From: Spirochaetota bacterium
Lineage (GTDB): Bacteria > Spirochaetota > UBA12135 > COTS27
Direction: 5' to 3'
NCBI GenBank assembly: GCA_013426755.1
Contig: AP019861.1
Location: 1,891,271-1,955,270 of the forward strand
Length of the DNA stretch: 64,000 bases
In this document: piece by piece, positions 1-64,000 of the stretch
Layout of the letters: each line of letters opens with the position of its first letter
Numbering within the stretch: position 1 is the stretch's first letter
Translations under genes and position numbers: made by a program
Notes under the pieces: model-generated
Told to the model about the DNA's origin: nothing
Database searches by the model: none
The model's input: only the letters and a program-made list of their open reading frames with translations

Positions 1-1180
1 TAGCAATAGGATTGATAAATTGAAATAAACTCGGAGCGTTGGCATAACCTATTGTGTAGGCGTCATTTTGATAAAGATCGGCTGCGAATTTGTATGTCAA
101 AGCCCACTTATTCCAATACATACCGCTACTGCCTTGCGTCTCTTCTTTACGTCTAGCAAAAGCCCCTGTAAAACTGGTGGAAATACTCTGCTGTGAATGT
201 GTATTGGGTGTTGTCGTGAAAAGCGTACTGGGATCGGTAGTTGAGAAGTAGGCTTTATTGAGAACAAGTTCATTGGCGACAAAAAATATTTTGGTCTTAT
301 AACCGATGCGCCATTGGAAATTACGTTTATTGACTTCTGCCATGAGATCAACGACAAAGTCTTTATAATTGAGAAAGTTTTTAAGCGTCTGTGGATCGAA
401 ATTTGCTGTGGGCGTAGGATTCGCTGCTGAAATGCTATTACTTGTGAAGGTTATTGTACTTGGCTGGTAATTATTGGTAGTGAAATAGTAATCGCCATAG
501 GATAATGAAAGCATACCACTCCAGCCACTTAGATTGCGCTGTCTTAGATTGGTGATGTATTCGTTGTTCTGATGAAGTCCTAATTGAAATCCAATGTGAT
601 AAGCGTGGTAGGTAAAAATACTCTCTGTTAGTGAGAAGACTTCATCGTGAGTGGTGACGAGAACATTGTAAGCTAATGAGGGCTTGATCCAGATAAAGGG
701 GTAGGGTTGCGCTGTGTAAGCAAAGGCAAGCATGTTTGAAAGTTCACGCTCACCGAACCGATTGCCCGTAAGGGTTGTTTCCCAGTGATCGGCTTGGTCG
801 AAGCGCCTTGCTAAGCGATTATCAAAGTCCACTTCCCATGAGAGCAGCAGGCGATGATTGTCATCGAAGCTGTATTTGAAGTCCATGTAGTAAAGAAAAT
901 TGATTGGAACCGAGAGATCGCCTAATTGCGGGGTTGCTGGTGTCTGTGAATTGATGCGCTCGCCTACGGTGAGCGTAAAAGCGGTATCAATGGCGGTGCC
1001 TAAGTGCAATTTAAACTCTCCTGCGTGAAGTACCTTGCCCCAGCCTCCCGTAACCGATAGGACGATGAGCACTATTAAGGCGAAGTGAAGGTTAGACCCA
1101 GTCCTTAGAAAACAAGCCAGCCAGCCGTCATCGTCTTTGGTGAAGTCGTCTTCGGTGAATGGAGAACAAGTCGTATTCAT
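1..1180 (-). CDS. Putative outer-membrane beta-barrel protein (3' part beyond window)
   Basis: An open frame runs from an ATG at 1180 on the minus strand to the left edge with no stop, so at least 393 residues are encoded and the C-terminus is missing. Near residues 32-48 lies a hydrophobic stretch (FALIVLIVLSV) that could be a signal or anchor segment after an acidic N-terminus. The rest alternates aromatic and polar residues (for example NFLYYMDFKYSFDDNH and MLSLSYGDYYFTTNN), as expected of outer-membrane strands. I do not recognise a specific family. It lies downstream of another barrel-like gene on the same strand (1428-2462) with a repeat array between them. Function is unknown; an outer-membrane location is an inference from composition. 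Confidence 0.7.
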   Translation of the reverse strand, partial: MNTTCSPFTEDDFTKDDDGWLACFLRTGSNLHFALIVLIVLSVTGGWGKVLHAGEFKLHLGTAIDTAFTLTVGERINSQTPATPQLGDLSVPINFLYYMDFKYSFDDNHRLLLSWEVDFDNRLARRFDQADHWETTLTGNRFGERELSNMLAFAYTAQPYPFIWIKPSLAYNVLVTTHDEVFSLTESIFTYHAYHIGFQLGLHQNNEYITNLRQRNLSGWSGMLSLSYGDYYFTTNNYQPSTITFTSNSISAANPTPTANFDPQTLKNFLNYKDFVVDLMAEVNKRNFQWRIGYKTKIFFVANELVLNKAYFSTTDPSTLFTTTPNTHSQQSISTSFTGAFARRKEETQGSSGMYWNKWALTYKFAADLYQNDAYTIGYANAPSLFQFINPIA

Positions 1181-1351
1181 CCTCTTTTGTTGATAAACCC
1201 TAATACTCGATTGCTGATAAGACATATTCATTACTCTATTATAAAGACTAAAAACCCCACGAAATAACCACTCCTAAGCAAATCACCCCTAAACAATCAC
1301 CCCTAAGACTAATATCAATGTTCGCATAGAAAATAATACCCATTAAATAAA

Positions 1352-1451
1352 GTTAGATAGAAAATTGAACGCGAAAGCTAGATAGAAAATTAAAGGCGAG
1401 AGCTAGATAGAAAATTAAAGGCGAAAGCTAGATAGAAAATTGAAGGCGAAA
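1352..1451. repeat. Tandem repeat, 25 bp x 4, overlapping a gene end
   Basis: Four exact-length copies of a 25-bp unit (core GCTAGATAGAAAATTRAAGG) lie at 1352-1376, 1377-1401, 1402-1426 and 1427-1451. The fourth copy contains the stop codon and last seven sense codons of the 1428-2462 gene. The other three are untranslated copies of that gene end. Confidence 0.95.
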
Positions 1452-2462
1452 GTAAGGTCTAAGTATAACGATACCACTTGGCACGACAACAAATCCAAGC
1501 GCTACGTAACGATTCGAAACTTCCAAATTGAAAAAGAAATCTTGATTAACAGCATCTAAGCCCAAGTTGAAGCTATGTTCGAACGATTTGTCCGTAGGCA
1601 AATAGGCGAATCCAACTATCCAGTAGTGAAGATGGTTATAAAAACGCTTGGCTTCGGCGATCGTTAGCTGCTGATTACCCAAAATCGTAAAATTATCGAC
1701 TACGGCGCTGTAACTTCCCTGATAATTAATATAAGAGTACCCTGTGAATAATTTGAGATTGTTAAGCAATGATTTACTCAGCATATACGTCAATGAAACT
1801 GCATGCATCCGTTCAAATAGAGCCTTCAAAACAGGACTATTGGCACTACGAAAAATGGGTATAACAAACGTATGTCCGACAATTGCCGTCATCTGCGGGA
1901 GATAGACGCCTTCTTTATTGAAATGAAAAAGAACATTGTAATTAAATAGTGATTCTCCTAAGCTAATGGGGGTTGTTGTGAGGCGAAAGTGATCTCTGAA
2001 AGGTCTACGCGAAGTGGTATCTAGGGGATAATTCACCAATGATCGCCATTCAGGTGGGAAGTGCTTTTTAAAGAATGACGGTGTTAGCGAAGTGTAGGCA
2101 TGAACAGAGCCCAATTGGTATGCGGAAAAATCATTGACTAGAGCGGTTTGTTCTGCAGCAAAGATCCGACCTAAATCTCCGCTAGTCTCACCAAAATAAT
2201 TCCCATAGAGGTTATCTACGTCTACCAAGCCCACCCATCCTATTATAAAAAGCACAAAACTATAATAAAACCTAGTAAAATTAAGCTGCCTTATCCATGA
2301 AACCAATGCTAAAACCGTATTTTTATTGGAAAAAGGGTTGTAAGCAGTATTATAAGCCGTACTGCAACAGGTAGTACTACCCGTAGTACTGTAAGTGATG
2401 CTGTAAATTGCGTTATGTCGTTTCATATCAAGGAATTTCTTCATTGTTTTTGCCAATCTCAA
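1428..2462 (-). CDS. Hypothetical envelope protein, barrel-like
   Basis: This 344-residue protein has an unusual Ser/Thr/Tyr/Asn-rich N-terminus (residues 18-45), then a hydrophobic segment (FYYSFVLFIIGWVGLV, about residues 64-80) that could be a late signal peptide or anchor. The remainder has alternating aromatic/polar stretches ending in PYFRLQFSI, compatible with an outer-membrane barrel. The start is uncertain: Met7 and Met13 are alternatives, and no clear ribosome-binding site is visible. The gene ends inside a 25-bp tandem repeat, so its last codons have been duplicated downstream. No specific family is recognised. It is probably followed on the same strand by the gene at 1-1180. Confidence 0.7.
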   Translation of the reverse strand: MRLAKTMKKFLDMKRHNAIYSITYSTTGSTTCCSTAYNTAYNPFSNKNTVLALVSWIRQLNFTRFYYSFVLFIIGWVGLVDVDNLYGNYFGETSGDLGRIFAAEQTALVNDFSAYQLGSVHAYTSLTPSFFKKHFPPEWRSLVNYPLDTTSRRPFRDHFRLTTTPISLGESLFNYNVLFHFNKEGVYLPQMTAIVGHTFVIPIFRSANSPVLKALFERMHAVSLTYMLSKSLLNNLKLFTGYSYINYQGSYSAVVDNFTILGNQQLTIAEAKRFYNHLHYWIVGFAYLPTDKSFEHSFNLGLDAVNQDFFFNLEVSNRYVALGFVVVPSGIVILRPYFRLQFSI

Positions 2463-2924
2463 CTACTTCTAACCTGCACCGTCAATGAATTTAACGGAAC
2501 TTCTTAGAATTTTCTCTATCATAAAATTCATATAGATCAATAACCTACATCACTTCGTACAAGATACCCTCTATTTAATAACAAGCAAGCCTATTCTTAC
2601 TAGATAACAACAAACAAGTCTATTCTTACTAGAAACGCCTGTTAAAATCCAATATTCTAAGGCGAATTTCCTGCAGAAGTGAAAATTTAGTGTTATAATT
2701 ATAATCTTAAATCGAACATATCTCTTAAATCAAACGTACCCAGTCAAAAGCACCCAATCAAGCATACCCAATCAAACATACCTATAGCATAAACATACAT
2801 AAACGATATGCTATTATTATCGTACTATACTTATACGATACTATAATACAAATGGTATGGTAAATTTATAAATTATTTAAATCGCCGTTATACAAATTAC
2901 ATTTTATGTTAATAAGGGGTTATC
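2463..2924. other. Intergenic region between divergent genes
   Basis: No gene is visible. It holds a 24-bp imperfect direct duplication around 2580-2633 (core CTATTCTTACTAGA), short CAATCAAACATACC-like repeats at about 2735-2785, and the promoter/operator candidate at 2818-2847 in front of hisE. Confidence 0.6.
2818..2847 (+). promoter_or_regulatory. Candidate hisE promoter with overlapping inverted repeat
   Basis: A perfect 7-bp inverted repeat, TATCGTA-N9-TACGATA (2818-2840), abuts a consensus -10 hexamer TATAAT (2842-2847), about 78 bp before the hisE start. The -35 is not consensus, which would fit a regulated promoter. The role as operator for histidine genes is inference only. Confidence 0.4.
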
Positions 2925-3425
2925 ATGAATCTTCATCCAGGACAAGCCCAGATTTTAGAAACGTTGTTCACAACCATTATCCAGCGAAAAAACCAACTTG
3001 CAGCGAAATCAGCACCATCAGATCAAAATTCTTATACGCAAAGCTTGTTTAAAAACGGACTTAAGGCTATTATCGCCAAAGTCACCGAAGAAACCAATGA
3101 AACCATCGAAGCCGCTACAATCCTCGACCAATTAACAAACCACAACACTACCCACTCCATTTCAAATAAAGCATTACCAAGCACACCTTCTGCTTTTGAT
3201 AAGAACGCCCCCCTACATCATAAAAAGACTCCCTCGCATAACGATTTTGTAGCGACAGAACCCACAATACCTACACATACTTCTACACAAGCACTCACCG
3301 CAGCACAAGCACATCTTATCCATGAATTAGCGGACGTACTCTATCATCTCTTTGTATTAACGGCTTATTCAAGCATTGATCTAGATGATATCAAAAAAGA
3401 GCTTTACAAACGGCATAGTGGATAA
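2925..3425 (+). CDS. hisE: Phosphoribosyl-ATP pyrophosphatase HisE with a low-complexity insert
   Basis: HisE removes pyrophosphate from phosphoribosyl-ATP, the second step of histidine synthesis. The MazG-like metal-binding signature is present in two parts: KVTEETNETIEAA near residues 52-64 and HELADVLYHLFVL near 133-145. A Ser/Thr/His/Pro/Asn-rich insert of about 57 residues (69-126) separates them. Typical HisE proteins are about 90-110 residues, so this one of 166 is expanded in the loop between metal-binding helices. The ATG is preceded by an AAGGGG ribosome-binding site five bases upstream. hisG follows after 78 bp and the two are probably co-transcribed. Confidence 0.85.
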   Translation: MNLHPGQAQILETLFTTIIQRKNQLAAKSAPSDQNSYTQSLFKNGLKAIIAKVTEETNETIEAATILDQLTNHNTTHSISNKALPSTPSAFDKNAPLHHKKTPSHNDFVATEPTIPTHTSTQALTAAQAHLIHELADVLYHLFVLTAYSSIDLDDIKKELYKRHSG

Positions 3426-3466
3426 TTTTACAATAAAACGTCCCTATTTTACAGTAAGGCGTCTCT
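3424..3466. repeat. Imperfect 21-22 bp tandem pair starting in the hisE stop codon
   Basis: Two copies of an ATTTTACARTAARRCGTCYCT-type unit follow one another. The first begins within the last bases of the hisE stop codon. Confidence 0.7.
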
Positions 3467-3503
3467 AATCTTATCAAATAATGTCAATATAATACCGTAT
3501 CCT

Positions 3504-4394
3504 ATGCCTAAGCTTAGAGAAACAAGTTTAAAATTAGCTATTCCTAAGAAAGGACGGCTCCGTGATCCTGCCATCAAGCTTCTCAATAAAGCAGGTTATG
3601 CGATTAACGATGATCCACGGCTTCTTCATGTCTACCATAGCGAGAATGACATTGATTTTTTGTTTTTACGGACGACGGATATTCCAACCTTGATTGAAGA
3701 GGGAGCGATTGACTTAGGCATTACGGGAAAAGACAATGTTCTAGAAAAACAAGCCAATATTCACGAGGTTATGTCATTGGAATATGGGCATTGTCGTCTC
3801 TGTCTGGCGGGGGCGACACCTAAACCCACGCAAGCAAAATCCGCGCAGACTTTTTCATTACAAACCCTTGCTAAGAAGAACGTCGCCACGTCATTTCCAT
3901 TTCTAGCCAGACGCTTCTTCAAAGAGCACAATATTGCAGCTCCTCATCTCATTAAACTTTCAGGTTCGCTTGAGATCATGATTGCTCTCAAACTCTGTGA
4001 AGCCATCATTGACATTGTCGAGACAGGATCCACGTTAAAGGAAAACCAATTGCAAATTCACCATACCATTGGTCATTACTACGCCGCTCTTTATACAAGA
4101 AATGCCCTAGTCAAGGACAAACGGGTTATTTTAATGAAGAAACGTCTCACGAGTGCCTTACTGGCACAAAATTATCGCATTATTGAATACAATATCAAAA
4201 AACAATTGCTTAACAGAGCTGAAGCCATCAGTCCAGGCTTTGATTCGCCTACCATTTCTCATCTAGACGACCCAGATCGCGTGGCCGTTAAAATTCTTGT
4301 CAAAAAATCAAACGTATTCGCTATCATGGACAAATTAGAAGCGATTGGAGCAACCGCCATATTTGAAACAGAAATTAAAAACTGTCGGCTTTAG
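3504..4394 (+). CDS. hisG: ATP phosphoribosyltransferase HisG (long form)
   Basis: HisG joins ATP and PRPP in the first, feedback-controlled step of histidine synthesis. The catalytic part starts LAIPKKGRLRDPAIKLL and contains GAIDLGITGKDN and the PRPP-loop-like DIVETGSTLKENQL near residue 168. A C-terminal regulatory domain follows (about 216-296, with DRVAVKILVKKSNVFAIMDKL). At 296 residues it is the long, HisZ-independent type, so it should bind histidine itself. No good ribosome-binding site is seen. It lies 78 bp downstream of hisE. Its stop codon sits in the first copy of a roughly 26-bp duplication. Confidence 0.93.
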   Translation: MPKLRETSLKLAIPKKGRLRDPAIKLLNKAGYAINDDPRLLHVYHSENDIDFLFLRTTDIPTLIEEGAIDLGITGKDNVLEKQANIHEVMSLEYGHCRLCLAGATPKPTQAKSAQTFSLQTLAKKNVATSFPFLARRFFKEHNIAAPHLIKLSGSLEIMIALKLCEAIIDIVETGSTLKENQLQIHHTIGHYYAALYTRNALVKDKRVILMKKRLTSALLAQNYRIIEYNIKKQLLNRAEAISPGFDSPTISHLDDPDRVAVKILVKKSNVFAIMDKLEAIGATAIFETEIKNCRL

Positions 4395-4441
4395 CTAATG
4401 GTTATTGCTAATCGTTATTTAATGGTTATTGCTCATGATTA
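4390..4441. repeat. Imperfect duplication spanning the hisG stop
   Basis: Unit 1 (4390-4417) contains the hisG TAG codon. Unit 2 (4418-4441) repeats it with a 4-base deletion; the shared core is ATGGTTATTGCT. Confidence 0.7.
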
Positions 4442-5098
4442 TTATCCCTTTTGACCTAAGCTAAGTGTACAAAGACTTGTAAAAGCTAACCTGTCTGCCT
4501 ACTCCCAGCTCCAATATAACCTCCAGTTTCCAATGCTCACGCACTTACTAGCTAGTAAGTAGCATGCTTTTCAGTCAATAGCATACTTTTTCTAAGCCTA
4601 TTTTCTTTAAACCTCCCATACGATTTACATCCTATTGGTGTAAATCAGAGGATGAATCATCAAAATTGTGCGTATAAGTAACAAGCGACACTGTAAATGA
4701 GTGGGTATTATTATGCAATAACGAAGCCTTGGGTCAGAATTTTTCTATGTCTGATTGATTCTATTGGGACCATCTTAAAGGGATCTCTTTAAATTTTAGA
4801 TTTGCTAATAAAAAGACGATATTATATGTAGTTATGAGCATCATGAACATAAGATTGCTTCATTTAACTTTATAAATAAATACATAGAACGGCACCGTTT
4901 ATTATTAGCATTGTGCTAATATTGGGCTGTTCAGTCACGATTTAATACGAAAACAACAACAATTTTTGACTTATAACTTTCTTGTAAACCTTCCTGTAAA
5001 AAGTACTGATCGCAGCTAAACACAATCTCATTATTGAAATGAATACCCTTGGGCATAAAAACAGAGTACTTAGCGGCCGCTCTATACTGCAATGCAGT
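4442..5098. other. Intergenic region, no gene seen
   Basis: About 650 bases without a convincing coding frame. A perfect hairpin GATTTACA-N9-TGTAAATC lies at 4622-4646, without a T-tract on either strand, so it looks more like a binding site or RNA element than a terminator. Short ATG-start frames on both strands here look spurious. Confidence 0.5.
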
Positions 5099-5100
5099 AT
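5084..5100. promoter_or_regulatory. Inverted repeat covering a candidate start codon
   Basis: The perfect 8-bp inverted repeat ATACTGCA-A-TGCAGTAT includes the first two bases of the ATG at 5099. As RNA it would form a tight hairpin hiding that start. Its function is not known. Confidence 0.4.
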
Positions 5101-6130
5101 GAAGAGAGCGCATGCTTTATTTTCTTCAATCAATGCATTCTCAATGAGTGCTGTTATGGTCATATGCTTGATGGCAAGTTTGACTGCCCCGTTACATGGA
5201 CAGAAGTATGAGCGTAGTGCCTCATTACGCTATATTAACCAATTAATGTATAAGATGAAACCGGCGCTCAAACGTTTTGTCAAAGACGCCAATTTACAAG
5301 AAAAAGTTGCTTTTACAAGTCTTACTGGCGTTAATGCTGATATTACGGTCAGTGAAAAGACCTATCTTACAACCCTTTTAGAAAGAACGCGATTTAAAGG
5401 GTATGATTTTAGCATTGTCCCGTCGGTAGAAGCGTTTAATAAGACGGAAGTCATTGGCAATCGCTATAGGCTCAATTTCTCAACTGAACTGGAAGACAGC
5501 TCACGTTTCAGTAAAAATCTAAACAGTGATTATTTCATGACAATCACCATAACCTATCTTAAACGTGTGATTGCCATGGAAATGATTATTTACAATAATG
5601 AAGAAAATATGAAAATATGGAGTGAAAAAGTTTCTATTTTCTTTAAAAAAAGTATTGTTAACTACGAATTGGGCTTACTGCAGTCGGTAGGATACGATTA
5701 TGCCATTTATTTATCCAATCTTTTATCTATTGATCTGACGACTTTCTTTAAATTGGGTCTTTATATTGCTATCGGGGCTTCATTTTTAAATATCAATCAA
5801 AATCCACAATCTGCCACGCAACTTAAATTCATTATTGGATTAAAATTGGCTGTAAGCTTAGTTCGTCCCTTTATTAAAGAATATAAAGGGTTTGACATGT
5901 TATTTTCAAGTAAATTTGGCGTTGATATTGCTGTTCCCGTTAGCGGTGCGCCTACTCCTATTTACAACTTGGGAAGTATCTTGGGGACGATGGGTTTTGA
6001 TTTCTTTATTAGGGGGCGTGTATCTATTAATTTTGATTTTGATATTGCTAAGCTCGCTACTGGGGCGACGAGTGGTGTCCCGATTGCCTCAGCACTACTT
6101 TTTTTCATAGAAATTGCCTACCATTTTTAA
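5099..6130 (+). CDS. Hypothetical exported protein, probable outer-membrane
   Basis: From the ATG at 5099 the protein begins MKRAHALF and has a hydrophobic core (VMVICLMASLTA) ending at LHGQ, a plausible signal peptide. An in-frame ATG at 5039 would add 20 residues before it, so the inner start is preferred. The C-terminal third has alternating hydrophobic strands and ends in FIEIAYHF; a terminal phenylalanine is typical of outer-membrane barrels. No enzyme motifs are seen and no family is recognised. The terminal codons and stop are duplicated just downstream. Confidence 0.65.
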   Translation: MKRAHALFSSINAFSMSAVMVICLMASLTAPLHGQKYERSASLRYINQLMYKMKPALKRFVKDANLQEKVAFTSLTGVNADITVSEKTYLTTLLERTRFKGYDFSIVPSVEAFNKTEVIGNRYRLNFSTELEDSSRFSKNLNSDYFMTITITYLKRVIAMEMIIYNNEENMKIWSEKVSIFFKKSIVNYELGLLQSVGYDYAIYLSNLLSIDLTTFFKLGLYIAIGASFLNINQNPQSATQLKFIIGLKLAVSLVRPFIKEYKGFDMLFSSKFGVDIAVPVSGAPTPIYNLGSILGTMGFDFFIRGRVSINFDFDIAKLATGATSGVPIASALLFFIEIAYHF

Positions 6131-6164
6131 CGATTAATCACCTACCATTGTAACAATTTTTAGC
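6117..6164. repeat. 24-bp duplication spanning a stop codon
   Basis: The unit starting CCTACCATTTTTAACG at 6117 includes the last codons and TAA stop (6128-6130) of the preceding gene. A second copy starts at 6141 (CCTACCATTGTAACA). Confidence 0.75.
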
Positions 6165-6433
6165 AATTTTTAACATGGCTACCTGATTGAATGCTATAAT
6201 CATTACCCTTAAATTTATATTCAAAATAACGGTTTAATCGCTGATCCTACTACACCGCTGATCCTACTACACTAATCACATTAATGACTTTGATTTCGTT
6301 TCATCCGCATTAAATGACCTATTTGACCCACTAAAACAACGATTTTATTCATTATCTAACAGTAGTAGCACCCTTAATTTATCTTTACGTAAAACCATGA
6401 AGAATAAAGAATAATATACGACGTTTTATTATC
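6165..6433. other. Intergenic region with short repeats
   Basis: A CGCTGATCCTACTACAC unit occurs twice in tandem at about 6239-6271. No gene or clear promoter is visible. Confidence 0.5.
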
Positions 6434-7990
6434 ATGTTAAGTTCAATCTCTGCTTCGGCTCAAAATTTTCATATTGCCATTTTAGTGTTAATATGGAGTC
6501 TATTATTTAATTTAAGTCCGTTAGTAGGGCAGAAGGCACCCCCCATTCCTGAGAACAAGGATGATTTTGATGCCTTACTCAGAGATTATTCTACTGATAA
6601 CAGTGAAAGTTTCTCGGTGATCATCAAAAAAAAGGATACGGCTAAAAAAATAGTACCTCCTCCTCCCAGAAAACCACCCCAATCACCTCAAGCCGTACCA
6701 GAACCACCACCGCCGCCTCCACAAGTTGTCGAAGAAGAGCCCTTACCACCCGTGCCAGCTACTCCTCCAACCAGAATCTACCCCAATAGCTTTAAAAATC
6801 CTCCTACCACCAATCCCTATAAGACAAGTGTTCGCCCCAATAGATATGCGATCAATCAATTTTCACCTGAAGACTCGCAACCGTTAGCCCAAGCGCGTAG
6901 TCCTAGTATTCCCAACCAGCCCAGCGATTATCTATCGCCGCCTAGGTCAAAAAAATCGTTGCCTCCACAAAAACTATCTGATCCAGGCCTATTTCCTGAT
7001 CTCGCAGCCCCAGAGCCCAATAATGACGGCGTTCCGTCCAGGCAACAGCTTTACAATTCTGTTATTCCTCCTACTAGCAGGAAGGCGAGTCCCAATAGGC
7101 CATACCGTCTCCTAGATAGAGAAACATTACCTGATCGGGCACTTATTGAAGGACTTTATACGCTATCTGATTTTGAGCCTTCGAATACGCATATTACGCC
7201 ACCGTTCGATGAAAAATACTTCAATGAAAAAAAATCTTATCTCAATGATTCGACACGTCCGCAGGATGAAAGCCCTGTTCCACTCGGCACGGATAAGACA
7301 TTAGGACTCAATCCTACATCTCCGTACGAATTGCTAGGAAAAGACGCTGATAGCGAAGCTTTTGACAATAATCAAGATTTTCTTTCTCCGCCTGTAGGAA
7401 GTCTAACAGGAAGGACACCTCAGCCACTTAAAAAGCTTGCCACACAAAAACCGTTCAAAGAATCTCCTCTTATTCCAGATGACCCTGCTATTTTTGGTAC
7501 CGATACCAATACCAATATTCCTGCTTATTTTCCCCAGGAGGTTAACAATCGTTTCATTGATCCCCTTTTCAGCGACCGCTATAAAAATAACAGTAACCTT
7601 CAGCGTATTCTCTCCAATCAACCTCTTCCTCAAAGCGAAGCAGACCCTATTCTTACGCTACCTCAAAGCACCAATCAAACCGTACGATCGCAACCTGATA
7701 ACAACGAAATTCTCCTCATCTTAATACGGGCAAGACAACTCGCACTCGCTCAAAACTATGTTAACGCGTTATTTTTATTAAGATTTGTCGAACTTAAAGC
7801 CCCTAACAATACGCTCATGCTCAACATGAAGGGGTCTGTGTATTACAAAATCAATCGCCTTCAAAGTTCTCTGGCTTACTGGGGACGTTCTCTCAAAATC
7901 AATCCCTACCAACCTCTCGTACGTGCCTATTACAATCGCATCCAATCTTATCTTACCAATTTCAATAACACCAGTCTGCTTCCCAATTGA
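6434..7990 (+). CDS. Proline-rich exported protein with C-terminal TPR
   Basis: This 518-residue protein starts with a signal-like segment (residues 13-33, IAILVLIWSLLFNL then VGQK). A long disordered stretch follows (about 35-420), rich in Pro, Ser, Asn and Gln and including a PPPPPP run. The last 90 residues form tetratricopeptide-type helices (ALAQNYVNALFLLRFVELK, then LQSSLAYWGRSLKINP). Such proteins usually act in the periplasm as protein-protein scaffolds, but no function is known here. No good ribosome-binding site is seen. Its last seven codons and stop are the start of a 103-bp tandem array. Confidence 0.7.
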   Translation: MLSSISASAQNFHIAILVLIWSLLFNLSPLVGQKAPPIPENKDDFDALLRDYSTDNSESFSVIIKKKDTAKKIVPPPPRKPPQSPQAVPEPPPPPPQVVEEEPLPPVPATPPTRIYPNSFKNPPTTNPYKTSVRPNRYAINQFSPEDSQPLAQARSPSIPNQPSDYLSPPRSKKSLPPQKLSDPGLFPDLAAPEPNNDGVPSRQQLYNSVIPPTSRKASPNRPYRLLDRETLPDRALIEGLYTLSDFEPSNTHITPPFDEKYFNEKKSYLNDSTRPQDESPVPLGTDKTLGLNPTSPYELLGKDADSEAFDNNQDFLSPPVGSLTGRTPQPLKKLATQKPFKESPLIPDDPAIFGTDTNTNIPAYFPQEVNNRFIDPLFSDRYKNNSNLQRILSNQPLPQSEADPILTLPQSTNQTVRSQPDNNEILLILIRARQLALAQNYVNALFLLRFVELKAPNNTLMLNMKGSVYYKINRLQSSLAYWGRSLKINPYQPLVRAYYNRIQSYLTNFNNTSLLPN

Positions 7991-8584
7991 TCCTCAGCTC
8001 TAAGCGTTCTTCGCTCAATCTTAGACATTGATTTATAATCCTGAGAAGAGTTTTAAACGACAAATTTAGAACACCAGTCTGCTTCCCAATTGATCCTCAG
8101 CTCTAAGCGTTTTTCGTTCAATCTTAGGCATTGATTTATAATCCTGAGAAGAATTTTAAACAACAAATTTAAAACACCAGTCTGTTTTCCAATCAATCGT
8201 CAATTCTAAACGTTCTTCTCTCAATCTTAGGCATTGATTTATAATCCTGAGAAGAATTTTAAACAACAAATTTAGAACACCAGTCTGCTTCCCAATTGAT
8301 CCTCAGCTCTAAGCGTTTTTCGTTCAATCTTAGGCATTGATTTATAATCCTGAGAAGAATTTTAAACAACAAATTTAAAACACCAGTCTGTTTTCCAATC
8401 AATCGTCAATTCTAAACGTTCTTCTCTCAATCTTAGGCATTAATTTATAATCCTGAGAAGAGTTTTAAACGACAAATTTAGAACACCAGTCTGTTTTCCA
8501 ATCAATCGTCAATTCTAAGCGTTCTTCACTCAATCTTAGGCATTGGTTTATAATCCTGAGAATAACTTAAAATGATAAATTTTA
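7967..8584. repeat. Tandem array, 103 bp x 6, starting inside a coding region
   Basis: Units start at 7967, 8070, 8173, 8276, 8379 and 8482, exactly 103 bp apart. The first 24 bp of unit 1 encode the last seven residues (NTSLLPN) and stop of the preceding gene. Two sequence types alternate: type A has GCTTCCCAATTGATCC, type B has GTTTTCCAATCAATCG, in the order A A B A B B. Each unit contains CTTAGG and CCTGAG about 14 bases apart, which could pair as a short hairpin. Confidence 0.95.
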
Positions 8585-8956
8585 ATGAATTTTTACTGGA
8601 ATATAATCCTACGCTCCGATCAACTCTTAAAGCAATCAATTTGCTAAGAGCATATTCCACTCAAAACACTTTTAGAACAGTCAATCTGTTGGGGGATATA
8701 TTCCACTCCGATCACTCCTAGAACAGTCATTTTGCTGGGAACATATCCCACCCGACATACTTTTAGGAAAGTCAATTAATGCCTTCAATCATAAAAGGCA
8801 GTCCATTTAAAATTTTTTCCCACCTACTAAGTACTGATCTATATTGAAGTGAGCTATATTGAGGTGTCTGAGATTAGAATAGCCCTTGAAATGACCTAAT
8901 AATTGATTGTATTAGCGTCTTAGCTAGGAAATAGGAATTGTTGGAGGAGCCGTTAT
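8585..8956. other. Intergenic region with degenerate repeats
   Basis: After the 103-bp array, three degenerate units of about 50-60 bp recur to about 8780, sharing CATATTCCACTC-like and TTTTAGAACAGTCAAT-like blocks. The rest up to the end of miaB holds nothing recognisable. Confidence 0.5.
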
Positions 8957-10162
8957 TTATCTCGCTTGTGCTAGATGAGGGTTAGTTTGTGTAAAATGGG
9001 GGTTATTATCGTTGGTCTTATAAATGGCTTGGAGATGCTCATTTAGTCTGTGAAGGCGTTTACGTTTGATCTGGTCTGGGACTTGGTGTGGCAATCTGGC
9101 TGCCCGAGTTTTTGGACGCGGCGAATAAGCGGCTGTATTGGCAAAATCAAAGCGAATTTCACTGAGCACTGCTAACATATTCAAAAAATGCTCTTCTGTT
9201 TCACCAGGAAAGCCCACTATCAAGTCTGTTCCCAAGCGAACGTCGGGAATACGATTTCTAAGTTGTTGTACTTTAAGCCTATATTCTGCAACTGTGTATC
9301 GACGTCGCATCGCTTTTAAGATACTGTCATCGCCGTGCTGCAATGGAAAATGAATTTCATTCGTAATATTCGGATAGCTAGCAATAACTTCTATAAGTTC
9401 CTGTGTGACATCACTCGGATAGGAAGTCAAGAAATCAATTTTTTCTAACCACGGAAACTTAGTCGCAGTTTCACGCAGGAGGTCTGCAAAGCGATAATCA
9501 TCATAAATTGTCATCCCGTATGAATTGACATTCTGTCCTAGCAGGACAATTTCTGTAACATTTTTTTCATGTAAAGCGGCTATTTCTTTAAAGATGGCTT
9601 CTTTTTCGCGTGAAATCTCAATCCCACGCGTGTATGGGACTATGCAGAAGGAACAGACTTTATTGCAGCCAAATTGAATAGAAATCCATGCTTTTTTACC
9701 TGAGGCGCGCACTTGCTTAGCTAGCTTGTGTTCAAAGCGATTGACATCTTTTTTAGTTCTCCGTGTTCGCAATTGCTCGAGCTGCTGGCTTAGCGTATAT
9801 CCATGTCCTAAGAAATTAGGCAAGTCTTCCATGTTGTTTACACCGACTACGTAATCGACAAATGGCAATTTTTCACGAATAAATGCCTGGGCATGCTGCG
9901 GCATACAGCCCATAACACCGAGTTCCATATCTTTACTATGTGTTTTTCGGTAATGATGCAATTCGTGCAATTGGCCAAAAACGCGACGTTCGGCTTTATC
10001 ACGAATCGAGCAGGTATTGAGAAGAACAAGGTTGGCTTCCTGCCACGTTTGACTCGGTTCAAAGCCTAAGTTTTCTAATAGGCCAGCCATCCGCTCCGAA
10101 TCATTCTTATTCATCTGACACCCATAGGTCAATATATGATATTTCTTAAATAATTCTGCCAT
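8957..10162 (-). CDS. miaB: tRNA methylthiotransferase MiaB lacking a TRAM domain
   Basis: MiaB is a radical-SAM enzyme that adds a methylthio group to i6A37 of tRNAs reading UNN codons. The N-terminal domain has the three cluster cysteines (TYGCQMN, LNTCSIRDKAE, GVMGCMPQ), and the radical-SAM motif is CNKVCSFCIVPYTRG. Start 10162 is chosen because AAAGGA stands seven bases before that ATG; an ATG at 10219 would add 19 residues. The usual C-terminal TRAM RNA-binding domain is absent. After the radical-SAM core the protein ends in a tail with a 7-residue tandem duplication (NPHFTQT/NPHLAQA), encoded by a 21-bp repeat next to the stop. Confidence 0.93.
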   Translation of the reverse strand: MAELFKKYHILTYGCQMNKNDSERMAGLLENLGFEPSQTWQEANLVLLNTCSIRDKAERRVFGQLHELHHYRKTHSKDMELGVMGCMPQHAQAFIREKLPFVDYVVGVNNMEDLPNFLGHGYTLSQQLEQLRTRRTKKDVNRFEHKLAKQVRASGKKAWISIQFGCNKVCSFCIVPYTRGIEISREKEAIFKEIAALHEKNVTEIVLLGQNVNSYGMTIYDDYRFADLLRETATKFPWLEKIDFLTSYPSDVTQELIEVIASYPNITNEIHFPLQHGDDSILKAMRRRYTVAEYRLKVQQLRNRIPDVRLGTDLIVGFPGETEEHFLNMLAVLSEIRFDFANTAAYSPRPKTRAARLPHQVPDQIKRKRLHRLNEHLQAIYKTNDNNPHFTQTNPHLAQAR

Positions 10163-10688
10163 TTTATTCCTTTGCGTCAAACTTATCATGACTTTAACTG
10201 ATGGATCCTGCCTAGGCATCGATCGGATCTCCTGCTAATAATACCTAAGCGATTAGATATTATCTAGCCATCGATCCGATCTTTTATCGCTATATTATGC
10301 CCAAACATCACATACAGCGCATCCCACACCTGCTTATTTGTCGCCAGTAGCATGAATTAAGGCACCGTAGTGAATTTTCACTACGCCTATTTACTGCACT
10401 GGCTCCAGTACTATATCATGAATTTAATCTCCAGAACTCGTTTTTACATCAAAAATCGGATAATCTCATCGAGTATTGATATATTAACGCTAACGGAAAT
10501 AGTTATTGATATATTGATACCAACGGAAATACTTAATAGTATGATTCTCAGTAGTACTTCTTATCCGTATCAGATTGAATAGCGTATTAATAGTATAATT
10601 CTTGACGGCATTCTTTATATACCCGCTCGGTTTAAACTCTGATCAGTCAGTAAAACGTAGTGATTGGGAGGCTATTTCCTAGCAAGAA
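10163..10688. other. Intergenic region between miaB and tRNA-Arg
   Basis: No convincing gene. It holds two near copies of CATCGATCSGATCT (about 10219 and 10271) that are also partly inverted. A perfect hairpin CGTAGTGAA-TT-TTCACTACG lies at 10366-10385, without a T-tract. A 70-codon frame starting in that hairpin has low-complexity Ile/Leu/Ser content and is not called. Confidence 0.5.
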
Positions 10689-10762
10689 GGGGTTGTAGCT
10701 CAGCTGGATAGAGCACCTGTTTCCTAAACAGGAAGTCGGAGGTTCAAATCCTCTCAACCCCA
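10689..10762 (+). tRNA. tRNA-Arg (anticodon CCU)
   Basis: A full cloverleaf can be drawn. The acceptor stem GGGGTTG pairs with CAACCCC, the D-arm is GCTC...GAGC, and the anticodon stem CCTGT/ACAGG closes the loop TTCCTAA with anticodon CCT. The T-arm is GGAGG-TTCAAAT-CCTCT and the discriminator base is A. The CCA end is not encoded. It reads AGG codons. No copy of its 3' end was seen within the next 2 kb, so an integration site is not supported. Confidence 0.95.
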
Positions 10763-10835
10763 TTTAAATAATTTAGTAAAGTCTGGCATGATTTAAACTG
10801 TTGACATAAAAATCATAAGAATAAAAATTAAGATA

Positions 10836-11426
10836 CTATAATTTAGACGATAATTCTATAATATCGTCTGAAGGATCATAGTTAGCAATGCCTAATCTTA
10901 CTTTTAAGGCCAGTTTAGAGACCTGCAGTTCATCAGCTATCTTACCAAAATTAAAGCCTTTTCTGGCTAGCGTATTAATATGCTCCATAGGCATTAAAAT
11001 TTTACCGGCGAATCTGTTTGCCTCAACTTCCACTAAAAACCCTAATGGCTTATTAGAACGATATAATGCATCATCTATGATGCCATCGTCATCACCTATT
11101 TTATCACTATGTAATACATAATGAGCAAATTCATGAGCCATTGTAAATCTTTGTCTATTCTTAGGATGGGTACTGTTAACCGTAATAATATACTGATCAC
11201 CACTTTTCTCAATTTTGCCTGAGAAATTCTTCCCCAAGTCGTCAAATTTAATAGGAGATTCCCCTCCTAAACACTTTTTTATAATCTTTTCAATATCTGT
11301 ACAGGGCTCGCTTGTATAGGCTTTAACAATCGACTCTATACTTTTATTTTCATGTCTGTCAAGACTATCTTTATAGTGTTCTATAAAATGACGATGTTTA
11401 TTTCTATTCTCTATATTATTATTCAT
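10836..11426 (-). CDS. ImmA/IrrE-family metallopeptidase
   Basis: The protein (196 residues) contains the zinc-protease motif AHEFAHYVLH near residues 95-104 and a downstream glutamate in EVEANRFAGKILMP, the typical ImmA/IrrE layout. Relatives cleave or de-repress DNA-binding repressors, often in mobile elements and stress circuits. GAGGT stands five bases before the ATG. The neighbour upstream on the same strand is a small membrane protein, and two strong promoters point at the pair. The usual HTH repressor partner is not encoded next to it. The AT-rich context beside a tRNA suggests an acquired module, but no att repeats were found. Confidence 0.85.
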   Translation of the reverse strand: MNNNIENRNKHRHFIEHYKDSLDRHENKSIESIVKAYTSEPCTDIEKIIKKCLGGESPIKFDDLGKNFSGKIEKSGDQYIITVNSTHPKNRQRFTMAHEFAHYVLHSDKIGDDDGIIDDALYRSNKPLGFLVEVEANRFAGKILMPMEHINTLARKGFNFGKIADELQVSKLALKVRLGIANYDPSDDIIELSSKL

Positions 11427-11494
11427 TTCAAACCTCGCTAAAAAATTTATCCTGTTACTAAAAATTATATTATTAAATAAATTTCTCTGGAAAG

Positions 11495-11851
11495 TTACTC
11501 ATCATTGCTTGATGCTTCTTCATTCCTTACTTCAAGGCTAGATGTTTCTGATACATTGCGCGAGATATCTTTCATTTTTTTACTTAATTTTTCTTCTACC
11601 TCTTTTTCTACCATTTTTTTTAAGCTTTCTCTCTGATCAATAAAAAGATATGTAAATAATATACCCATTATAACTATAATAAGTCCAAGTGCTGTCAAAA
11701 CAAGTGTAATAGCGGAAAAATAACTCCCAAAATAATCCTTAGATTCTAAATTAAAATGCTCTCTATAAATATACGGAGACAAAAGAACCATAATAAATAA
11801 AACTGCAGTAACAATTATTCCAATTGTTACCGTTATAGACAAATTCTTCAT
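11495..11851 (-). CDS. Small membrane protein with cytoplasmic coiled-coil tail
   Basis: This 118-residue protein has two transmembrane segments (about residues 7-28, ITVTIGIIVTAVLFIMVLL, and 45-70, FSAITLVLTALGLIIVIMG). A charged Glu/Lys/Ser-rich C-terminal tail (72-118) is likely helical. It does not match a family I recognise. It precedes the ImmA/IrrE-type gene by 68 bp on the same strand and is the first gene after the paired promoters, so the two may form one unit in which a membrane sensor is linked to a repressor-directed peptidase. That link is inference. Confidence 0.65.
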   Translation of the reverse strand: MKNLSITVTIGIIVTAVLFIMVLLSPYIYREHFNLESKDYFGSYFSAITLVLTALGLIIVIMGILFTYLFIDQRESLKKMVEKEVEEKLSKKMKDISRNVSETSSLEVRNEEASSNDE

Positions 11852-11924
11852 ACTAACATCACCACTTAATACAAAAAATCTTCACACTTTCAGCAAACTA
11901 TTTAATTTTTTATTATGCTTTCAA

Positions 11925-11987
11925 ATTTACTTGACTCGTACTTACACCCTAAAATTTGCTTGATCTATTCCTCTAAATTTACTTGAC
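11925..11987 (+). promoter_or_regulatory. Three direct ATTTRCTTGAY motifs
   Basis: ATTTACTTGAC (11925), ATTTGCTTGAT (11954) and ATTTACTTGAC (11977) lie on the plus strand. The same motif, inverted, contains both -35 boxes of the promoters at 12006-12079. This may be a protein-binding site cluster. Confidence 0.35.
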
Positions 11988-12005
11988 TTCTGCCGTTACT
12001 GTGCT

Positions 12006-12035
12006 ATCATAATTTACTTTTACTAAAAGTGTCAA
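12006..12035 (-). promoter_or_regulatory. Sigma-70-type promoter (proximal copy)
   Basis: On the minus strand, TTGACA (12035-12030), an 18-base spacer and TATGAT (12011-12006) form a near-consensus promoter about 155 bp before the start at 11851. The spacer contains the palindrome TTTTAGTAAAA, shared with the distal copy. Confidence 0.7.
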
Positions 12036-12049
12036 GCAACTACTATGCT

Positions 12050-12079
12050 ATTATATCTTACTTTTACTAAAATTGTCAA
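12050..12079 (-). promoter_or_regulatory. Sigma-70-type promoter (distal copy)
   Basis: On the minus strand, TTGACA (12079-12074), an 18-base spacer and TATAAT (12055-12050) match both consensus hexamers. The spacer is nearly identical to that of the proximal promoter 44 bp away and holds the same TTTTAGTAAAA palindrome. Confidence 0.75.
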
Positions 12080-12570
12080 GCAAATATCGTTAAAAACAAG
12101 CGCGATTGGTAAAATAATAGCTAATAGCCAACTAAGGTTTTTGATAATCTTATTAAGATTATGATACGATAATAGAAAATAATAGGTGGTATTGCCCTGT
12201 TAAATACTGCCTTATTGAATATTGTCTTAGTAAATACTGTCTTAGTAAATATTGTCTTAGTGGATATTGCCCTATTAGAATAAGAAATTGTTACGAACCT
12301 ATCTTAATTGCTGCTCGAAGTTGTCTTGATTGTTCTTCTTACCTATCTTAATTGCTCCTAATAAGAAATTGCGAGATTGAAAATTGAAATTTTACTCAAA
12401 AAGACATTCTGCTCATGAAAATATTACTATATTAGAGTAATAAACTATAACGACTTGTCTTAGATTGCTCCCAAAAATTATCTTAATCGATCCCCGAATT
12501 CATCTCAATTACTCTTAATACAATACAAAATTGCGAGATTAAAGATTAAAATTTTACTCAAAGAAAAAAG
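12080..12570. repeat. Intergenic repeats with duplicated leader of the TPR gene
   Basis: At about 12195-12275 an 18-19 bp unit (core AAATAYTGTCTTAGT) recurs about five times. The 5' leader immediately before the TPR gene (12507-12570, with AAATTGCGAGATTRAA and AAATTTTACTCAAA) has a near copy about 157 bp upstream (12350-12408). The upstream copy is followed by an ATG opening a six-codon frame (MKILLY). No real gene is seen. Confidence 0.6.
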
Positions 12571-13794
12571 ATGCCACAGAAAAAACCACTCACAAAAAAA
12601 ACGAACTCCTTCCTCTTCTCTATCCAATGGGTCATTGCTAACAACATCGTTAAGCAAGCCTTATATATACAAAAGTTCTCAGATCATTTTTTACGGTTAA
12701 CCGCCCCTAAAATAACCGTACTTGCAATTTTAATACTAATTTCAATAACCAGCTCGCTAACAGCCACCCCACAATTAACCCCGCTAACCGACCAGAAAAC
12801 GCAAAATATCACCTATCAAAAAGCAGACCAATATCTCAAAACTAGGAACTACAAAAAAGCCCTCGCTTTATACAGAATAGCCTACAAAAAACCCAATCTA
12901 ACAACCTATGAAAAAGTAGCTCTCCTATACCGATTGGGACTGTGCCACTTTTATCTCAAAGAATTCAATTCCACAGTCAAAGCCTATAAAAAGATTTTAG
13001 AATTTTATCCCAATTATCCAACAGCCAAACACAACATTGCCCTAGCCTATTATCACCAGAAAAAAGTTTCCAAAAGCATTGATATCTTACAAAATATTCT
13101 AGCCAGCCATCCTACATTCATTCATTCCTATAACAGTTTAGGCAATATTTATGAACTTCAGCAAAAACTAGACAATGCACTCATTTTATACCGAAAATCC
13201 CTAGAAATCAATCCCAATAATAGTGCCGTTTACGAACGCGTCGGCGCCATTTACAGACAAGCAGGCGAATACGATAAGGCTATCCTAGCATTCGAAGCAG
13301 CCCTCCAATACAACCCCAATTCAATAACCGCTCAGAAAAATCTCATTGAAATCGCTTACAATCTCGCTATTTTCCATGACAACCAAGGAGAATACAATCA
13401 AGCTATTGCTTACGTCAGAGAGATTACCCAAATTGACCCCCAATACACACCCGCCTACAACCTGCTCGGTATTATTTACAGTAAGAAAAAACTCAATTTA
13501 AAGGCACTTAGCTCCTTTAAAAAGGCCATCAGCCTAGACCCCTCTCTTCCACATGCTTATTATGGCTTGGGTATGCTTTATAAGAAAACGAAACGCCCTA
13601 AAAAAGCCATTGCTTACTTCGACAAAACTATCTCGCTAGACCCACAATTCATTCACGCCTATTACAATCTTGCAGAGATTTACTACAAAAATAAAGACTA
13701 CACCAAAACAAAAGACCTTTTTAAGAAAATTCTTAAAATTGACCCCAGTAGCTCCACAGCTTATGCCAGTCTCAAAAAGATAGAAAATTATTGA
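12571..13794 (+). CDS. Membrane-anchored TPR-repeat protein
   Basis: The 407-residue protein has one hydrophobic segment near residues 49-62 (ITVLAILILISITSSL), a signal anchor or signal peptide. About eight tetratricopeptide units of 34 residues follow, each with the usual A/G...Y...L.....P pattern (for example AVYERVGAIYRQAGEYDKAILAF). Such proteins act as scaffolds; a periplasmic or surface role is likely but the partner is unknown. Basic residues dominate before the hydrophobic segment. The gene stands alone, with duplicated leader sequence upstream and a 110-bp tandem array downstream. Confidence 0.85.
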   Translation: MPQKKPLTKKTNSFLFSIQWVIANNIVKQALYIQKFSDHFLRLTAPKITVLAILILISITSSLTATPQLTPLTDQKTQNITYQKADQYLKTRNYKKALALYRIAYKKPNLTTYEKVALLYRLGLCHFYLKEFNSTVKAYKKILEFYPNYPTAKHNIALAYYHQKKVSKSIDILQNILASHPTFIHSYNSLGNIYELQQKLDNALILYRKSLEINPNNSAVYERVGAIYRQAGEYDKAILAFEAALQYNPNSITAQKNLIEIAYNLAIFHDNQGEYNQAIAYVREITQIDPQYTPAYNLLGIIYSKKKLNLKALSSFKKAISLDPSLPHAYYGLGMLYKKTKRPKKAIAYFDKTISLDPQFIHAYYNLAEIYYKNKDYTKTKDLFKKILKIDPSSSTAYASLKKIENY

Positions 13795-14352
13795 AAACAA
13801 CTCAACATCCCCTCAATTGAGTCTCCCTTCGACTAATTAAGTCCCCCTTCAATTGAATATCCAATTAAATAGTTCTTGCCTAGCTATACCTCCCATTTAG
13901 CATCGCTTTGACTGAGCATGCCTTCTCAATTGAACTTATCCTTGATCGCGTGCCCCTTCAATTGAATGTCCAACTATAAATAGTTCTTTGCCTAGCCATA
14001 CTTCCCATTTAGCATCGCTTTGACTGAGCATGCCTTCTCGATTGAACCTATTCTTGATTGCGTGCCCCTTCAATTGAATGTCCAATTAAATAGTTCTTTG
14101 TCTAGCCATACTTCCCATTTAGCATCGCTTTGACTGAGCATGCCTTCTCAATTGAACCTATCCTTGATTGCGTCTCCCTTTAATTGAATATCCAATTAAA
14201 TAGTTCTTTGTCTAGCTATACCTCCCATTTAGCATAACTTTGCCTAAAACTACCTTCAACTAGACATATCCTTGACTGGACGTAGCCTCGATTAAATATA
14301 CTCTTGACTAGCCATAGCCTCGATTCAATTATTCTACTTCAATAAATGGTTA
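13795..14352. repeat. Tandem array, about 110 bp x 4
   Basis: Units beginning CTTCAATTGAAT or similar start at 13847, 13956, 14068 and 14178 (periods 109, 112, 110) and share TTTAGCATCGCTTTGACTGA. The last copy degenerates into shorter GACTAGMCATA repeats before the next gene. Each unit holds CAATTG palindromes. No gene is visible. Confidence 0.9.
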
Positions 14353-15180
14353 TTATTGTGTAAAAATATCTAAAACAGTCCCCTGCCACTGTGGATTGAT
14401 CGGCAGGGCTAACCGTCTTGCACAAGTTGGTGCCAGATCAAGGATACTAAACTCTTTGAGAGCATAATTTTGCTTAATACCTGTTCCCATTGCCATAAAC
14501 CAGATCGTTCTACTCTCGGGCGTGTCTTCTACATGCTCTTTATCAAGCCCGCCATGATCTGTCGTAATTAGAAAAGTTGTCTCAGCAAAGGTTGGGATTG
14601 CCCGAATTTCATCAATGGTTCGTCCCAGCAACCGATCGCTTACCTCTATAGCATGCAGGTATTCTTTAGACATCCAGCCATTAAAATGCCCCCAGACATC
14701 AGGCGCTTCCATATAAAAATGCAGAAGATCAATGTCATGCTGCCGTAAAAATCCACACAATCCTCTCATATAACTCTCATACGGATCATAAAAATCACCT
14801 ATCAATCTACCCTCACGTCTTTTATAAAACCTATTAAAATGAACATAATTGAGTTTTTCACGATCACCATAAGTGTTTGTCAATTGAAACCATGATACAT
14901 AGGCGCCCGTCTTATAATCTGCTAACCACGCTTCATCAAATAAAGTCGTGAAATTTCTAATAGTTGGGTAACTTTCATTCGTTAAAACACCGTGCTGCTC
15001 TGCTTTAATCCCATAAAATAGTGACGTATGCGCAGGCAATGTAGCGCACGGATAAATAGTTTGCCCATTCATACTGTAACTTGCCTGGCTTTTTATTTCA
15101 TCTAAAACAGGCGTTCTAGCCGCAACCAGCGCATCGCTACGCACACCGTCTATTGTAATAATTATTAACTTAGCTTTCAT
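14353..15180 (-). CDS. Alkaline-phosphatase-superfamily phosphodiesterase
   Basis: This is a metal-dependent hydrolase of the nucleotide pyrophosphatase/phosphodiesterase type. It starts KLIIITIDGVRSDAL with the metal-binding Asp, then has the nucleophile region CATLPAHTSLFYG (Thr of TLPAHT), and further metal ligands in ITTDHGG. The length of 275 residues is short for NPP enzymes but fits small bacterial members. The ATG at 15180 is preferred; a GTG at 15207 would add nine residues. There is no signal peptide, so it is probably cytoplasmic. The substrate cannot be told from sequence. It stands alone between repeat-rich gaps. Confidence 0.8.
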   Translation of the reverse strand: MKAKLIIITIDGVRSDALVAARTPVLDEIKSQASYSMNGQTIYPCATLPAHTSLFYGIKAEQHGVLTNESYPTIRNFTTLFDEAWLADYKTGAYVSWFQLTNTYGDREKLNYVHFNRFYKRREGRLIGDFYDPYESYMRGLCGFLRQHDIDLLHFYMEAPDVWGHFNGWMSKEYLHAIEVSDRLLGRTIDEIRAIPTFAETTFLITTDHGGLDKEHVEDTPESRTIWFMAMGTGIKQNYALKEFSILDLAPTCARRLALPINPQWQGTVLDIFTQ

Positions 15181-16105
15181 CGTTAACTTGTTACTTAAAG
15201 ACTGCACTTAAAGATTGTTCTACTACTGCTAAAATATAGTTACTATCAATACAATTGAATTACAATTGAATTACAATTGAATTACAATTGAATTTTTAGA
15301 CAAAATTCACCTTTATTTCTCAATTCTAGCCTACTCTCAGAGATAATCATTTCATCCTAACAATCAACAGCCACATAAAACCGCCCATCAGATAATATCA
15401 TAACAACCTATTCATTCCGCTCAATCTACCTAATTTACTCAATCTATTTAATCTATTTAATCTATTTAATCCATTCAACTTACTCAACCTATTGACCGAG
15501 ATTTTCTGTCATCTTAAAAACAAGTAATATCAAGACTATTCTACAAAAATAATACCTTTCATCACAAAAAACTCCATCATACCCCATAAAACTCACATTA
15601 TACCTCATAAATAACTAGAACCGCCAGAAAACAACATCCATTTACATCACACTTAACCCCACACATCGACCGCCACAGACAATTCAAATACCCTTATTCA
15701 CCATATAAATGCTATTAATTTATTAATATTACGATTATTTATTGACTCTATCCTTAAATAAGGTTATAATTACTCAGTAACGTAATGCTAAATAACTCAT
15801 ATATCATATTTAACCCCTAAGAAAATGACACTAAGCCAAGTACATTGTAACGTTAAATATAGTGTAGCATTGAAGAGTTTTTAGATTAATAAGTACTGCA
15901 GCCGCATTATAGGTAGAAACTTGCATAAGACTTCAAATATAAAGCATTTCGCATATAAGGTATTTTGGACAATTACGCACAATTACGCCTTTAAAAGTAC
16001 AATAAATCCAGTAGCATCACATAAAATATCATCATAAAAAACAAGTATTGCCATTTTGTATTATTATTATTATTTACTACTATTGATTAAGTAAGAGGTA
16101 AAATT
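15181..16105. other. Long intergenic region and rpsB leader
   Basis: No gene is seen in about 920 bases. An 11-bp ACAATTGAATT repeat occurs four times at about 15250-15293, and a TTTAATCTA-type repeat recurs near 15425-15475. From the promoter at 15742-15770 a leader of about 330 bases would precede rpsB. I could not find a convincing riboswitch or S2-binding structure in it. Confidence 0.5.
15742..15770 (+). promoter_or_regulatory. Sigma-70-type promoter of the rpsB-tsf operon
   Basis: TTGACT (15742-15747), a 17-base spacer and TATAAT (15765-15770) form a strong match. The spacer holds CCTTA-AA-TAAGG, a small palindrome. It points at rpsB, whose start is about 335 bp further on. Confidence 0.7.
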
Positions 16106-18073
16106 TTGACCCAAGAAATCATTTCAATGAAGGAATTACTAGAAGCCGGTGTTTATTTCGGACATAAAGTCAGTAATTGGAACCCTAAGATGAAGAATTA
16201 TATCTTCATCAAACGGCGCGGTGTGCATATCATTAATTTGCAGAAAACCTTATTGCTATTCGAACAAGCATACAACCTAGTCAAAAACATCACCGCAAGC
16301 GGCGGAAAGATCCTCTTCGTAGGGACAAAAAAACAAGCCCAAAAATCTATTCGCGACCACGCCACCAGAGCTAATCAATATTATATCAACCACCACTGGG
16401 TAGGCGGACTTCTCACTAACTTTGCTGTTGTCAAACAATCTATCAATAAAATAGATAAATTTCGTAACATTTTAGCAGACGAACGCGCTAAAAAACGATA
16501 CCTTAAACGCGATCTCCTTAAAATTGAAAAATCTCTCAAAAAACTAGAAGAAGCTTTTATCGGTGTCAAAGAAATGAAAAAATTGCCAGACCTTTTGTTC
16601 GTCGTTGACTCGCATGTAGAAAGCAGAGCCATAAGTGAAGCCAATATCATGGGAATCCCTGTCTGTGCTATGGTCGACACAAATAGTGATCCTGATGGCA
16701 TTGACATTATTATTCCAAGTAATGACGACACTGTACGCGCAATTGATATCTTTGTATCACGGACTGCAGATGCTTCTTTGGATGGTAAAAAATTGTTAGA
16801 AGTTACGCGCGAAGAGACTCTTTTCGCTCAAGAAAAATCTTCCACAACCGACGATGCTTTACCAGCAGAAGAAAGTGACCCAGCCACTGCACAGCAAAAA
16901 AATATTGCTCCAGCAACAACATCTCCAAATCAAAAATTACGCCTGCGTGTAAAATCTAACTCAACAACACCAGCCCCTACTAATACCGCCACCCAGAAGC
17001 AAGCCACCCAAAATCGTACCGCCACATCACAAAAAAAATCAAAACCCATCGATTCCACACCTAAATCACCCTCCCAAAAAACTTCCACACCTCCTGCTCC
17101 TAACACACAAACCAAAGAACATCCAGCAAAACCACTCCCCCAATCATCCGATCGCAAAGCATCACAAAAAAATCCACCACCCCAAAAAACGCCTCCAAGC
17201 CAAACCACACCCCAACCTGCTAACGTCTCAGCACAACTCGTCAAAGAACTTCGTGACATAACGCAAGCAGGCATGATGGAATGTAAAGCAGCCCTCACCC
17301 AAGCAAAAGGCAATAAAGACGAAGCTATACGCATCCTCAAAGAAAAAGGCATGCTCCTCGCCGAGAAAAAAAACGCCAGTCGCGATGCCAATGAAGGAAT
17401 CATCTTCATCGCGCAATCCTCCACCCGTACCGTCGCCGTTCAATGCCTCTCTGAAACAGACTTTGTTGCCAAAAACGAAGACTTCAAAACATTCGTTAAA
17501 ACACTTGGAACAGAATTCCTTGCTAAAGGAAAAACTTTTCTAACCAGCAACGACGTCACCACTATGATAAGTGATATTGTCAGCAAGCTGCGTGAGAAAA
17601 TTGTCATTGGTGAGAATATTACCATAGAACATGCACCTAATACGATCACAGGATTTTATCTTCATGGCAATCATAAAATCGCCGCCCTCACCACAGCCAC
17701 TATTGACGAAAAAGACCTTTCTGCTCTAAATAAAGACGCTCTAACTTCTGTATTAAAAGATGTTTGTATGCAGATCGCTGCAATGAATCCCATTGCACTC
17801 TCGGTAGCTGACATTGATGATAAGACCAGGGAACAAGAACGTCAAATCTTTCTCAAACAACTCAAAACTTCTGACAAAAAACCCGAATTAGTAGATAAAA
17901 TTGTCGACGGAAAACTCAAAAAATACTTTTCTGAACGCTGCCTCTTGGAAATGAGTTTTGTCAAAGACCCCAAACTTTCTGTTAAAAAATACCTTACCAC
18001 ACAAGCAAAATCATGCGGACTCTCTGCTATCAATCTCACAGCTATGCACCGCCTTGAAATTGGAAAATCTTAA
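16106..18073 (+). CDS. rpsB-tsf: Fused ribosomal protein S2 / elongation factor Ts
   Basis: One 655-codon frame holds two normally separate proteins. Residues 1-230 are ribosomal protein S2 (MKELLEAGVYFGHKVSNWNP, FVGTKKQAQ, DLLFVVDSHVE, VDTNSDPDGIDIIIPSNDD). Residues about 232-375 are a Pro/Thr/Gln/Lys/Ser-rich linker. Residues 376-655 are EF-Ts, with its UBA-like start (LRDITQAGMMECKAALTQA) and the TDFVAKNEDF motif that contacts EF-Tu. Both domains have normal lengths and key motifs. It starts with TTG, supported by AGAGGT a few bases upstream. In relatives rpsB and tsf are adjacent genes in the same order, followed by frr, uppS and cdsA as here. It could work as a fusion or be cleaved in the linker. 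Confidence 0.95.
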   Translation: MTQEIISMKELLEAGVYFGHKVSNWNPKMKNYIFIKRRGVHIINLQKTLLLFEQAYNLVKNITASGGKILFVGTKKQAQKSIRDHATRANQYYINHHWVGGLLTNFAVVKQSINKIDKFRNILADERAKKRYLKRDLLKIEKSLKKLEEAFIGVKEMKKLPDLLFVVDSHVESRAISEANIMGIPVCAMVDTNSDPDGIDIIIPSNDDTVRAIDIFVSRTADASLDGKKLLEVTREETLFAQEKSSTTDDALPAEESDPATAQQKNIAPATTSPNQKLRLRVKSNSTTPAPTNTATQKQATQNRTATSQKKSKPIDSTPKSPSQKTSTPPAPNTQTKEHPAKPLPQSSDRKASQKNPPPQKTPPSQTTPQPANVSAQLVKELRDITQAGMMECKAALTQAKGNKDEAIRILKEKGMLLAEKKNASRDANEGIIFIAQSSTRTVAVQCLSETDFVAKNEDFKTFVKTLGTEFLAKGKTFLTSNDVTTMISDIVSKLREKIVIGENITIEHAPNTITGFYLHGNHKIAALTTATIDEKDLSALNKDALTSVLKDVCMQIAAMNPIALSVADIDDKTREQERQIFLKQLKTSDKKPELVDKIVDGKLKKYFSERCLLEMSFVKDPKLSVKKYLTTQAKSCGLSAINLTAMHRLEIGKS

Positions 18074-18147
18074 AACAATACAAGCACACCTATCAATTCT
18101 TTTATCATACCCATCATCACCGCACAACCGTTTCAATCCACATCACC

Positions 18148-18696
18148 ATGGACCCACAAGACCTTAAAAACAAAATGGATAAAATCATCGCTCACTTCCA
18201 AAGTGAGCTCGCAAGCATTCGGTCTGAACGTGCGCATCCTAGTTTGATTGAAAACATTGATATTAACGTATATGAACAAAGCATGAAATTAAAGAGCATT
18301 GCTTCTATCACCGTTAGCGATCAGCAAACCTTAACCGTCACCGCTTGGGATGCAGGCAATATCACGGCTATCGATAAAGGACTTCGCAATGCCAACCTCT
18401 CACTCAATCCGCGCATAGAAGGTTCTAAACTCCTCATCGTACTTCCTCCTATCACCAATGAACGCAGACAAGAATTTGTCAACCTCGTCAAACAAAAATC
18501 CGAACAAGCTAAAATTTCAATCAGAAATGCAAGACGAGATGCCAATGAATCACTCAAACTACAAAATAAAAATGGATCGTTAAGTGACGACGACCTGAAA
18601 GAACACCTTAAAAAAACTCAAAATTTAACCGACGAGTACTCTAACCTTATCACAGAGCGCCTAAAAAAGAAACAAACCAGTATAGAAAACCTCTAA
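18148..18696 (+). CDS. frr: Ribosome recycling factor
   Basis: Frr splits post-termination ribosomes together with EF-G. The 182-residue protein has the family features: the N-terminal helix (MDKIIAHFQSELASIRSERAHPSLIENI), the domain II region (ITVSDQQTLTVTAWD), and the C-terminal three-helix segment (RQEFVNLVKQ, RNARRDANESLK). Length is normal. It lies 74 bp after the S2/EF-Ts fusion in the conserved operon order. No Shine-Dalgarno sequence is obvious before the ATG. Confidence 0.95.
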   Translation: MDPQDLKNKMDKIIAHFQSELASIRSERAHPSLIENIDINVYEQSMKLKSIASITVSDQQTLTVTAWDAGNITAIDKGLRNANLSLNPRIEGSKLLIVLPPITNERRQEFVNLVKQKSEQAKISIRNARRDANESLKLQNKNGSLSDDDLKEHLKKTQNLTDEYSNLITERLKKKQTSIENL

Positions 18697-18893
18697 TAAC
18701 GATTATTATGTTCTACGGTTATAATCAATATGCTTTTTCTGTGCATTAAGGAAATCCTCCTACACTTCTCCACTAGCTCTACTATTATAGAAAGTTTTAT
18801 TTTCACACATTCCGCACTACTTCAATATCACATAAGTTTGCTGTTTAATAAAATAATAAACGCTTTTAATAAAAGAACCGGGATAAGACTGCA

Positions 18894-19664
18894 ATGAAAA
18901 TTCCCCATCATATTGCATTCATTCCCGACGGAAATGGTCGGTGGGCACAAGCACATCACCTTCCCATTGAAGTAGGGCACAGACGGGGCGTTGAAACATT
19001 AACCACCATTCTCGATCAATGCTATCATTTAGGCATAAAAGTTGTTACAGTTTATGCTTTCTCCAGTGAAAATTGGAGCAGATCTGAGCATGAAAAAAAT
19101 ATTCTTTTTGGTCTGATCAATTTCTTTCTCAAAACAAAACTTCCAAAACTCATCGACCAATCTGTCAAAGTAAAAATCATTGGCCAACAAGACAAATTTC
19201 CATCTTCTGTTAAAGAGAATATTCAAGTCGCTGAAACCGCTACACAGGCTTTTACAACCTATACATTACAGATCGCACTTGGTTATGGGGGTAGAGAAGA
19301 AATCATTCATGCAGCACAGAAATTTGCTGACGCAGTTGTCCGTGGTGAACAAAGCATATCAGCGCTAGACGAAACACACTTCCGTTCCTATCTGAGTACA
19401 AAAAATATAGCAGACCCTGATCTAGTCATTCGTACGAGCGGAGAATATCGAATCAGTAATTTCATGCTTTATCAATTGGCCTACAGTGAGTTTTACTTCA
19501 CGAGCACACTTTGGCCTGATTTCACACTAGAAACCTTAGATGCAGCATTAAAAGCATTTTCCACCCGCAATAGACGGTTCGGCAGTCGTCCGCTTACTTC
19601 AAACGACAACCCAACCACAGCACACAACCATATCATAAGTAATAGTAGTCATCGCTCATCATGA
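18894..19664 (+). CDS. uppS: Isoprenyl (undecaprenyl) diphosphate synthase
   Basis: UppS makes the C55 carrier lipid for cell-wall synthesis by cis-adding isopentenyl units. The catalytic Asp lies in FIPDGNGRWA (usual form FIMDGNGRWA). VGHRRGVE, TVYAFSSENWSR and the C-terminal IRTSGEYRISNFMLYQ and LWPDF motifs all fit the family. After about residue 235 there is a polar Asn/Ser/His tail. The last four bases overlap the cdsA start (ATGA), so the two are translationally coupled. Confidence 0.95.
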   Translation: MKIPHHIAFIPDGNGRWAQAHHLPIEVGHRRGVETLTTILDQCYHLGIKVVTVYAFSSENWSRSEHEKNILFGLINFFLKTKLPKLIDQSVKVKIIGQQDKFPSSVKENIQVAETATQAFTTYTLQIALGYGGREEIIHAAQKFADAVVRGEQSISALDETHFRSYLSTKNIADPDLVIRTSGEYRISNFMLYQLAYSEFYFTSTLWPDFTLETLDAALKAFSTRNRRFGSRPLTSNDNPTTAHNHIISNSSHRSS

Positions 19665-20704
19665 AGAAACGGATGCTTCCAACCTTTCTCGGTCTCGCTA
19701 TAGCAGCACTGTTTGTTTTCAATAAGAGTATTCTACTCAGCCACCTCATGTATATAGGTGCTGCGTATATACTCTACCGTGAATTACTTAAGCTCACACC
19801 TCAGCATAATAGCCCTAATACCACTTCCCACCCCCAAGCTAAATTTACAAAAAAGTTTCAATATAAATTACTTCTCCTAGGTGGAGTCACGCTCTCAGTT
19901 TATGCGTTTTTACACGCTCAGCTCCTCTATAAAACCACTCCCTTAGGTTCACAAGAATTAGCACTAATAAAATCCTTTGTCTTAATATCGCTTAGCCACT
20001 ACCAACTCACATCGGCAGTAATTCTCATCATCACGCTAGCACTATTTCTAGTCATAGGGTATCTCGTGGCAATCACTTCGCACAATCACAATAAAGCACC
20101 AGCACCAGAGCAAGCCTTAGAACCACCTGCTTTTCCTATGATTTTTAACACGTTCCTACGCAGTTTTCACGCACTAGTCTATAGCACCTTCTTTCTCTAC
20201 AGTATTGTAAAAATAAAGTACAGTTACCTCTTCACACCAACCTTAGAGTTAACCACAGCCCACAGCACAACACTGCTTATCATGATCTGGAGCATGGCGT
20301 GGACTTACGATAGCGCAGCTTACATTGGGGGGACTGTATGGGGGAGACGCAAATTAGGACTTTCCGTCTCGCCCAATAAAAGTTGGTCTGGACTCTGGCT
20401 TGGAATGAGCACTGTCATAGTATGTTTCTTAATCATTTATACGATAGGCAAAGACTCGTTTCTAGCAGAATTAAGAACGTTATGGTTTATCAAAACACCC
20501 TGGCAATTTATCGTCTTTACAGTCATTATTGCTGGAGCAGCTCAGTGCGGCGATTTGATAGCGTCTTTCTTTAAACGCGCAGCCCAAGTTAAAGATTCGG
20601 GACAACTGTTCGGACCGCACGGTGGCTTCCTAGACCGCAACGACAGCGCTATCTTTGCCTGCACCGTCTTTTACTATCTTCTAGTCGTTACTAAGAAATT
20701 ATAA
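19661..20704 (+). CDS. cdsA: Phosphatidate cytidylyltransferase CdsA
   Basis: CdsA makes CDP-diacylglycerol, the precursor of acidic phospholipids. The protein is a polytopic membrane enzyme. The C-terminal signature GDLIASFFKRAAQVKDSG followed by GPHGGFLDRNDS matches the CDS family (usual PGHGG.LDR.DS). Upstream, NKSWSG is also typical. Polar inserts occur in loops (about residues 48-63 and 147-160, rich in His, Asn, Pro, Ala), making it longer (347 residues) than usual. It overlaps uppS by four bases and ends three bases from the convergent ABC gene, so no room is left for a terminator. Confidence 0.92.
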   Translation: MKKRMLPTFLGLAIAALFVFNKSILLSHLMYIGAAYILYRELLKLTPQHNSPNTTSHPQAKFTKKFQYKLLLLGGVTLSVYAFLHAQLLYKTTPLGSQELALIKSFVLISLSHYQLTSAVILIITLALFLVIGYLVAITSHNHNKAPAPEQALEPPAFPMIFNTFLRSFHALVYSTFFLYSIVKIKYSYLFTPTLELTTAHSTTLLIMIWSMAWTYDSAAYIGGTVWGRRKLGLSVSPNKSWSGLWLGMSTVIVCFLIIYTIGKDSFLAELRTLWFIKTPWQFIVFTVIIAGAAQCGDLIASFFKRAAQVKDSGQLFGPHGGFLDRNDSAIFACTVFYYLLVVTKKL

Positions 20705-20707
20705 CCG

Positions 20708-21472
20708 CTAGCCACCCAGATAAACTTTCTTAATCAGATCGTTATCAATAATTTCTTTGCCTCCCGTTAGCACAATCTTACCATTTTCAAGTAGATACGT
20801 TCGGTGAGCATGCTTAATAGCACTGCGTACATTCTGCTCGACCATAAGGATAGCAACATTTTTTTCACTGAGCATTATTAACTTTTCAAAAAGGTCTTGT
20901 TGGAGGACGGGCGACAGTCCTAATGTAGGTTCATCTAACAAGAGCAGTTTAGCATCCTGGACGAGCCCGCGTGCGAGAGCAACCTGCTGCTGCTGTCCGC
21001 CACTCAAAGCAAACGTACGACTACGTAATTTTTCTTTTAACGCAGGAAATATGGATAGGACATATTCTATTTTAGCGGCAAGTTCTTTCTTTTTATAAAT
21101 AAGACTCCCCGCCATTTCAAGATTTTCTTTAACCGTAAGATTCTGGAAGACAACTTTGCCTTGATTGACATAAATAATATGCTTCCGCACCAAATCGACT
21201 GCTGAGAGCTTCGTAATGACTTCATTTCCTACCAGGATTTCTCCTCCTTTAAGGGTTGTGATAGAGAAAACAGACCGCAGTACCGTACTCTTTCCAGCTC
21301 CATTAGGGCCTATCATAGCAACGATCTCACCTGGGGCGACGTGCAGTGAAACATCGGTTATCACTAGACTTTTGCCATAGCCTGCTGAAAGCGATTTTAT
21401 CACTAATAGCGGCTCCTTGTTAGTTAGCGTAGGATCGTCGACTTTCGCAGCGGTTAATTGATTATTTTTCAT
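20708..21472 (-). CDS. LivF-type ABC transporter ATP-binding protein
   Basis: The ATPase core has Walker A GPNGAGKST, a Q-loop region (YVNQGKVVFQNLTVKENLEMA), signature LSGGQQQQ, Walker B LLLLDEP and an H-loop-like region. The layout and the NQGKVVFQNLTVKENL pattern match LivF, one of two ATPases of branched-chain amino acid importers (or the related urea importer). No permease, LivG or binding-protein gene is next to it, so its partner is elsewhere or it has another role. About 20 extra polar residues precede the core. Confidence 0.82.
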   Translation of the reverse strand: MKNNQLTAAKVDDPTLTNKEPLLVIKSLSAGYGKSLVITDVSLHVAPGEIVAMIGPNGAGKSTVLRSVFSITTLKGGEILVGNEVITKLSAVDLVRKHIIYVNQGKVVFQNLTVKENLEMAGSLIYKKKELAAKIEYVLSIFPALKEKLRSRTFALSGGQQQQVALARGLVQDAKLLLLDEPTLGLSPVLQQDLFEKLIMLSEKNVAILMVEQNVRSAIKHAHRTYLLENGKIVLTGGKEIIDNDLIKKVYLGG

Positions 21473-21591
21473 AACCTAATTCCTTCACATTTTTTATAAG
21501 ACCGCTTGCTAGAAATCAAAACCATTCATTAAAATTATTGAAATCATTGAAACTATTGAATCCACTTAAATTTTAATCAATAGTTTTTATG

Positions 21592-22623
21592 CTAAGCATT
21601 AGCGACTGGGTAGGAACGTTCTTTAGCCTGCGCGATAAGCTTGAGCGTAAGGTCTAATGTCTTCAAATCAACCGTGTTATCGACAGGCTTGTCCTGATAG
21701 ATCGAGGCGATAAAATCTCGCAATTCCAGTTCTAACGGATTGGCTTTATGGATCATGAGTCTTTTGACTGAGGACTGCTGCTGGTAACGAATTTCTTTAG
21801 GAAGTGTTGTGATGACAGCTTCGCCTGAACTGTAGAGATGAATGTCTTGTGTTGTGAAATCTAGCAGGAGAGTATGATCTGCTGTTGTGATGGTAAGCGA
21901 ACGTTCTTTGCGATGACTGAGTCGTGATGCAAAAAATGTTGCTAGCGACCCGTCGGCAAAAGTAAGCTGCGCATTGATAACGTCTTCATACGCGCCAGAA
22001 GCAGGAACATTCACACTACTAGCGAACATAGAAGCGATCTCGCCTTTAAACGTTCTAAGACAAATATCAATGTCATGAATAAGGAGGTCTAAGCCGACAC
22101 CACTGTCTTCGATACGTCTGCTCCCCGGTCCAACACGACGACTCTCCCAACAGTAAGGGTTTGTAACAAGATTTTCTAGTTCCTGCACAGCCCCATTGTA
22201 ACGTTCGACATGCCCGACAAAGAGTTTTAATTGCTTTTCGGTAGCGAGTTTTGAAAGCTCATGAGCCTCTTCAATATTAGCTGTAAGCGGTTTTTCTATT
22301 AAAATATGGTTTCCTGCCTCCAAGATAAGCCTAGCGAGGTTATAATGTGTTGAAGTAGGTGTCGCAAGAATAATCGCATCCGCTTCTTTAAGTAAACTTG
22401 TTAACGTGCTGTAAGCATGAATATTGTATTCACCGGCAATTTTCTTAGCCCGTTTCAGGTCTAAATCATAAATACCTAAGAAAACAATATCATTGAAATG
22501 ACTGAGAACGTTAATATGGTAGCTCCCCATATGTCCAGCTCCAACGACACCCACACGAAGTAAGGAAGTGTTATCAGGATTCCCTCCTCCAAGCCTTTTG
22601 TTCTTTTTTGTTACCGCATTCAT
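21592..22623 (-). CDS. Gfo/Idh/MocA-family oxidoreductase
   Basis: The N-terminal Rossmann fold has GVVGAGHMGSYH; the catalytic-lysine motif EKP lies in HILIEKPLTANIEEA. A conserved GVGLDLLIHDIDICL with the likely catalytic His follows. Members are NAD(P)-dependent sugar or sugar-nucleotide dehydrogenases. The pattern resembles enzymes that oxidise UDP-sugars, but the substrate cannot be fixed from sequence. Length (343) is normal. There is no envelope-sugar cluster around it: neighbours are the livF-like gene and gltX. Confidence 0.88.
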   Translation of the reverse strand: MNAVTKKNKRLGGGNPDNTSLLRVGVVGAGHMGSYHINVLSHFNDIVFLGIYDLDLKRAKKIAGEYNIHAYSTLTSLLKEADAIILATPTSTHYNLARLILEAGNHILIEKPLTANIEEAHELSKLATEKQLKLFVGHVERYNGAVQELENLVTNPYCWESRRVGPGSRRIEDSGVGLDLLIHDIDICLRTFKGEIASMFASSVNVPASGAYEDVINAQLTFADGSLATFFASRLSHRKERSLTITTADHTLLLDFTTQDIHLYSSGEAVITTLPKEIRYQQQSSVKRLMIHKANPLELELRDFIASIYQDKPVDNTVDLKTLDLTLKLIAQAKERSYPVANA

Positions 22624-22922
22624 CGGTTTTTATTAAAAATAGCTCTGAATTTAACCCTAAAGTCCCATCACGTTAAGATATTATCACATGAAAAGTTAAA
22701 TGCACAGAGAATTTTAACACACCTACCTTTAAACTGTAATTTCATTCTCTATCAGTAAAAAAAATTCTCATCCACAGGATAGCTGGCAGTACCGATTAAG
22801 GAGCGTAGCTTAGTAATAACAGCATAATAGCAGCATAATAGCAGCATAATAACAGCACGCTTTTAACCATAATTTACTTTGAGTGATTGAAGATTGTTTG
22901 ATTATTAGTATTGATATTGGTA
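22624..22922. other. Intergenic region with short repeats
   Basis: About 300 bases without a gene. AGCATAATAGC-type 12-bp repeats occur three to four times at about 22820-22855. TCATCCACA near 22770 resembles a single DnaA box but stands alone. Confidence 0.5.
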
Positions 22923-24440
22923 TTACTTGTGCAGCCGTGTTAAAATAGTCTCCCTAGGAATGAATTCAAAATACTTGTTAAGTTCAATACCTTTTGAACT
23001 CTGCATCAATTTCAGTCGCAGTGGAATAAAAAAAGCCTTGCCTTTAAGTCCAAGTTCCCGAGCTGCGCCCTCCTTGAACCGTTCAAATTCGGCCGCACTA
23101 ATAAAAGGATCGTCAATATTCTCACTAAATATTCGCTCGCCAAGTGAATATAATGATCTAGAACTGTTTTCATTGACAAGAGCCTTCTCATCGCCTACGA
23201 GTTTATCGGCAGGGTCTAGTAATTTTGCCAATTCAGTAGCAATATCAGAGATTTTGCGACAATGTCCGCGTAAAAGGAGTAAAAGATCATCTATCTTAGG
23301 GACATTCAAATAAGACGCAGTGCTCGTTTTACTATTAAGAAATGTTTTGAAATCAGCAATTATTTTTTCATCAGACAAACCTCTAATATAATGACCATTG
23401 AGATAGTCTAACTTATGATAATCAAATATAGCAGGGGCAGAAGCAAACTTAAGGGACTGAAAGGCTTTTTTAAGATCATTGCGTGAAATAATCTCAACGC
23501 CATCCTCAGGCGACCATCCCAGCAATGCGAGATGATTGATAAATGGGTCTGGATAATAACCTGCCCGTTTAAATTCAATAATACTTGTCGCCCCATCGCG
23601 TTTAGAAAGCTTCTCTCTCCTAGGTCCCAAAATCATTGCCACATGCGCAAACAGCGGAGGGGCATACCCCAATGCCTCATAAAGGAGCAATTGCCGGGGC
23701 GTATTAGAAATATGATCATCACCTCTTAAAATATGTGTGATATTCATAAGTGCATCATCAACAACGACTGCAAAATTATACGTCGGAAACCCATTTGACT
23801 TTCTGATAACAAAATCACCTATGAGTTCCGTATTAAACCGAACCTTATGCTTGACCATATCATTAAAGACAAGCTCTCTAGCATTACTAGGTGCTCCACT
23901 GCTACTGTGAAAGCGAATCGTGTATGGGACTTTTTGAGAACATCTTATTTCGCGTTCCTTAGGTGTGAGCGCACGACATTTGCCATCATAGACATAAGGC
24001 CTCCCCATGCTTTCAGCAAGCTTCCGTTTCGTACCCAATTCTTCATCAGTACAGAAACATAAATAAGCCTTCCCCATTGAAACCAGACGATCCATCTGTT
24101 CATTATAGATTGAGAGGCGTTTGGATTGATAATAGGGACCATAATCACCTCGTTCTTTTCCACCTGAAGGCAGGTGTGCAGAACCCTCATCCAATGGATA
24201 AGCAGGTCCTTCATCCCAATCGATTCCCAACCAGGCAAGGGATTGGAGCACTTCGCTTGTCGCTTGATCTGTAGAACGTTCTCGATCGGTGTCTTCGATC
24301 CGTAAAACAAAAACACCTCCCATAGCACGGGCGTAAAGATAATTAAATAAGGCTGTACGCGCGCCGCCAACATGGAGACTGCCTGTTGGAGAAGGGGCAA
24401 ACCTAAGCCGTGGCTTTTGACCTGGTGAAGCAATATTCAT
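22923..24440 (-). CDS. gltX: Glutamyl-tRNA synthetase
   Basis: GltX charges tRNA-Glu. The class I HIGH region is FAPSPTGSLHVGGARTALFN and the KMSKS loop is KLSKRDGATSIIEF. The dimension of the protein (505 residues) is close to normal, with an extra loop of about 15-20 residues near 85-100 (GSAHLPSGGKERGD) before YGPYYQSKR. It lies downstream of pnp on the same strand with about 260 bp between. Confidence 0.95.
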   Translation of the reverse strand: MNIASPGQKPRLRFAPSPTGSLHVGGARTALFNYLYARAMGGVFVLRIEDTDRERSTDQATSEVLQSLAWLGIDWDEGPAYPLDEGSAHLPSGGKERGDYGPYYQSKRLSIYNEQMDRLVSMGKAYLCFCTDEELGTKRKLAESMGRPYVYDGKCRALTPKEREIRCSQKVPYTIRFHSSSGAPSNARELVFNDMVKHKVRFNTELIGDFVIRKSNGFPTYNFAVVVDDALMNITHILRGDDHISNTPRQLLLYEALGYAPPLFAHVAMILGPRREKLSKRDGATSIIEFKRAGYYPDPFINHLALLGWSPEDGVEIISRNDLKKAFQSLKFASAPAIFDYHKLDYLNGHYIRGLSDEKIIADFKTFLNSKTSTASYLNVPKIDDLLLLLRGHCRKISDIATELAKLLDPADKLVGDEKALVNENSSRSLYSLGERIFSENIDDPFISAAEFERFKEGAARELGLKGKAFFIPLRLKLMQSSKGIELNKYFEFIPRETILTRLHK

Positions 24441-24698
24441 CTCGACTGCCTACGGAGACACCACAAATCACTCAATATATCGATAATCTAGCAGAGCGGA
24501 CACCACCATAAAAATACTTCGCAGAAACCGATCTATAACCTTACTTACAATTTTATTCAATCTTACCAACAATCTTGTCTGCAGCTTTATTGGTAACCTT
24601 AATCGTGATAAGCACAGCACTGTGTCTAGTCACAGACATTGTCTTACCTATATAATGATAACAGCACAGCTAAACGAAAGCAAGCATTATAAAAATCT

Positions 24699-26852
24699 CT
24701 ATATAGCACTCGTTGCCGATGCTTTATCACTCTCTTTAATGTCCTTACAAGTAAGTGAAATACGTCCATTGTTATCAATGCTAGCCACTTTCACAAAAAG
24801 CAACTGTCCTTCTGAGAAAGATTTATTAATATCGGCAATGCGTTCATTTGAAAGATTGGAAATATGACAAAGTCCGTCGACGCCCGTAATAATCTCTACG
24901 AAAAGACCAAACGGTACGATACGTTTAATTTTACCTTCAAAAATAGTACCGATCCTAGGTCTACCAATAGCCGACTCGACCATCAGTTTAGTCTTTTCCA
25001 TAACTTCGTCATCTGCAGCAAAGATCTTCACTGTACCGTCATCTTCAATATCTATTTCGCTATTGGTCTGTTCTGTGATATGCTTAATAGTTTTACCACC
25101 AGCACCTACTAGCAAGCGAATACGATCGGATTGAATATTGATGACCTCACATTTAGGCGCATTGGCACTTAGCGGGCCTGGTGTTTTGATAGTTTGCTCC
25201 ATGATGGACAGTATCTCTAGACGTGCTTTTTTAGCAGCAGCGAGTGCTTCACGCATAATATCAACGGTAATACCCTGCACTTTGATATCCAATTGAAACC
25301 CTGTAATACCTTCAAGCGTACCTGCGACTTTAAAGTCCATATCTCCCAGGTGGTCTTCGAGGCCTTGAATGTCGGTCAAAATCTTATATTTTTTAGCTTC
25401 CTCAGCTAAAACTAAGCCCATTGAGATTCCTGCTACGTGGCTAGTGACGGGCACTCCTGCCTGCATAAGGGCAATACTGCCAGCACAGATGGTTGCCATA
25501 GAGGAACTCCCGTTAGATTCTAAGATCTCTGAAACGAGCCGAATCGTGTAATCAAAATCATTTTCCTTAGGAAGAACAGCGGCAAGCGATCTTTCTGCTA
25601 GCATACCATGTCCTATTTCGCGGCGACCTACAAAACCTTGTCGTCCGACTTCACCGACTGAAAATGGAGGAAAGTTATAATGAAGTAGGAAGCGTTTTTG
25701 ATTTGTCCCTGAGACGAGATCAACGCGTTGCTTATTTTTGGCACTGCCAAGTGAAACAACCCCTAACGCCTGGGTTTCACCGCGCGTAAATAGCCCAGAG
25801 CCATGTGCTTTTTTAAGAATGTTAGCCGAACAACTGATAGGCCTGAGTTCTGTCATTTCTCTTCCATCCGAACGTTTGTCTTCGTCGAGAATCATTTTCC
25901 GAAGGATCTCACTCTGAAATTCGACAAGAATATCAGGAATCTGAGAAAGGTGCTCTTCATGCTCAGCAAGTTCTGCTTCTTTAACCTTCTCAACAAAATT
26001 AGCAAAAGCATGTTCGCGTTCTTTTTTATCCCTAATCTCAAGTAGCGGCCTAAGATCATTATAATATTTAGCACGGAGTGTTTCTGTGAGCGTCTTATCA
26101 TAGGTGAATAATTCGAAGGTTTTCTTAGCACCAGGTTTCTTAACTTTAGAAACTTGATTGCCTAAGGCTTGAATGCCACCGATAATCTCTTTAATAGCCT
26201 CGTGGGCTTTAACGATCGCTTCTATCATGACTTCTTCAGAAACGGCTTTAGCATGTCCTTCTATCATGGTGACTGCTGTCTCTGTCCCTGCTATTATGAG
26301 GTCTAGGTCTGCTGCGGCGATGTCTGTATTGCTAGGATTGATAATAAATTTATCGGCTAGTGCTGCGACGCGCACGGCTCCTAATTGGGCGCTGACCGGT
26401 AAACCGGATAAATGCAGCGCAGCAAAAGCAGCATTCATGCTCACGATATCTGAGGGATGATTGGCATCCATACTCATCACGATAGCCATAAGTTGTACTT
26501 CGTAGTAAAAACCTTTCGGGAAGAGCGGTCGTATAGGTCTATCAATCATTCGGCTGACAAGTATTTCATGCTCGGAAGGACGACCTTCACGGCGCGTGTA
26601 AGAACCTGGAATTCGTCCTGCTGCATAAAATTTTTCTACGTAATCGACTGCTAACGGAAGAAAGTTTTTATCTGATGGGTTATTACTGATAGTAAGTGTT
26701 GTTAAGACTTGGTTATCATCCATTGTTGCGAACACGGCAGCGCTGGCTTGTTTGGCGAGCTGTTGTGTTTCAAAGCGAATAGTCTTACCGGCGACTTGTA
26801 CTTCGCTATAAATGCTAGTTTCGTTGGTCTTTTCTGTGTTTTTGAAATTCAT
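24699..26852 (-). CDS. pnp: Polynucleotide phosphorylase
   Basis: Pnp is the phosphorolytic 3'-5' exoribonuclease of RNA decay. Two RNase PH-like domains are seen (first with GSYTRREGRPSEHE, second with RSDGREMTELRPI and GLFTRGETQALG, and the catalytic region DHLGDMDFKVAGT). A KH domain (LLVGAGGKTIKHI, about residues 585-600) and a C-terminal S1 domain (FEGKIKRIVPFGLFVEI) follow. At 717 residues it is normal, without inserts. It follows rpsO, as in many bacteria. Confidence 0.97.
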   Translation of the reverse strand: MNFKNTEKTNETSIYSEVQVAGKTIRFETQQLAKQASAAVFATMDDNQVLTTLTISNNPSDKNFLPLAVDYVEKFYAAGRIPGSYTRREGRPSEHEILVSRMIDRPIRPLFPKGFYYEVQLMAIVMSMDANHPSDIVSMNAAFAALHLSGLPVSAQLGAVRVAALADKFIINPSNTDIAAADLDLIIAGTETAVTMIEGHAKAVSEEVMIEAIVKAHEAIKEIIGGIQALGNQVSKVKKPGAKKTFELFTYDKTLTETLRAKYYNDLRPLLEIRDKKEREHAFANFVEKVKEAELAEHEEHLSQIPDILVEFQSEILRKMILDEDKRSDGREMTELRPISCSANILKKAHGSGLFTRGETQALGVVSLGSAKNKQRVDLVSGTNQKRFLLHYNFPPFSVGEVGRQGFVGRREIGHGMLAERSLAAVLPKENDFDYTIRLVSEILESNGSSSMATICAGSIALMQAGVPVTSHVAGISMGLVLAEEAKKYKILTDIQGLEDHLGDMDFKVAGTLEGITGFQLDIKVQGITVDIMREALAAAKKARLEILSIMEQTIKTPGPLSANAPKCEVINIQSDRIRLLVGAGGKTIKHITEQTNSEIDIEDDGTVKIFAADDEVMEKTKLMVESAIGRPRIGTIFEGKIKRIVPFGLFVEIITGVDGLCHISNLSNERIADINKSFSEGQLLFVKVASIDNNGRISLTCKDIKESDKASATSAI

Positions 26853-27175
26853 TTCTAAAAAATAATCTTATAAATAGTTAATAAAAATACGCTAGTTAAT
26901 CATAATGACTAAAATCACTAATAGGAATTACGTTCATAAAAAACAAGTTGTTTTAATTTAAAGAGTGTTCTAATCGTTTTTTTTGGGGGGAGGAGGGGAC
27001 ATACAATACTTCAATCATTGTCCGTGATATTAAAATTTATACGTATATTGGGAAAGTGATGCAGAGAAGTGGGGGCGATTGCATGACTGTTCACTGTAAA
27101 AACAGAGAGAATTGGGAATATTGATTTAGTGAACAACTGACGGCTAGGCTTATTGTAATTCTCTCCCTAAGCACG
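26853..27175. other. rpsO-pnp intergenic region
   Basis: About 320 bases between two co-directional genes, with a G-rich run on the plus strand at about 26990-27000 and the interleaved stem pair described at 27088-27165. No gene is seen. Confidence 0.5.
27088..27165 (-). other. Candidate pseudoknot-like RNA element after rpsO
   Basis: Two perfect inverted repeats interleave. TGTTCACT (27088-27095) pairs with AGTGAACA (27128-27135), and GAGAGAATT (27105-27113) pairs with AATTCTCTC (27157-27165). The order arm A, arm B, A', B' means both can form only as a pseudoknot, or they are alternatives. The element starts about 10 bases after the rpsO stop. Confidence 0.4.
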
Positions 27176-27433
27176 TTATTTTCTAAGTCCCAATGCTTTA
27201 ATGATAGCTTGATAGCGTTTAGTATCTTTCTTAGCGAGATACCGAAGGAGTTTTTTACGTTTATTCACTAGACGGACAAGTCCGAATCGAGAACTATTGT
27301 CTTTTTTATTGGTGGTCAGATGTTCGCTCATTGTGCGAATGCGATCTGAGAACAAGGCTATTTGTACTTCTGAACGACCTGTGTCGTCCTTATTTTTTCC
27401 GAATTTTTGTGCTAATTCAATTATTTTCTTCAC
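27176..27433 (-). CDS. rpsO: Ribosomal protein S15
   Basis: S15 is a primary 16S rRNA-binding protein of the small subunit. The protein of 85-86 residues has the family core DTGRSEVQIALFSDRIRTMSEHL, KKDNSSRFGLVRLVNKRKKLLRYL and ends KALGLRK. The start codon is GTG at 27433. It sits between ribF and pnp in the order ribF-rpsO-pnp common in bacteria. Confidence 0.96.
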   Translation of the reverse strand: MKKIIELAQKFGKNKDDTGRSEVQIALFSDRIRTMSEHLTTNKKDNSSRFGLVRLVNKRKKLLRYLAKKDTKRYQAIIKALGLRK

Positions 27434-27977
27434 TTGTGCTGTTTTTTTTACAAATTTTTTATAATTACTATTTTTTGTGGTTATTAAATCTTTTGTGGTT
27501 ACTGAATTATATTTATTGACATGTATTTACTGATATACACATTATACATTATACGGCATATACATTATACGGCAAATGTTGTATTATGGGGCAATTGTTA
27601 TCTCATTTATCTCATTTATATTATTTATGTCATCAATATTACTATGAAGTTATTTATTTCAAAATTGAGTGAGCAATATTTATTTCAAAATTGAGCTAGC
27701 ATAAAAAGGCAGTGGTTAAGACGATAATTTATAAAACAATAGCAATTTGTCCATCTCTAACGATATAACAATGTTATTTAATAGCAATTCAACAGCAATT
27801 CACCTGTCTTAATGACATGACAATACTATTTAATAACAATTCTACCTGTATTAGTAAACATCACAATATTATTTAATAGCAATTTCCTTATCTTAGCGGT
27901 ATGACAATATTATTTAATGGTTATGTGTCAATAATTACTATTTAACGATTATATGTCAATAATTATTAGCAACAAAT
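27434..27977. repeat. Intergenic repeats between ribF and rpsO
   Basis: No gene. At 27770-27925 a degenerate unit built around ACAATATTATTTAATAGCAA recurs about four times, and TTATTTCAAAATTGAGY is duplicated at 27650-27700. The rpsO promoter candidate is at 27541-27575. Confidence 0.6.
27541..27575 (-). promoter_or_regulatory. Candidate rpsO promoter with repeated -10 boxes
   Basis: On the minus strand TATAAT occurs three times (27569-27564, 27553-27548, 27546-27541) within a duplicated GCCGTATAATGTATA unit. TTGCCG (27575-27570) with a 16-base spacer fits the -10 at 27553-27548. It lies about 115-140 bp before rpsO. Confidence 0.5.
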
Positions 27978-29873
27978 TTACTTTATTCCTAAGTAGGGTG
28001 CGGCATGAAAGTCGTATATTTTGTGGGCAGTCTGGGTTAAAAAAGGGTATTGGGCGGCTATTTTAAAGTAGGTTATGGCTTGATTCTGGTCTTTTTTGAT
28101 ACAGTGCTGCAATTCACGATAACTTTTAGCAATAATGTTTTCACGCAAGTACATTAAGAAATATACGACGACCTCTTTATTATACACTGAATCCGTAAAA
28201 TCGAGCAGAAATGTTTCAACAACTCCTATCCTTTTGTCTTTACAATCATTGTCAGGAGAAGGAAATTGGGGCTGATTCAATGGGTTAGAATGATTGCTTA
28301 GTCGTTTGGGCTGATTTAGTGGATTAGAATGATTGCTTGGTTGTTTGGGCTGATTTAATGGATTGGATTGATTCTCTCTGGCTAACGGCATAGGCGCACC
28401 GATAAACGTAAGCGACCGATATAATCTCGAGTGAACGTAGGCAAGCGTAATGTATGTTCCTTCGTTAAGCATTGTTTTATGGGCGTCTTTGATAAAATTG
28501 GCGGTTGGATACCCCATTAATCGTCCTTGTTTATTACCATGGATAACTCTACCTTTGAGTGAGAATGGCAGCCACATCAATTGCATGGCTAGGTCTACAC
28601 TTCCTTTTTGAAGTATTTTTTTTATGAATGCGGTAGAAAGGGCTTCATTGTGGGAGATTTCGTTATGAAACGTATTATCACGGTATTTGTTATGGCGAAA
28701 AACATGATTGACTCGACTAATGGGCTTTGAATCGACCGAATTTTTAGTAAAATTGTCTAAACCACCGGGCTTTGAAGCGACCGAATTTTTAGTAAAATTG
28801 TCTAAACCACCGGGCTTTGAATCGACCGAATTTTTAGTAAAATTGTCTAAATCACCGGGCTTTGAATCGACCGAATTTCTAGCGAACAAGTTCGCATTAG
28901 CTTGCTTAGTTGCACGCTGTTTTGTGATTTCAGCTTGTTTGAGTTCATCTAATCGATCACTATGATTGTTGCTGTGATCATCGTTTTCTGCGGTAATGTG
29001 CTGGCTGTATTGAGAAATTTTCGTATCTGAGTGGGATTGCGATTTATCCTGCGGCAATTCTTGTTTATGGCGTTCTAATGAAGTTTGACAACTCAATAGA
29101 ACTTCACTACTTAGCTTAGGTGGGTATTTTACGGCGGCATCCATTAATGCCTGCTTTACGTTTAAAGAAGTAATAAATTGGGTCTTTGTTGTAAAACTGT
29201 GGTTGTGGCTACCATTACTTAGACCCTTTTTGTTATGTGTACTCTTATTATGCGTATTTTTGCCATGATTACGGCTGTTATTTCGGTCAAATTCACTTTG
29301 TCTGGCTTCGTTAGCTCCATTGATTTTACCTATATTAATACTAGTTTCATTAATACTACCGCTATTAACGCCCACTTTATTGGTTCTAGCCTGCAAATAT
29401 GAAGTAACCTGCTTAGGTACGCCTTGTTTTCTAAATCCAATTGTAAATTTATCACTTCCTACCAATACAGCAATATGCAGTTTATCGAGCAGCAAATCTA
29501 AAAACACTTCATAAGACAATTGCTTGATAGCTTCAAAATGAAGGTATAACAAACAATCAATACTCGCATTTTGTAGTATTTTCTCACGTTCTAACTTTGT
29601 GCAGATATATGGACTAGATACCATATGAATTGCTTTCTGGGAAGATCGCACTACTCTATTTTTTTTAGCATTATCTATTTCTTCATCTAAATTATTATCA
29701 AAAAGCAGAGAAATAACCAGTGTTTTACAATCATATTTGAATGCCATTTCTTTAAGCGTAGCAAGAAGGGCTTGATGCCCCAAATGAAGCCCATCAAATT
29801 TACCAAACGTCACCGCATAATGATCAGTATGTGACGCTGCCGCTAGTGTTTCTAAATTGCTATAAATTTTCAT
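27978..29873 (-). CDS. ribF: Bifunctional riboflavin kinase/FAD synthetase with large repetitive insert
   Basis: RibF converts riboflavin to FMN and FAD. The adenylyltransferase domain is at the N-terminus (VTFGKFDGLHLGHQALL, later VGSDKFTIGFRKQG). The riboflavin-kinase domain is at the C-terminus (LKGRVIHGNKQGRLMGYPTA, then VVETFLLDFTDSVY). Normal proteins are about 310 residues; this one is 631. Between the domains lie about 260 residues rich in Asn, Ser, His and Lys, including 15-residue tandem repeats (core KNSVDSKPGGLDNFT). Inside the kinase domain is a second insert with a 13-residue repeat (core NHSNPLNQPKR). All repeat lengths are multiples of three, so the frame is kept. Neighbour order ribF-rpsO-pnp is conserved. 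Confidence 0.93.
   Translation of the reverse strand: MKIYSNLETLAAASHTDHYAVTFGKFDGLHLGHQALLATLKEMAFKYDCKTLVISLLFDNNLDEEIDNAKKNRVVRSSQKAIHMVSSPYICTKLEREKILQNASIDCLLYLHFEAIKQLSYEVFLDLLLDKLHIAVLVGSDKFTIGFRKQGVPKQVTSYLQARTNKVGVNSGSINETSINIGKINGANEARQSEFDRNNSRNHGKNTHNKSTHNKKGLSNGSHNHSFTTKTQFITSLNVKQALMDAAVKYPPKLSSEVLLSCQTSLERHKQELPQDKSQSHSDTKISQYSQHITAENDDHSNNHSDRLDELKQAEITKQRATKQANANLFARNSVDSKPGDLDNFTKNSVDSKPGGLDNFTKNSVASKPGGLDNFTKNSVDSKPISRVNHVFRHNKYRDNTFHNEISHNEALSTAFIKKILQKGSVDLAMQLMWLPFSLKGRVIHGNKQGRLMGYPTANFIKDAHKTMLNEGTYITLAYVHSRLYRSLTFIGAPMPLARENQSNPLNQPKQPSNHSNPLNQPKRLSNHSNPLNQPQFPSPDNDCKDKRIGVVETFLLDFTDSVYNKEVVVYFLMYLRENIIAKSYRELQHCIKKDQNQAITYFKIAAQYPFLTQTAHKIYDFHAAPYLGIK
28269..28376. 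repeat. In-frame 39-bp tandem repeat in ribF
   Basis: Copies start at about 28269, 28308 and 28347, sharing GGGCTGATTTARTGGATT. They encode 13-residue Asn/Pro/Ser/His-rich units within the riboflavin-kinase domain. Confidence 0.9.
28723..28885. repeat. In-frame 45-bp tandem repeat in ribF
   Basis: Near-identical copies start at 28723, 28768, 28813 and 28858 (the last partial), sharing GGCTTTGAATCGACCGAATT. They encode 15-residue units in the linker between the two RibF domains. Low divergence suggests recent expansion. Confidence 0.93.
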
Positions 29874-30838
29874 AATTGACCGTCACTACGATTTTTAAGT
29901 TATCAAACCCTTTTATTACGCCTTTAACCCAGTTTCAATTGGTGATTAATCCTTAAATCGCACCGTACAATTACACCCTTCCCCTTTATCACCTATTAAT
30001 CACTTGTACTTATTGACAACTTGTACCCATTAATAACTTGTTGGTAGCCAATCTTAAGCATTACAAATGATTCGCATTTCTTTACGTTATTACAAACAAC
30101 CGCGTTTTATTCTACTAACTGCTGTATTCTACTACCGACTTCTGTGTTCTACTGATTGTTTTATCCTACCATAAGTAGCGTACTTTATTTGACTTAGTGA
30201 TAATTTGTTGCTTTTATCCAGGAAATAATGTTACAATTGCCTTGTAAATTATAAACATTCTCCAATACACAACCTCCACATCATGTATTATATTGATATT
30301 CTCTGATGCACAGCCCTCACATTATGTATTGTAATGATTTTCTCAATGCACAACTTCCACATCATATATTATCCATATCATATATTATCTATATCATATA
30401 TTATAATGATAGTGGTCTTAAGTCGTCTTATATAAGAGCCCTAACTCGGTAACCTCTGTCCGCTACACAACATAATCCTTGCTGTTTGTTCTATTTGTAA
30501 GTACACAATTGTTCAAAATACTTCTGCAGAGACCCCTAACCGCAGAAAACAACCTCAAACAATTGTTAAAACCGCAAAATATCAATATCAAAACATATCT
30601 ATAAAGACATACATATATTAATAACCTTAACACATTAATTTAAAAAGTCGCTCACATTAACCCTAAAATCTTAACACCTCCCTAACTTATTTTCTTAAAC
30701 AACGACTATTTTAGAATTTTAACAGAATTATCTCTTGCTTTTCAACTCAATTCTGTTATATTATTGTTATATCGTTATTATCAATAGAATGGTATGAATA
30801 CAATTGACCGTAAATGGACGCAGATTGAGAGTTGGATT
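29874..30838. other. Gene-free AT-rich region upstream of secA
   Basis: No gene on either strand. A 55-60 bp unit (CAATGCACAACYTCCACATCAT-like, written here as its conserved parts ACAACCTCCACATCAT and TATTATA) recurs three times at about 30250-30370. It is followed by a short CATATATTATC repeat near 30365-30410. Confidence 0.5.
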
Positions 30839-31118
30839 TAACCGCAGATAAACACAGATTAAAAATTGGATTTAAGCACAGATTAAGAACTGAGTTTAAC
30901 CGCAGATGGACGCAGATAAACACAGATTGAGTCACATAATACAAACTAACCTCAGAACAACGCAGAGCAACGCAGATTAAAAATTGGATTTAACCACAGA
31001 TAAACACAGATAAACGCAGATTGAGTCACATAATACAAACTAACCTCAGAATAACACAGAGCAACGCAGATTAAAAATTGGATTTAACCACAGATAAACA
31101 CAGATAAACGCAGATTCA
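30839..31118. repeat. 94-bp repeats built of CAGATAAACACAGAT motifs
   Basis: A 94-bp unit repeats (AAAAATTGGATTTAAC at 30979 and 31073; GAGTCACATAATAC at 30929 and 31023), with a partial copy before. Inside, the short motif CGCAGATAAACACAGAT recurs. I recall similar CAGATNNACGCAGAT strings scattered in unrelated bacterial genomes. Confidence 0.9.
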
Positions 31119-31222
31119 ATGATATGAGAATAATTATACCAATAATTTACCACTTGCCAACGTATAGCCAAGTCAAAATCACCAAGAAATCTCTATATTG
31201 CTAATATGCTGTTATGTGAATT

Positions 31223-31572
31223 TTTAAGGAATTTTAATTAAAGAACTTCAATCAAAGATTTTCAATTAAAGAACTTCAATTAAGGAATTTTAATTAAAGA
31301 ACTTCAATTAAAGATTTTCAATTAAAGATTTTCAATTAAAGAACTTCAATTAAGGAATTTTAATTAAAGAACTTCAATTAAAGATTTTCAATTAAAGAAC
31401 TTCGATTAAAGATTTTCAATTGAAGAATTTCGATTAAGGAATTTTAATTAAAGAATTTCAATTAAAGGTTTTCAATTAAAGAATTTCAATTAAAGAATTT
31501 CAATTAAAGAATTTCAATTGAGGAATTTCGATTAAGGAATTTCAATTAAAGAATTTCAATTAAGGAATTTTA
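31223..31572. repeat. 14-bp x 25 tandem array in the secA leader
   Basis: Twenty-five units of consensus ATTAAAGAATTTCA follow each other in exact 14-bp register from 31223 to 31572, ending 10 bases before the secA ATG. Several units read TAAGGAATTT, which resembles a ribosome-binding site. Confidence 0.95.
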
Positions 31573-31585
31573 AGGAAGAATCATG
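31572..31585 (+). promoter_or_regulatory. secA ribosome-binding site adjoining the 14-bp array
   Basis: AAGGAAG (31572-31578) lies five bases before the secA ATG at 31583. It looks like a slipped copy of the AAGGAATTT variant of the array unit. Confidence 0.7.
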
Positions 31586-34225
31586 AGTTTTTTAACAAAA
31601 TTGTTTTCTACCAAACAAGAACGCGACGTAAAACGCCTCCAGCCTTACGTCAAACGTATCAATGAACTTGAAAGCAAATACGAGAAGTGGACCCCCGACC
31701 AATTAAAAAACGAAACCGCACGTCTTAGAAAAATTGTCGCAGAACAGAACCTTCCCCTTAACCGTGTCCTGAGCGAAGCCTTTGCACTTGTCCGTGAAGC
31801 CGCTAAACGCACACTAAATATGCGTCATTTCGACGAACAGCTACTCGGTGGTATTGTTCTTTTTGAAGGAAATATTGCTGAAATGAAAACCGGCGAAGGA
31901 AAAACACTTGTCGCACCCCTCACCGCTTATCTCAGAGCACTCACCCATAAAAGTGTTCACATTGTCACCGTAAATGATCACCTCGCCAAACGTGACGCAG
32001 AGTGGATGCGACCCATTTATGAAATGCTAGGCCTCTCAGTAGGCTACATTGTCTCCAATCTATCTTACCAGAAAAGAAAACTCGCATATCGTTGCGACGT
32101 CACCTACGCCACCAATAACGAACTAGGCTTCGACTACCTCAGAGATAACATGGTATTAGATTTTAATGAAAAAGTCCAACGCGGACATTATTTCTGTCTC
32201 ATCGATGAAGTCGATTCCATTCTCATTGACGAAGCGCGTACCCCCCTCATCATCTCAGGCCCCTCCGAATCAAATACAGAGAAATATTACACCATCAATC
32301 ACGTCATCCCAAAACTCACACAAGCCAACCGCGACGAAAAAGGCGTCGAAATCCCAGGAACAGGCGATTTCACCATTGATCTCAAAGACCGTAACGTTCT
32401 CCTCACCGAAGAAGGCGTTAAAAAACTAGAAAAACTCCTCTCCGTAACTAATCTCTACAGCACAGAAAACACCGAACTCTTACATCATATCACACAAGCT
32501 CTTAAAGCCCATAAACTCTTCACACGCAACGTTGATTACATTGTCGAAGACGGCAAAGTCAATATCATTGATGAATTTACAGGCAGAAAGATGGAAGGAC
32601 GCCGCTTCTCCGACGGCCTCCATCAAGCTATCGAAGCAAAAGAAAACGTTAACATCCTCTCAGAAAATCAGACAATTGCCACCATTACTCTTCAAAATTA
32701 CTTCCGCATGTACGACGTCATCGCAGGCATGACGGGAACTGCCGACACAGAAGCCGAAGAATTTGCTAAAATTTACAATCTAAACGTCACCGTCATTCCC
32801 ACCCACGTCTCCATTGCACGCGAAGACCTCGGCGATAAGATCTATCGCACCGAAAAAGAAAAATTAAACGCCATAGCAGAAATAGTCCGCACAGAACACC
32901 TCAAAGGACGCCCCGTCCTGCTCGGCACTGCTTCTGTTGAAAAATCTGAAAAACTAAGCAAACTCCTCCAAGTACGCGGCCTTCGTCATGAACTCCTCAA
33001 TGCCAAATATCACGAACGCGAAGCTCAGATCATCGAACACGCAGGCGAATATGGCGCCATCACCATCGCTACCAATATGGCAGGACGCGGCACCGATATA
33101 AAACTCTCTCCTTCCTCACGTAAAGCAGGCGGTCTCCTTGTCATAGGAAGCGAACGCCATGAAGCACGAAGGATTGATAACCAATTACGCGGTCGATCCG
33201 GTCGCCAAGGCGACCCAGGTGCCTCTATTTTCTATCTATCGCTAGAAGACACCCTCATGAAACGCTTTCATTCCGAACGCATCTCTAACCTCATGGTAAA
33301 ACTCGGCATGAAAGAAGGCGAACAGATCGAACATCCACTCATCACACGACAGATAGAATCCGCTCAGAAAAAAATCGAAGGACGCAACTTTGAAATTCGC
33401 AAACACCTCCTAGAATATGACGACGTCATGAACACGCAACGAACTTTCATTTACAAAGAACGTAACCTCCTCCTCTCTAGTACAGACCTTTACAATGAAA
33501 TCAAACTGCAATTAGAAGAAGTGATTGAAAATCAACTCTTGCTCCTAGCCGATAATACAAAACGCGTAACAGATGAATTTTATGAACGCGTCGCACATTG
33601 GGTGCAGACATATTTTCTTGCTCCCTACCCCCACACTAAAGAACAATTTCTCAAAATGCCTTATAACGAAATAGAAACTACCCTTATTCATACCGCAGAT
33701 CAATCTTATCGAACGAAACGGTCACAATACCCCGAAGAAGTACGTCTTAAAGTAGAACGTTTTATCATGCTACGCATCCTAGATAACAAGTGGAAAGAAC
33801 AACTTCTCACCATGGACCATCTTCGTGATGGCATCGCCCTACGGGCTTATGGCGAACGTAGACCGTTAGTCGAATTTAAACGTGAAGGATTCGGTGCTTT
33901 TAAAGAAATGGTTCTCAGCATGCGTTATGAAATCATAGAAACACTCTTTAAAGTACGCATTAAGCCCAGCGAATCATCTGATGCCCCAGCGCTTAACAAA
34001 GAACACAATCGCAGTTCATACACAACCAGTAGCAATACAAGTATTTTTAAAGAAACGGACACCTCCGTTCCTACGCCCTCATCGCCTAGTTCGCCCACAT
34101 CCCTTAACAAAAATACCCCCTCCCCTCCACAAGGCTATCGTAAAATAGGACGTAATAAACCCTGTTACTGTGGAAGTGGCAAAAAGTACAAGCATTGTTG
34201 TATGAAAAAAGTCTACTCGACTTGA
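31583..34225 (+). CDS. secA: Preprotein translocase ATPase SecA
   Basis: SecA drives protein export through SecYEG. NBD1 has Walker A MKTGEGKT and DEVDSILIDEART. The preprotein-binding region follows, NBD2 has NMAGRGTDIKL and LRGRSGRQGDPG, and helical domains come after. The C-terminus has a Ser/Thr/Pro-rich linker (about 800-855), then the SEC-C zinc motif CYCGSGKKYKHCC, which binds SecB or lipids in relatives. Length of 880 is normal. The start is set by AAGGAAG five bases upstream. It faces a 14-bp tandem array and is followed by envelope proteins. Confidence 0.97.
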   Translation: MSFLTKLFSTKQERDVKRLQPYVKRINELESKYEKWTPDQLKNETARLRKIVAEQNLPLNRVLSEAFALVREAAKRTLNMRHFDEQLLGGIVLFEGNIAEMKTGEGKTLVAPLTAYLRALTHKSVHIVTVNDHLAKRDAEWMRPIYEMLGLSVGYIVSNLSYQKRKLAYRCDVTYATNNELGFDYLRDNMVLDFNEKVQRGHYFCLIDEVDSILIDEARTPLIISGPSESNTEKYYTINHVIPKLTQANRDEKGVEIPGTGDFTIDLKDRNVLLTEEGVKKLEKLLSVTNLYSTENTELLHHITQALKAHKLFTRNVDYIVEDGKVNIIDEFTGRKMEGRRFSDGLHQAIEAKENVNILSENQTIATITLQNYFRMYDVIAGMTGTADTEAEEFAKIYNLNVTVIPTHVSIAREDLGDKIYRTEKEKLNAIAEIVRTEHLKGRPVLLGTASVEKSEKLSKLLQVRGLRHELLNAKYHEREAQIIEHAGEYGAITIATNMAGRGTDIKLSPSSRKAGGLLVIGSERHEARRIDNQLRGRSGRQGDPGASIFYLSLEDTLMKRFHSERISNLMVKLGMKEGEQIEHPLITRQIESAQKKIEGRNFEIRKHLLEYDDVMNTQRTFIYKERNLLLSSTDLYNEIKLQLEEVIENQLLLLADNTKRVTDEFYERVAHWVQTYFLAPYPHTKEQFLKMPYNEIETTLIHTADQSYRTKRSQYPEEVRLKVERFIMLRILDNKWKEQLLTMDHLRDGIALRAYGERRPLVEFKREGFGAFKEMVLSMRYEIIETLFKVRIKPSESSDAPALNKEHNRSSYTTSSNTSIFKETDTSVPTPSSPSSPTSLNKNTPSPPQGYRKIGRNKPCYCGSGKKYKHCCMKKVYST

Positions 34226-34393
34226 TTCTCATTAATCACTCGTGTTTTTATCCTGTGTATTCTCTCACTCATGATATACTTCATGTTAATGTTTCACTTT
34301 GCTTTAACGATCATTTGACCTGCTAGACTTTTCTTCGAAGTTATCCAAAATAACGCTTCATATATAACCGCCCCACTATATAGTAGTTCTCCT

Positions 34394-35611
34394 ATGTATC
34401 CGCAGAAACTCTATTATAAATTTAAACTATTACTCAAACAACCTCAGCAAAGACGACGAATTTCTCGTCTGCTAAATACATTAAAACTCGCTGCCTTTTT
34501 TATAGGAGGACTCGCAGTAGTTTTACTGACTGTTTTCATTGTCTGGATCAATCAGCCTACTCACCTCGCATTCACCCCCAGTCGCGTTTACACATTATCC
34601 TATGATGCGATCACAACACTACCTATCGGCACTGATTCAAATGCTAACTCGCTCACCAGAAACAAAACATTAAGTTCTTCTAGCTCTCAATCCCCACCAT
34701 CCACAGCACCCGTCATTCCCCAAGCCGCTTCATCTTCAGTCCTGTTCGATTACCATAACGATACCATTGCTTTACTCGTCAAGCAGACTACTCCCAAACT
34801 CATTATAAGCAATTCGGTAGCAGAACGAGTCCTAATGCCTGAAAGATTCACACAAAACGCACAAGCGATGCGCCTGCACAATTCACACTTAGTATTAGTC
34901 CTAAGCAATTCGCCTTCGCAAGCAGCCAATGAACCGCTTAAAATCTCAATGGCATATCTAAATATAGACAACGATCCCGCAGCCCCTTTCGTCAGGATCC
35001 ATACCAATTTCCTACTTCCCTATTCTCATCAAGCCTGGCAGACCATGCTACCTGAAATAACTTTACGCACCTACGATCAAAACAAATTCACTTTACGGCT
35101 AGCCAAAGAAACCTTAATCTCTTTTAACGATACAGGTCATGCAGAATGGATTCACATCGGTGCGCTTGTCCGTCCATTGTTAACTGCCAAACAAATGCAT
35201 TTTGAAACCGTTTTAACAGCAGAACATAACAAGGTCTATATCATCCTAGCCGATTACGATAATAAGCCCTACCGTTTTACGATGCTGCTCTATGATCTCG
35301 AGCAAAATAAAACCATAAATCGTTATCACACCAACCTATCTGATCCCAGTTATTTTACCATTAACGATCATCATCGGCTCATCACAATCTCATTTGTTAA
35401 AGAAATCAATCAAATGCAATTCAAAATAAAACCTCTCGAAAAAATTTCTTTTCTAAGCGATCTATTTAATTTCGATGTCAGTAATAATACCTTAATCAAA
35501 ACCCTAACCTTCGCAAATAATCAATACCCCCAAAATTTACGCTTCAATGACAATAGATTCATTGGGTTTTATCAAACAGCTGAAGCTATTGAATTTTGGA
35601 ACTGGTACTGA
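34394..35611 (+). CDS. Hypothetical protein with one N-terminal membrane segment
   Basis: The 405-residue protein has a basic N-terminus (RRRISRLLNTLK) and one transmembrane helix (about residues 34-52, FFIGGLAVVLLTVFIVWI). A large exported domain follows with many beta-strand-like stretches and a Ser/Pro/Asn-rich region at 83-112. I do not recognise the family; the repeated strand pattern could be a propeller. It follows secA by 168 bp on the same strand. After its TGA stop the same reading frame, apart from a second TGA, stays open through a 30-bp repeat array into the next gene. Confidence 0.75.
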   Translation: MYPQKLYYKFKLLLKQPQQRRRISRLLNTLKLAAFFIGGLAVVLLTVFIVWINQPTHLAFTPSRVYTLSYDAITTLPIGTDSNANSLTRNKTLSSSSSQSPPSTAPVIPQAASSSVLFDYHNDTIALLVKQTTPKLIISNSVAERVLMPERFTQNAQAMRLHNSHLVLVLSNSPSQAANEPLKISMAYLNIDNDPAAPFVRIHTNFLLPYSHQAWQTMLPEITLRTYDQNKFTLRLAKETLISFNDTGHAEWIHIGALVRPLLTAKQMHFETVLTAEHNKVYIILADYDNKPYRFTMLLYDLEQNKTINRYHTNLSDPSYFTINDHHRLITISFVKEINQMQFKIKPLEKISFLSDLFNFDVSNNTLIKTLTFANNQYPQNLRFNDNRFIGFYQTAEAIEFWNWY

Positions 35612-35640
35612 GGCTGAATCATAAGCCCTTCTTTAATAAA

Positions 35641-35820
35641 TCGCAACATATCCGCCAGTAGTTTTATCAATCGCAACATATCCACCAGTAGTTTTATCAA
35701 TCGCAACATATCCGCCAATAGTTTTATCAATCACAACATATCTGCTAGTAGTTTTATCAATCGCAACATATCCGCCAGTAGTTTTATCAATCACAACATA
35801 TCTGCCAATAGTTTTATCAA
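35641..35820. repeat. Tandem array, 30 bp x 6
   Basis: Six units of consensus TCGCAACATATCCGCCAGTA followed by GTTTTATCAA start at 35641, 35671, 35701, 35731, 35761 and 35791. All six are stop-free in the frame shared by the flanking genes, where they would encode a 10-residue unit (INRNISASSF). No start codon is available there. Confidence 0.95.
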
Positions 35821-35887
35821 TCCTTCCGTTATAATTTTAATCATTGAACCCTTATTTCTAAAAAAAACTATACTTAGAGCAAAACCC

Positions 35888-36241
35888 ATGTCCGCACAAC
35901 ATAAACATACTATCGACCCTAATAAGCAGGTTGCTCGCCATTTTCCTAGCCACTCATCGCAATCAAGCAACCTAAAAAGCGGCAGCTACAAAGCCAAGCG
36001 TGATCAAGAGATCAATGAAAATATTGCTCGCCTTGAAAAACAGGGCGTTGTATTTCATTACAACCGCAATCCATCGCATCGTCGCCCGATAGATTCGGCT
36101 AGAAGTCACCATCTGGCATCCACACCGCATTCATCAGCCCGTGCCAAAGAAGCTATTCCGACTCGAACTTATTTGAGATTTAGCTTCATGCTCTGCTGTC
36201 TGAGTATTATTTTTTATTACATCCTTGTCTATATCTTTTAA
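35888..36241 (+). CDS. Small tail-anchored hypothetical protein
   Basis: This 117-residue protein is mostly polar and basic (residues 1-95, rich in His, Arg, Ser and Lys). It ends in one hydrophobic segment (FSFMLCCLSIIFYYILVYIF), so it would be anchored by its tail with the bulk in the cytoplasm. No family is recognised. It is in the same frame as the upstream gene, separated by two TGA codons and the 30-bp repeat array, so it may be a remnant or a separated part of it, but composition and the terminal anchor suggest an independent gene. Confidence 0.55.
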   Translation: MSAQHKHTIDPNKQVARHFPSHSSQSSNLKSGSYKAKRDQEINENIARLEKQGVVFHYNRNPSHRRPIDSARSHHLASTPHSSARAKEAIPTRTYLRFSFMLCCLSIIFYYILVYIF

Positions 36242-36473
36242 TTTTTAAGTATCCCACTACATTAAGCAAGCCAATAATAACGACAACAGACATTATTTGA
36301 TGACAGCAGGCATTATTTGCAGGCATTATTTAATGTTCTTTACGTTAAAGGTGATAATATCACAACACCCGTGTAATTTAATTACCTAAGATCTTTTACT
36401 ACCTTACAAAGGGTCTGACTCAGTTTTCATTGTCTTTTAAAGAAGTTTTACCTAGATTATAACGCAAAACCAG

Positions 36474-37667
36474 ATGACTTTTTATAAATCTATTATTCTC
36501 TATACCGCATTTATTATAGGAGGAGTGATCAGTACAGGCTATGGGGAAATTTCACAGCCAGCTTGTTTTAATTACAATACAGAAGCACTCCAAAATGCGC
36601 CCACCTATCCTGAAAAACCGTTTCCCACAGCAGTACAAGAAGAAAATCCTTCAGACCCATCACAACCCAGCATAACCCGTTTAGAAAATACCCCCAAAGT
36701 AGTACCACAATCAAACCTTGTCCTAGGACAAGGACTTATTGTTGACCACGACCATGCATCATTGAAATTTGGTAATGTTCTCAAGCTAAGAAATGGACTA
36801 CTTATTCCTTATGTGGATATAGGCGAAGCTTTTATGCCCGCTGGTATCACGTGGGGATTTGGACTTAGTTATTGTTATGAGAACTATTCTCTGTCTATTG
36901 GGTATGAAGGAATGTTTAACATTCCTACCGATGCTGGAGAAGAATTGTATCCTACGATTAATAGGGGCTATCTTATCAATAAATTTGAATTTGCACCCGT
37001 TTTGCTCACGTTTTTACTTAAATATGGTCAGATCTGGGAGCATTACCGCGCACCTGGTAGCGATGATTATTACAAAAATATCTTTACTGGGCCAGAAATA
37101 GGCATTTTTCTTCAAACCTCTCTCTTTAAAACACAATTTGGAGACTTAGGTCTTTATACTTATAGTGTGGCATCTTACCTAGAACAAATTGATGTGTGGA
37201 CGGTACTGTCATTTTTCAATCTTGATTTTACAATCGTGCCCAAACCATTCGGTGAATTAAAATTATTCCATAACATAATAAACATCTACGCCAGTGACCC
37301 TGGGCAGATTTCAGAAATTAGAAGCATGTTTTTTCTGACGCCATTCCCCGTCAATTCACCAAGACGGTTCAATAACCAGAAAACAACGGGATTCCTAGCA
37401 GGAGCAGTATCATTGGGATATCGGATTTTTCCATTTTTTAGCGTTAAAAACCCTAAAAATGCTTGGGCTAGACCGATTTATATAGCACCATACCTTCATT
37501 ATGGCTGGGGCTACGATCGGTTCAAACCTGCTGGAGCGAATACAGAATCTACCTTTTCTGTATCCGTTCACTTAGGATATAAATTGGGCGGGGTCGGCAG
37601 CGTCTCAACCGCTGTTGGATGGAATATTGACGAAGGCGTTATCATCAGCCTTATTATCAATTTTTAA
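36474..37667 (+). CDS. Hypothetical outer-membrane protein
   Basis: The 397-residue protein begins with a signal-like segment (KSIILYTAFIIGGVISTGYG). A short polar stretch comes next. The rest is rich in aromatic/Gly strands (for example WGFGLSYCYENYSLSIGYEG, LGYKLGGVGSVSTAVGWN), ending VIISLIINF with a terminal Phe, as in outer-membrane barrels. No family is recognised. The stop codon lies inside the first copy of a 21-bp tandem repeat. Confidence 0.7.
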   Translation: MTFYKSIILYTAFIIGGVISTGYGEISQPACFNYNTEALQNAPTYPEKPFPTAVQEENPSDPSQPSITRLENTPKVVPQSNLVLGQGLIVDHDHASLKFGNVLKLRNGLLIPYVDIGEAFMPAGITWGFGLSYCYENYSLSIGYEGMFNIPTDAGEELYPTINRGYLINKFEFAPVLLTFLLKYGQIWEHYRAPGSDDYYKNIFTGPEIGIFLQTSLFKTQFGDLGLYTYSVASYLEQIDVWTVLSFFNLDFTIVPKPFGELKLFHNIINIYASDPGQISEIRSMFFLTPFPVNSPRRFNNQKTTGFLAGAVSLGYRIFPFFSVKNPKNAWARPIYIAPYLHYGWGYDRFKPAGANTESTFSVSVHLGYKLGGVGSVSTAVGWNIDEGVIISLIINF

Positions 37668-37799
37668 CACCATTCCCACATTCTTAAACACCATTCCCAC
37701 ATTTTAATACTACTCCCATATTTTTTAATACTACTCCTACATTTTAATACTACTCCCATATTTTTAAACACCACTCCCACGTATAAAACCTCAATTCAA
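37661..37799. repeat. 21-bp tandem repeat spanning a stop codon
   Basis: Units of TTTTTAACACCATTCCCACAT and variants (20-22 bp) recur about six times. The TAA stop of the preceding gene (37665-37667) is in the first unit. Confidence 0.85.
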
Positions 37800-38088
37800 T
37801 TGTAATACTTCAATTTTTATCAAATCTTATTTTTTATCGAATATCACCTTTTTATCAAATCTTATTTTTTATCGAATATCATTCTTTTATTAAACCTTAT
37901 TTTTTATCAAATGTCATTTTTTTACGAGTCCTTTTCATAACAAAGTCCTTTTACTAGCCATTTCCTAAAAAATTAGCAATTTCCTAAAAAATTCTCCCCA
38001 TACATCGATAATCAATTGACATTCGCTTTATTTCCACATCATCAAGAAATTGCCATCGCCTACCCCAATTTTTTGCGATGATAAGCTC
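37800..38088. repeat. Intergenic T-rich repeats
   Basis: A unit of about 38-45 bp with TTATCAAATCTTATTTTTTA recurs three times at about 37815-37920, and TTTCCTAAAAAATT is duplicated near 37965-37995. No gene is seen. Confidence 0.6.
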
Positions 38089-39333
38089 ATGAAAAAATCT
38101 ACTGTAATCATCATTGTCGTACTCTTTCATGCCTTACAGATTGGCATACATTTACAAATTAGCGTACATTGTAACAGTAGTTACTGCAGTAACAATGCGA
38201 ACAACCGTTATCAAGTAACCCATACACCACCATTTCCCAGCATAATACCCCACCCCTCCCAGAAAAACTTAGGAATATGGGGCAATATACAAGCAAATAC
38301 CCTCCCGCTCTCACCGGCATTTAACCCCGTGCCAATGTCCCACATCGATGCAGCAAAGCAATTAATTGACGAAGCGCTCAAAAAAAGCCTTTATTCCCAA
38401 GAAAAAAATACGCCACTCAAAAAAAAATTAGCTGCCCTCCTAACCGCCAGACGAGATGGGAACATCACAACCATTAAAGAACAATACGAAAACATCATCA
38501 ATACAGGAATATTGCATATTTATGCTTCAAATTTCACGAGTTCTGCTAAAGAATTCCATACACTTTACAGAGTCTACGAACGCGGTGAATACTTGTTTTA
38601 CAAAGCACTCAATGGTGCTCTTTACGACCACCACATAGGAAAGGTAGAATTCAGTAAATACTTGCGTGTTGCCAAATTTCAATATGAGGGCGAACTCTGG
38701 TATAACCTTGCTACACTATTAGCAGAGATCATTGACAAACAGACCATTTCCAACAAAGCCGAATATAAGGCGCTTGTCAAATGGTTCTATGACCAATATT
38801 CCCTCTACACGTGCTTTTTAATGGTGAAATTATATGAAAAATATATCCCAATCACTAGCCGTGATAACCACGACTGGCTATTCATCCACACAATGAACTC
38901 TAGCCTGCTCATCAAATCAGGCAATCCATTAGAATCTATTGCTTACATAGAATCTCACCGCGAAGCAATTGAGAAATTCGCACCCAATCTAATCAAAACC
39001 CTAGCTATCACCTATTATAAAACAGAACAATACGAAAAAGCATATCAAACCTTCAAAGTCATTCCCAAAACCAGTTCAATAGACAATGCATATTATTACT
39101 ACCTAGCCCTACTCCAATTCAAACGAAAGGAATTCACACGGTTTAAACAAACATTCAAAAAACTTAAAGCCAACACACCGCCATTCATAGAACTCTCCCC
39201 AGATACATACATTTCTGCCAAAACAAAGTCCATTCAAAAGAAAAATCAAAATTTCATTAAAAAATTGGATGAATTGTCCAAACTCAATGACCTCGTCATA
39301 CGCCTTGAAAAAAAGTCTGTATCCATCCAATGA
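38089..39333 (+). CDS. Hypothetical exported TPR-like protein
   Basis: From the ATG at 38089 the protein begins MKKSTVIIIVVLFHALQIGI, a good signal peptide; a TTG 39 bp upstream gives a longer frame but is less likely. The mature part (about 390 residues) starts with a Cys/Asn/Ser-rich stretch and becomes alpha-helical. Tetratricopeptide-like helices lie near the C-terminus (IKTLAITYYKTEQYEKAYQTF, AYYYYLALLQFKRKEF). No enzymatic motif is seen. It precedes hisC on the same strand. Confidence 0.7.
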   Translation: MKKSTVIIIVVLFHALQIGIHLQISVHCNSSYCSNNANNRYQVTHTPPFPSIIPHPSQKNLGIWGNIQANTLPLSPAFNPVPMSHIDAAKQLIDEALKKSLYSQEKNTPLKKKLAALLTARRDGNITTIKEQYENIINTGILHIYASNFTSSAKEFHTLYRVYERGEYLFYKALNGALYDHHIGKVEFSKYLRVAKFQYEGELWYNLATLLAEIIDKQTISNKAEYKALVKWFYDQYSLYTCFLMVKLYEKYIPITSRDNHDWLFIHTMNSSLLIKSGNPLESIAYIESHREAIEKFAPNLIKTLAITYYKTEQYEKAYQTFKVIPKTSSIDNAYYYYLALLQFKRKEFTRFKQTFKKLKANTPPFIELSPDTYISAKTKSIQKKNQNFIKKLDELSKLNDLVIRLEKKSVSIQ

Positions 39334-39376
39334 ACTTAAACCTTACTTCACAACCATAAAACCTCCCAAAAGCACC

Positions 39377-39454
39377 GTGAATTCATTTATTCGTAGCCGT
39401 CTACACCATTGAAAAATACAGTGAATTCGTTTATTCGTAGCCATCTACACCATT
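39377..39454. repeat. 44-bp duplication of the hisC 5' end
   Basis: GTGAATTCRTTTATTCGTAG followed by CCRTCTACACCATTG occurs at 39377 and again at 39421, 44 bp apart. The second copy is the start of hisC. The first copy is a 12-codon frame (VNSFIRSRLHH then TGA) whose stop overlaps the TTG at 39409. Confidence 0.9.
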
Positions 39455-40623
39455 GGGAGGCCTACGTTCCTGGCAAACAACCTAAAGACCTCAAAATAGC
39501 CCCCCATCATCGCATCATAAAACTCAATACCAATGAAAGTCCCTTCATATTAAGTGAAGTCAGTGACCGTCTCCAAACACTTGCCCGCAGTCGATCATTT
39601 CATTTAAATCGTTACCCAGACCCTAGTGCAGAACACCTTAGAGCCACTGCAGGTAATATTCTCAATATTCCCCAAGACCATTTAGTCTTCGCAAATGGCT
39701 CTGATGAGATCATTTCTGCTATTTTTAGAGCCTACCTAGGTGCAGGAGACTCTATCACACTACCCAGTCCTACCTACGGCGCTTACGCTGTTTACAGTCG
39801 TCTGTATAATATTAAAATAGAGGAATTAGAACTAGCCGCTGATTTCTTACTGAGCGAAGAAAATCTTACAGGAACAATCGGAAAGGTTGTCTTCCTCCCC
39901 AATCCACATGCACCGAGTGGAAATGCCCTTGCTGCTAAAACACTACTTTCAATAATTAAAAAATTCCCGCAGAAGCTTTTTGTCATTGACGAAGCCTATA
40001 TCGATTTTAATATTAAAGAAACGCTCATCACAGAAATTGCCAATCATCCCAATCTCATTATCCTGCGAACACTTTCAAAAGCCGCCGCGCTAGCAGGACT
40101 GCGCGTGGGTTATGCAATCAGCCGTCCTGACCATATTCAAATCCTTCGTAAAGTATTAGACCCTTATAACTTAAACATGATCGCTCAAGACTTAGCCACC
40201 TTACCGTTTATTCATCATAAAAAAATTGCATTGCTGGTTCAAAAAATCATTGCTATACGCGATAAGGTTACCGCAGAACTCACAACACTAGGATTTAAGA
40301 CCATTCCTTCAAAAACCAATTTCATTCTTACTTCGCCACAGAATTTCACTCTCCATCCCAAATGGACAAAATTAAGACTAGAAAAAACAACACCGCCTAA
40401 AAATACCACCGACACCACTAACTCTCTTCCAAAATCGCTCCCATCCAGCAAAGCACAGGCACAATTACTCTATTCACTCCTAACAGAACATCAAATCCTA
40501 GTTAGATACTTTCCCACACCTCGCCTAGCTCCCTATTTACGAATCACCATTGGAACAGAACGTGATATGAAGCGCGTCATAACAGTACTTCGTTCACTGC
40601 AAAAAGCTCCCAAGCATCAGTAA
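39409..40623 (+). CDS. hisC: Histidinol-phosphate aminotransferase
   Basis: HisC is a PLP enzyme making L-histidinol phosphate. The fold-type I features are visible: KLNTNESPF near the N-terminus, PDPSAEHLRA, FANGSDEIISAIFRAYL, the Asp/Tyr pair in VIDEAYIDF, and the PLP lysine in RTLSKAAALAGLRVGYA. Near residues 325-350 a Thr/Asn/Lys/Ser-rich insert (TTPPKNTTDTTNSLPKSLPS) lengthens the small domain. TTG at 39409 gives 404 residues; GTG at 39421 is an alternative, and neither has a clear ribosome-binding site. hisE and hisG are 35 kb away. Confidence 0.92.
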   Translation: MKNTVNSFIRSHLHHWEAYVPGKQPKDLKIAPHHRIIKLNTNESPFILSEVSDRLQTLARSRSFHLNRYPDPSAEHLRATAGNILNIPQDHLVFANGSDEIISAIFRAYLGAGDSITLPSPTYGAYAVYSRLYNIKIEELELAADFLLSEENLTGTIGKVVFLPNPHAPSGNALAAKTLLSIIKKFPQKLFVIDEAYIDFNIKETLITEIANHPNLIILRTLSKAAALAGLRVGYAISRPDHIQILRKVLDPYNLNMIAQDLATLPFIHHKKIALLVQKIIAIRDKVTAELTTLGFKTIPSKTNFILTSPQNFTLHPKWTKLRLEKTTPPKNTTDTTNSLPKSLPSSKAQAQLLYSLLTEHQILVRYFPTPRLAPYLRITIGTERDMKRVITVLRSLQKAPKHQ

Positions 40624-40738
40624 AAAACTCATTGAAATTATCAGAGGAAATCATCAATTATAATACAATGAACACTAGTTATAAGAAGTTCGCCGCACTC
40701 AATAATTTTTATCTGCTTTATTTTTGCTATATTTACCC

Positions 40739-42148
40739 ATGCGTACGACTAGCCCAATGATTAGATTAATGTGCCCAGCCAACATCGCTTCTATAACTGT
40801 TATTGGGGTTATTATCTTATCGATACCGTTTTTATATGCCCAATCACCTGTCGATGAAAAAAAGCCAAATCCCACTCACACATCCACTTCGCAAGAACTC
40901 CCTGCACAATTTTCACCACTCCCCGATCTAGAAAATAACGAACTATTTAAAAAAATTGAAACCATATTCAAATTTGATACACATAATGCAAAAGCACGGG
41001 CACTAAGTGCCTTGCTCAAACATTATCAACTAGAATTAACAAAACTAGAACGGACTGCTAAAAATAACACCACTTCCAAGCAGTCACCCCCTCCCCCTAA
41101 TGCAGCGACCAAAACCAGTACCCCAGACGCCCAACCTATAAAAAAAGCTAAAAAACAATCCCAATACAATAATTCATCACCTCACCATGAGGACAGAGAT
41201 AATAATAATAATTCTCGTAATGTTAAAACCGACGCCCCGCCTGCAGATAAAGACAATAGCTATCAGCAAGAAGAAGCATTTTCTATAGAACGACTTCTTT
41301 ATCAAACGTACTACGAGCCGCTTATTATTGATTTTTTTAAACCGCCACAGAAAATTGAGATAACACTTGCACTCCTAGACTGGATAGCCAGCATTCCCCT
41401 CAATGAGCACTTCAATTTACTTAAAGACATTCTCACTGCCGAAAAAACCACCGATCAAGTCCCGCCACCACCGATTGTTCTTAAAATCAAAGCCCTTGAA
41501 ACTTTACAAGTATTGACTATTCCTGCTGCAGAGAAAAATTTTATTTTTTTATCTTATATAAAAAATCCTAAAGTACATTTAAATAACGATACCCTAATCA
41601 CACATGCCGTAACAGGCCTGGCGGGTGCAGGTGGAGAACCTATCGCAGGAGAACTCAGAAAACTCTTTATCACAGTAGAGAACAATGATCTAAAAATTTC
41701 TATTTTACGCAGCATAAGTGAATTTGGCTTTGAAAAAGACGTTGACTTTTTCTTAAAAGTCCTTAACAGTCGTGAAGTGGACCCTGTGCTCTGGACAGCC
41801 CTCGTTGCTCTTAAAAATTATCCCCATGTTCCTAAAGCCGAGACATTACTCTTATCCTACGCAGAAGACAAAGACCCCAATCTAGCCGCCCGTGCCATTT
41901 ATGCCTTAAGCACCTTTACAAACGACATCGTCTATGAAACATTGCTTAAAGCAACTGAGGATAATCATCCACTTATTCGCATGCAAAGTCTCAATGCGCT
42001 AAATGATCATCAGCGTCATACTGATGATATTTCCGATTTGCAACCACTTATCGAATACAAAGAAATTTATGATGACGACCCCTCCGTACGTGAGACCGCT
42101 AGGAAGATTTTACGTAGCCGTAATTTGCCCACCCATTCTGAGAAATAA
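40739..42148 (+). CDS. Exported HEAT-repeat protein
   Basis: From ATG 40739 the protein has a signal-like region (ITVIGVIILSIPFLYAQ, then SPVDEK). A disordered stretch follows (about 100-180, rich in Ser, Pro, Lys and Asn, with an Asn run). The second half holds several HEAT-like helical repeats (for example VLWTALVALKNYPHVPKAE, LAARAIYALSTFTND, LIRMQSLNALNDHQ). HEAT proteins act as scaffolds; the role here is unknown. A TTG 15 bp upstream would add five residues. It follows hisC after about 115 bp. Confidence 0.8.
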   Translation: MRTTSPMIRLMCPANIASITVIGVIILSIPFLYAQSPVDEKKPNPTHTSTSQELPAQFSPLPDLENNELFKKIETIFKFDTHNAKARALSALLKHYQLELTKLERTAKNNTTSKQSPPPPNAATKTSTPDAQPIKKAKKQSQYNNSSPHHEDRDNNNNSRNVKTDAPPADKDNSYQQEEAFSIERLLYQTYYEPLIIDFFKPPQKIEITLALLDWIASIPLNEHFNLLKDILTAEKTTDQVPPPPIVLKIKALETLQVLTIPAAEKNFIFLSYIKNPKVHLNNDTLITHAVTGLAGAGGEPIAGELRKLFITVENNDLKISILRSISEFGFEKDVDFFLKVLNSREVDPVLWTALVALKNYPHVPKAETLLLSYAEDKDPNLAARAIYALSTFTNDIVYETLLKATEDNHPLIRMQSLNALNDHQRHTDDISDLQPLIEYKEIYDDDPSVRETARKILRSRNLPTHSEK

Positions 42149-42701
42149 CGCCCCACTCTTATTGATTTTAAAGTAACACGCTCGCAAGCTAAACCTAAAT
42201 CAATCCCAAGTTTAGTCTCAATCCTTCAAAAAAGCCAGATCTTCACTTTTCTTTCAGAACTCCTATCACTTGCTACTTGCTAGACTCTGTGACTGAGACA
42301 GTTAAAGCTAGTAACAAAAATACATACCGCTAGCTTAGGGGCTAAAATATTTGCTATCTAATACTTGCTATTTAATAGCATAGTGTAATAATAGCGTAGG
42401 TGGGAAGACCAATACATCACCACAGTGGCACACATTAGAACAGATAAAAATACTTCCTAAGTCGCTTGTTTATGGTATAATAACGTCATTAGAATACAAC
42501 TAAAAAGCATTATAACTAAGAGCGTTAACTAGGGACATTGGATAACTACAAAGCGGCTAACCTCTTATAGAGCACTTCTTAATCGCAACTTTATTAGATG
42601 AGTAGATTTTTTTATACGACGGTCTTATTTATGCCCTATTTGTTTTCAAGTAAAATTATTGTAACCGCAGGATTAACAAAGCGTATTGCTAGCTAAAATC
42701 A
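42149..42701. other. Intergenic region, nothing recognised
   Basis: About 550 bases with no gene, no long repeat and no clear RNA. A TATAAT near 42475 lacks a good -35 at the right distance. Confidence 0.5.
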
Positions 42702-43928
42702 ATGACTTCATTAGCTTCTGAGAAAAAAGTCTCCACGCCTACAGAGAACCTACCTACTGAAATGGTGATCAAAAATTATCGCCCACCGATGAGTTATCGC
42801 CGGTTTGGGAAAACAGGATGTATGCTTTCAGTAATCACGCTCGGCGGCATGCGTTATGTACACGGCTGGGAGAAACCACGGGAAACCGTCCCTAAGGACA
42901 TGCTCGACCAGTGTGTTGCCAACATTGAATACGCCTTCGCAAATGGTATCAATCATATAGAAACAGCCTACGGATATGGAAAAAGCGAACATTGTTACAG
43001 TACAGCGTTAAACGACGTCTTAAAGGTGCCCCGTGAAAGTTACTACTTTATGACAAAAGGCGACCCCATAGGGAAAGCAGCGACTAGAGACCGTGTTGAA
43101 GAACAACTTAGGACACTTAAAATGGATTACATTGATTTTTATGCCTGGCATGGACTGAATAACGACAATCGTCTTAAAGAAGCCTGTCACAGCGGAAGTG
43201 TCGAAGAACTCCTCAAAATGAAAGCAGAAGGTAAAATTCGTCATGTCGGCTTTTCTACACACGCTCCTGCTTCAGTCATTTGCCGCGCAATAGAAACAGG
43301 ATTATTTGACTTTGTCAATCTTCATTATTATTATTTTTTTCAACGCAACCTAGCCGCTATTACCTTAGCAGAAGAACGTGATATGGGAATATTTATCATC
43401 TCGCCTAACGATAAAGGAGGACAATTATTTAATCCCCCACCCAAATTACGTGCCCTCACGCATCCACTCACACCTATTCAATGGAATGCACGCTTCTGTC
43501 TCCGCCTTAAAGCAATACACACCCTTTCCTTTGGCATGACAGAAAAATCACACCATGATGAAATGGAGGGTATCTTTCCCATCACATTTCCAATGGCTAA
43601 AGAAGACTATGAAATACTTCACAATCTAGACTCACAACTGCTCCTAGACCCCTACGCCCATTACGAAGGCTTTGATCTCCTCACCAATAAAGCAGAAATC
43701 AATATTCCTGAAATACTACGACTCCGCAAGCTCTGGAAATGCTATAACATGAAAGATTTTGCTGTTTATCGCTATAATATGCTAGAAACAGAAGGACATT
43801 GGTTCCCTGGGCGTTTTCCTACCGAAGAAAGACTCAATGCACTCGACACCTCACACGTGCCTCCGCATATTAACATTAAAGCACTCCTACGTGAAACTCA
43901 CCAAGCACTCTATAAGCCCAAACCTTAA
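42702..43928 (+). CDS. Aldo/keto reductase family oxidoreductase
   Basis: The NADPH-dependent TIM-barrel enzyme starts around MSYRRFGKTGCMLSVITLGG. It shows the catalytic tetrad candidates: Asp/Glu in NHIETAYGYGKSE with its Tyr, Lys in YYFMTKGD, and His in FYAWHGLN. A C-terminal extension after about residue 290 is conserved-looking but lacks the four-cysteine ferredoxin motif found in some long members. The substrate is unknown. It stands just before larC on the same strand. Confidence 0.88.
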   Translation: MTSLASEKKVSTPTENLPTEMVIKNYRPPMSYRRFGKTGCMLSVITLGGMRYVHGWEKPRETVPKDMLDQCVANIEYAFANGINHIETAYGYGKSEHCYSTALNDVLKVPRESYYFMTKGDPIGKAATRDRVEEQLRTLKMDYIDFYAWHGLNNDNRLKEACHSGSVEELLKMKAEGKIRHVGFSTHAPASVICRAIETGLFDFVNLHYYYFFQRNLAAITLAEERDMGIFIISPNDKGGQLFNPPPKLRALTHPLTPIQWNARFCLRLKAIHTLSFGMTEKSHHDEMEGIFPITFPMAKEDYEILHNLDSQLLLDPYAHYEGFDLLTNKAEINIPEILRLRKLWKCYNMKDFAVYRYNMLETEGHWFPGRFPTEERLNALDTSHVPPHINIKALLRETHQALYKPKP

Positions 43929-44172
43929 TACCATTCTTATGTGATTTTATTTGACATTACAGCCATTATAACGTATTGACAGAACCACTGGTGTTATCAT
44001 TTCTTATTTAAAAGATTGCTTACTTGTGCTATAACATTTTTCAGTGCATAGGCTCTAATGCACACATTCTCTAATAACTGCCACGTAATATACTAGTGAA
44101 GCTATATTCGTCTAGCAACCACAGTTGCTTTTAATAACTTCTTTTTATGCCCCCTTTAAAGACTCAATCATT

Positions 44173-45687
44173 ATGAAAAGACGCTCAACCTCTTCAAGTC
44201 ATCTTTTTATTGACATGAGTTCTGGTGTAGCAGGAGATATGCTACTAGCCGCTTTGATAGACCTAGAAAAGGATAAAACCAAGCAGCAGCAACTTATATC
44301 TGAACTACGCCATGATCTCGCTACCCTACTCGCACCAGAAATAATCGATGTTCATACAGAACCACGGATGAAACACGGTCTTCGAGCACTAGGTCTTAAA
44401 TTTGTAACCCCAGAAGACGATTGGAATAAAAAAGAAGAGCCCGCTCTTCCTCATAACACTACCTCCCATTCTCACAACCATGCCAAGGATCACACACATA
44501 CGAAAGAACATCCACATCATCACCACGCACATACAGAAAAACATTCACATCATCACGCACATGCTCATACGCACACTCACACACACCGTACCTTTAAAGT
44601 CATTGCAGAGCTCTTAGCTGCATCTCATCTTTCACAGGTGGTAAAAAAACAAGCCCATGCTGTTTTTTTATTGCTCGCTCAAAGCGAAGGAACTGTACAC
44701 GGCATGGACCCTTTGAGTGTACATTTTCATGAAGTAGGTTCCTTAGACGCTATTTGTGAGATTGTAGGCGTATGTCTATTACTGGAGGCTTATCAGATTG
44801 AAACGGTTTATGCTAATCCTCTTGTCTTAGGCAGTGGTACTGTAAAATGTGCCCATGGTCTTATGCCCGTACCTGTACCTGCGGTAGTAGAAATGATTGC
44901 TCGCAGTAAGGCGCCGTTTAAAAAAATAAGTGCCACTACGGGTGAATTGACCACTCCAACAGGAGCAGCACTAATACTTGCCTTAGCTCAATTCGTCGAT
45001 TCAGACAATAAGCTCTTATCTCATATACATCATCTTAATCGCATTGGCTGGGGGGCTGGCACAAAAGATATAAAATACTTTCCTAATATTATTCGCGTCA
45101 TGCTTTTAAGTGAAGTGAAATCACAAAAAAACCTCTCCACTCTCTCCGCACTCACACCCAATAAGCAAGGCAACCAAAATCCTTCTCAACTTCATCCTGC
45201 TCTTCATGACACTCCGACACGTCCTGATGAAACTCTGTGCGATGAAATCATTGAGATAAAAACAACACTTGACGATGTTACGGGTGAGAATATTTCTATT
45301 TTGCTAGAAAAACTACTCGCTGCTGGCGCTTTGGACGTCCACGCAACGCAGGTCATGATGAAGAAATCAAGGCCTGGCATCTCAGTTACCGTCCTTGTTC
45401 TAGAAAAAAATGTTACAGCAATTGGAAAAGTTATTTTTATGTATTCGCCTGCCATTGGATATAGATTTCATCGCATGAACCGCCATAAACTCGCTCGTAA
45501 AAAAGATTACGTGACCGTTAATGGAATTAAAATAGCTATAAAAATAGTCTACACCACAGCAGGCAACCCACAAGTCAAAGGCGAAGCAGACGCAGTCCGT
45601 CATGCACTCGAAAAATTACCCACCATGACCTATCATGAATTAGAATACCGCATCAAAGAAGCCTATTACCATCGCAAGTCCTCTTAA
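44173..45687 (+). CDS. larC: LarC, nickel-pincer cofactor metal-insertion protein, His-rich
   Basis: LarC inserts nickel into the pincer nucleotide cofactor of lactate racemase and relatives. It begins HLFIDMSSGVAGDMLLAALI, has the conserved VHFHEVGSLDAICEIVG and TPTGAALI, and the LarC2 half follows (ETTLDDVTGENIS-like KTTLDDVTGENIS, PGISVTVLVL). A His-rich run (about residues 95-138, many HH and HTH pairs) would bind metal. A polar insert (about 320-350) separates the two halves. In Lactobacillus the halves need a frameshift; here one frame encodes both. ATG 44173 is chosen. No larA, larB or larE is nearby. Confidence 0.9.
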   Translation: MKRRSTSSSHLFIDMSSGVAGDMLLAALIDLEKDKTKQQQLISELRHDLATLLAPEIIDVHTEPRMKHGLRALGLKFVTPEDDWNKKEEPALPHNTTSHSHNHAKDHTHTKEHPHHHHAHTEKHSHHHAHAHTHTHTHRTFKVIAELLAASHLSQVVKKQAHAVFLLLAQSEGTVHGMDPLSVHFHEVGSLDAICEIVGVCLLLEAYQIETVYANPLVLGSGTVKCAHGLMPVPVPAVVEMIARSKAPFKKISATTGELTTPTGAALILALAQFVDSDNKLLSHIHHLNRIGWGAGTKDIKYFPNIIRVMLLSEVKSQKNLSTLSALTPNKQGNQNPSQLHPALHDTPTRPDETLCDEIIEIKTTLDDVTGENISILLEKLLAAGALDVHATQVMMKKSRPGISVTVLVLEKNVTAIGKVIFMYSPAIGYRFHRMNRHKLARKKDYVTVNGIKIAIKIVYTTAGNPQVKGEADAVRHALEKLPTMTYHELEYRIKEAYYHRKSS

Positions 45688-45831
45688 AATGATCTACTAA
45701 CCTAAAAAGTCAAGGCAATCACACGAGACGAAAACTCCTCTATTCTCTACAACTTCACTACCCTCTCTAAAAGCACTTCGCAACCGACAAAACATCCTCA
45801 AAATATCCTCATAAGCTAAATAAGTACGATA

Positions 45832-46524
45832 ATGACAGGACTTTTTTTTGGAAGTTTCAATCCTATTCACTGGGGACACCTCATCGTAGCAGATATTATT
45901 CGCAGAGAATATCGGCTTGATAAAATATGTTTTATTCCATCACTAGTCAGCCCCTTTAAAAGCTTAACAAACACACCTACTCACCGCACTAACCAAAAAT
46001 TATTAGCACAATTTCAAATTAAAATCACACTACTAGAATTGGCGTTAGCTCATTGGGATAAATTTAAATTGCTAACGATTGAAAAAAGCCTTCCTGTACC
46101 CAGTTACACATATCACACACTGCGCGTTTTAAGAAAAAATCACCGCCGTTACAATAAAGCAGGTCTTATCATTGGCGAAGACAATCTAAATTATTTCAAT
46201 CAATGGAAAGCCAGTGCTTGGATCTTAAACCATTATCCTATTTATATCTACAAACGACAATTAAATCATTTAGAACAAGCCACTTCTAATTCATCCAAAC
46301 CAGGAGGAGACACAATCACCACATCAACTCCAGAAATCCAAACAATGATCAAAAAACTACAAAAAACACACCCCAATGCCAAATTGAATTTCAGTGCCCA
46401 CATGCCGCTGCTGCCATTCTCTTCAACAGTCATTCGTTCAAGATTAGCTGCACAAAAAAGCATTGACCACCTCGTTCCACAAAGCGTAAATAATTACATC
46501 GCCCACCATAACTTATACCGATAA
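45832..46524 (+). CDS. nadD: Nicotinate-nucleotide adenylyltransferase
   Basis: NadD adds AMP to nicotinate mononucleotide in NAD synthesis. The nucleotidyltransferase motifs are GSFNPIHWGHL at the N-terminus, FIPSLVSPFKS, and FSSTVIRSRLAA near the C-terminus. A polar insert (about residues 147-168, Ser/Thr/Gly-rich) makes it 230 residues against roughly 190-210 in relatives. It lies about 145 bp after larC. Confidence 0.9.
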   Translation: MTGLFFGSFNPIHWGHLIVADIIRREYRLDKICFIPSLVSPFKSLTNTPTHRTNQKLLAQFQIKITLLELALAHWDKFKLLTIEKSLPVPSYTYHTLRVLRKNHRRYNKAGLIIGEDNLNYFNQWKASAWILNHYPIYIYKRQLNHLEQATSNSSKPGGDTITTSTPEIQTMIKKLQKTHPNAKLNFSAHMPLLPFSSTVIRSRLAAQKSIDHLVPQSVNNYIAHHNLYR

Positions 46525-46676
46525 TAATAATTCGCATTGGTAATCGTGCTTTCAAGTTCATACCTAAGTCTTATTTCATACCCAAATCTTACTGCAGTTA
46601 GCATCATCTTTACTCTATTTTATGTTCTTACCCACTGAAAATTATTTCACACATACCCGTTAAAGCACACCTTCTC

Positions 46677-47633
46677 ATGCCTAGCCATCACACTTCTTTA
46701 ATCAAAGGAATCTCAGCGTTTGTCCTCTGGGGATTATTTCCTGTTTATTTCAAGCTTGTTAGCGCAGTAAGTCCATTGGAAGTACTGCTTTATCGAATTA
46801 TTTTTTCATTTCCATTTATGTTCCTTTATATCTTTTTTCGTAAAAACATTAATAAAGCATTGTATCTGTTAATTAGAAGACCTAAGGCGTTTATAGGTTT
46901 CATAAACAAACTCGCTCATCAATTTTACGAGACCCTAGTTGTTTATAAAAGTAGCCTTATCCTATTATTTATTACAGGATTTCTAATCACGGTCAACTGG
47001 TTCGTCTTTATCGCGGCGGTTTATGTAGACCGTATTCTTGAAACGTCACTCGGATATTTTATTTCACCGCTCCTTACGATATTAGGTTCGCTTGTATTCT
47101 TTAACGAGAAGCTCTCACGCATTAAGCAGATTGCACTTGGTATGACAGCTTGTGCAGTTTTAATAAAAGCCATTCACTACGGTGCTTTTCCATTTATTGC
47201 TATCATGCTTGCTGGGACATTTAGTGGCTACGGGCTTATAAAAAAGCATATTCAAAAATCTAGAAACGCTTCGGTAATGTTCATGATAGAAACAAGTCTC
47301 TTTTTTCCGATTTCACTCATTGTCCTTTACTTTATCGGTAGTGGTATTTTTACGACAACCGAACATAGTCACTCATTGAAATTACTTGTTATTGGCTTAG
47401 GCATTGTGACTGTCGTGCCGCTCCTACTATTTAACCAGGCCGTCCAGCAGCTAGATATGTCACGCATTGGCTTTATTCAATACCTCACACCTTCTATATC
47501 GTTTATCTTAGCCATCAGCTTTTATAAAGAGCCTTTTACACTTCGTGATCTCATGATTTTTATGTTGATCTGGACGGCATTATTTCTTGTTGGCTTCGAG
47601 GATTATCATCGTCGGAGGAAACAAAAAGCTTAA
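46677..47633 (+). CDS. rarD: RarD-type EamA-family membrane transporter
   Basis: The protein of 318 residues is a ten-helix drug/metabolite transporter. It starts IKGISAFVLWGLFPVYFKLV with EVLLYRIIFSF, the RarD pattern. The second EamA repeat has RIGFIQYLTPSISFILAI. The substrate is not known for most RarD proteins. It follows nadD by about 150 bp, and a T-rich hairpin follows it. Confidence 0.88.
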   Translation: MPSHHTSLIKGISAFVLWGLFPVYFKLVSAVSPLEVLLYRIIFSFPFMFLYIFFRKNINKALYLLIRRPKAFIGFINKLAHQFYETLVVYKSSLILLFITGFLITVNWFVFIAAVYVDRILETSLGYFISPLLTILGSLVFFNEKLSRIKQIALGMTACAVLIKAIHYGAFPFIAIMLAGTFSGYGLIKKHIQKSRNASVMFMIETSLFFPISLIVLYFIGSGIFTTTEHSHSLKLLVIGLGIVTVVPLLLFNQAVQQLDMSRIGFIQYLTPSISFILAISFYKEPFTLRDLMIFMLIWTALFLVGFEDYHRRRKQKA

Positions 47634-47675
47634 CAAAAAATTAAGTTAACTACAATTTTTCACACAAATCTTCAT

Positions 47676-47694
47676 AAAAAAACTTTGTTTTTTT
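47676..47694 (+). terminator. Weak A/U hairpin terminator after rarD
   Basis: AAAAAAAC-TTT-GTTTTTTT forms an 8-bp stem ending in a T-run, 43 bases after the rarD stop. The stem has one G-C pair, so strength is uncertain. Confidence 0.4.
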
Positions 47695-47706
47695 ACACCG
47701 TTATAG

Positions 47707-47712
47707 TATAAT
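47707..47712 (+). promoter_or_regulatory. Candidate -10 box of the 47793 gene
   Basis: Consensus TATAAT lies about 80 bp before the ATG. The -35 (TTGTTT with 16-base spacing) is weak and overlaps the preceding hairpin. Confidence 0.35.
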
Positions 47713-47792
47713 AAGAATTGATTAGTACCAGAGCACTAGTCTTAAAATCACTTACTCCCCAGCATAATTTTATAACATTTATATGAATTTAG

Positions 47793-48191
47793 ATGAATAG
47801 TAAAATGATCCGTAAAGAATACATCACCTCTAGAATTTGGAATTATCTAATAGCCAAGCCCGTCAAAGAAAAAATTACTATCACCTATATAGACCTGTGT
47901 CATTATTTAAATAAAGACCCCAACTTAACAGGACACCTGGCTATCTTGCCACAGACTATCAGTCTTAATTATCTCAATCCAATACTAGAACATTGCCAGA
48001 AGAACAATCTGCCCTCTTTAACGATAATAATTGTCAGTCAAAACTCAGGGCTACCTAGTGAGTTATTCTTTAAAAAACTAGGCAAGGCTTCACGCAGCAC
48101 TAACCATAAATTGGCTTTTTTCTATAAGGAATCAGATAAAGTCTTTAATTACAACTGGCACAAAGAAAAAAATCCTTTTTCCCTATCCTAA
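47793..48191 (+). CDS. Small uncharacterised protein
   Basis: The protein is 132 residues, with no signal peptide or membrane segment. Its pattern (helical start, then ITITYIDLCHYL, then NNLPSLTIIIVSQNSGLPSELFF, ending FNYNWHKEKNPF) recalls a small family with a LPxLT-VV-GLPG-GF motif that I have seen as hypothetical, but I cannot name it. It has a -10 box nearby. Its TAA overlaps the gyrA stop codon on the other strand by two bases, so the two genes are convergent with no spacer. Confidence 0.7.
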   Translation: MNSKMIRKEYITSRIWNYLIAKPVKEKITITYIDLCHYLNKDPNLTGHLAILPQTISLNYLNPILEHCQKNNLPSLTIIIVSQNSGLPSELFFKKLGKASRSTNHKLAFFYKESDKVFNYNWHKEKNPFSLS

Positions 48192-50686
48192 GTTTCATCA
48201 TTATTCTCTGTAGGTGGCAAAAGTTTCTCTACATCATCGTCATCATTGTCTATCAATGTCGAATCGGCTTGGGTCGCTTCTAAAACTTGATCGGTATCAT
48301 TTTTGAGAGTAACAAGTTTTACGCCTCTTGCATTGCGTGAGAAGAGTGGAATGTTGTTTTCACTGAGACGAATGATATTCCCTGAAGCCGTTGTAAAGAG
48401 AACGTGCCCTGCCTTGATCATTGAGATAACCGTGCAGATAGCACCTGTTTTCTCGTCAACACGCATATAGCGTTGTCCGATTCCCCCGCGTCCTTTAGCA
48501 TTAAACTCACTAAAATCAAACTTTTTGCCAATACCTCTTTCAGACACAGCAAGCAATTTTTCATCACGACTTACTTTAATAAGCGAAATAATCGAATCAT
48601 GCTCACGCAGACGCATAGCATTAACACCCGCGGCTGCGCGCCCCATTTTTCTAATACCCGATACAGCCGTCCGCAAAGCCAATCCATTTTTAGTGAAAAA
48701 CATAAGGTCTTCGTCCTTGCTGTCATTGACTTCAATAACATCGACCACTTCATCGTTATGTTTAAGTGTAATTGCCATAATTCCATTTCGTTTAGCATTG
48801 ACAAAGTCTTTAATAGCAGTGCGTTTTGCTTTTCCCAAGTGCGTGATAATGACAAAATCCTTATCAGCATCCCAATCAGATAACCTGAGCATTGCCTTAA
48901 CTTTTTCATCCGTTTTTAAGGCAATGAAATTTTTAATATGAAGACCGCGTGCGGTTCTTGTCGTTGCTGGCAGTTCATGTGTCTTTAAATAATAGGCTCT
49001 TCCCTTATTGGTAATAAAAAATAGCAGATCGTGTGTATTGGCAACGGTCATTAGTGAAAGGGCGTCTTCATCACGAGTGGCAGAGGTCCCTTTAATACCC
49101 ATACCGCCGCGCCGCTGCTGCCTATATGTTGTCAGTGGTATGCGCTTCAAATAACCCGAATACGTGAGCGACACAATAACATCGTCCTTATGAATAAATG
49201 CTTCTAGATCAAGAACCACTTTCTCTTCATCAATAATCGCAGTCCGCCTTGCATCGCCATAAGTTTTTTTGATGACTTCTAATTCTGTGATAAGGAGATT
49301 ATCGATTTTTTCTGGGTGGGCTAGCAGATCCTTAAAGGTACGGATCGCTTTTTCTAATTCTTCGTATTCGGCCTGAAGTTTATCGACCTCGAGCTGCACA
49401 AGCCGTGCAAGTCGCATATCGAGAACAGCCTGTGCTTGGTTAGCCGAGAATTCAAATTGCTTGATAAGGCCTTCCTTAGCCATTTTGACATTAGTACTGG
49501 AGCGAATTACTTTGATGACAGCGTCAATATTGGGAAGCGCTTTATGAAGAAATCCTGAGACAATGTGAATGCGCTCCTCTGCTTTTTTAAGATCAAATTT
49601 GATTCGGCGTGTCGTTACTTCGAACCTATGATCGTAGAAATATTTGATAAGCTCAACAAGGGATAGCGTTTTCGGTGTTTCTGATACGAGAGCAACTGCG
49701 TTGACGTTGTAATTTATTTCTAGCGGGGTGTGTTTGTAAAGGAGATTGATGACGGTTTGTGTGTTAACGTCACGTTTTAATTCAATGACAACACGAACAC
49801 CGTGTCTATCGGATTCGTCACGAATTTCAGAAGGGCCGCGAATGACGTCATTTTTAACGAGTTCAGCGGTTCTTTTAATCATTTCGGCTTTATTGACTTG
49901 ATAGGGTATTTCTGTGATGACGATAACCTCGCGTGAATTTTTAAGAGTTTCTATGGTTAATTTTCCTCTGAGAGGAAAACTGCCACGTCCTGTTGCGTAA
50001 GCCTCTTTGATCCCTGCTGTGCCGTGGATAATGCCTCCCGTTGGAAAATCAGGGGCTTGAATGTATTTCATAAGGTCATCTAATACGGCTTCTTTATTGC
50101 CAATATAATAAATAATAGCATCGACAACTTCAGATAAATTGTGTGGGGGGATATTTGTTGCCATTCCGACAGCTATCCCTGAGGAGCCATTTAACAGCAG
50201 ATTGGGAACTGCACTAGGAACAACCGTAGGTTCTTTTCTGGTTTCATCGAAATTGGGTTTAAAGTCAATGGTGTCTTTCTGGAGGTCTTTGAGCATTTCG
50301 TCGCTTATTTTAGCCATCCGCGCCTCTGTATAACGGTAGGCAGCTGCGCGGTCTCCGTCTAGCGAACCAAAATTGCCCTGCCCGTCAATAAGCGGATAGC
50401 GTAATGAAAAATCTTGTGCCATCCGTACAAGCGAATCATATATAGCCGCATCACCATGGGGATGAAACGACGAAATCACCTGTCCAACAACGGTTGCACA
50501 TTTCTTAAATGGCGTATTATGTAACAATCCCAATGTACTCATCACGTAAAGAATCCTTCTGTGCACGGGTTTGAAACCATCGCGAACATCAGGCAATGCC
50601 CGTGAAACAATCACAGACATAGCGTAATTGATATAGGATTGTTTGAGTTCTTCGGTGAGTGAACGTTCAATGATTTTTTCTGCCAA
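48188..50686 (-). CDS. gyrA: DNA gyrase subunit A
   Basis: GyrA breaks and rejoins DNA in the gyrase heterotetramer. N-terminal motifs are intact (SRALPDVRDGFKPVHRRILY, FHPHGDAAIYDSLVRMAQ), with the catalytic Tyr in AAAYRYTEARM. The C-terminal wrapping domain has the GyrA box QRRGGMGI, arguing against ParC. At the position of E. coli Ser83 it has Ala (GDAAIYD), while the Asp87 equivalent is kept. Start is TTG with GAGGT nine bases upstream. The tail is acidic. gyrB is not adjacent. Confidence 0.96.
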   Translation of the reverse strand: MAEKIIERSLTEELKQSYINYAMSVIVSRALPDVRDGFKPVHRRILYVMSTLGLLHNTPFKKCATVVGQVISSFHPHGDAAIYDSLVRMAQDFSLRYPLIDGQGNFGSLDGDRAAAYRYTEARMAKISDEMLKDLQKDTIDFKPNFDETRKEPTVVPSAVPNLLLNGSSGIAVGMATNIPPHNLSEVVDAIIYYIGNKEAVLDDLMKYIQAPDFPTGGIIHGTAGIKEAYATGRGSFPLRGKLTIETLKNSREVIVITEIPYQVNKAEMIKRTAELVKNDVIRGPSEIRDESDRHGVRVVIELKRDVNTQTVINLLYKHTPLEINYNVNAVALVSETPKTLSLVELIKYFYDHRFEVTTRRIKFDLKKAEERIHIVSGFLHKALPNIDAVIKVIRSSTNVKMAKEGLIKQFEFSANQAQAVLDMRLARLVQLEVDKLQAEYEELEKAIRTFKDLLAHPEKIDNLLITELEVIKKTYGDARRTAIIDEEKVVLDLEAFIHKDDVIVSLTYSGYLKRIPLTTYRQQRRGGMGIKGTSATRDEDALSLMTVANTHDLLFFITNKGRAYYLKTHELPATTRTARGLHIKNFIALKTDEKVKAMLRLSDWDADKDFVIITHLGKAKRTAIKDFVNAKRNGIMAITLKHNDEVVDVIEVNDSKDEDLMFFTKNGLALRTAVSGIRKMGRAAAGVNAMRLREHDSIISLIKVSRDEKLLAVSERGIGKKFDFSEFNAKGRGGIGQRYMRVDEKTGAICTVISMIKAGHVLFTTASGNIIRLSENNIPLFSRNARGVKLVTLKNDTDQVLEATQADSTLIDNDDDDVEKLLPPTENNDET

Positions 50687-50820
50687 TGATAAGTACCTCG
50701 TTCTCAGTCGTGTTTTAAAGCATCCATGTTTAATTAATTATCGTCATCAATATCAATATAGCCCAATCGCATTCTATCATTTCATCTTTTTATTTTAATG
50801 AAGAAGTCATTGTGATAGGA

Positions 50821-53800
50821 TTAAGAACAGACGGCTGCAAGCTCTCTTTCTATCTGCTTAAGGCTGGCTTCAAGTTTCGCTGCCTTAGTTTTTTCACCAG
50901 CAATAAGTTCAGGCCTAGCCTTAGCCATAAAATCCTTATTAGCAAGACGATTCTTAACATGAAGAAGTGCCTTTTGGCATTTAGCCTGTTCTTTAATAAG
51001 CGTATTGCGTTCACTTTCTGGGTCAATATGCGCACTAACGTCCACATATAACGTAAAATACTCGCTACGAAGGGTAATTGCTTGATCTTTTTCTGCTTGC
51101 GTGAAGTCTTCTGTTGGAATGATGTACATCCATGTCTCAAAGAGAGATTTCAATTGTTCTTCACGAACGTCTTTTAGATAAGTCGTTTCTATCTTAACGC
51201 GGAGGGGTGTATGCAGATGAATATTGTAACGTTTCCTAAGGGCACGAACGGTGCCTATCATTTCTTTAAGGACTGTAAAGAGCTCTGAAAGATTATTTTT
51301 GTAATTAGCGTTATTAGTGTTATTAGCGTCATTGGTGTTAGTAGCGTCATTGGTGTTAGTAGCGTTATTAGTTTCATCTCTGCTAGAAAATCTAAAATCC
51401 TCAGCCATAAGAAATGGATGAACAATAAGTGGTATTGTCTGCGGCATGAGAAAAGGCAAATTGCAAAGATTCAATTTACCACGAAGCCTTCCCCAAAGAT
51501 ACTCTGTCATAAAAGGCATCACAGGATGGGTCAATATGAGAAGTCGTTTAAATGCCCGTATTAAAAAAACAAGCGTCTGGATAATGCGGTGTAGCTCTTT
51601 TTTTGAGAGCGAATTTTTAGCTCCACTGTCCTTCGATGAGCTAGCTGCAGGCAGTCGTTGTTTGAGCATTTCTAGATAATGATCACATAAATTTGTCCAG
51701 ATAAATTGATAATAAATCGCTCCCATATTAGAAAAATCAAAAGTTTCATAAGCCTTATGAATGTGCGTGATTGTTTGGAAACACTCGCATTCGATCCACT
51801 GGTCTTCTAGGGGGAGTTCCTCCCATCTGCCTAGCAAGTACTCTTCAATGATGTTTTCTGGAAATTGCATTGCTTCTGAGGTACTACTGGGGGGCTGCTC
51901 ACTACAGTAACGTTGGATTATCTGTTCGAGAAATACCTTATATGATTGCTGGGTGAGGTGCTCGTTGTCGGTATTTTTAGCTGTATTTTTAGTCGGAGAA
52001 TCACCGGAACTTCGATCGGTGTTAGCTTGATGTCCTTCGGCTGCTAGGAATGATTGGGATTGGCTATAAGTTAACAATTGGCTAAAAATTTCATCAGGAA
52101 ACCGCGTTGCGTAAGCGTGCGTAACCTGCTTAGTCGCATCTAGTTTCATGAAGACAAACCTAGCAATATTCCAGAACTTTGTCGTAAATCGTCTACCGAT
52201 CGTCAAAAAATTATTCATCGATATTTGAATCGATTGCGCGGGAGTAAGAAGATATAACAACGTGTACCGCAACGCATCGGCGCCAATCCCTGGGAAGCCA
52301 TCTTTATACTCCTTTTCAATGTTCTCTAACAGCACATTCATATCAGAAGGTCTAGCATCAAAGATAGGTTGTTTCATTTCATTAACGGTGGCTCCTCTGA
52401 TCACGTGATAAGGATCAATACCATTGCCTTTGGATTTAGACATCGTGCGTCCCTTATCGTCTAGGATAGTGGGATGAATGTTGACGTTTTTAAAGGGCAA
52501 TTTTCCTATGAAGTGATAAGACAGTATTGCCATCCGAGCAACCCAGAAGAAGATAATATCTTTTGCGGTAGAGAGTGTTGTTGTTGGAAAGTAACGTTTG
52601 AAATCAACGGCTGTTTCATCAGGCCAGCCTAATGTTGAGAAGGGCCATAGGGCCGAAGAAAACCACGTGTCTAGGACGTCTTCTTCACGGCGCCAGTGCT
52701 CCCGCTCATTATCAGGAATATCACGTAAAGCATCTGCTTCATCGATGCCAACGAGAATAGCACCTATGTTATAGGTGCGTCCGTTTGGCGTTGTTATAGC
52801 CTTTTTACACGTCCAGGCTGGGATTTGATGTCCCCACCAGATCTGCCGTGAAATACACCAGTCTTTGATATTAGAAAGCCAGCTATTGTAATAGGTCTCT
52901 ATGCGTGGTGGATAAAATTTAAGTTTCTCAGGCGCTGCTAGCAATTTCTTAACAAGCGGTTTCATTTTGACAAACCACTGCTCGGAGACACGATATTCAA
53001 TAATTGCCTTAGAACGGTATGACCGTCCTAGGGGAACTTGATAAGGAATCTTACGGACAAGGAGGTTGTGTTTTTCTAGCGCTGCGATAACTTTATTTCT
53101 ACATATTTCGCGTGAGAGACCTTGAAATGAAGAGGGGACAGCATCATTCATCGTTGCGTCTTCGTTCATGACATTTAAGAGCGGCAGGTTATGGCGTTCA
53201 CCTATTTCAAAGTCATTTTTATCATGAGCAGGCGTGATTTTAAGACATCCCGTGCCAAAGTCACGTTTAACATACGCGTCGGCAATAATTGGAATCTCAC
53301 GACCTGTTAGCGGCAAGCGTACTTTCTTGCCCACATAAGCCCTGTACCTCTTATCTTCAGGATGCACAGCTACGGCAACATCACCAAACAACGTTTCAGG
53401 TCGTGTTGTCGAGACAATAAGTCCCTGCAGAGGTTCTCTGTCACCGTCGATTGAAGGAGTGGTGGGATTAGACGACTTGGGAGATTGCGTGCCTCCGTCA
53501 TGGTTGTGACTGTCCTCTATTTTATCTGCAAATGGATAAAGAATATTAATAAGATAACCTAACTCACCCCCTGGTGCAAATTCCACCTCATCATCTGAAA
53601 GCGCTGTTTTATCAATAGGACACCAATTGACAATACGTTTGCCTTTATAAATGAGTCCTTCGTCATACAGCCGTTTAAAGGCAGTGTTTACGGCAGTAAC
53701 GAGGTTAGAGTCCATTGTAAAACAGAGTCGTGAAGTATCAAAGGAACAGCCTAGGTGTTTAAATTGAGCGATGATGTGATCGCCATATTTCTCTTTCCAT

Positions 53801-54264
53801 GCGAAGACGTGATCGGTAAATGCCTTGCGTCCAATATCGCGATAATCGATACCTTTAGCGTCGAGCATCTTTTTAACGACCGTTTGCGTAGCAATCCCCG
53901 CATGATCAATACCAGGCAGCCAGAGAACGTCATAATGACACATACGTTTGTAGCGAATGATCAGGTCTTGAAGTGTTCCATTAAGGGCATGTCCCATGTG
54001 AAGACGTCCTGTGATATTGGGAGGAGGAAGAACTATACTGTAATGGGACGCCTCTTCAGTATTTTTATCGGTAGCAGAATCGGTAGCAGAGCTAGGCGGT
54101 GTTAGGGAAGATTTGTCTGTGTGCTCTGTTTTTGCGCGTCCTGCTTTAAAGCACTGCAGCTTCTGCCACATGGCATAAACTTCTTCATCATAGGTTTGAT
54201 GATGATAAGTTGGTGGAAGAAATTCAGATAACGAGTGTTCGCTAGCAGTTGAAGGGTTTTTCAT
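50821..54264 (-). CDS. valS: Valyl-tRNA synthetase with several low-complexity inserts
   Basis: ValS charges tRNA-Val and edits mis-charged threonine. Motifs are PPPNITGRLHMGHAL (HIGH), the editing domain with STTRPETLFGDVAV, and TMSKSKGN (KMSKS). A C-terminal coiled coil ends it. The protein is about 1147 residues, against roughly 880-950 in relatives. The excess lies in polar inserts: near residue 45-70, near 245-265, about 740-775 and about 975-1000. The last is made of 18-bp repeats coding Thr-Asn-Asp-Ala units. ATG 54264 is preferred; one at 54309 adds 15 residues. Confidence 0.94.
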   Translation of the reverse strand: MKNPSTASEHSLSEFLPPTYHHQTYDEEVYAMWQKLQCFKAGRAKTEHTDKSSLTPPSSATDSATDKNTEEASHYSIVLPPPNITGRLHMGHALNGTLQDLIIRYKRMCHYDVLWLPGIDHAGIATQTVVKKMLDAKGIDYRDIGRKAFTDHVFAWKEKYGDHIIAQFKHLGCSFDTSRLCFTMDSNLVTAVNTAFKRLYDEGLIYKGKRIVNWCPIDKTALSDDEVEFAPGGELGYLINILYPFADKIEDSHNHDGGTQSPKSSNPTTPSIDGDREPLQGLIVSTTRPETLFGDVAVAVHPEDKRYRAYVGKKVRLPLTGREIPIIADAYVKRDFGTGCLKITPAHDKNDFEIGERHNLPLLNVMNEDATMNDAVPSSFQGLSREICRNKVIAALEKHNLLVRKIPYQVPLGRSYRSKAIIEYRVSEQWFVKMKPLVKKLLAAPEKLKFYPPRIETYYNSWLSNIKDWCISRQIWWGHQIPAWTCKKAITTPNGRTYNIGAILVGIDEADALRDIPDNEREHWRREEDVLDTWFSSALWPFSTLGWPDETAVDFKRYFPTTTLSTAKDIIFFWVARMAILSYHFIGKLPFKNVNIHPTILDDKGRTMSKSKGNGIDPYHVIRGATVNEMKQPIFDARPSDMNVLLENIEKEYKDGFPGIGADALRYTLLYLLTPAQSIQISMNNFLTIGRRFTTKFWNIARFVFMKLDATKQVTHAYATRFPDEIFSQLLTYSQSQSFLAAEGHQANTDRSSGDSPTKNTAKNTDNEHLTQQSYKVFLEQIIQRYCSEQPPSSTSEAMQFPENIIEEYLLGRWEELPLEDQWIECECFQTITHIHKAYETFDFSNMGAIYYQFIWTNLCDHYLEMLKQRLPAASSSKDSGAKNSLSKKELHRIIQTLVFLIRAFKRLLILTHPVMPFMTEYLWGRLRGKLNLCNLPFLMPQTIPLIVHPFLMAEDFRFSSRDETNNATNTNDATNTNDANNTNNANYKNNLSELFTVLKEMIGTVRALRKRYNIHLHTPLRVKIETTYLKDVREEQLKSLFETWMYIIPTEDFTQAEKDQAITLRSEYFTLYVDVSAHIDPESERNTLIKEQAKCQKALLHVKNRLANKDFMAKARPELIAGEKTKAAKLEASLKQIERELAAVCS
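51307..51378. repeat. In-frame 18-bp tandem repeat in valS
   Basis: Units of AGCGTCATTGGTGTTAGT start at 51307, 51325, 51343 and 51361 and encode repeating Thr/Asn/Asp/Ala residues before the C-terminal domain. Confidence 0.85.
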
Positions 54265-54337
54265 TTGAACTATTAGATGAATTATTAGAAATCGCTTAGG
54301 AATCATCAAAGATTATCATACTGAAGAACAGAATCTA

Positions 54338-55111
54338 TTATACATTTAGACCAGCTAGGCTAGCAGCGGCTTGTTCTAAGCGGCTAATGGGAACAGAAAG
54401 ATCATCAGCTTTGAAGACATAGCCTCCTGCGACAATGACGTTAAAGCCACTCTTTAAGATAGGTATGATATTCTCAGCATTGACGCCACCATCTATTTCT
54501 AGATCGATACACTTTGCTTGCACGGCGTCTGCTAATCTAGATCGATCATATGAACGGCAATACGTTCTAATCTTAGCAGCGACTTCTTCACCTTTCGTTA
54601 ACACTGCGGGAATAAAGTTTTGATTGGAAAATCCTGGATGAACGGACATGAGGAGTATCTGATCGACATACGGAAAGTACTTTTCAATATCATCAATAGC
54701 CGTATTAGGATTAATAGCAAGAGAGGCTCGTTTCCCAGCTTTACGAATACTCTGCAATATAGCTATGACATCACCTTTTATCTCACGGTGAATGGAAATA
54801 ATATCACTGCCAGCAGCGATAAATTCGTCTAGATATTTTTCTGGTTCCTTCATCATCAAATGCACATCAAAAACCTTATCCGTATGCGGACGAAGTGCTT
54901 TCACCATAGGGGCACCGAAGGTGAGATTGTCTACAAAATGACCGTCCATTACGTCGAGATGAATATAGGAACAAGTCGTTTGATTGAGACGGTCGAGCTC
55001 GTGTTTGAAGTTGGCGAAATCACCTGCTAGGATGGAAGGGGCTATCTTTAAGGCAGGCTGCTGGTCTTCTGATGAAGTCGCTACGAAGGAAGTCAATGGA
55101 CTACTGTTCAT
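54338..55111 (-). CDS. rpe: Ribulose-phosphate 3-epimerase
   Basis: Rpe interconverts ribulose-5- and xylulose-5-phosphate in the pentose phosphate pathway. The TIM barrel has KIAPSILAGDFANFKHEL, HLDVMDGHFVDNLTFG, DVHLMMKEPEKYL, MSVHPGFSNQNF and DLEIDGGVNAENI, with the metal and catalytic His/Asp residues in place. Length is 257, a little long because of about 20 extra N-terminal polar residues and a short insert near 190. It is 73 bp upstream of valS in the same direction. Confidence 0.94.
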   Translation of the reverse strand: MNSSPLTSFVATSSEDQQPALKIAPSILAGDFANFKHELDRLNQTTCSYIHLDVMDGHFVDNLTFGAPMVKALRPHTDKVFDVHLMMKEPEKYLDEFIAAGSDIISIHREIKGDVIAILQSIRKAGKRASLAINPNTAIDDIEKYFPYVDQILLMSVHPGFSNQNFIPAVLTKGEEVAAKIRTYCRSYDRSRLADAVQAKCIDLEIDGGVNAENIIPILKSGFNVIVAGGYVFKADDLSVPISRLEQAAASLAGLNV

Positions 55112-55876
55112 GATGAAGTGATATTGATTGGACTATTTTTATTTAATTGACAGGATTTATAGGTGACTGAGTGTCTTCTATTTCTAAACTACTTTAAGCT
55201 ACCTTAACCTACGTCTAAGTACCGCGTAAATACTCGAGGGTTCAAGGACTCGAGCGCCCGATAAAAATTAGGGCAGTAACTTCGTGAGATCGCATAACCA
55301 GTCAAATCATCATGAATACTCTATACCAATATTATACTCTCATTTTTTGTTTTTAAAGGAGTTTTTGCATCCTATTCTAAGGATTTTTTTTTACATTGTA
55401 GAAGCACAGGGAGGGCAACGACCAGAGAGAATTACGGAAGCTATTTCCAAAGCAACCGATTACGTAAGCTACTTCCCCAAACAAACAGGCTTGAAAGTTC
55501 AATGCTTTACTTCAATGCCTTATAAACTCTTGATAAAAAGGCTAGGTTGTGTATTATCACCTAATATTATTTACTAGCCGTCTCACACCACCCATAACTC
55601 AACTAGGAGAATCTATGAAGGAAACTCTAAAACTCAAGCCCCCCAAAAAAGCCTCCCTACTCTATTCAATAAAAATAGAGGGGAGGTCTTAAAACTGCGA
55701 CTCAAAAGCAGAGAACACCACGCACCTGCTAGCTTGACAATTTACCAATTTTACCGGATCTACCGATTTAACAATTTACCAGTTGTCTCCCTAGGCTACA
55801 GTGTATCCTAAGTGTGCCCTATGATAATAATAATTGAGTTGTCTGAGAACTCACCTATTATCTTTATCAGTTATTT
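55112..55876. other. Intergenic region with flaA terminator
   Basis: The main element is the minus-strand terminator at 55645-55686. A plus-strand frame 55284-55577 (GTG start, 97 codons) has no ribosome-binding site and no recognisable motif, and I do not call it. A CTCGAG...CTCGAG hairpin at about 55232-55254 and short ACCRATTTAMC repeats at 55740-55790 are also present. Confidence 0.5.
55645..55686 (-). terminator. Intrinsic terminator of the flaA genes
   Basis: On the minus strand CCTCCCCTCTAT pairs with ATAGAG(TA)GGGAGG around a loop of about nine bases, followed by C and six Ts (complement of 55650-55645). It lies about 190 bases after the end of the second flaA gene. Confidence 0.75.
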
Positions 55877-56713
55877 TTACCAATTATCAATAGGGTCTAC
55901 ACGTTCTTCGTCGGAAAGCTGATCGTTTCTCAGTTGTTCTTCATAGAGATAAATATTGGTTGTGGCTTCAAATTTATCAAAGTAAGTAAAGAAATTTCCG
56001 AACGTGTTATCTGGATCAAATTCTATATAAAAGGCAACAAACGTGATACCCTGCCGTCTGTAATAGGTGGCAAAGAGTTTATTTTGCTGGTCGATACGTT
56101 CTGGGATAAGAGCCTCGAGTTGTTTCCAGCCTGTAAAATCCAATGTGCCAAAGGGGACTCTATATGTTTTGCCTTCAAAATCACGAATGACGGCGAAGAG
56201 TTTATGCGGAACGCCCCGTCCTTGCACCCAGACAGACAATTTTTGCGTAATACCTGGGATAATGATCTCACGTGGTGGTTCGATAGATGCGTAAGAATAA
56301 CTTCTGCGAAGAAAATTGACTTTAGCACCGAGTGAGTAGAGTGAAGTAGTAGTGTCTTCAGCACGAACTGCTTCAGGAGCGCCGAATACTTTACGTACTT
56401 GAATGACACCATCATCGACCCACATGCCGCCGAACCAGAGATCAGCGTCTTCAAAGTTATCGACGAGGTACTGTTGAAATTTGACGCCGCCATCTCGATT
56501 GACCGCTTGTGGCGAGGTGGCATCAGGTGCTGGCGTAGTGGTAGTGGTGGTGGGTTGTTGCTGTTCTGGCGTGGCGTCGTCTTGTGCGCTGGCAGGCACT
56601 ACAAGCATACCTAGGGCTAGAACAAAAATCAGACATGCTACTCTAACATTGAGGCGAGTTTTCGCCGAGAGGCATTCTGAAAAAAAAGTGAAAATCGACA
56701 AGTAGCGTTTCAT
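55877..56713 (-). CDS. FlaA-like flagellar filament outer-layer protein (second gene)
   Basis: FlaA proteins sheath the periplasmic flagellar filaments of spirochaetes. From ATG 56713 (GGGAG upstream) the protein has a signal region (ACLIFVLALGMLVVPASAQ). A Thr/Pro-rich stretch with a TTTTTT run follows, then the FlaA domain (LVDNFEDADLWFGGMWVDDG, LSVWVQGRGVPHKLFAVIRD, LDFTGWKQLEALIPE, FFTYFDKFEATTNI). About 279 residues. It follows the flaA at 56861 by about 150 bp, resembling the tandem flaA-like pair of Treponema (tp0664/tp0663, from memory). Confidence 0.88.
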   Translation of the reverse strand: MKRYLSIFTFFSECLSAKTRLNVRVACLIFVLALGMLVVPASAQDDATPEQQQPTTTTTTPAPDATSPQAVNRDGGVKFQQYLVDNFEDADLWFGGMWVDDGVIQVRKVFGAPEAVRAEDTTTSLYSLGAKVNFLRRSYSYASIEPPREIIIPGITQKLSVWVQGRGVPHKLFAVIRDFEGKTYRVPFGTLDFTGWKQLEALIPERIDQQNKLFATYYRRQGITFVAFYIEFDPDNTFGNFFTYFDKFEATTNIYLYEEQLRNDQLSDEERVDPIDNW

Positions 56714-56860
56714 GATAGGGGTCTCCCGAAATATGATAAGTGATAATAACAATGGTTTAATATAGTAGTGATAATGCAGTTAGTGATTGCTAAGATATAA
56801 AGAGAACTAGGACATAAAGACAAAGATAAAAATCAAATGAATTAAAACAATTCAAACGAA

Positions 56861-57595
56861 TTAATTAGCTGTGGCATCCGTGGTGGTCTCTTGTTGGTTT
56901 TTAGTGGCTTTGATGAGCTGTTCAATGTCGTAGCCATCATAATTTGTGAATGAAACCTCTTCGTCGACTTCAAAATTATCTAAGAACACGTAGATATCAT
57001 TGACACGTTCGCGAGGATTGGTGTAAATACGGAATGTCTGAAATGAAAAGACATCTTCACCGTCAACATAACGATTAGCCGTGCTAATGACCTGTGGAAT
57101 ACCTATATTGAGGTGGCGCCAGCCGTAAAAAGCGAGATCACCGAATGAAACCCCGTAAGAAAATCCATCTGGTCGAGCAAAAATGATAGCCAGTTCATGC
57201 ATGTAATTGCCACCCCATGCCCAGATTGAAGCTTTGTGGAGACGTCCTTTCACTTCGCGCTGTGTTTGTGGTGTGATGTCTGCAAATTGGCTACCGCGAC
57301 GGTCCCAGGAGAGTTTTAGTCCTAAACTATTGGTAGAATATTGGCTCTCTTTAAGGAAATGTGGAACATTGGTATAATACTTAACGTCTTTACGATCGTC
57401 AATGAATGTTGGTGAACCTGTAACAGTGTATGTCTCTTCAGGCTCGAAAGCGTACCATGTGTTACGTGACACTTGTGAATCGCTGAAAACAACTGAAAAC
57501 AAATAGGAAAAAAGCATGATAGCGGCGGGAAATCCTGCCCATAAGATCACTTTTGCCATACTAGAAGATACAGTAGATATAGATAAATGTTTCAT
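56861..57595 (-). CDS. flaA: FlaA flagellar filament outer-layer protein (first gene)
   Basis: The 244-residue protein has an N-terminal hydrophobic signal (VILWAGFPAAIMLFSYLFSVVF). The FlaA domain contains WYAFEPEETYTVTGSP, LKLSWDRRGSQFADI, ASIWAWGGNYMHELAIIF, FYGWRHLNIGIPQ and DIYVFLDNFEVDEE. It is secreted to the periplasm and coats the flagellar core. It is the first gene of a two-gene flaA unit ending at the terminator 55645-55686. A GAGAG stretch lies about ten bases before the ATG. No flagellar genes beyond these two are in the window. Confidence 0.92.
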   Translation of the reverse strand: MKHLSISTVSSSMAKVILWAGFPAAIMLFSYLFSVVFSDSQVSRNTWYAFEPEETYTVTGSPTFIDDRKDVKYYTNVPHFLKESQYSTNSLGLKLSWDRRGSQFADITPQTQREVKGRLHKASIWAWGGNYMHELAIIFARPDGFSYGVSFGDLAFYGWRHLNIGIPQVISTANRYVDGEDVFSFQTFRIYTNPRERVNDIYVFLDNFEVDEEVSFTNYDGYDIEQLIKATKNQQETTTDATAN

Positions 57596-58146
57596 AATGT
57601 TATTACTCTCTTACTAAAAAAATTACAATTAAGATTGTTCTAGAATTATTCTGATTAGATTGTTTTGATTGCCGTAGTCGTTATTAAATATGCTGTGATT
57701 AAAAATACGCTGTAAATACGCTGTAATAAAGCAATTCGCAACCATATTCACCGTTAATACATGATATTGTAACATGATATTACAAAATGATACTATAACA
57801 TAAAATCAGCAAAAACCATACCTATTTTTGATTGCTATTTTTGATTGAAATCGTGTTAATTGAAGTCGTATTTGTAATTGCTGGCGTATAATTGCTGGTG
57901 GTCGTGCTAATTCCCGTTAATAGCTGGTGGTCGTGCTAATTTTCGTTAATAGTAGGTGTTCCTTAGTAATATCGGCATAAGGGCGCGTTATTTTTACAAT
58001 TTTTTACTACGAAAATCTCTCCATCACGCCAGCAATACCGCTATTGCAGGATCATAAAAGCAAACAAAAATACAATACTCAATCCCATCGCTTCAACTCT
58101 CAATCCCATCACTCCAATACTATGGTAACCTAAAAATACTGTATTG
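57596..58146. other. Intergenic region with short repeats
   Basis: No gene. AACATGATATTACAAAATGATA-like repeats lie at about 57760-57800 (core ATGATATT), and GCTGGTGGTCGTGCTAATT is duplicated 30 bp apart at about 57892-57950. TCAATCCCATCRCTYCAA is also duplicated near 58080-58112. Confidence 0.55.
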
Positions 58147-60165
58147 TCAAGTAATTTCTAAAATCTCCTTCGATTTTCTTGATGAGGCTTTCGTCATCTG
58201 TTCTTTTTGCTTGACGGTTTCATTTTTCAGTGCACCATCAAATTTTGAGAGTTTATAAGGTACATATACCTCTGGATCAGAAACTTTCACCTGCTCAAAC
58301 TCTGGTGGGGATTGTTTACTGGCCGGGGAGGATTTGCTGGCGGGGTACTCAGGCAGTTCAGAGAACACAGGCAGCTCAGAGAACAATTCTCTAAGTCGGT
58401 TGCGTCCTAATATGAGCATAAACGAAGAGAGCCGTGGTCCTTTGGTTTTATCGATGAGAATGCGATACATTTTCTCGAAGAAATAACCGTGTTCAATATC
58501 ATAATCGCGCATTACGGTATAGAGAAAGTCATGCAACGTCTGTTCATCAAATGCATTCCATGTGGCTTCATTATCTATTTCTTGCTTGATGAACGATAGC
58601 GCCTTTAAAAATGGTTTTGAAAATTCACTTGACGTGGCAGCAAGTATTGGTTTCATTGGTTTTTTACGGATAGTGAAGCGGAAATCTTCCTCACTGTAGA
58701 GCTGCAACCAATTTTTAGCACATTGGATACGAAGTCGCAGGTGGCTTCTATCGATTTCAGTACGCAGTTGATCGGCATAATACGCCAATATAGGCTCTTC
58801 CGCAAAATCATAAATCTGCACAATATTCGTAAGATGACGAAACGGAGCACGAAATAGCTTTTTAATTGACTTTTCAATGAATTCTTCAATTGACTTGTTC
58901 TGAATTGAATATTTATCCGACTTTTCAATCAAATTGCTAGAAAGCCCGTGTTCTAATTCTGGCACAGCTGAAAATTCATAAATACGTTTGACGTTCATTG
59001 TTTTCTTGGGGGGCAATGACCCCACTTCACCGTTATACTCACGTTCTAGTCGGTCAAAAGCTTCATAATGCTTGATAACGTCTTTATCTAATGCAATTGA
59101 GAAGTCAACATTGGGTCGCTGGGCTGCGTAAAGGTAGCGGACAAGTGCAGGTTCATAAATCTCTAAAAGCTCGTCAACCGTCATAACATTGCCTGCGCTG
59201 GAGGACATTTTAGTTTTAGCTCCCTTGACAAGCACAAAATCATATTGAAGATATACAGGAACACTGCCATTAAACACTTGACTGGCGATTTCTTTTGCCG
59301 TATCAAAGGAGCCGCCATCGTTAGAATGGTCTTTTCCGCCTGGTTCAAAATCGACCCCTTCATAACTCCAACGCATTGGCCAGTCAATGCGCCATAAAAA
59401 TTTAACGCATGGTTTCTCAGCAAAATCAAGCCGTTCTTCCTTTCCACAAGCACTGCAGAAGTACGTAAAAGTCGTTGCTTCGTCATAATCAAGGATTTTG
59501 AGATCATTCTTCCGACAGACATGACAGAAAATCACGACAGGATACCAATTCTCAGGTAGCGGATCTCTGCGATATTTGTTCAGAATTTGACGAATAAGCG
59601 ATCGCTTTTCAAGTCCTTGTTTGAGGTATTCGGTGTATTTCCCCTCAGTGTAATTATCATGTTGATAAATAAATTCTGGATTTAAGCCTAAACGTTTTAT
59701 GGATTGTTCGAACAATTTTTCATTGCGTTCGGCGAATGAGTTATAATTTCCTTCGGGATCAGGTATTTCACGGAGGGGATGTTTCAGGTAGGAAGCAAAG
59801 GGAATGTTTTCCTTGGTTTTCTCAGGGAAATTACTAGGAATTTTACGAAGCGGGTCGAAATCATCCCATGAAAATATAAAGCGCGTCTTCTTTCCAAGGG
59901 CTTGCAATGCCCGTGCAACGAGGTCTACTACGATCACTTCCCTAAAATTACCAATATGCACCGTCCCAGAAGGCGTAATTCCTGCCGCTAGAACGTAACA
60001 ATCTTTATCACCTTTCTCATGAATAATCTTTCGTGCCGTCCTATCCGCCCAATGATTGCTTGTTGTGAGCGCCTGATCTTGCCAGGGAAGTGACGGATCC
60101 GTACCTTCGGATGATTTTTTTATGCTACCCTTATTCTGGATAACGGATTTAAAGTTGGAATTCAT
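58147..60165 (-). CDS. lysS: Class I lysyl-tRNA synthetase
   Basis: This is the archaeal-type LysRS used by spirochaetes. HIGH occurs as GITPSGTVHIGNFREV, a zinc-finger-like region as CHVCRKND and YFCSACGKEE, and KMSKS as TKMSSSAGN. It has none of the class II motifs. At 672 residues it is longer than the 500-540 I expect: extra stretches lie near 385-435 and in a Pro/Ser/Lys-rich C-terminus (about 600-672), which includes the short duplication FSELPVFSELPEY. Start ATG 60165 is followed by about 25 variable residues. Confidence 0.94.
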   Translation of the reverse strand: MNSNFKSVIQNKGSIKKSSEGTDPSLPWQDQALTTSNHWADRTARKIIHEKGDKDCYVLAAGITPSGTVHIGNFREVIVVDLVARALQALGKKTRFIFSWDDFDPLRKIPSNFPEKTKENIPFASYLKHPLREIPDPEGNYNSFAERNEKLFEQSIKRLGLNPEFIYQHDNYTEGKYTEYLKQGLEKRSLIRQILNKYRRDPLPENWYPVVIFCHVCRKNDLKILDYDEATTFTYFCSACGKEERLDFAEKPCVKFLWRIDWPMRWSYEGVDFEPGGKDHSNDGGSFDTAKEIASQVFNGSVPVYLQYDFVLVKGAKTKMSSSAGNVMTVDELLEIYEPALVRYLYAAQRPNVDFSIALDKDVIKHYEAFDRLEREYNGEVGSLPPKKTMNVKRIYEFSAVPELEHGLSSNLIEKSDKYSIQNKSIEEFIEKSIKKLFRAPFRHLTNIVQIYDFAEEPILAYYADQLRTEIDRSHLRLRIQCAKNWLQLYSEEDFRFTIRKKPMKPILAATSSEFSKPFLKALSFIKQEIDNEATWNAFDEQTLHDFLYTVMRDYDIEHGYFFEKMYRILIDKTKGPRLSSFMLILGRNRLRELFSELPVFSELPEYPASKSSPASKQSPPEFEQVKVSDPEVYVPYKLSKFDGALKNETVKQKEQMTKASSRKSKEILEIT

Positions 60166-61425
60166 CGAGTGAAAATTTAAATTAACCTTATTTTCAGAGT
60201 AAAAAATTTAAAACAACCCTATTCAACCTTATTTTTAACTAAAACTAGAAATAACTACAATATAACCCCAGAACCCATATAGCTCCAAATAACCTATAAA
60301 TACAAACAAGCCTCAGATATACATAGCCTTAAATATAAGCCTCAGATAATGCAGCCTTAAACCACAATATAGCTTTATAATGTAGATTTATGATGCAGCC
60401 TTATAATATAGCCCTACAATATAGCCTCATAATATAGCCTTATAATATAGTTTAAGAGCGACTTAAATTAAATGACCATTAACTCATAAATTTTATCTCG
60501 TGGCTCTATATTTAATTAATATGACAGAATCTATATTTAATCAATATGACAGAAATAAGTATATACTGATATGCATACAAACATAATTACAATATTATCA
60601 GATTTAAAATCACTATTATTAATTAACAGATTAGCAGTCATTTAACAAATGAGCAGTCCTATTAACAGATTAACAGTCCTCAATTAACAAATAGACCCAT
60701 AATTCCCAATCACTAATAGCCACTCAATTATCACACATTTTTATTTTCAATTATAATCTTTATCATAATTATAATATTATTAGATCCAAATATGGATGCA
60801 TTTCACTATCTTGAACCTATGATTACAGAATTTTTTATGATTACGGAATTTTTACTTGTTATTATGCTGATCATCGTCATAATGATGATTATCTAAATAT
60901 GAAGATTTTAGAGACTATCCTAAAAAATTCTCTATGGAGACCATCCCAAAAGATTCTCTGACCATTTTAAGAGAGTCTTTATAAGGATTGTTCTAAGCGA
61001 TTCTTCATAGAGATTATTCTGAGAAATTGTCTATGGAGATCATCTTGAGAGATTGTCTATGTCTGCTTTTTTAAGGAAATTGACGATTTTAACGGGTTAT
61101 TGGAAATTTTAACAAGTTATCATTGACGGTTTTAGCGGGTTATTAGAGATTTTAACGAATTGTAATTGGTGATGAATTGTAATTGGTGATTTTAGCAGGT
61201 TGTTAATGATTTTAACGAGTTATCATTGGTGATTTTAGCCAATCCTTCCAGTCATCACAATCAATATCATCACAATCAATGTCATCAACATCATAAAAAA
61301 ACTCTAACGTAACCACAATCTATACAAAAATAACCATGCAAGAACTGTCATCTCGTCATAAATATGACGATCAAATATGACGATCATCACTAAAAATTCA
61401 CCTCATCCCATCATTACCGTTACAA
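60166..61425. repeat. Gene-free repeat-rich region before recG
   Basis: About 1.26 kb with no gene. It holds a roughly 20-bp ATATAGCCTTATAATATAG repeat at 60340-60450. AATTAACAGATTAGCAGTC-type repeats follow at 60620-60690, GAGATYATTCTGAGARATTG-type repeats at 60920-61060, and GATTTTAACGRGTTATTRG-type repeats at 61085-61240. Confidence 0.6.
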
Positions 61426-63462
61426 ATGTTGTCTGATCCAGTAGAAAAGCTATTTCAATTACGTCCTCACACACGAACTGCCTTAGCAAGGAAGGAAATT
61501 CGTAACGTTACAGACCTCATTTACTATTTTCCACGCCGTTACGAAGACAGAACGTCGCTAGAAACACTACAAAATGCCATTCATACCGAAAAAATTCATC
61601 ATAAAGATTTTGCCCCCACAATTATAGCCCAATGTACTAAAAAAAGCGAATTTTTGTTTAGAAACCGTAGAGTCAAGAAATACACCTTCATAGACAATAA
61701 CGAGCATTCCTTTAACGTAACCGCCTACAATCCATGGCAACGTTTCCGCGTCAACGAATACTACATCTTATCTGGAAAAATTCGTGAATATAGAAATGAA
61801 ATCCACATGAACGTAACCGAATATGAAAGTTTCGATGAAGAATCCATAACGAGTATTCACTTAGGACGAATAGTAGGAATTTATGCGGGAACAGAAAATT
61901 TAACACAAAAACAACTCAGAACAATGATCGAGCACGTTCTCACCCAATTATCACCCAATACCGTTTCTTACACACTTCCAGCAGCACTCGTACGTGAAAA
62001 AAAATTTGCTCCCAAATTAGAAAATATTCGTGAAATGCACTTTCCAACCAGTACCGCACGCCTCAATCAAGCCCATTATGCCCTCGTTTATGAAGAACTC
62101 TACGTACTCGAAGAAAAACTTGCAAAATTGCGTAAAAAAAATATCAGCGGCAAAGAACCTAATAGATACCCCAATCAAAATGCCCTAACTAAACTCACAG
62201 CAGAGATGGACTTCACACTCACCCATGAACAATCAAAAGTTCTAAAAGAAATCGTAGGCGATATGGCATCAGAAAAGATCATGCAACGACTAGTACAAGG
62301 CGAAGTAGGAAGCGGGAAAACACTTCTAGCCGCTCTATCTATGTATTACGCACACAGCAATGGCTACCAATCAGCCCTAATGGCACCAACCGAAGTACTC
62401 GTTCAGCAACACATGAAATTTTTTGAGAAATTTTTTGCTAAATATTCGATTCCGATTGCAATGTTAGCCGCGCCCCAAAATGCCCCAAAGGAAATTCGCG
62501 AAAAAGCCACCTACATCATCCGCCACCACCCCAACGCAATGATCCTAGGCACCCATGCCCTCATCCAAAAAAAAGTCGTATTCCCCAATCTAAAATACGT
62601 CATCATTGATGAGCAGCACCGTTTTGGCGTCGATCAAAGACAAGCCATCATGGAAAAAGGCGACCGCGCAGACTTTTTATCCCTAAGCGCCACCCCCATT
62701 CCACGTTCATTGTACTTGACGCTCTATGGAGACCTCGTCTCATCGAAATTACGCGAACGTCCCAAAAAAGCCATGACCATTCATACAAAGGTCATTCCAG
62801 AAAGCGAGCGGGCACACGCTTACAAATTTCTCAAATACCGTGTTACCCGCAAACAAGAACAAGCTTATGTCGTTTTTCCAGTAATTGAAGAAAGTTCTTC
62901 GAGTAGATTGCGTTCGCTTAATAAAGAATTTGAAACTCTTAAAAAGCAAGTCTTTACAGACATTGAGATTGCATTTATTCACGGAAAGATGAAAGCAAGT
63001 GAAAAAGACGGACTTATGGAAAAATTTTACAATGGAACTATTCGTGTTCTATTTGCAACAACCGTATTAGAAGTCGGAATTGACCACCCCAATGCAACCG
63101 TGATCATCATCGAATCAGCCCACCAATTTGGATTATCACAACTCCATCAATTGCGCGGGCGAGTCGGCAGGCATCTTAAAGAAGGCTATTGCTACCTGGT
63201 AGCAGGAAGCGATATGAATGTTGAAACATATGGACGCCTGGAACAATTCGCTAATGTCAAAGATGGATTTAAGATAGCAGAACTTGATCTCAAAATTCGT
63301 GGTCCGGGTGAGCTTATCGGTCTTAAACAATCAGGACTGCCACCACTTAAAATTGCCGATCTCGTTAAAGACGAAGAGATCCTCATTGCTGCTAGAAAAG
63401 CCGCTTACGCACACACTTTTAATGACGAAGTAGAAAATGACGAAGCAGAATATTCTTCTTAA
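61426..63462 (+). CDS. recG: ATP-dependent DNA helicase RecG
   Basis: RecG remodels stalled replication forks. The N-terminal wedge/OB domain is present (IRNVTDLIYYFPRRYEDR). The helicase core has Walker A QGEVGSGKT, motif Ia MAPTEVLVQQH, DEQHRFGVDQR, LSATPIPRSL, TTVLEVGIDHPNA and QLRGRVGRHLKEGYCYL, followed by the family end ELDLKIRGPGELIGLKQSG. Length (678) is normal with no large insert. The last codons and stop are part of a 17-bp tandem duplication. Confidence 0.96.
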   Translation: MLSDPVEKLFQLRPHTRTALARKEIRNVTDLIYYFPRRYEDRTSLETLQNAIHTEKIHHKDFAPTIIAQCTKKSEFLFRNRRVKKYTFIDNNEHSFNVTAYNPWQRFRVNEYYILSGKIREYRNEIHMNVTEYESFDEESITSIHLGRIVGIYAGTENLTQKQLRTMIEHVLTQLSPNTVSYTLPAALVREKKFAPKLENIREMHFPTSTARLNQAHYALVYEELYVLEEKLAKLRKKNISGKEPNRYPNQNALTKLTAEMDFTLTHEQSKVLKEIVGDMASEKIMQRLVQGEVGSGKTLLAALSMYYAHSNGYQSALMAPTEVLVQQHMKFFEKFFAKYSIPIAMLAAPQNAPKEIREKATYIIRHHPNAMILGTHALIQKKVVFPNLKYVIIDEQHRFGVDQRQAIMEKGDRADFLSLSATPIPRSLYLTLYGDLVSSKLRERPKKAMTIHTKVIPESERAHAYKFLKYRVTRKQEQAYVVFPVIEESSSSRLRSLNKEFETLKKQVFTDIEIAFIHGKMKASEKDGLMEKFYNGTIRVLFATTVLEVGIDHPNATVIIIESAHQFGLSQLHQLRGRVGRHLKEGYCYLVAGSDMNVETYGRLEQFANVKDGFKIAELDLKIRGPGELIGLKQSGLPPLKIADLVKDEEILIAARKAAYAHTFNDEVENDEAEYSS

Positions 63463-63492
63463 ATAAAACTTCTTCTTAAATAAAGTTTTTTT
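63453..63492 (+). terminator. 17-bp duplication over the recG stop forming a weak terminator
   Basis: TTCTTCTTAAATAAAA starts at 63453 and again at 63470; the first copy holds the recG TAA (63460-63462). The duplication lets AAAACTT (63465-63471) pair with AAGTTTT (63483-63489), followed by further Ts, a possible weak terminator. Confidence 0.5.
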
Positions 63493-63501
63493 ACAGCATT
63501 G

Positions 63502-64000
63502 TTAGTTAGGTTGTGATGACCGCAGAGCAGGCGGCAAGGGCGGTATTTTCATAAGACGGCAATGAAGACCTCCTCCTTCCCAGCTATGACTACGCCAATC
63601 GATCCAATGAATGCTGTACTTGGGGAATACTTCTTTAAAGATGGGTTCAATATGTTTTTCTTCATAATCTCTATCGTAGGAAGGCACGAGGAGTGTTGAG
63701 GCTACGGTTAGATAATTGAGATAACTACGTGGGAGGGCAATCAAGTTATTATCAGCATCATTGGTTTCTCGATAAAATGTTGGAGGTAGGGGAAGTGATT
63801 TTATATCGAGCGGAAATTGTCCTGCGGATAGGTGTAATGGGTTGAAGCAAGCTAATACCTGTTGATTAGCTGCTAAAATTTTATTAAGCAATCTCTCTTT
63901 TTTTGAGACTATTCTGCTATTGATTGGCTTATGGGTAGTGGTGGATGTATGATAATTGAATGCAGAGTCATTTATACGTGGAGGAAATGTATATGAATGC
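63502..64000 (-). CDS. Agmatine deiminase/PAD-family protein (C-terminal part)
   Basis: The frame stays open to the right edge, so only the last 166 residues are seen. The end of the family is recognisable: LPRSYLNYLTVASTLLVPSY, then EEKHIEPIFKEVFPKYSIHWI and the catalytic Cys motif in SWEGGGLHCRL, as in agmatine deiminase, where GGG-(I/L)-HC holds the nucleophile. Relatives convert agmatine to N-carbamoylputrescine. A polar His/Ser/Thr-rich stretch sits near the window edge and may be another insert. It is convergent with recG. Confidence 0.82.
   Translation of the reverse strand, partial: HSYTFPPRINDSAFNYHTSTTTHKPINSRIVSKKERLLNKILAANQQVLACFNPLHLSAGQFPLDIKSLPLPPTFYRETNDADNNLIALPRSYLNYLTVASTLLVPSYDRDYEEKHIEPIFKEVFPKYSIHWIDWRSHSWEGGGLHCRLMKIPPLPPALRSSQPN

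Follow-up and report, generated by a model that had tools for sequence, protein, structure and literature searches.

Organization of the fused gene

On the forward strand of the window, by which the whole analysed stretch of 64,000 bp is meant, positions 16106 to 18073 are occupied by a single reading frame of 655 codons plus stop, which starts with TTG, ends with TAA, contains no internal stop and encodes a fusion of ribosomal protein S2, a linker and elongation factor Ts (EF-Ts) with a calculated mass of 72.6 kDa. A candidate Shine-Dalgarno-like motif (AAGAGG, 16093 to 16098, same strand), which might have arisen by chance, is situated seven bases upstream of the TTG. The two other forward frames contain many stops over the same positions, with two and six of them, respectively, in the linker.

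The first part of the frame (16106 to 16792, residues 1-229) constitutes the S2 domain, as indicated by Pfam (PF00318 at residues 11-227, E 4e-80), by the NCBIfam model for rpsB (TIGR01011 at 6-229, 285.7 bits against a cut-off of 76.3, profile positions 2-224 of 225), and by a structure model with its matches to S2 chains in the PDB. It passes into a linker (16793 to 17221, residues 230-372) that is rich in T, P, S, A, Q and K, carries a net positive charge and is predicted to be disordered at residues 250-371. The last part (17222 to 18070, residues 373-655) is the EF-Ts domain, recognized by the NCBIfam model for tsf (TIGR00116 at 373-653, 188 bits against a cut-off of 104, profile positions 3-273 of 293) and by Pfam (PF00889, EF_TS, at 444-653, E 1e-44). 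Its motifs QAGMMECK and ETDFVAKNEDF line up with EF-Ts of E. coli (1efu), and the EF-Tu-contacting motifs GMM (N-terminal domain) and TDFV are present. Both proteins are thus complete and the linker comprises about 143 residues, in agreement with a preceding sequence-only reading, which had described one polypeptide of 655 codons with complete S2 and EF-Ts and a linker of about 145 residues. None of the curated NCBIfam fusion models matched the product.

Codons 231 to 389 (16796 to 17272, forward strand), a run that includes the EF-Ts N-terminus, contain neither ATG nor GTG nor TTG in frame, such that EF-Ts lacks an ordinary start codon of its own. At the start-codon frequency of the other window genes, a run of this length has a chance of 0.0025, a value that is less remarkable in a linker poor in T and G. 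The codon choice of the linker fits that of the other window genes in the fusion frame only (+0.147 per codon, versus -0.05 in the other forward frames).

The genome consists of one contig of 2,684,921 bp. Whole-genome searches, by which separate copies of the genes were sought as the sequence-only reading had proposed, yielded one match to PF00318 and one to PF00889, both in the same open frame of 660 codons; a separate rpsB or tsf is absent from this single-contig genome of 2.68 Mb.

The fused gene is followed on the same strand by the genes for ribosome recycling factor (frr, 18148 to 18696, PF01765), undecaprenyl diphosphate synthase (uppS, 18894 to 19664, PF01255) and a CTP transferase (cdsA, 19661 to 20704, PF01148), and these Pfam matches confirm the gene order rpsB-tsf-frr-uppS-cdsA that had been read from the letters. 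Ten large genes near the fusion (frr, uppS, cdsA, gltX, pnp, secA and others) are of full length. Between tsf and frr (18074 to 18147), pyrH is missing, and likewise in genome G024 of the same family (locus L133), while in G027 and G013 it apparently follows tsf directly, judging from the translations. Upstream of the fusion, a TPR-repeat protein of 407 amino acids with a hydrophobic N-terminal stretch is encoded at 12571 to 13794.

Concerning initiation signals, a Shine-Dalgarno-like motif in the 20 bases upstream of the listed start (starts not curated) is found in three of the 22 window genes, whereas such a motif is usual for tsf of unfused relatives; the lineage of the window may initiate translation largely without Shine-Dalgarno sequences. 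The completeness score of the genome is 75.7% despite its single contig, and its S2 and EF-Ts branches are long. It may represent a fast-evolving, poorly sampled lineage, in which other odd translation genes may be found.

Structure model

In an AlphaFold2 model calculated from an input alignment of 15 rows, S2 reaches a pLDDT of about 87-97 over most of the domain, residues 250-371 of the linker have a pLDDT of about 30, and EF-Ts is folded with reasonable confidence. The modelled S2 part matches S2 chains in the PDB with a TM-score (normalized to the target) of up to 0.94-0.96, for instance 0.94 to 8buu_b and 9t4r_B.

Occurrence of the fusion

The suggestion that relatives be surveyed for the fusion was followed up in 393 sampled Spirochaetota genomes. 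All were searched with a profile built from fused proteins, and a large part was additionally screened with the S2 model of Pfam, which gives true stop-to-stop lengths; some genomes were not resolved individually, mostly in genera with checked siblings. The phylum follows from a plasmid contig of G075, another of its members, which is identical to a plasmid of Borrelia turicatae. S2 and EF-Ts share one frame in six of the 393 genomes, distributed over three families: the window genome (family f1), G001 and G066 (f4, genus g5), G045 (f4, genus g37), and G008 and G021 (f11, genus g12). The five genomes other than that of the window are separate assemblies with the same architecture. The fusion is absent in G011, which belongs to the order of the window, in G035, which belongs to its class (four genomes in the sampled set), and in G027, which belongs to the family of G001. 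In G024, the contig stops two bases before the EF-Ts frame, and the fusion in the lineage of the window thus rests on one genome; in G033, from the order of f11, the locus is cut by a contig end. Outside the phylum, 80 loci were retrieved, from Bacillota, Bacteroidota, Cyanobacteriota and further phyla; none of them is fused, and the ordinary two-gene layout of rpsB and tsf is present in these loci as well as in nearly all surveyed Spirochaetota.

Several apparent fusions were rejected. Because the open-frame lengths given by protein and alignment searches include in-frame stops, candidates were re-examined in stop-to-stop frames with Pfam, and all were unfused except G045, G008 and G021. A product of 609 amino acids in G196, read through a stop, really consists of 330 residues, a stop and 278 residues; in G013, a TAA separates S2 from the TTG start of EF-Ts; and in G036, the two genes overlap in different frames.

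A published S2-EF-Ts fusion was not found in the literature covered, from which subscription papers were mostly missing. The fusion and its recurrence are apparently new to the literature, although public protein databases may hold such entries.

Independent origins and formation of the fusion

A phylogeny of the core regions of S2 and EF-Ts, computed from 60 rows with the linker left out, requires three changes of state, all of them forced by well-supported branches. A single fused group occurs in none of 200 bootstrap trees, and one clade is rejected by the AU test, with p 2e-55 when all six genomes are grouped and p 1e-7 when f4 and f11 are. The branch of the window is long (0.82); its position next to G024 and G011 has support and matches the genome taxonomy. 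The fusion thus appears to have arisen independently at least three times in Spirochaetota. One ancestral fusion with subsequent loss would need many re-separations, the core tree alone being silent on gain versus loss. The linkers differ in composition: that of the window is basic and dominated by T, P, S, Q and K, those of f4 by K and E, and those of f11 are Ala-rich with Ser or Pro. Among the three linkers, no shared motif or composition was found, and disorder is common to all.

In unfused members of the phylum, the S2 tail following the core has a median length of 83 residues (range 46-161). S2 and EF-Ts adjoin throughout the relatives and frequently share a frame that is interrupted by one or a few stops, such that, given the long tail and the shared frame, a fusion requires no more than the removal of these stops. 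Family f4 exhibits an intermediate condition, in which the stop is lost and the ATG of EF-Ts is kept in frame, preceded by GGAGG in G001 (locus L135), by GGGGG in G066 (L136), and by a weaker motif in G045; the gene in f4 may possibly have a dual output, i.e., the fusion plus free EF-Ts. In f1 (the family of the window) and f11, the EF-Ts start is gone. The proposal that the fusion originated by loss of the stop between neighbouring genes fits the relatives: adjoining genes in the same frame and the intermediate in f4 speak for it, but stop loss alone is an incomplete account of the window fusion, because the start of EF-Ts was lost as well.

Between G001 and G066, the linker exhibits a dN of 0.085 and a dS of 0.64, with indels of whole codons only, which indicates that it is translated and constrained; between G008 and G021, dN is 0.43 and dS, which is near saturation, 1.5. 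As judged from these two-species comparisons, the linkers of f4 and f11 are kept in frame and are under purifying selection. Disordered S2 tails of considerable length are widespread in the phylum, and the conservation of the linker may partly reflect another role of the tail.

Comparison with known systems

EF-Ts is commonly regarded as a soluble, diffusing exchange factor. With the ordinary bacterial rpsB-tsf operon, the fused locus shares gene order and neighbours; it differs in that the genes of the ordinary operon are separated by a stop and the tsf start usually has a Shine-Dalgarno sequence.

The precedent named in the sequence-only reading, the chloroplast polyprotein of Chlamydomonas that joins PSRP-7 and EF-Ts (PETs), is real (PMC8343077) and is reported to be processed (PMC8343077, PMC12156993). 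In Arabidopsis, EMB2726 is a fusion of S1 domains and EF-Ts for which processing was not seen (PMC8343077), and no plastid EF-Ts other than EMB2726 in Arabidopsis and OsAL7 in rice has been reported for these plants (PMC8343077, PMC12156993). Like PETs, the window fusion is one chain, in which EF-Ts follows on the C-terminal side of a ribosomal protein of the small subunit. Despite this general similarity, there are clear differences: The partner is S2, whereas in PETs it is the S1-domain protein PSRP-7; PETs belong to the plastid lineage; and PETs contain two EF-Ts domains, whereas Pfam finds one EF_TS stretch in the window fusion. N-terminal S1 domains are not found in it, Ribosomal_S2 and EF_TS being the only Pfam matches. 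Judged by these defining features, the window fusion is not a PETs, and the comparison does not imply common ancestry of the PETs fusion with the bacterial ones. Engineered fusions of EF-Ts with EF-Tu and Q-beta replicase (PDB 3agp, 3mmp, 4r71) illustrate that the EF-Ts fold survives covalent fusion; they are laboratory constructs with EF-Tu as the partner, unlike the fusion with S2.

Fate of the fusion protein

The gene can be regarded, with near certainty, as a real fusion. The fusion is probably obligatory, the chain staying whole and providing a working EF-Ts tether on the 30S subunit at a ratio of 1:1. The only S2 and the only EF-Ts of the cell would be translated as one chain of 73 kDa, the S2 part of which would enter the 30S subunit in the usual manner, whereupon the disordered C-terminal extension of S2 (about 120-145 residues) would hold EF-Ts outside the subunit. 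Each small subunit would thereby carry one tethered exchange factor, which would recharge EF-Tu-GDP near the point of its release. Rough polymer scaling with our own parameters gives a root-mean-square reach of about 10 nm and a contour length of 50 nm for 140 disordered residues, and a similarly rough effective local concentration of the tethered EF-Ts near 0.5 mM. If the chain is whole and EF-Ts active while tethered, as we infer, the benefit would consist in a raised local concentration and a fixed 1:1 supply.

The main alternative, for which we see a considerably smaller chance, is a polyprotein, in which a protease would cut the linker and release a long-tailed S2 and a free EF-Ts. The linker is long, exposed and disordered in the model, the Chlamydomonas PETs provide a processed precedent (PMC8343077, PMC12156993), free EF-Ts would serve the large EF-Tu pool, and cleavage within a flexible linker would be invisible at the sequence level. 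However, the three independent linkers, alike in disorder and unlike in composition and motif, fit a tether rather than a shared cleavage site. Moreover, the in-frame ATG of EF-Ts in f4, with a strong Shine-Dalgarno sequence in two of the three genomes, suggests that free EF-Ts, if required, would be produced by initiation rather than by cleavage, but such a start is lacking in f1 and f11.

A mixed output, i.e., mainly fusion together with a little EF-Ts initiated internally at a codon other than the standard ones, is unlikely. The ATG at the EF-Ts N-terminus of f4, with its preceding G-rich motifs in G001 and G066, would favour it, and in the fusion frame of the window ATT 267, CTG 280, ATC 315 and ATA 385 are available; none of these four codons, however, has a clear Shine-Dalgarno sequence, the first true ATG is codon 390, from which initiation would yield an EF-Ts devoid of its first helix, and f11 likewise has no start at the EF-Ts N-terminus. 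Most improbable of all is a missed stop, frameshift or wrong join in sequencing or assembly, which the incomplete score of a genome that is the only one of its genus might suggest: even with an indel in the linker, EF-Ts would lack a start, which makes a single sequencing error an insufficient explanation and requires at least two, and the coding character of the linker in the fusion frame, the ten intact genes nearby and the five further assemblies with the same architecture likewise argue against it.

Returning to the tethered, uncleaved chain, there is about an even chance that at least three Spirochaetota lineages have in practice made EF-Ts a component of the small subunit, attached to it by a tether; EF-Tu would then be recharged at the ribosome rather than in the free pool. 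As a single-copy fusion that has apparently arisen repeatedly and has no ordinary EF-Ts start, the window gene constitutes a natural experiment on the recycling of EF-Tu at the ribosome, and equally on the question of whether one EF-Ts copy per ribosome suffices. In parallel to the plastid PSRP-7/EF-Ts protein, the joining of EF-Ts to a 30S protein has been reached repeatedly, in bacteria as well as in plastids.
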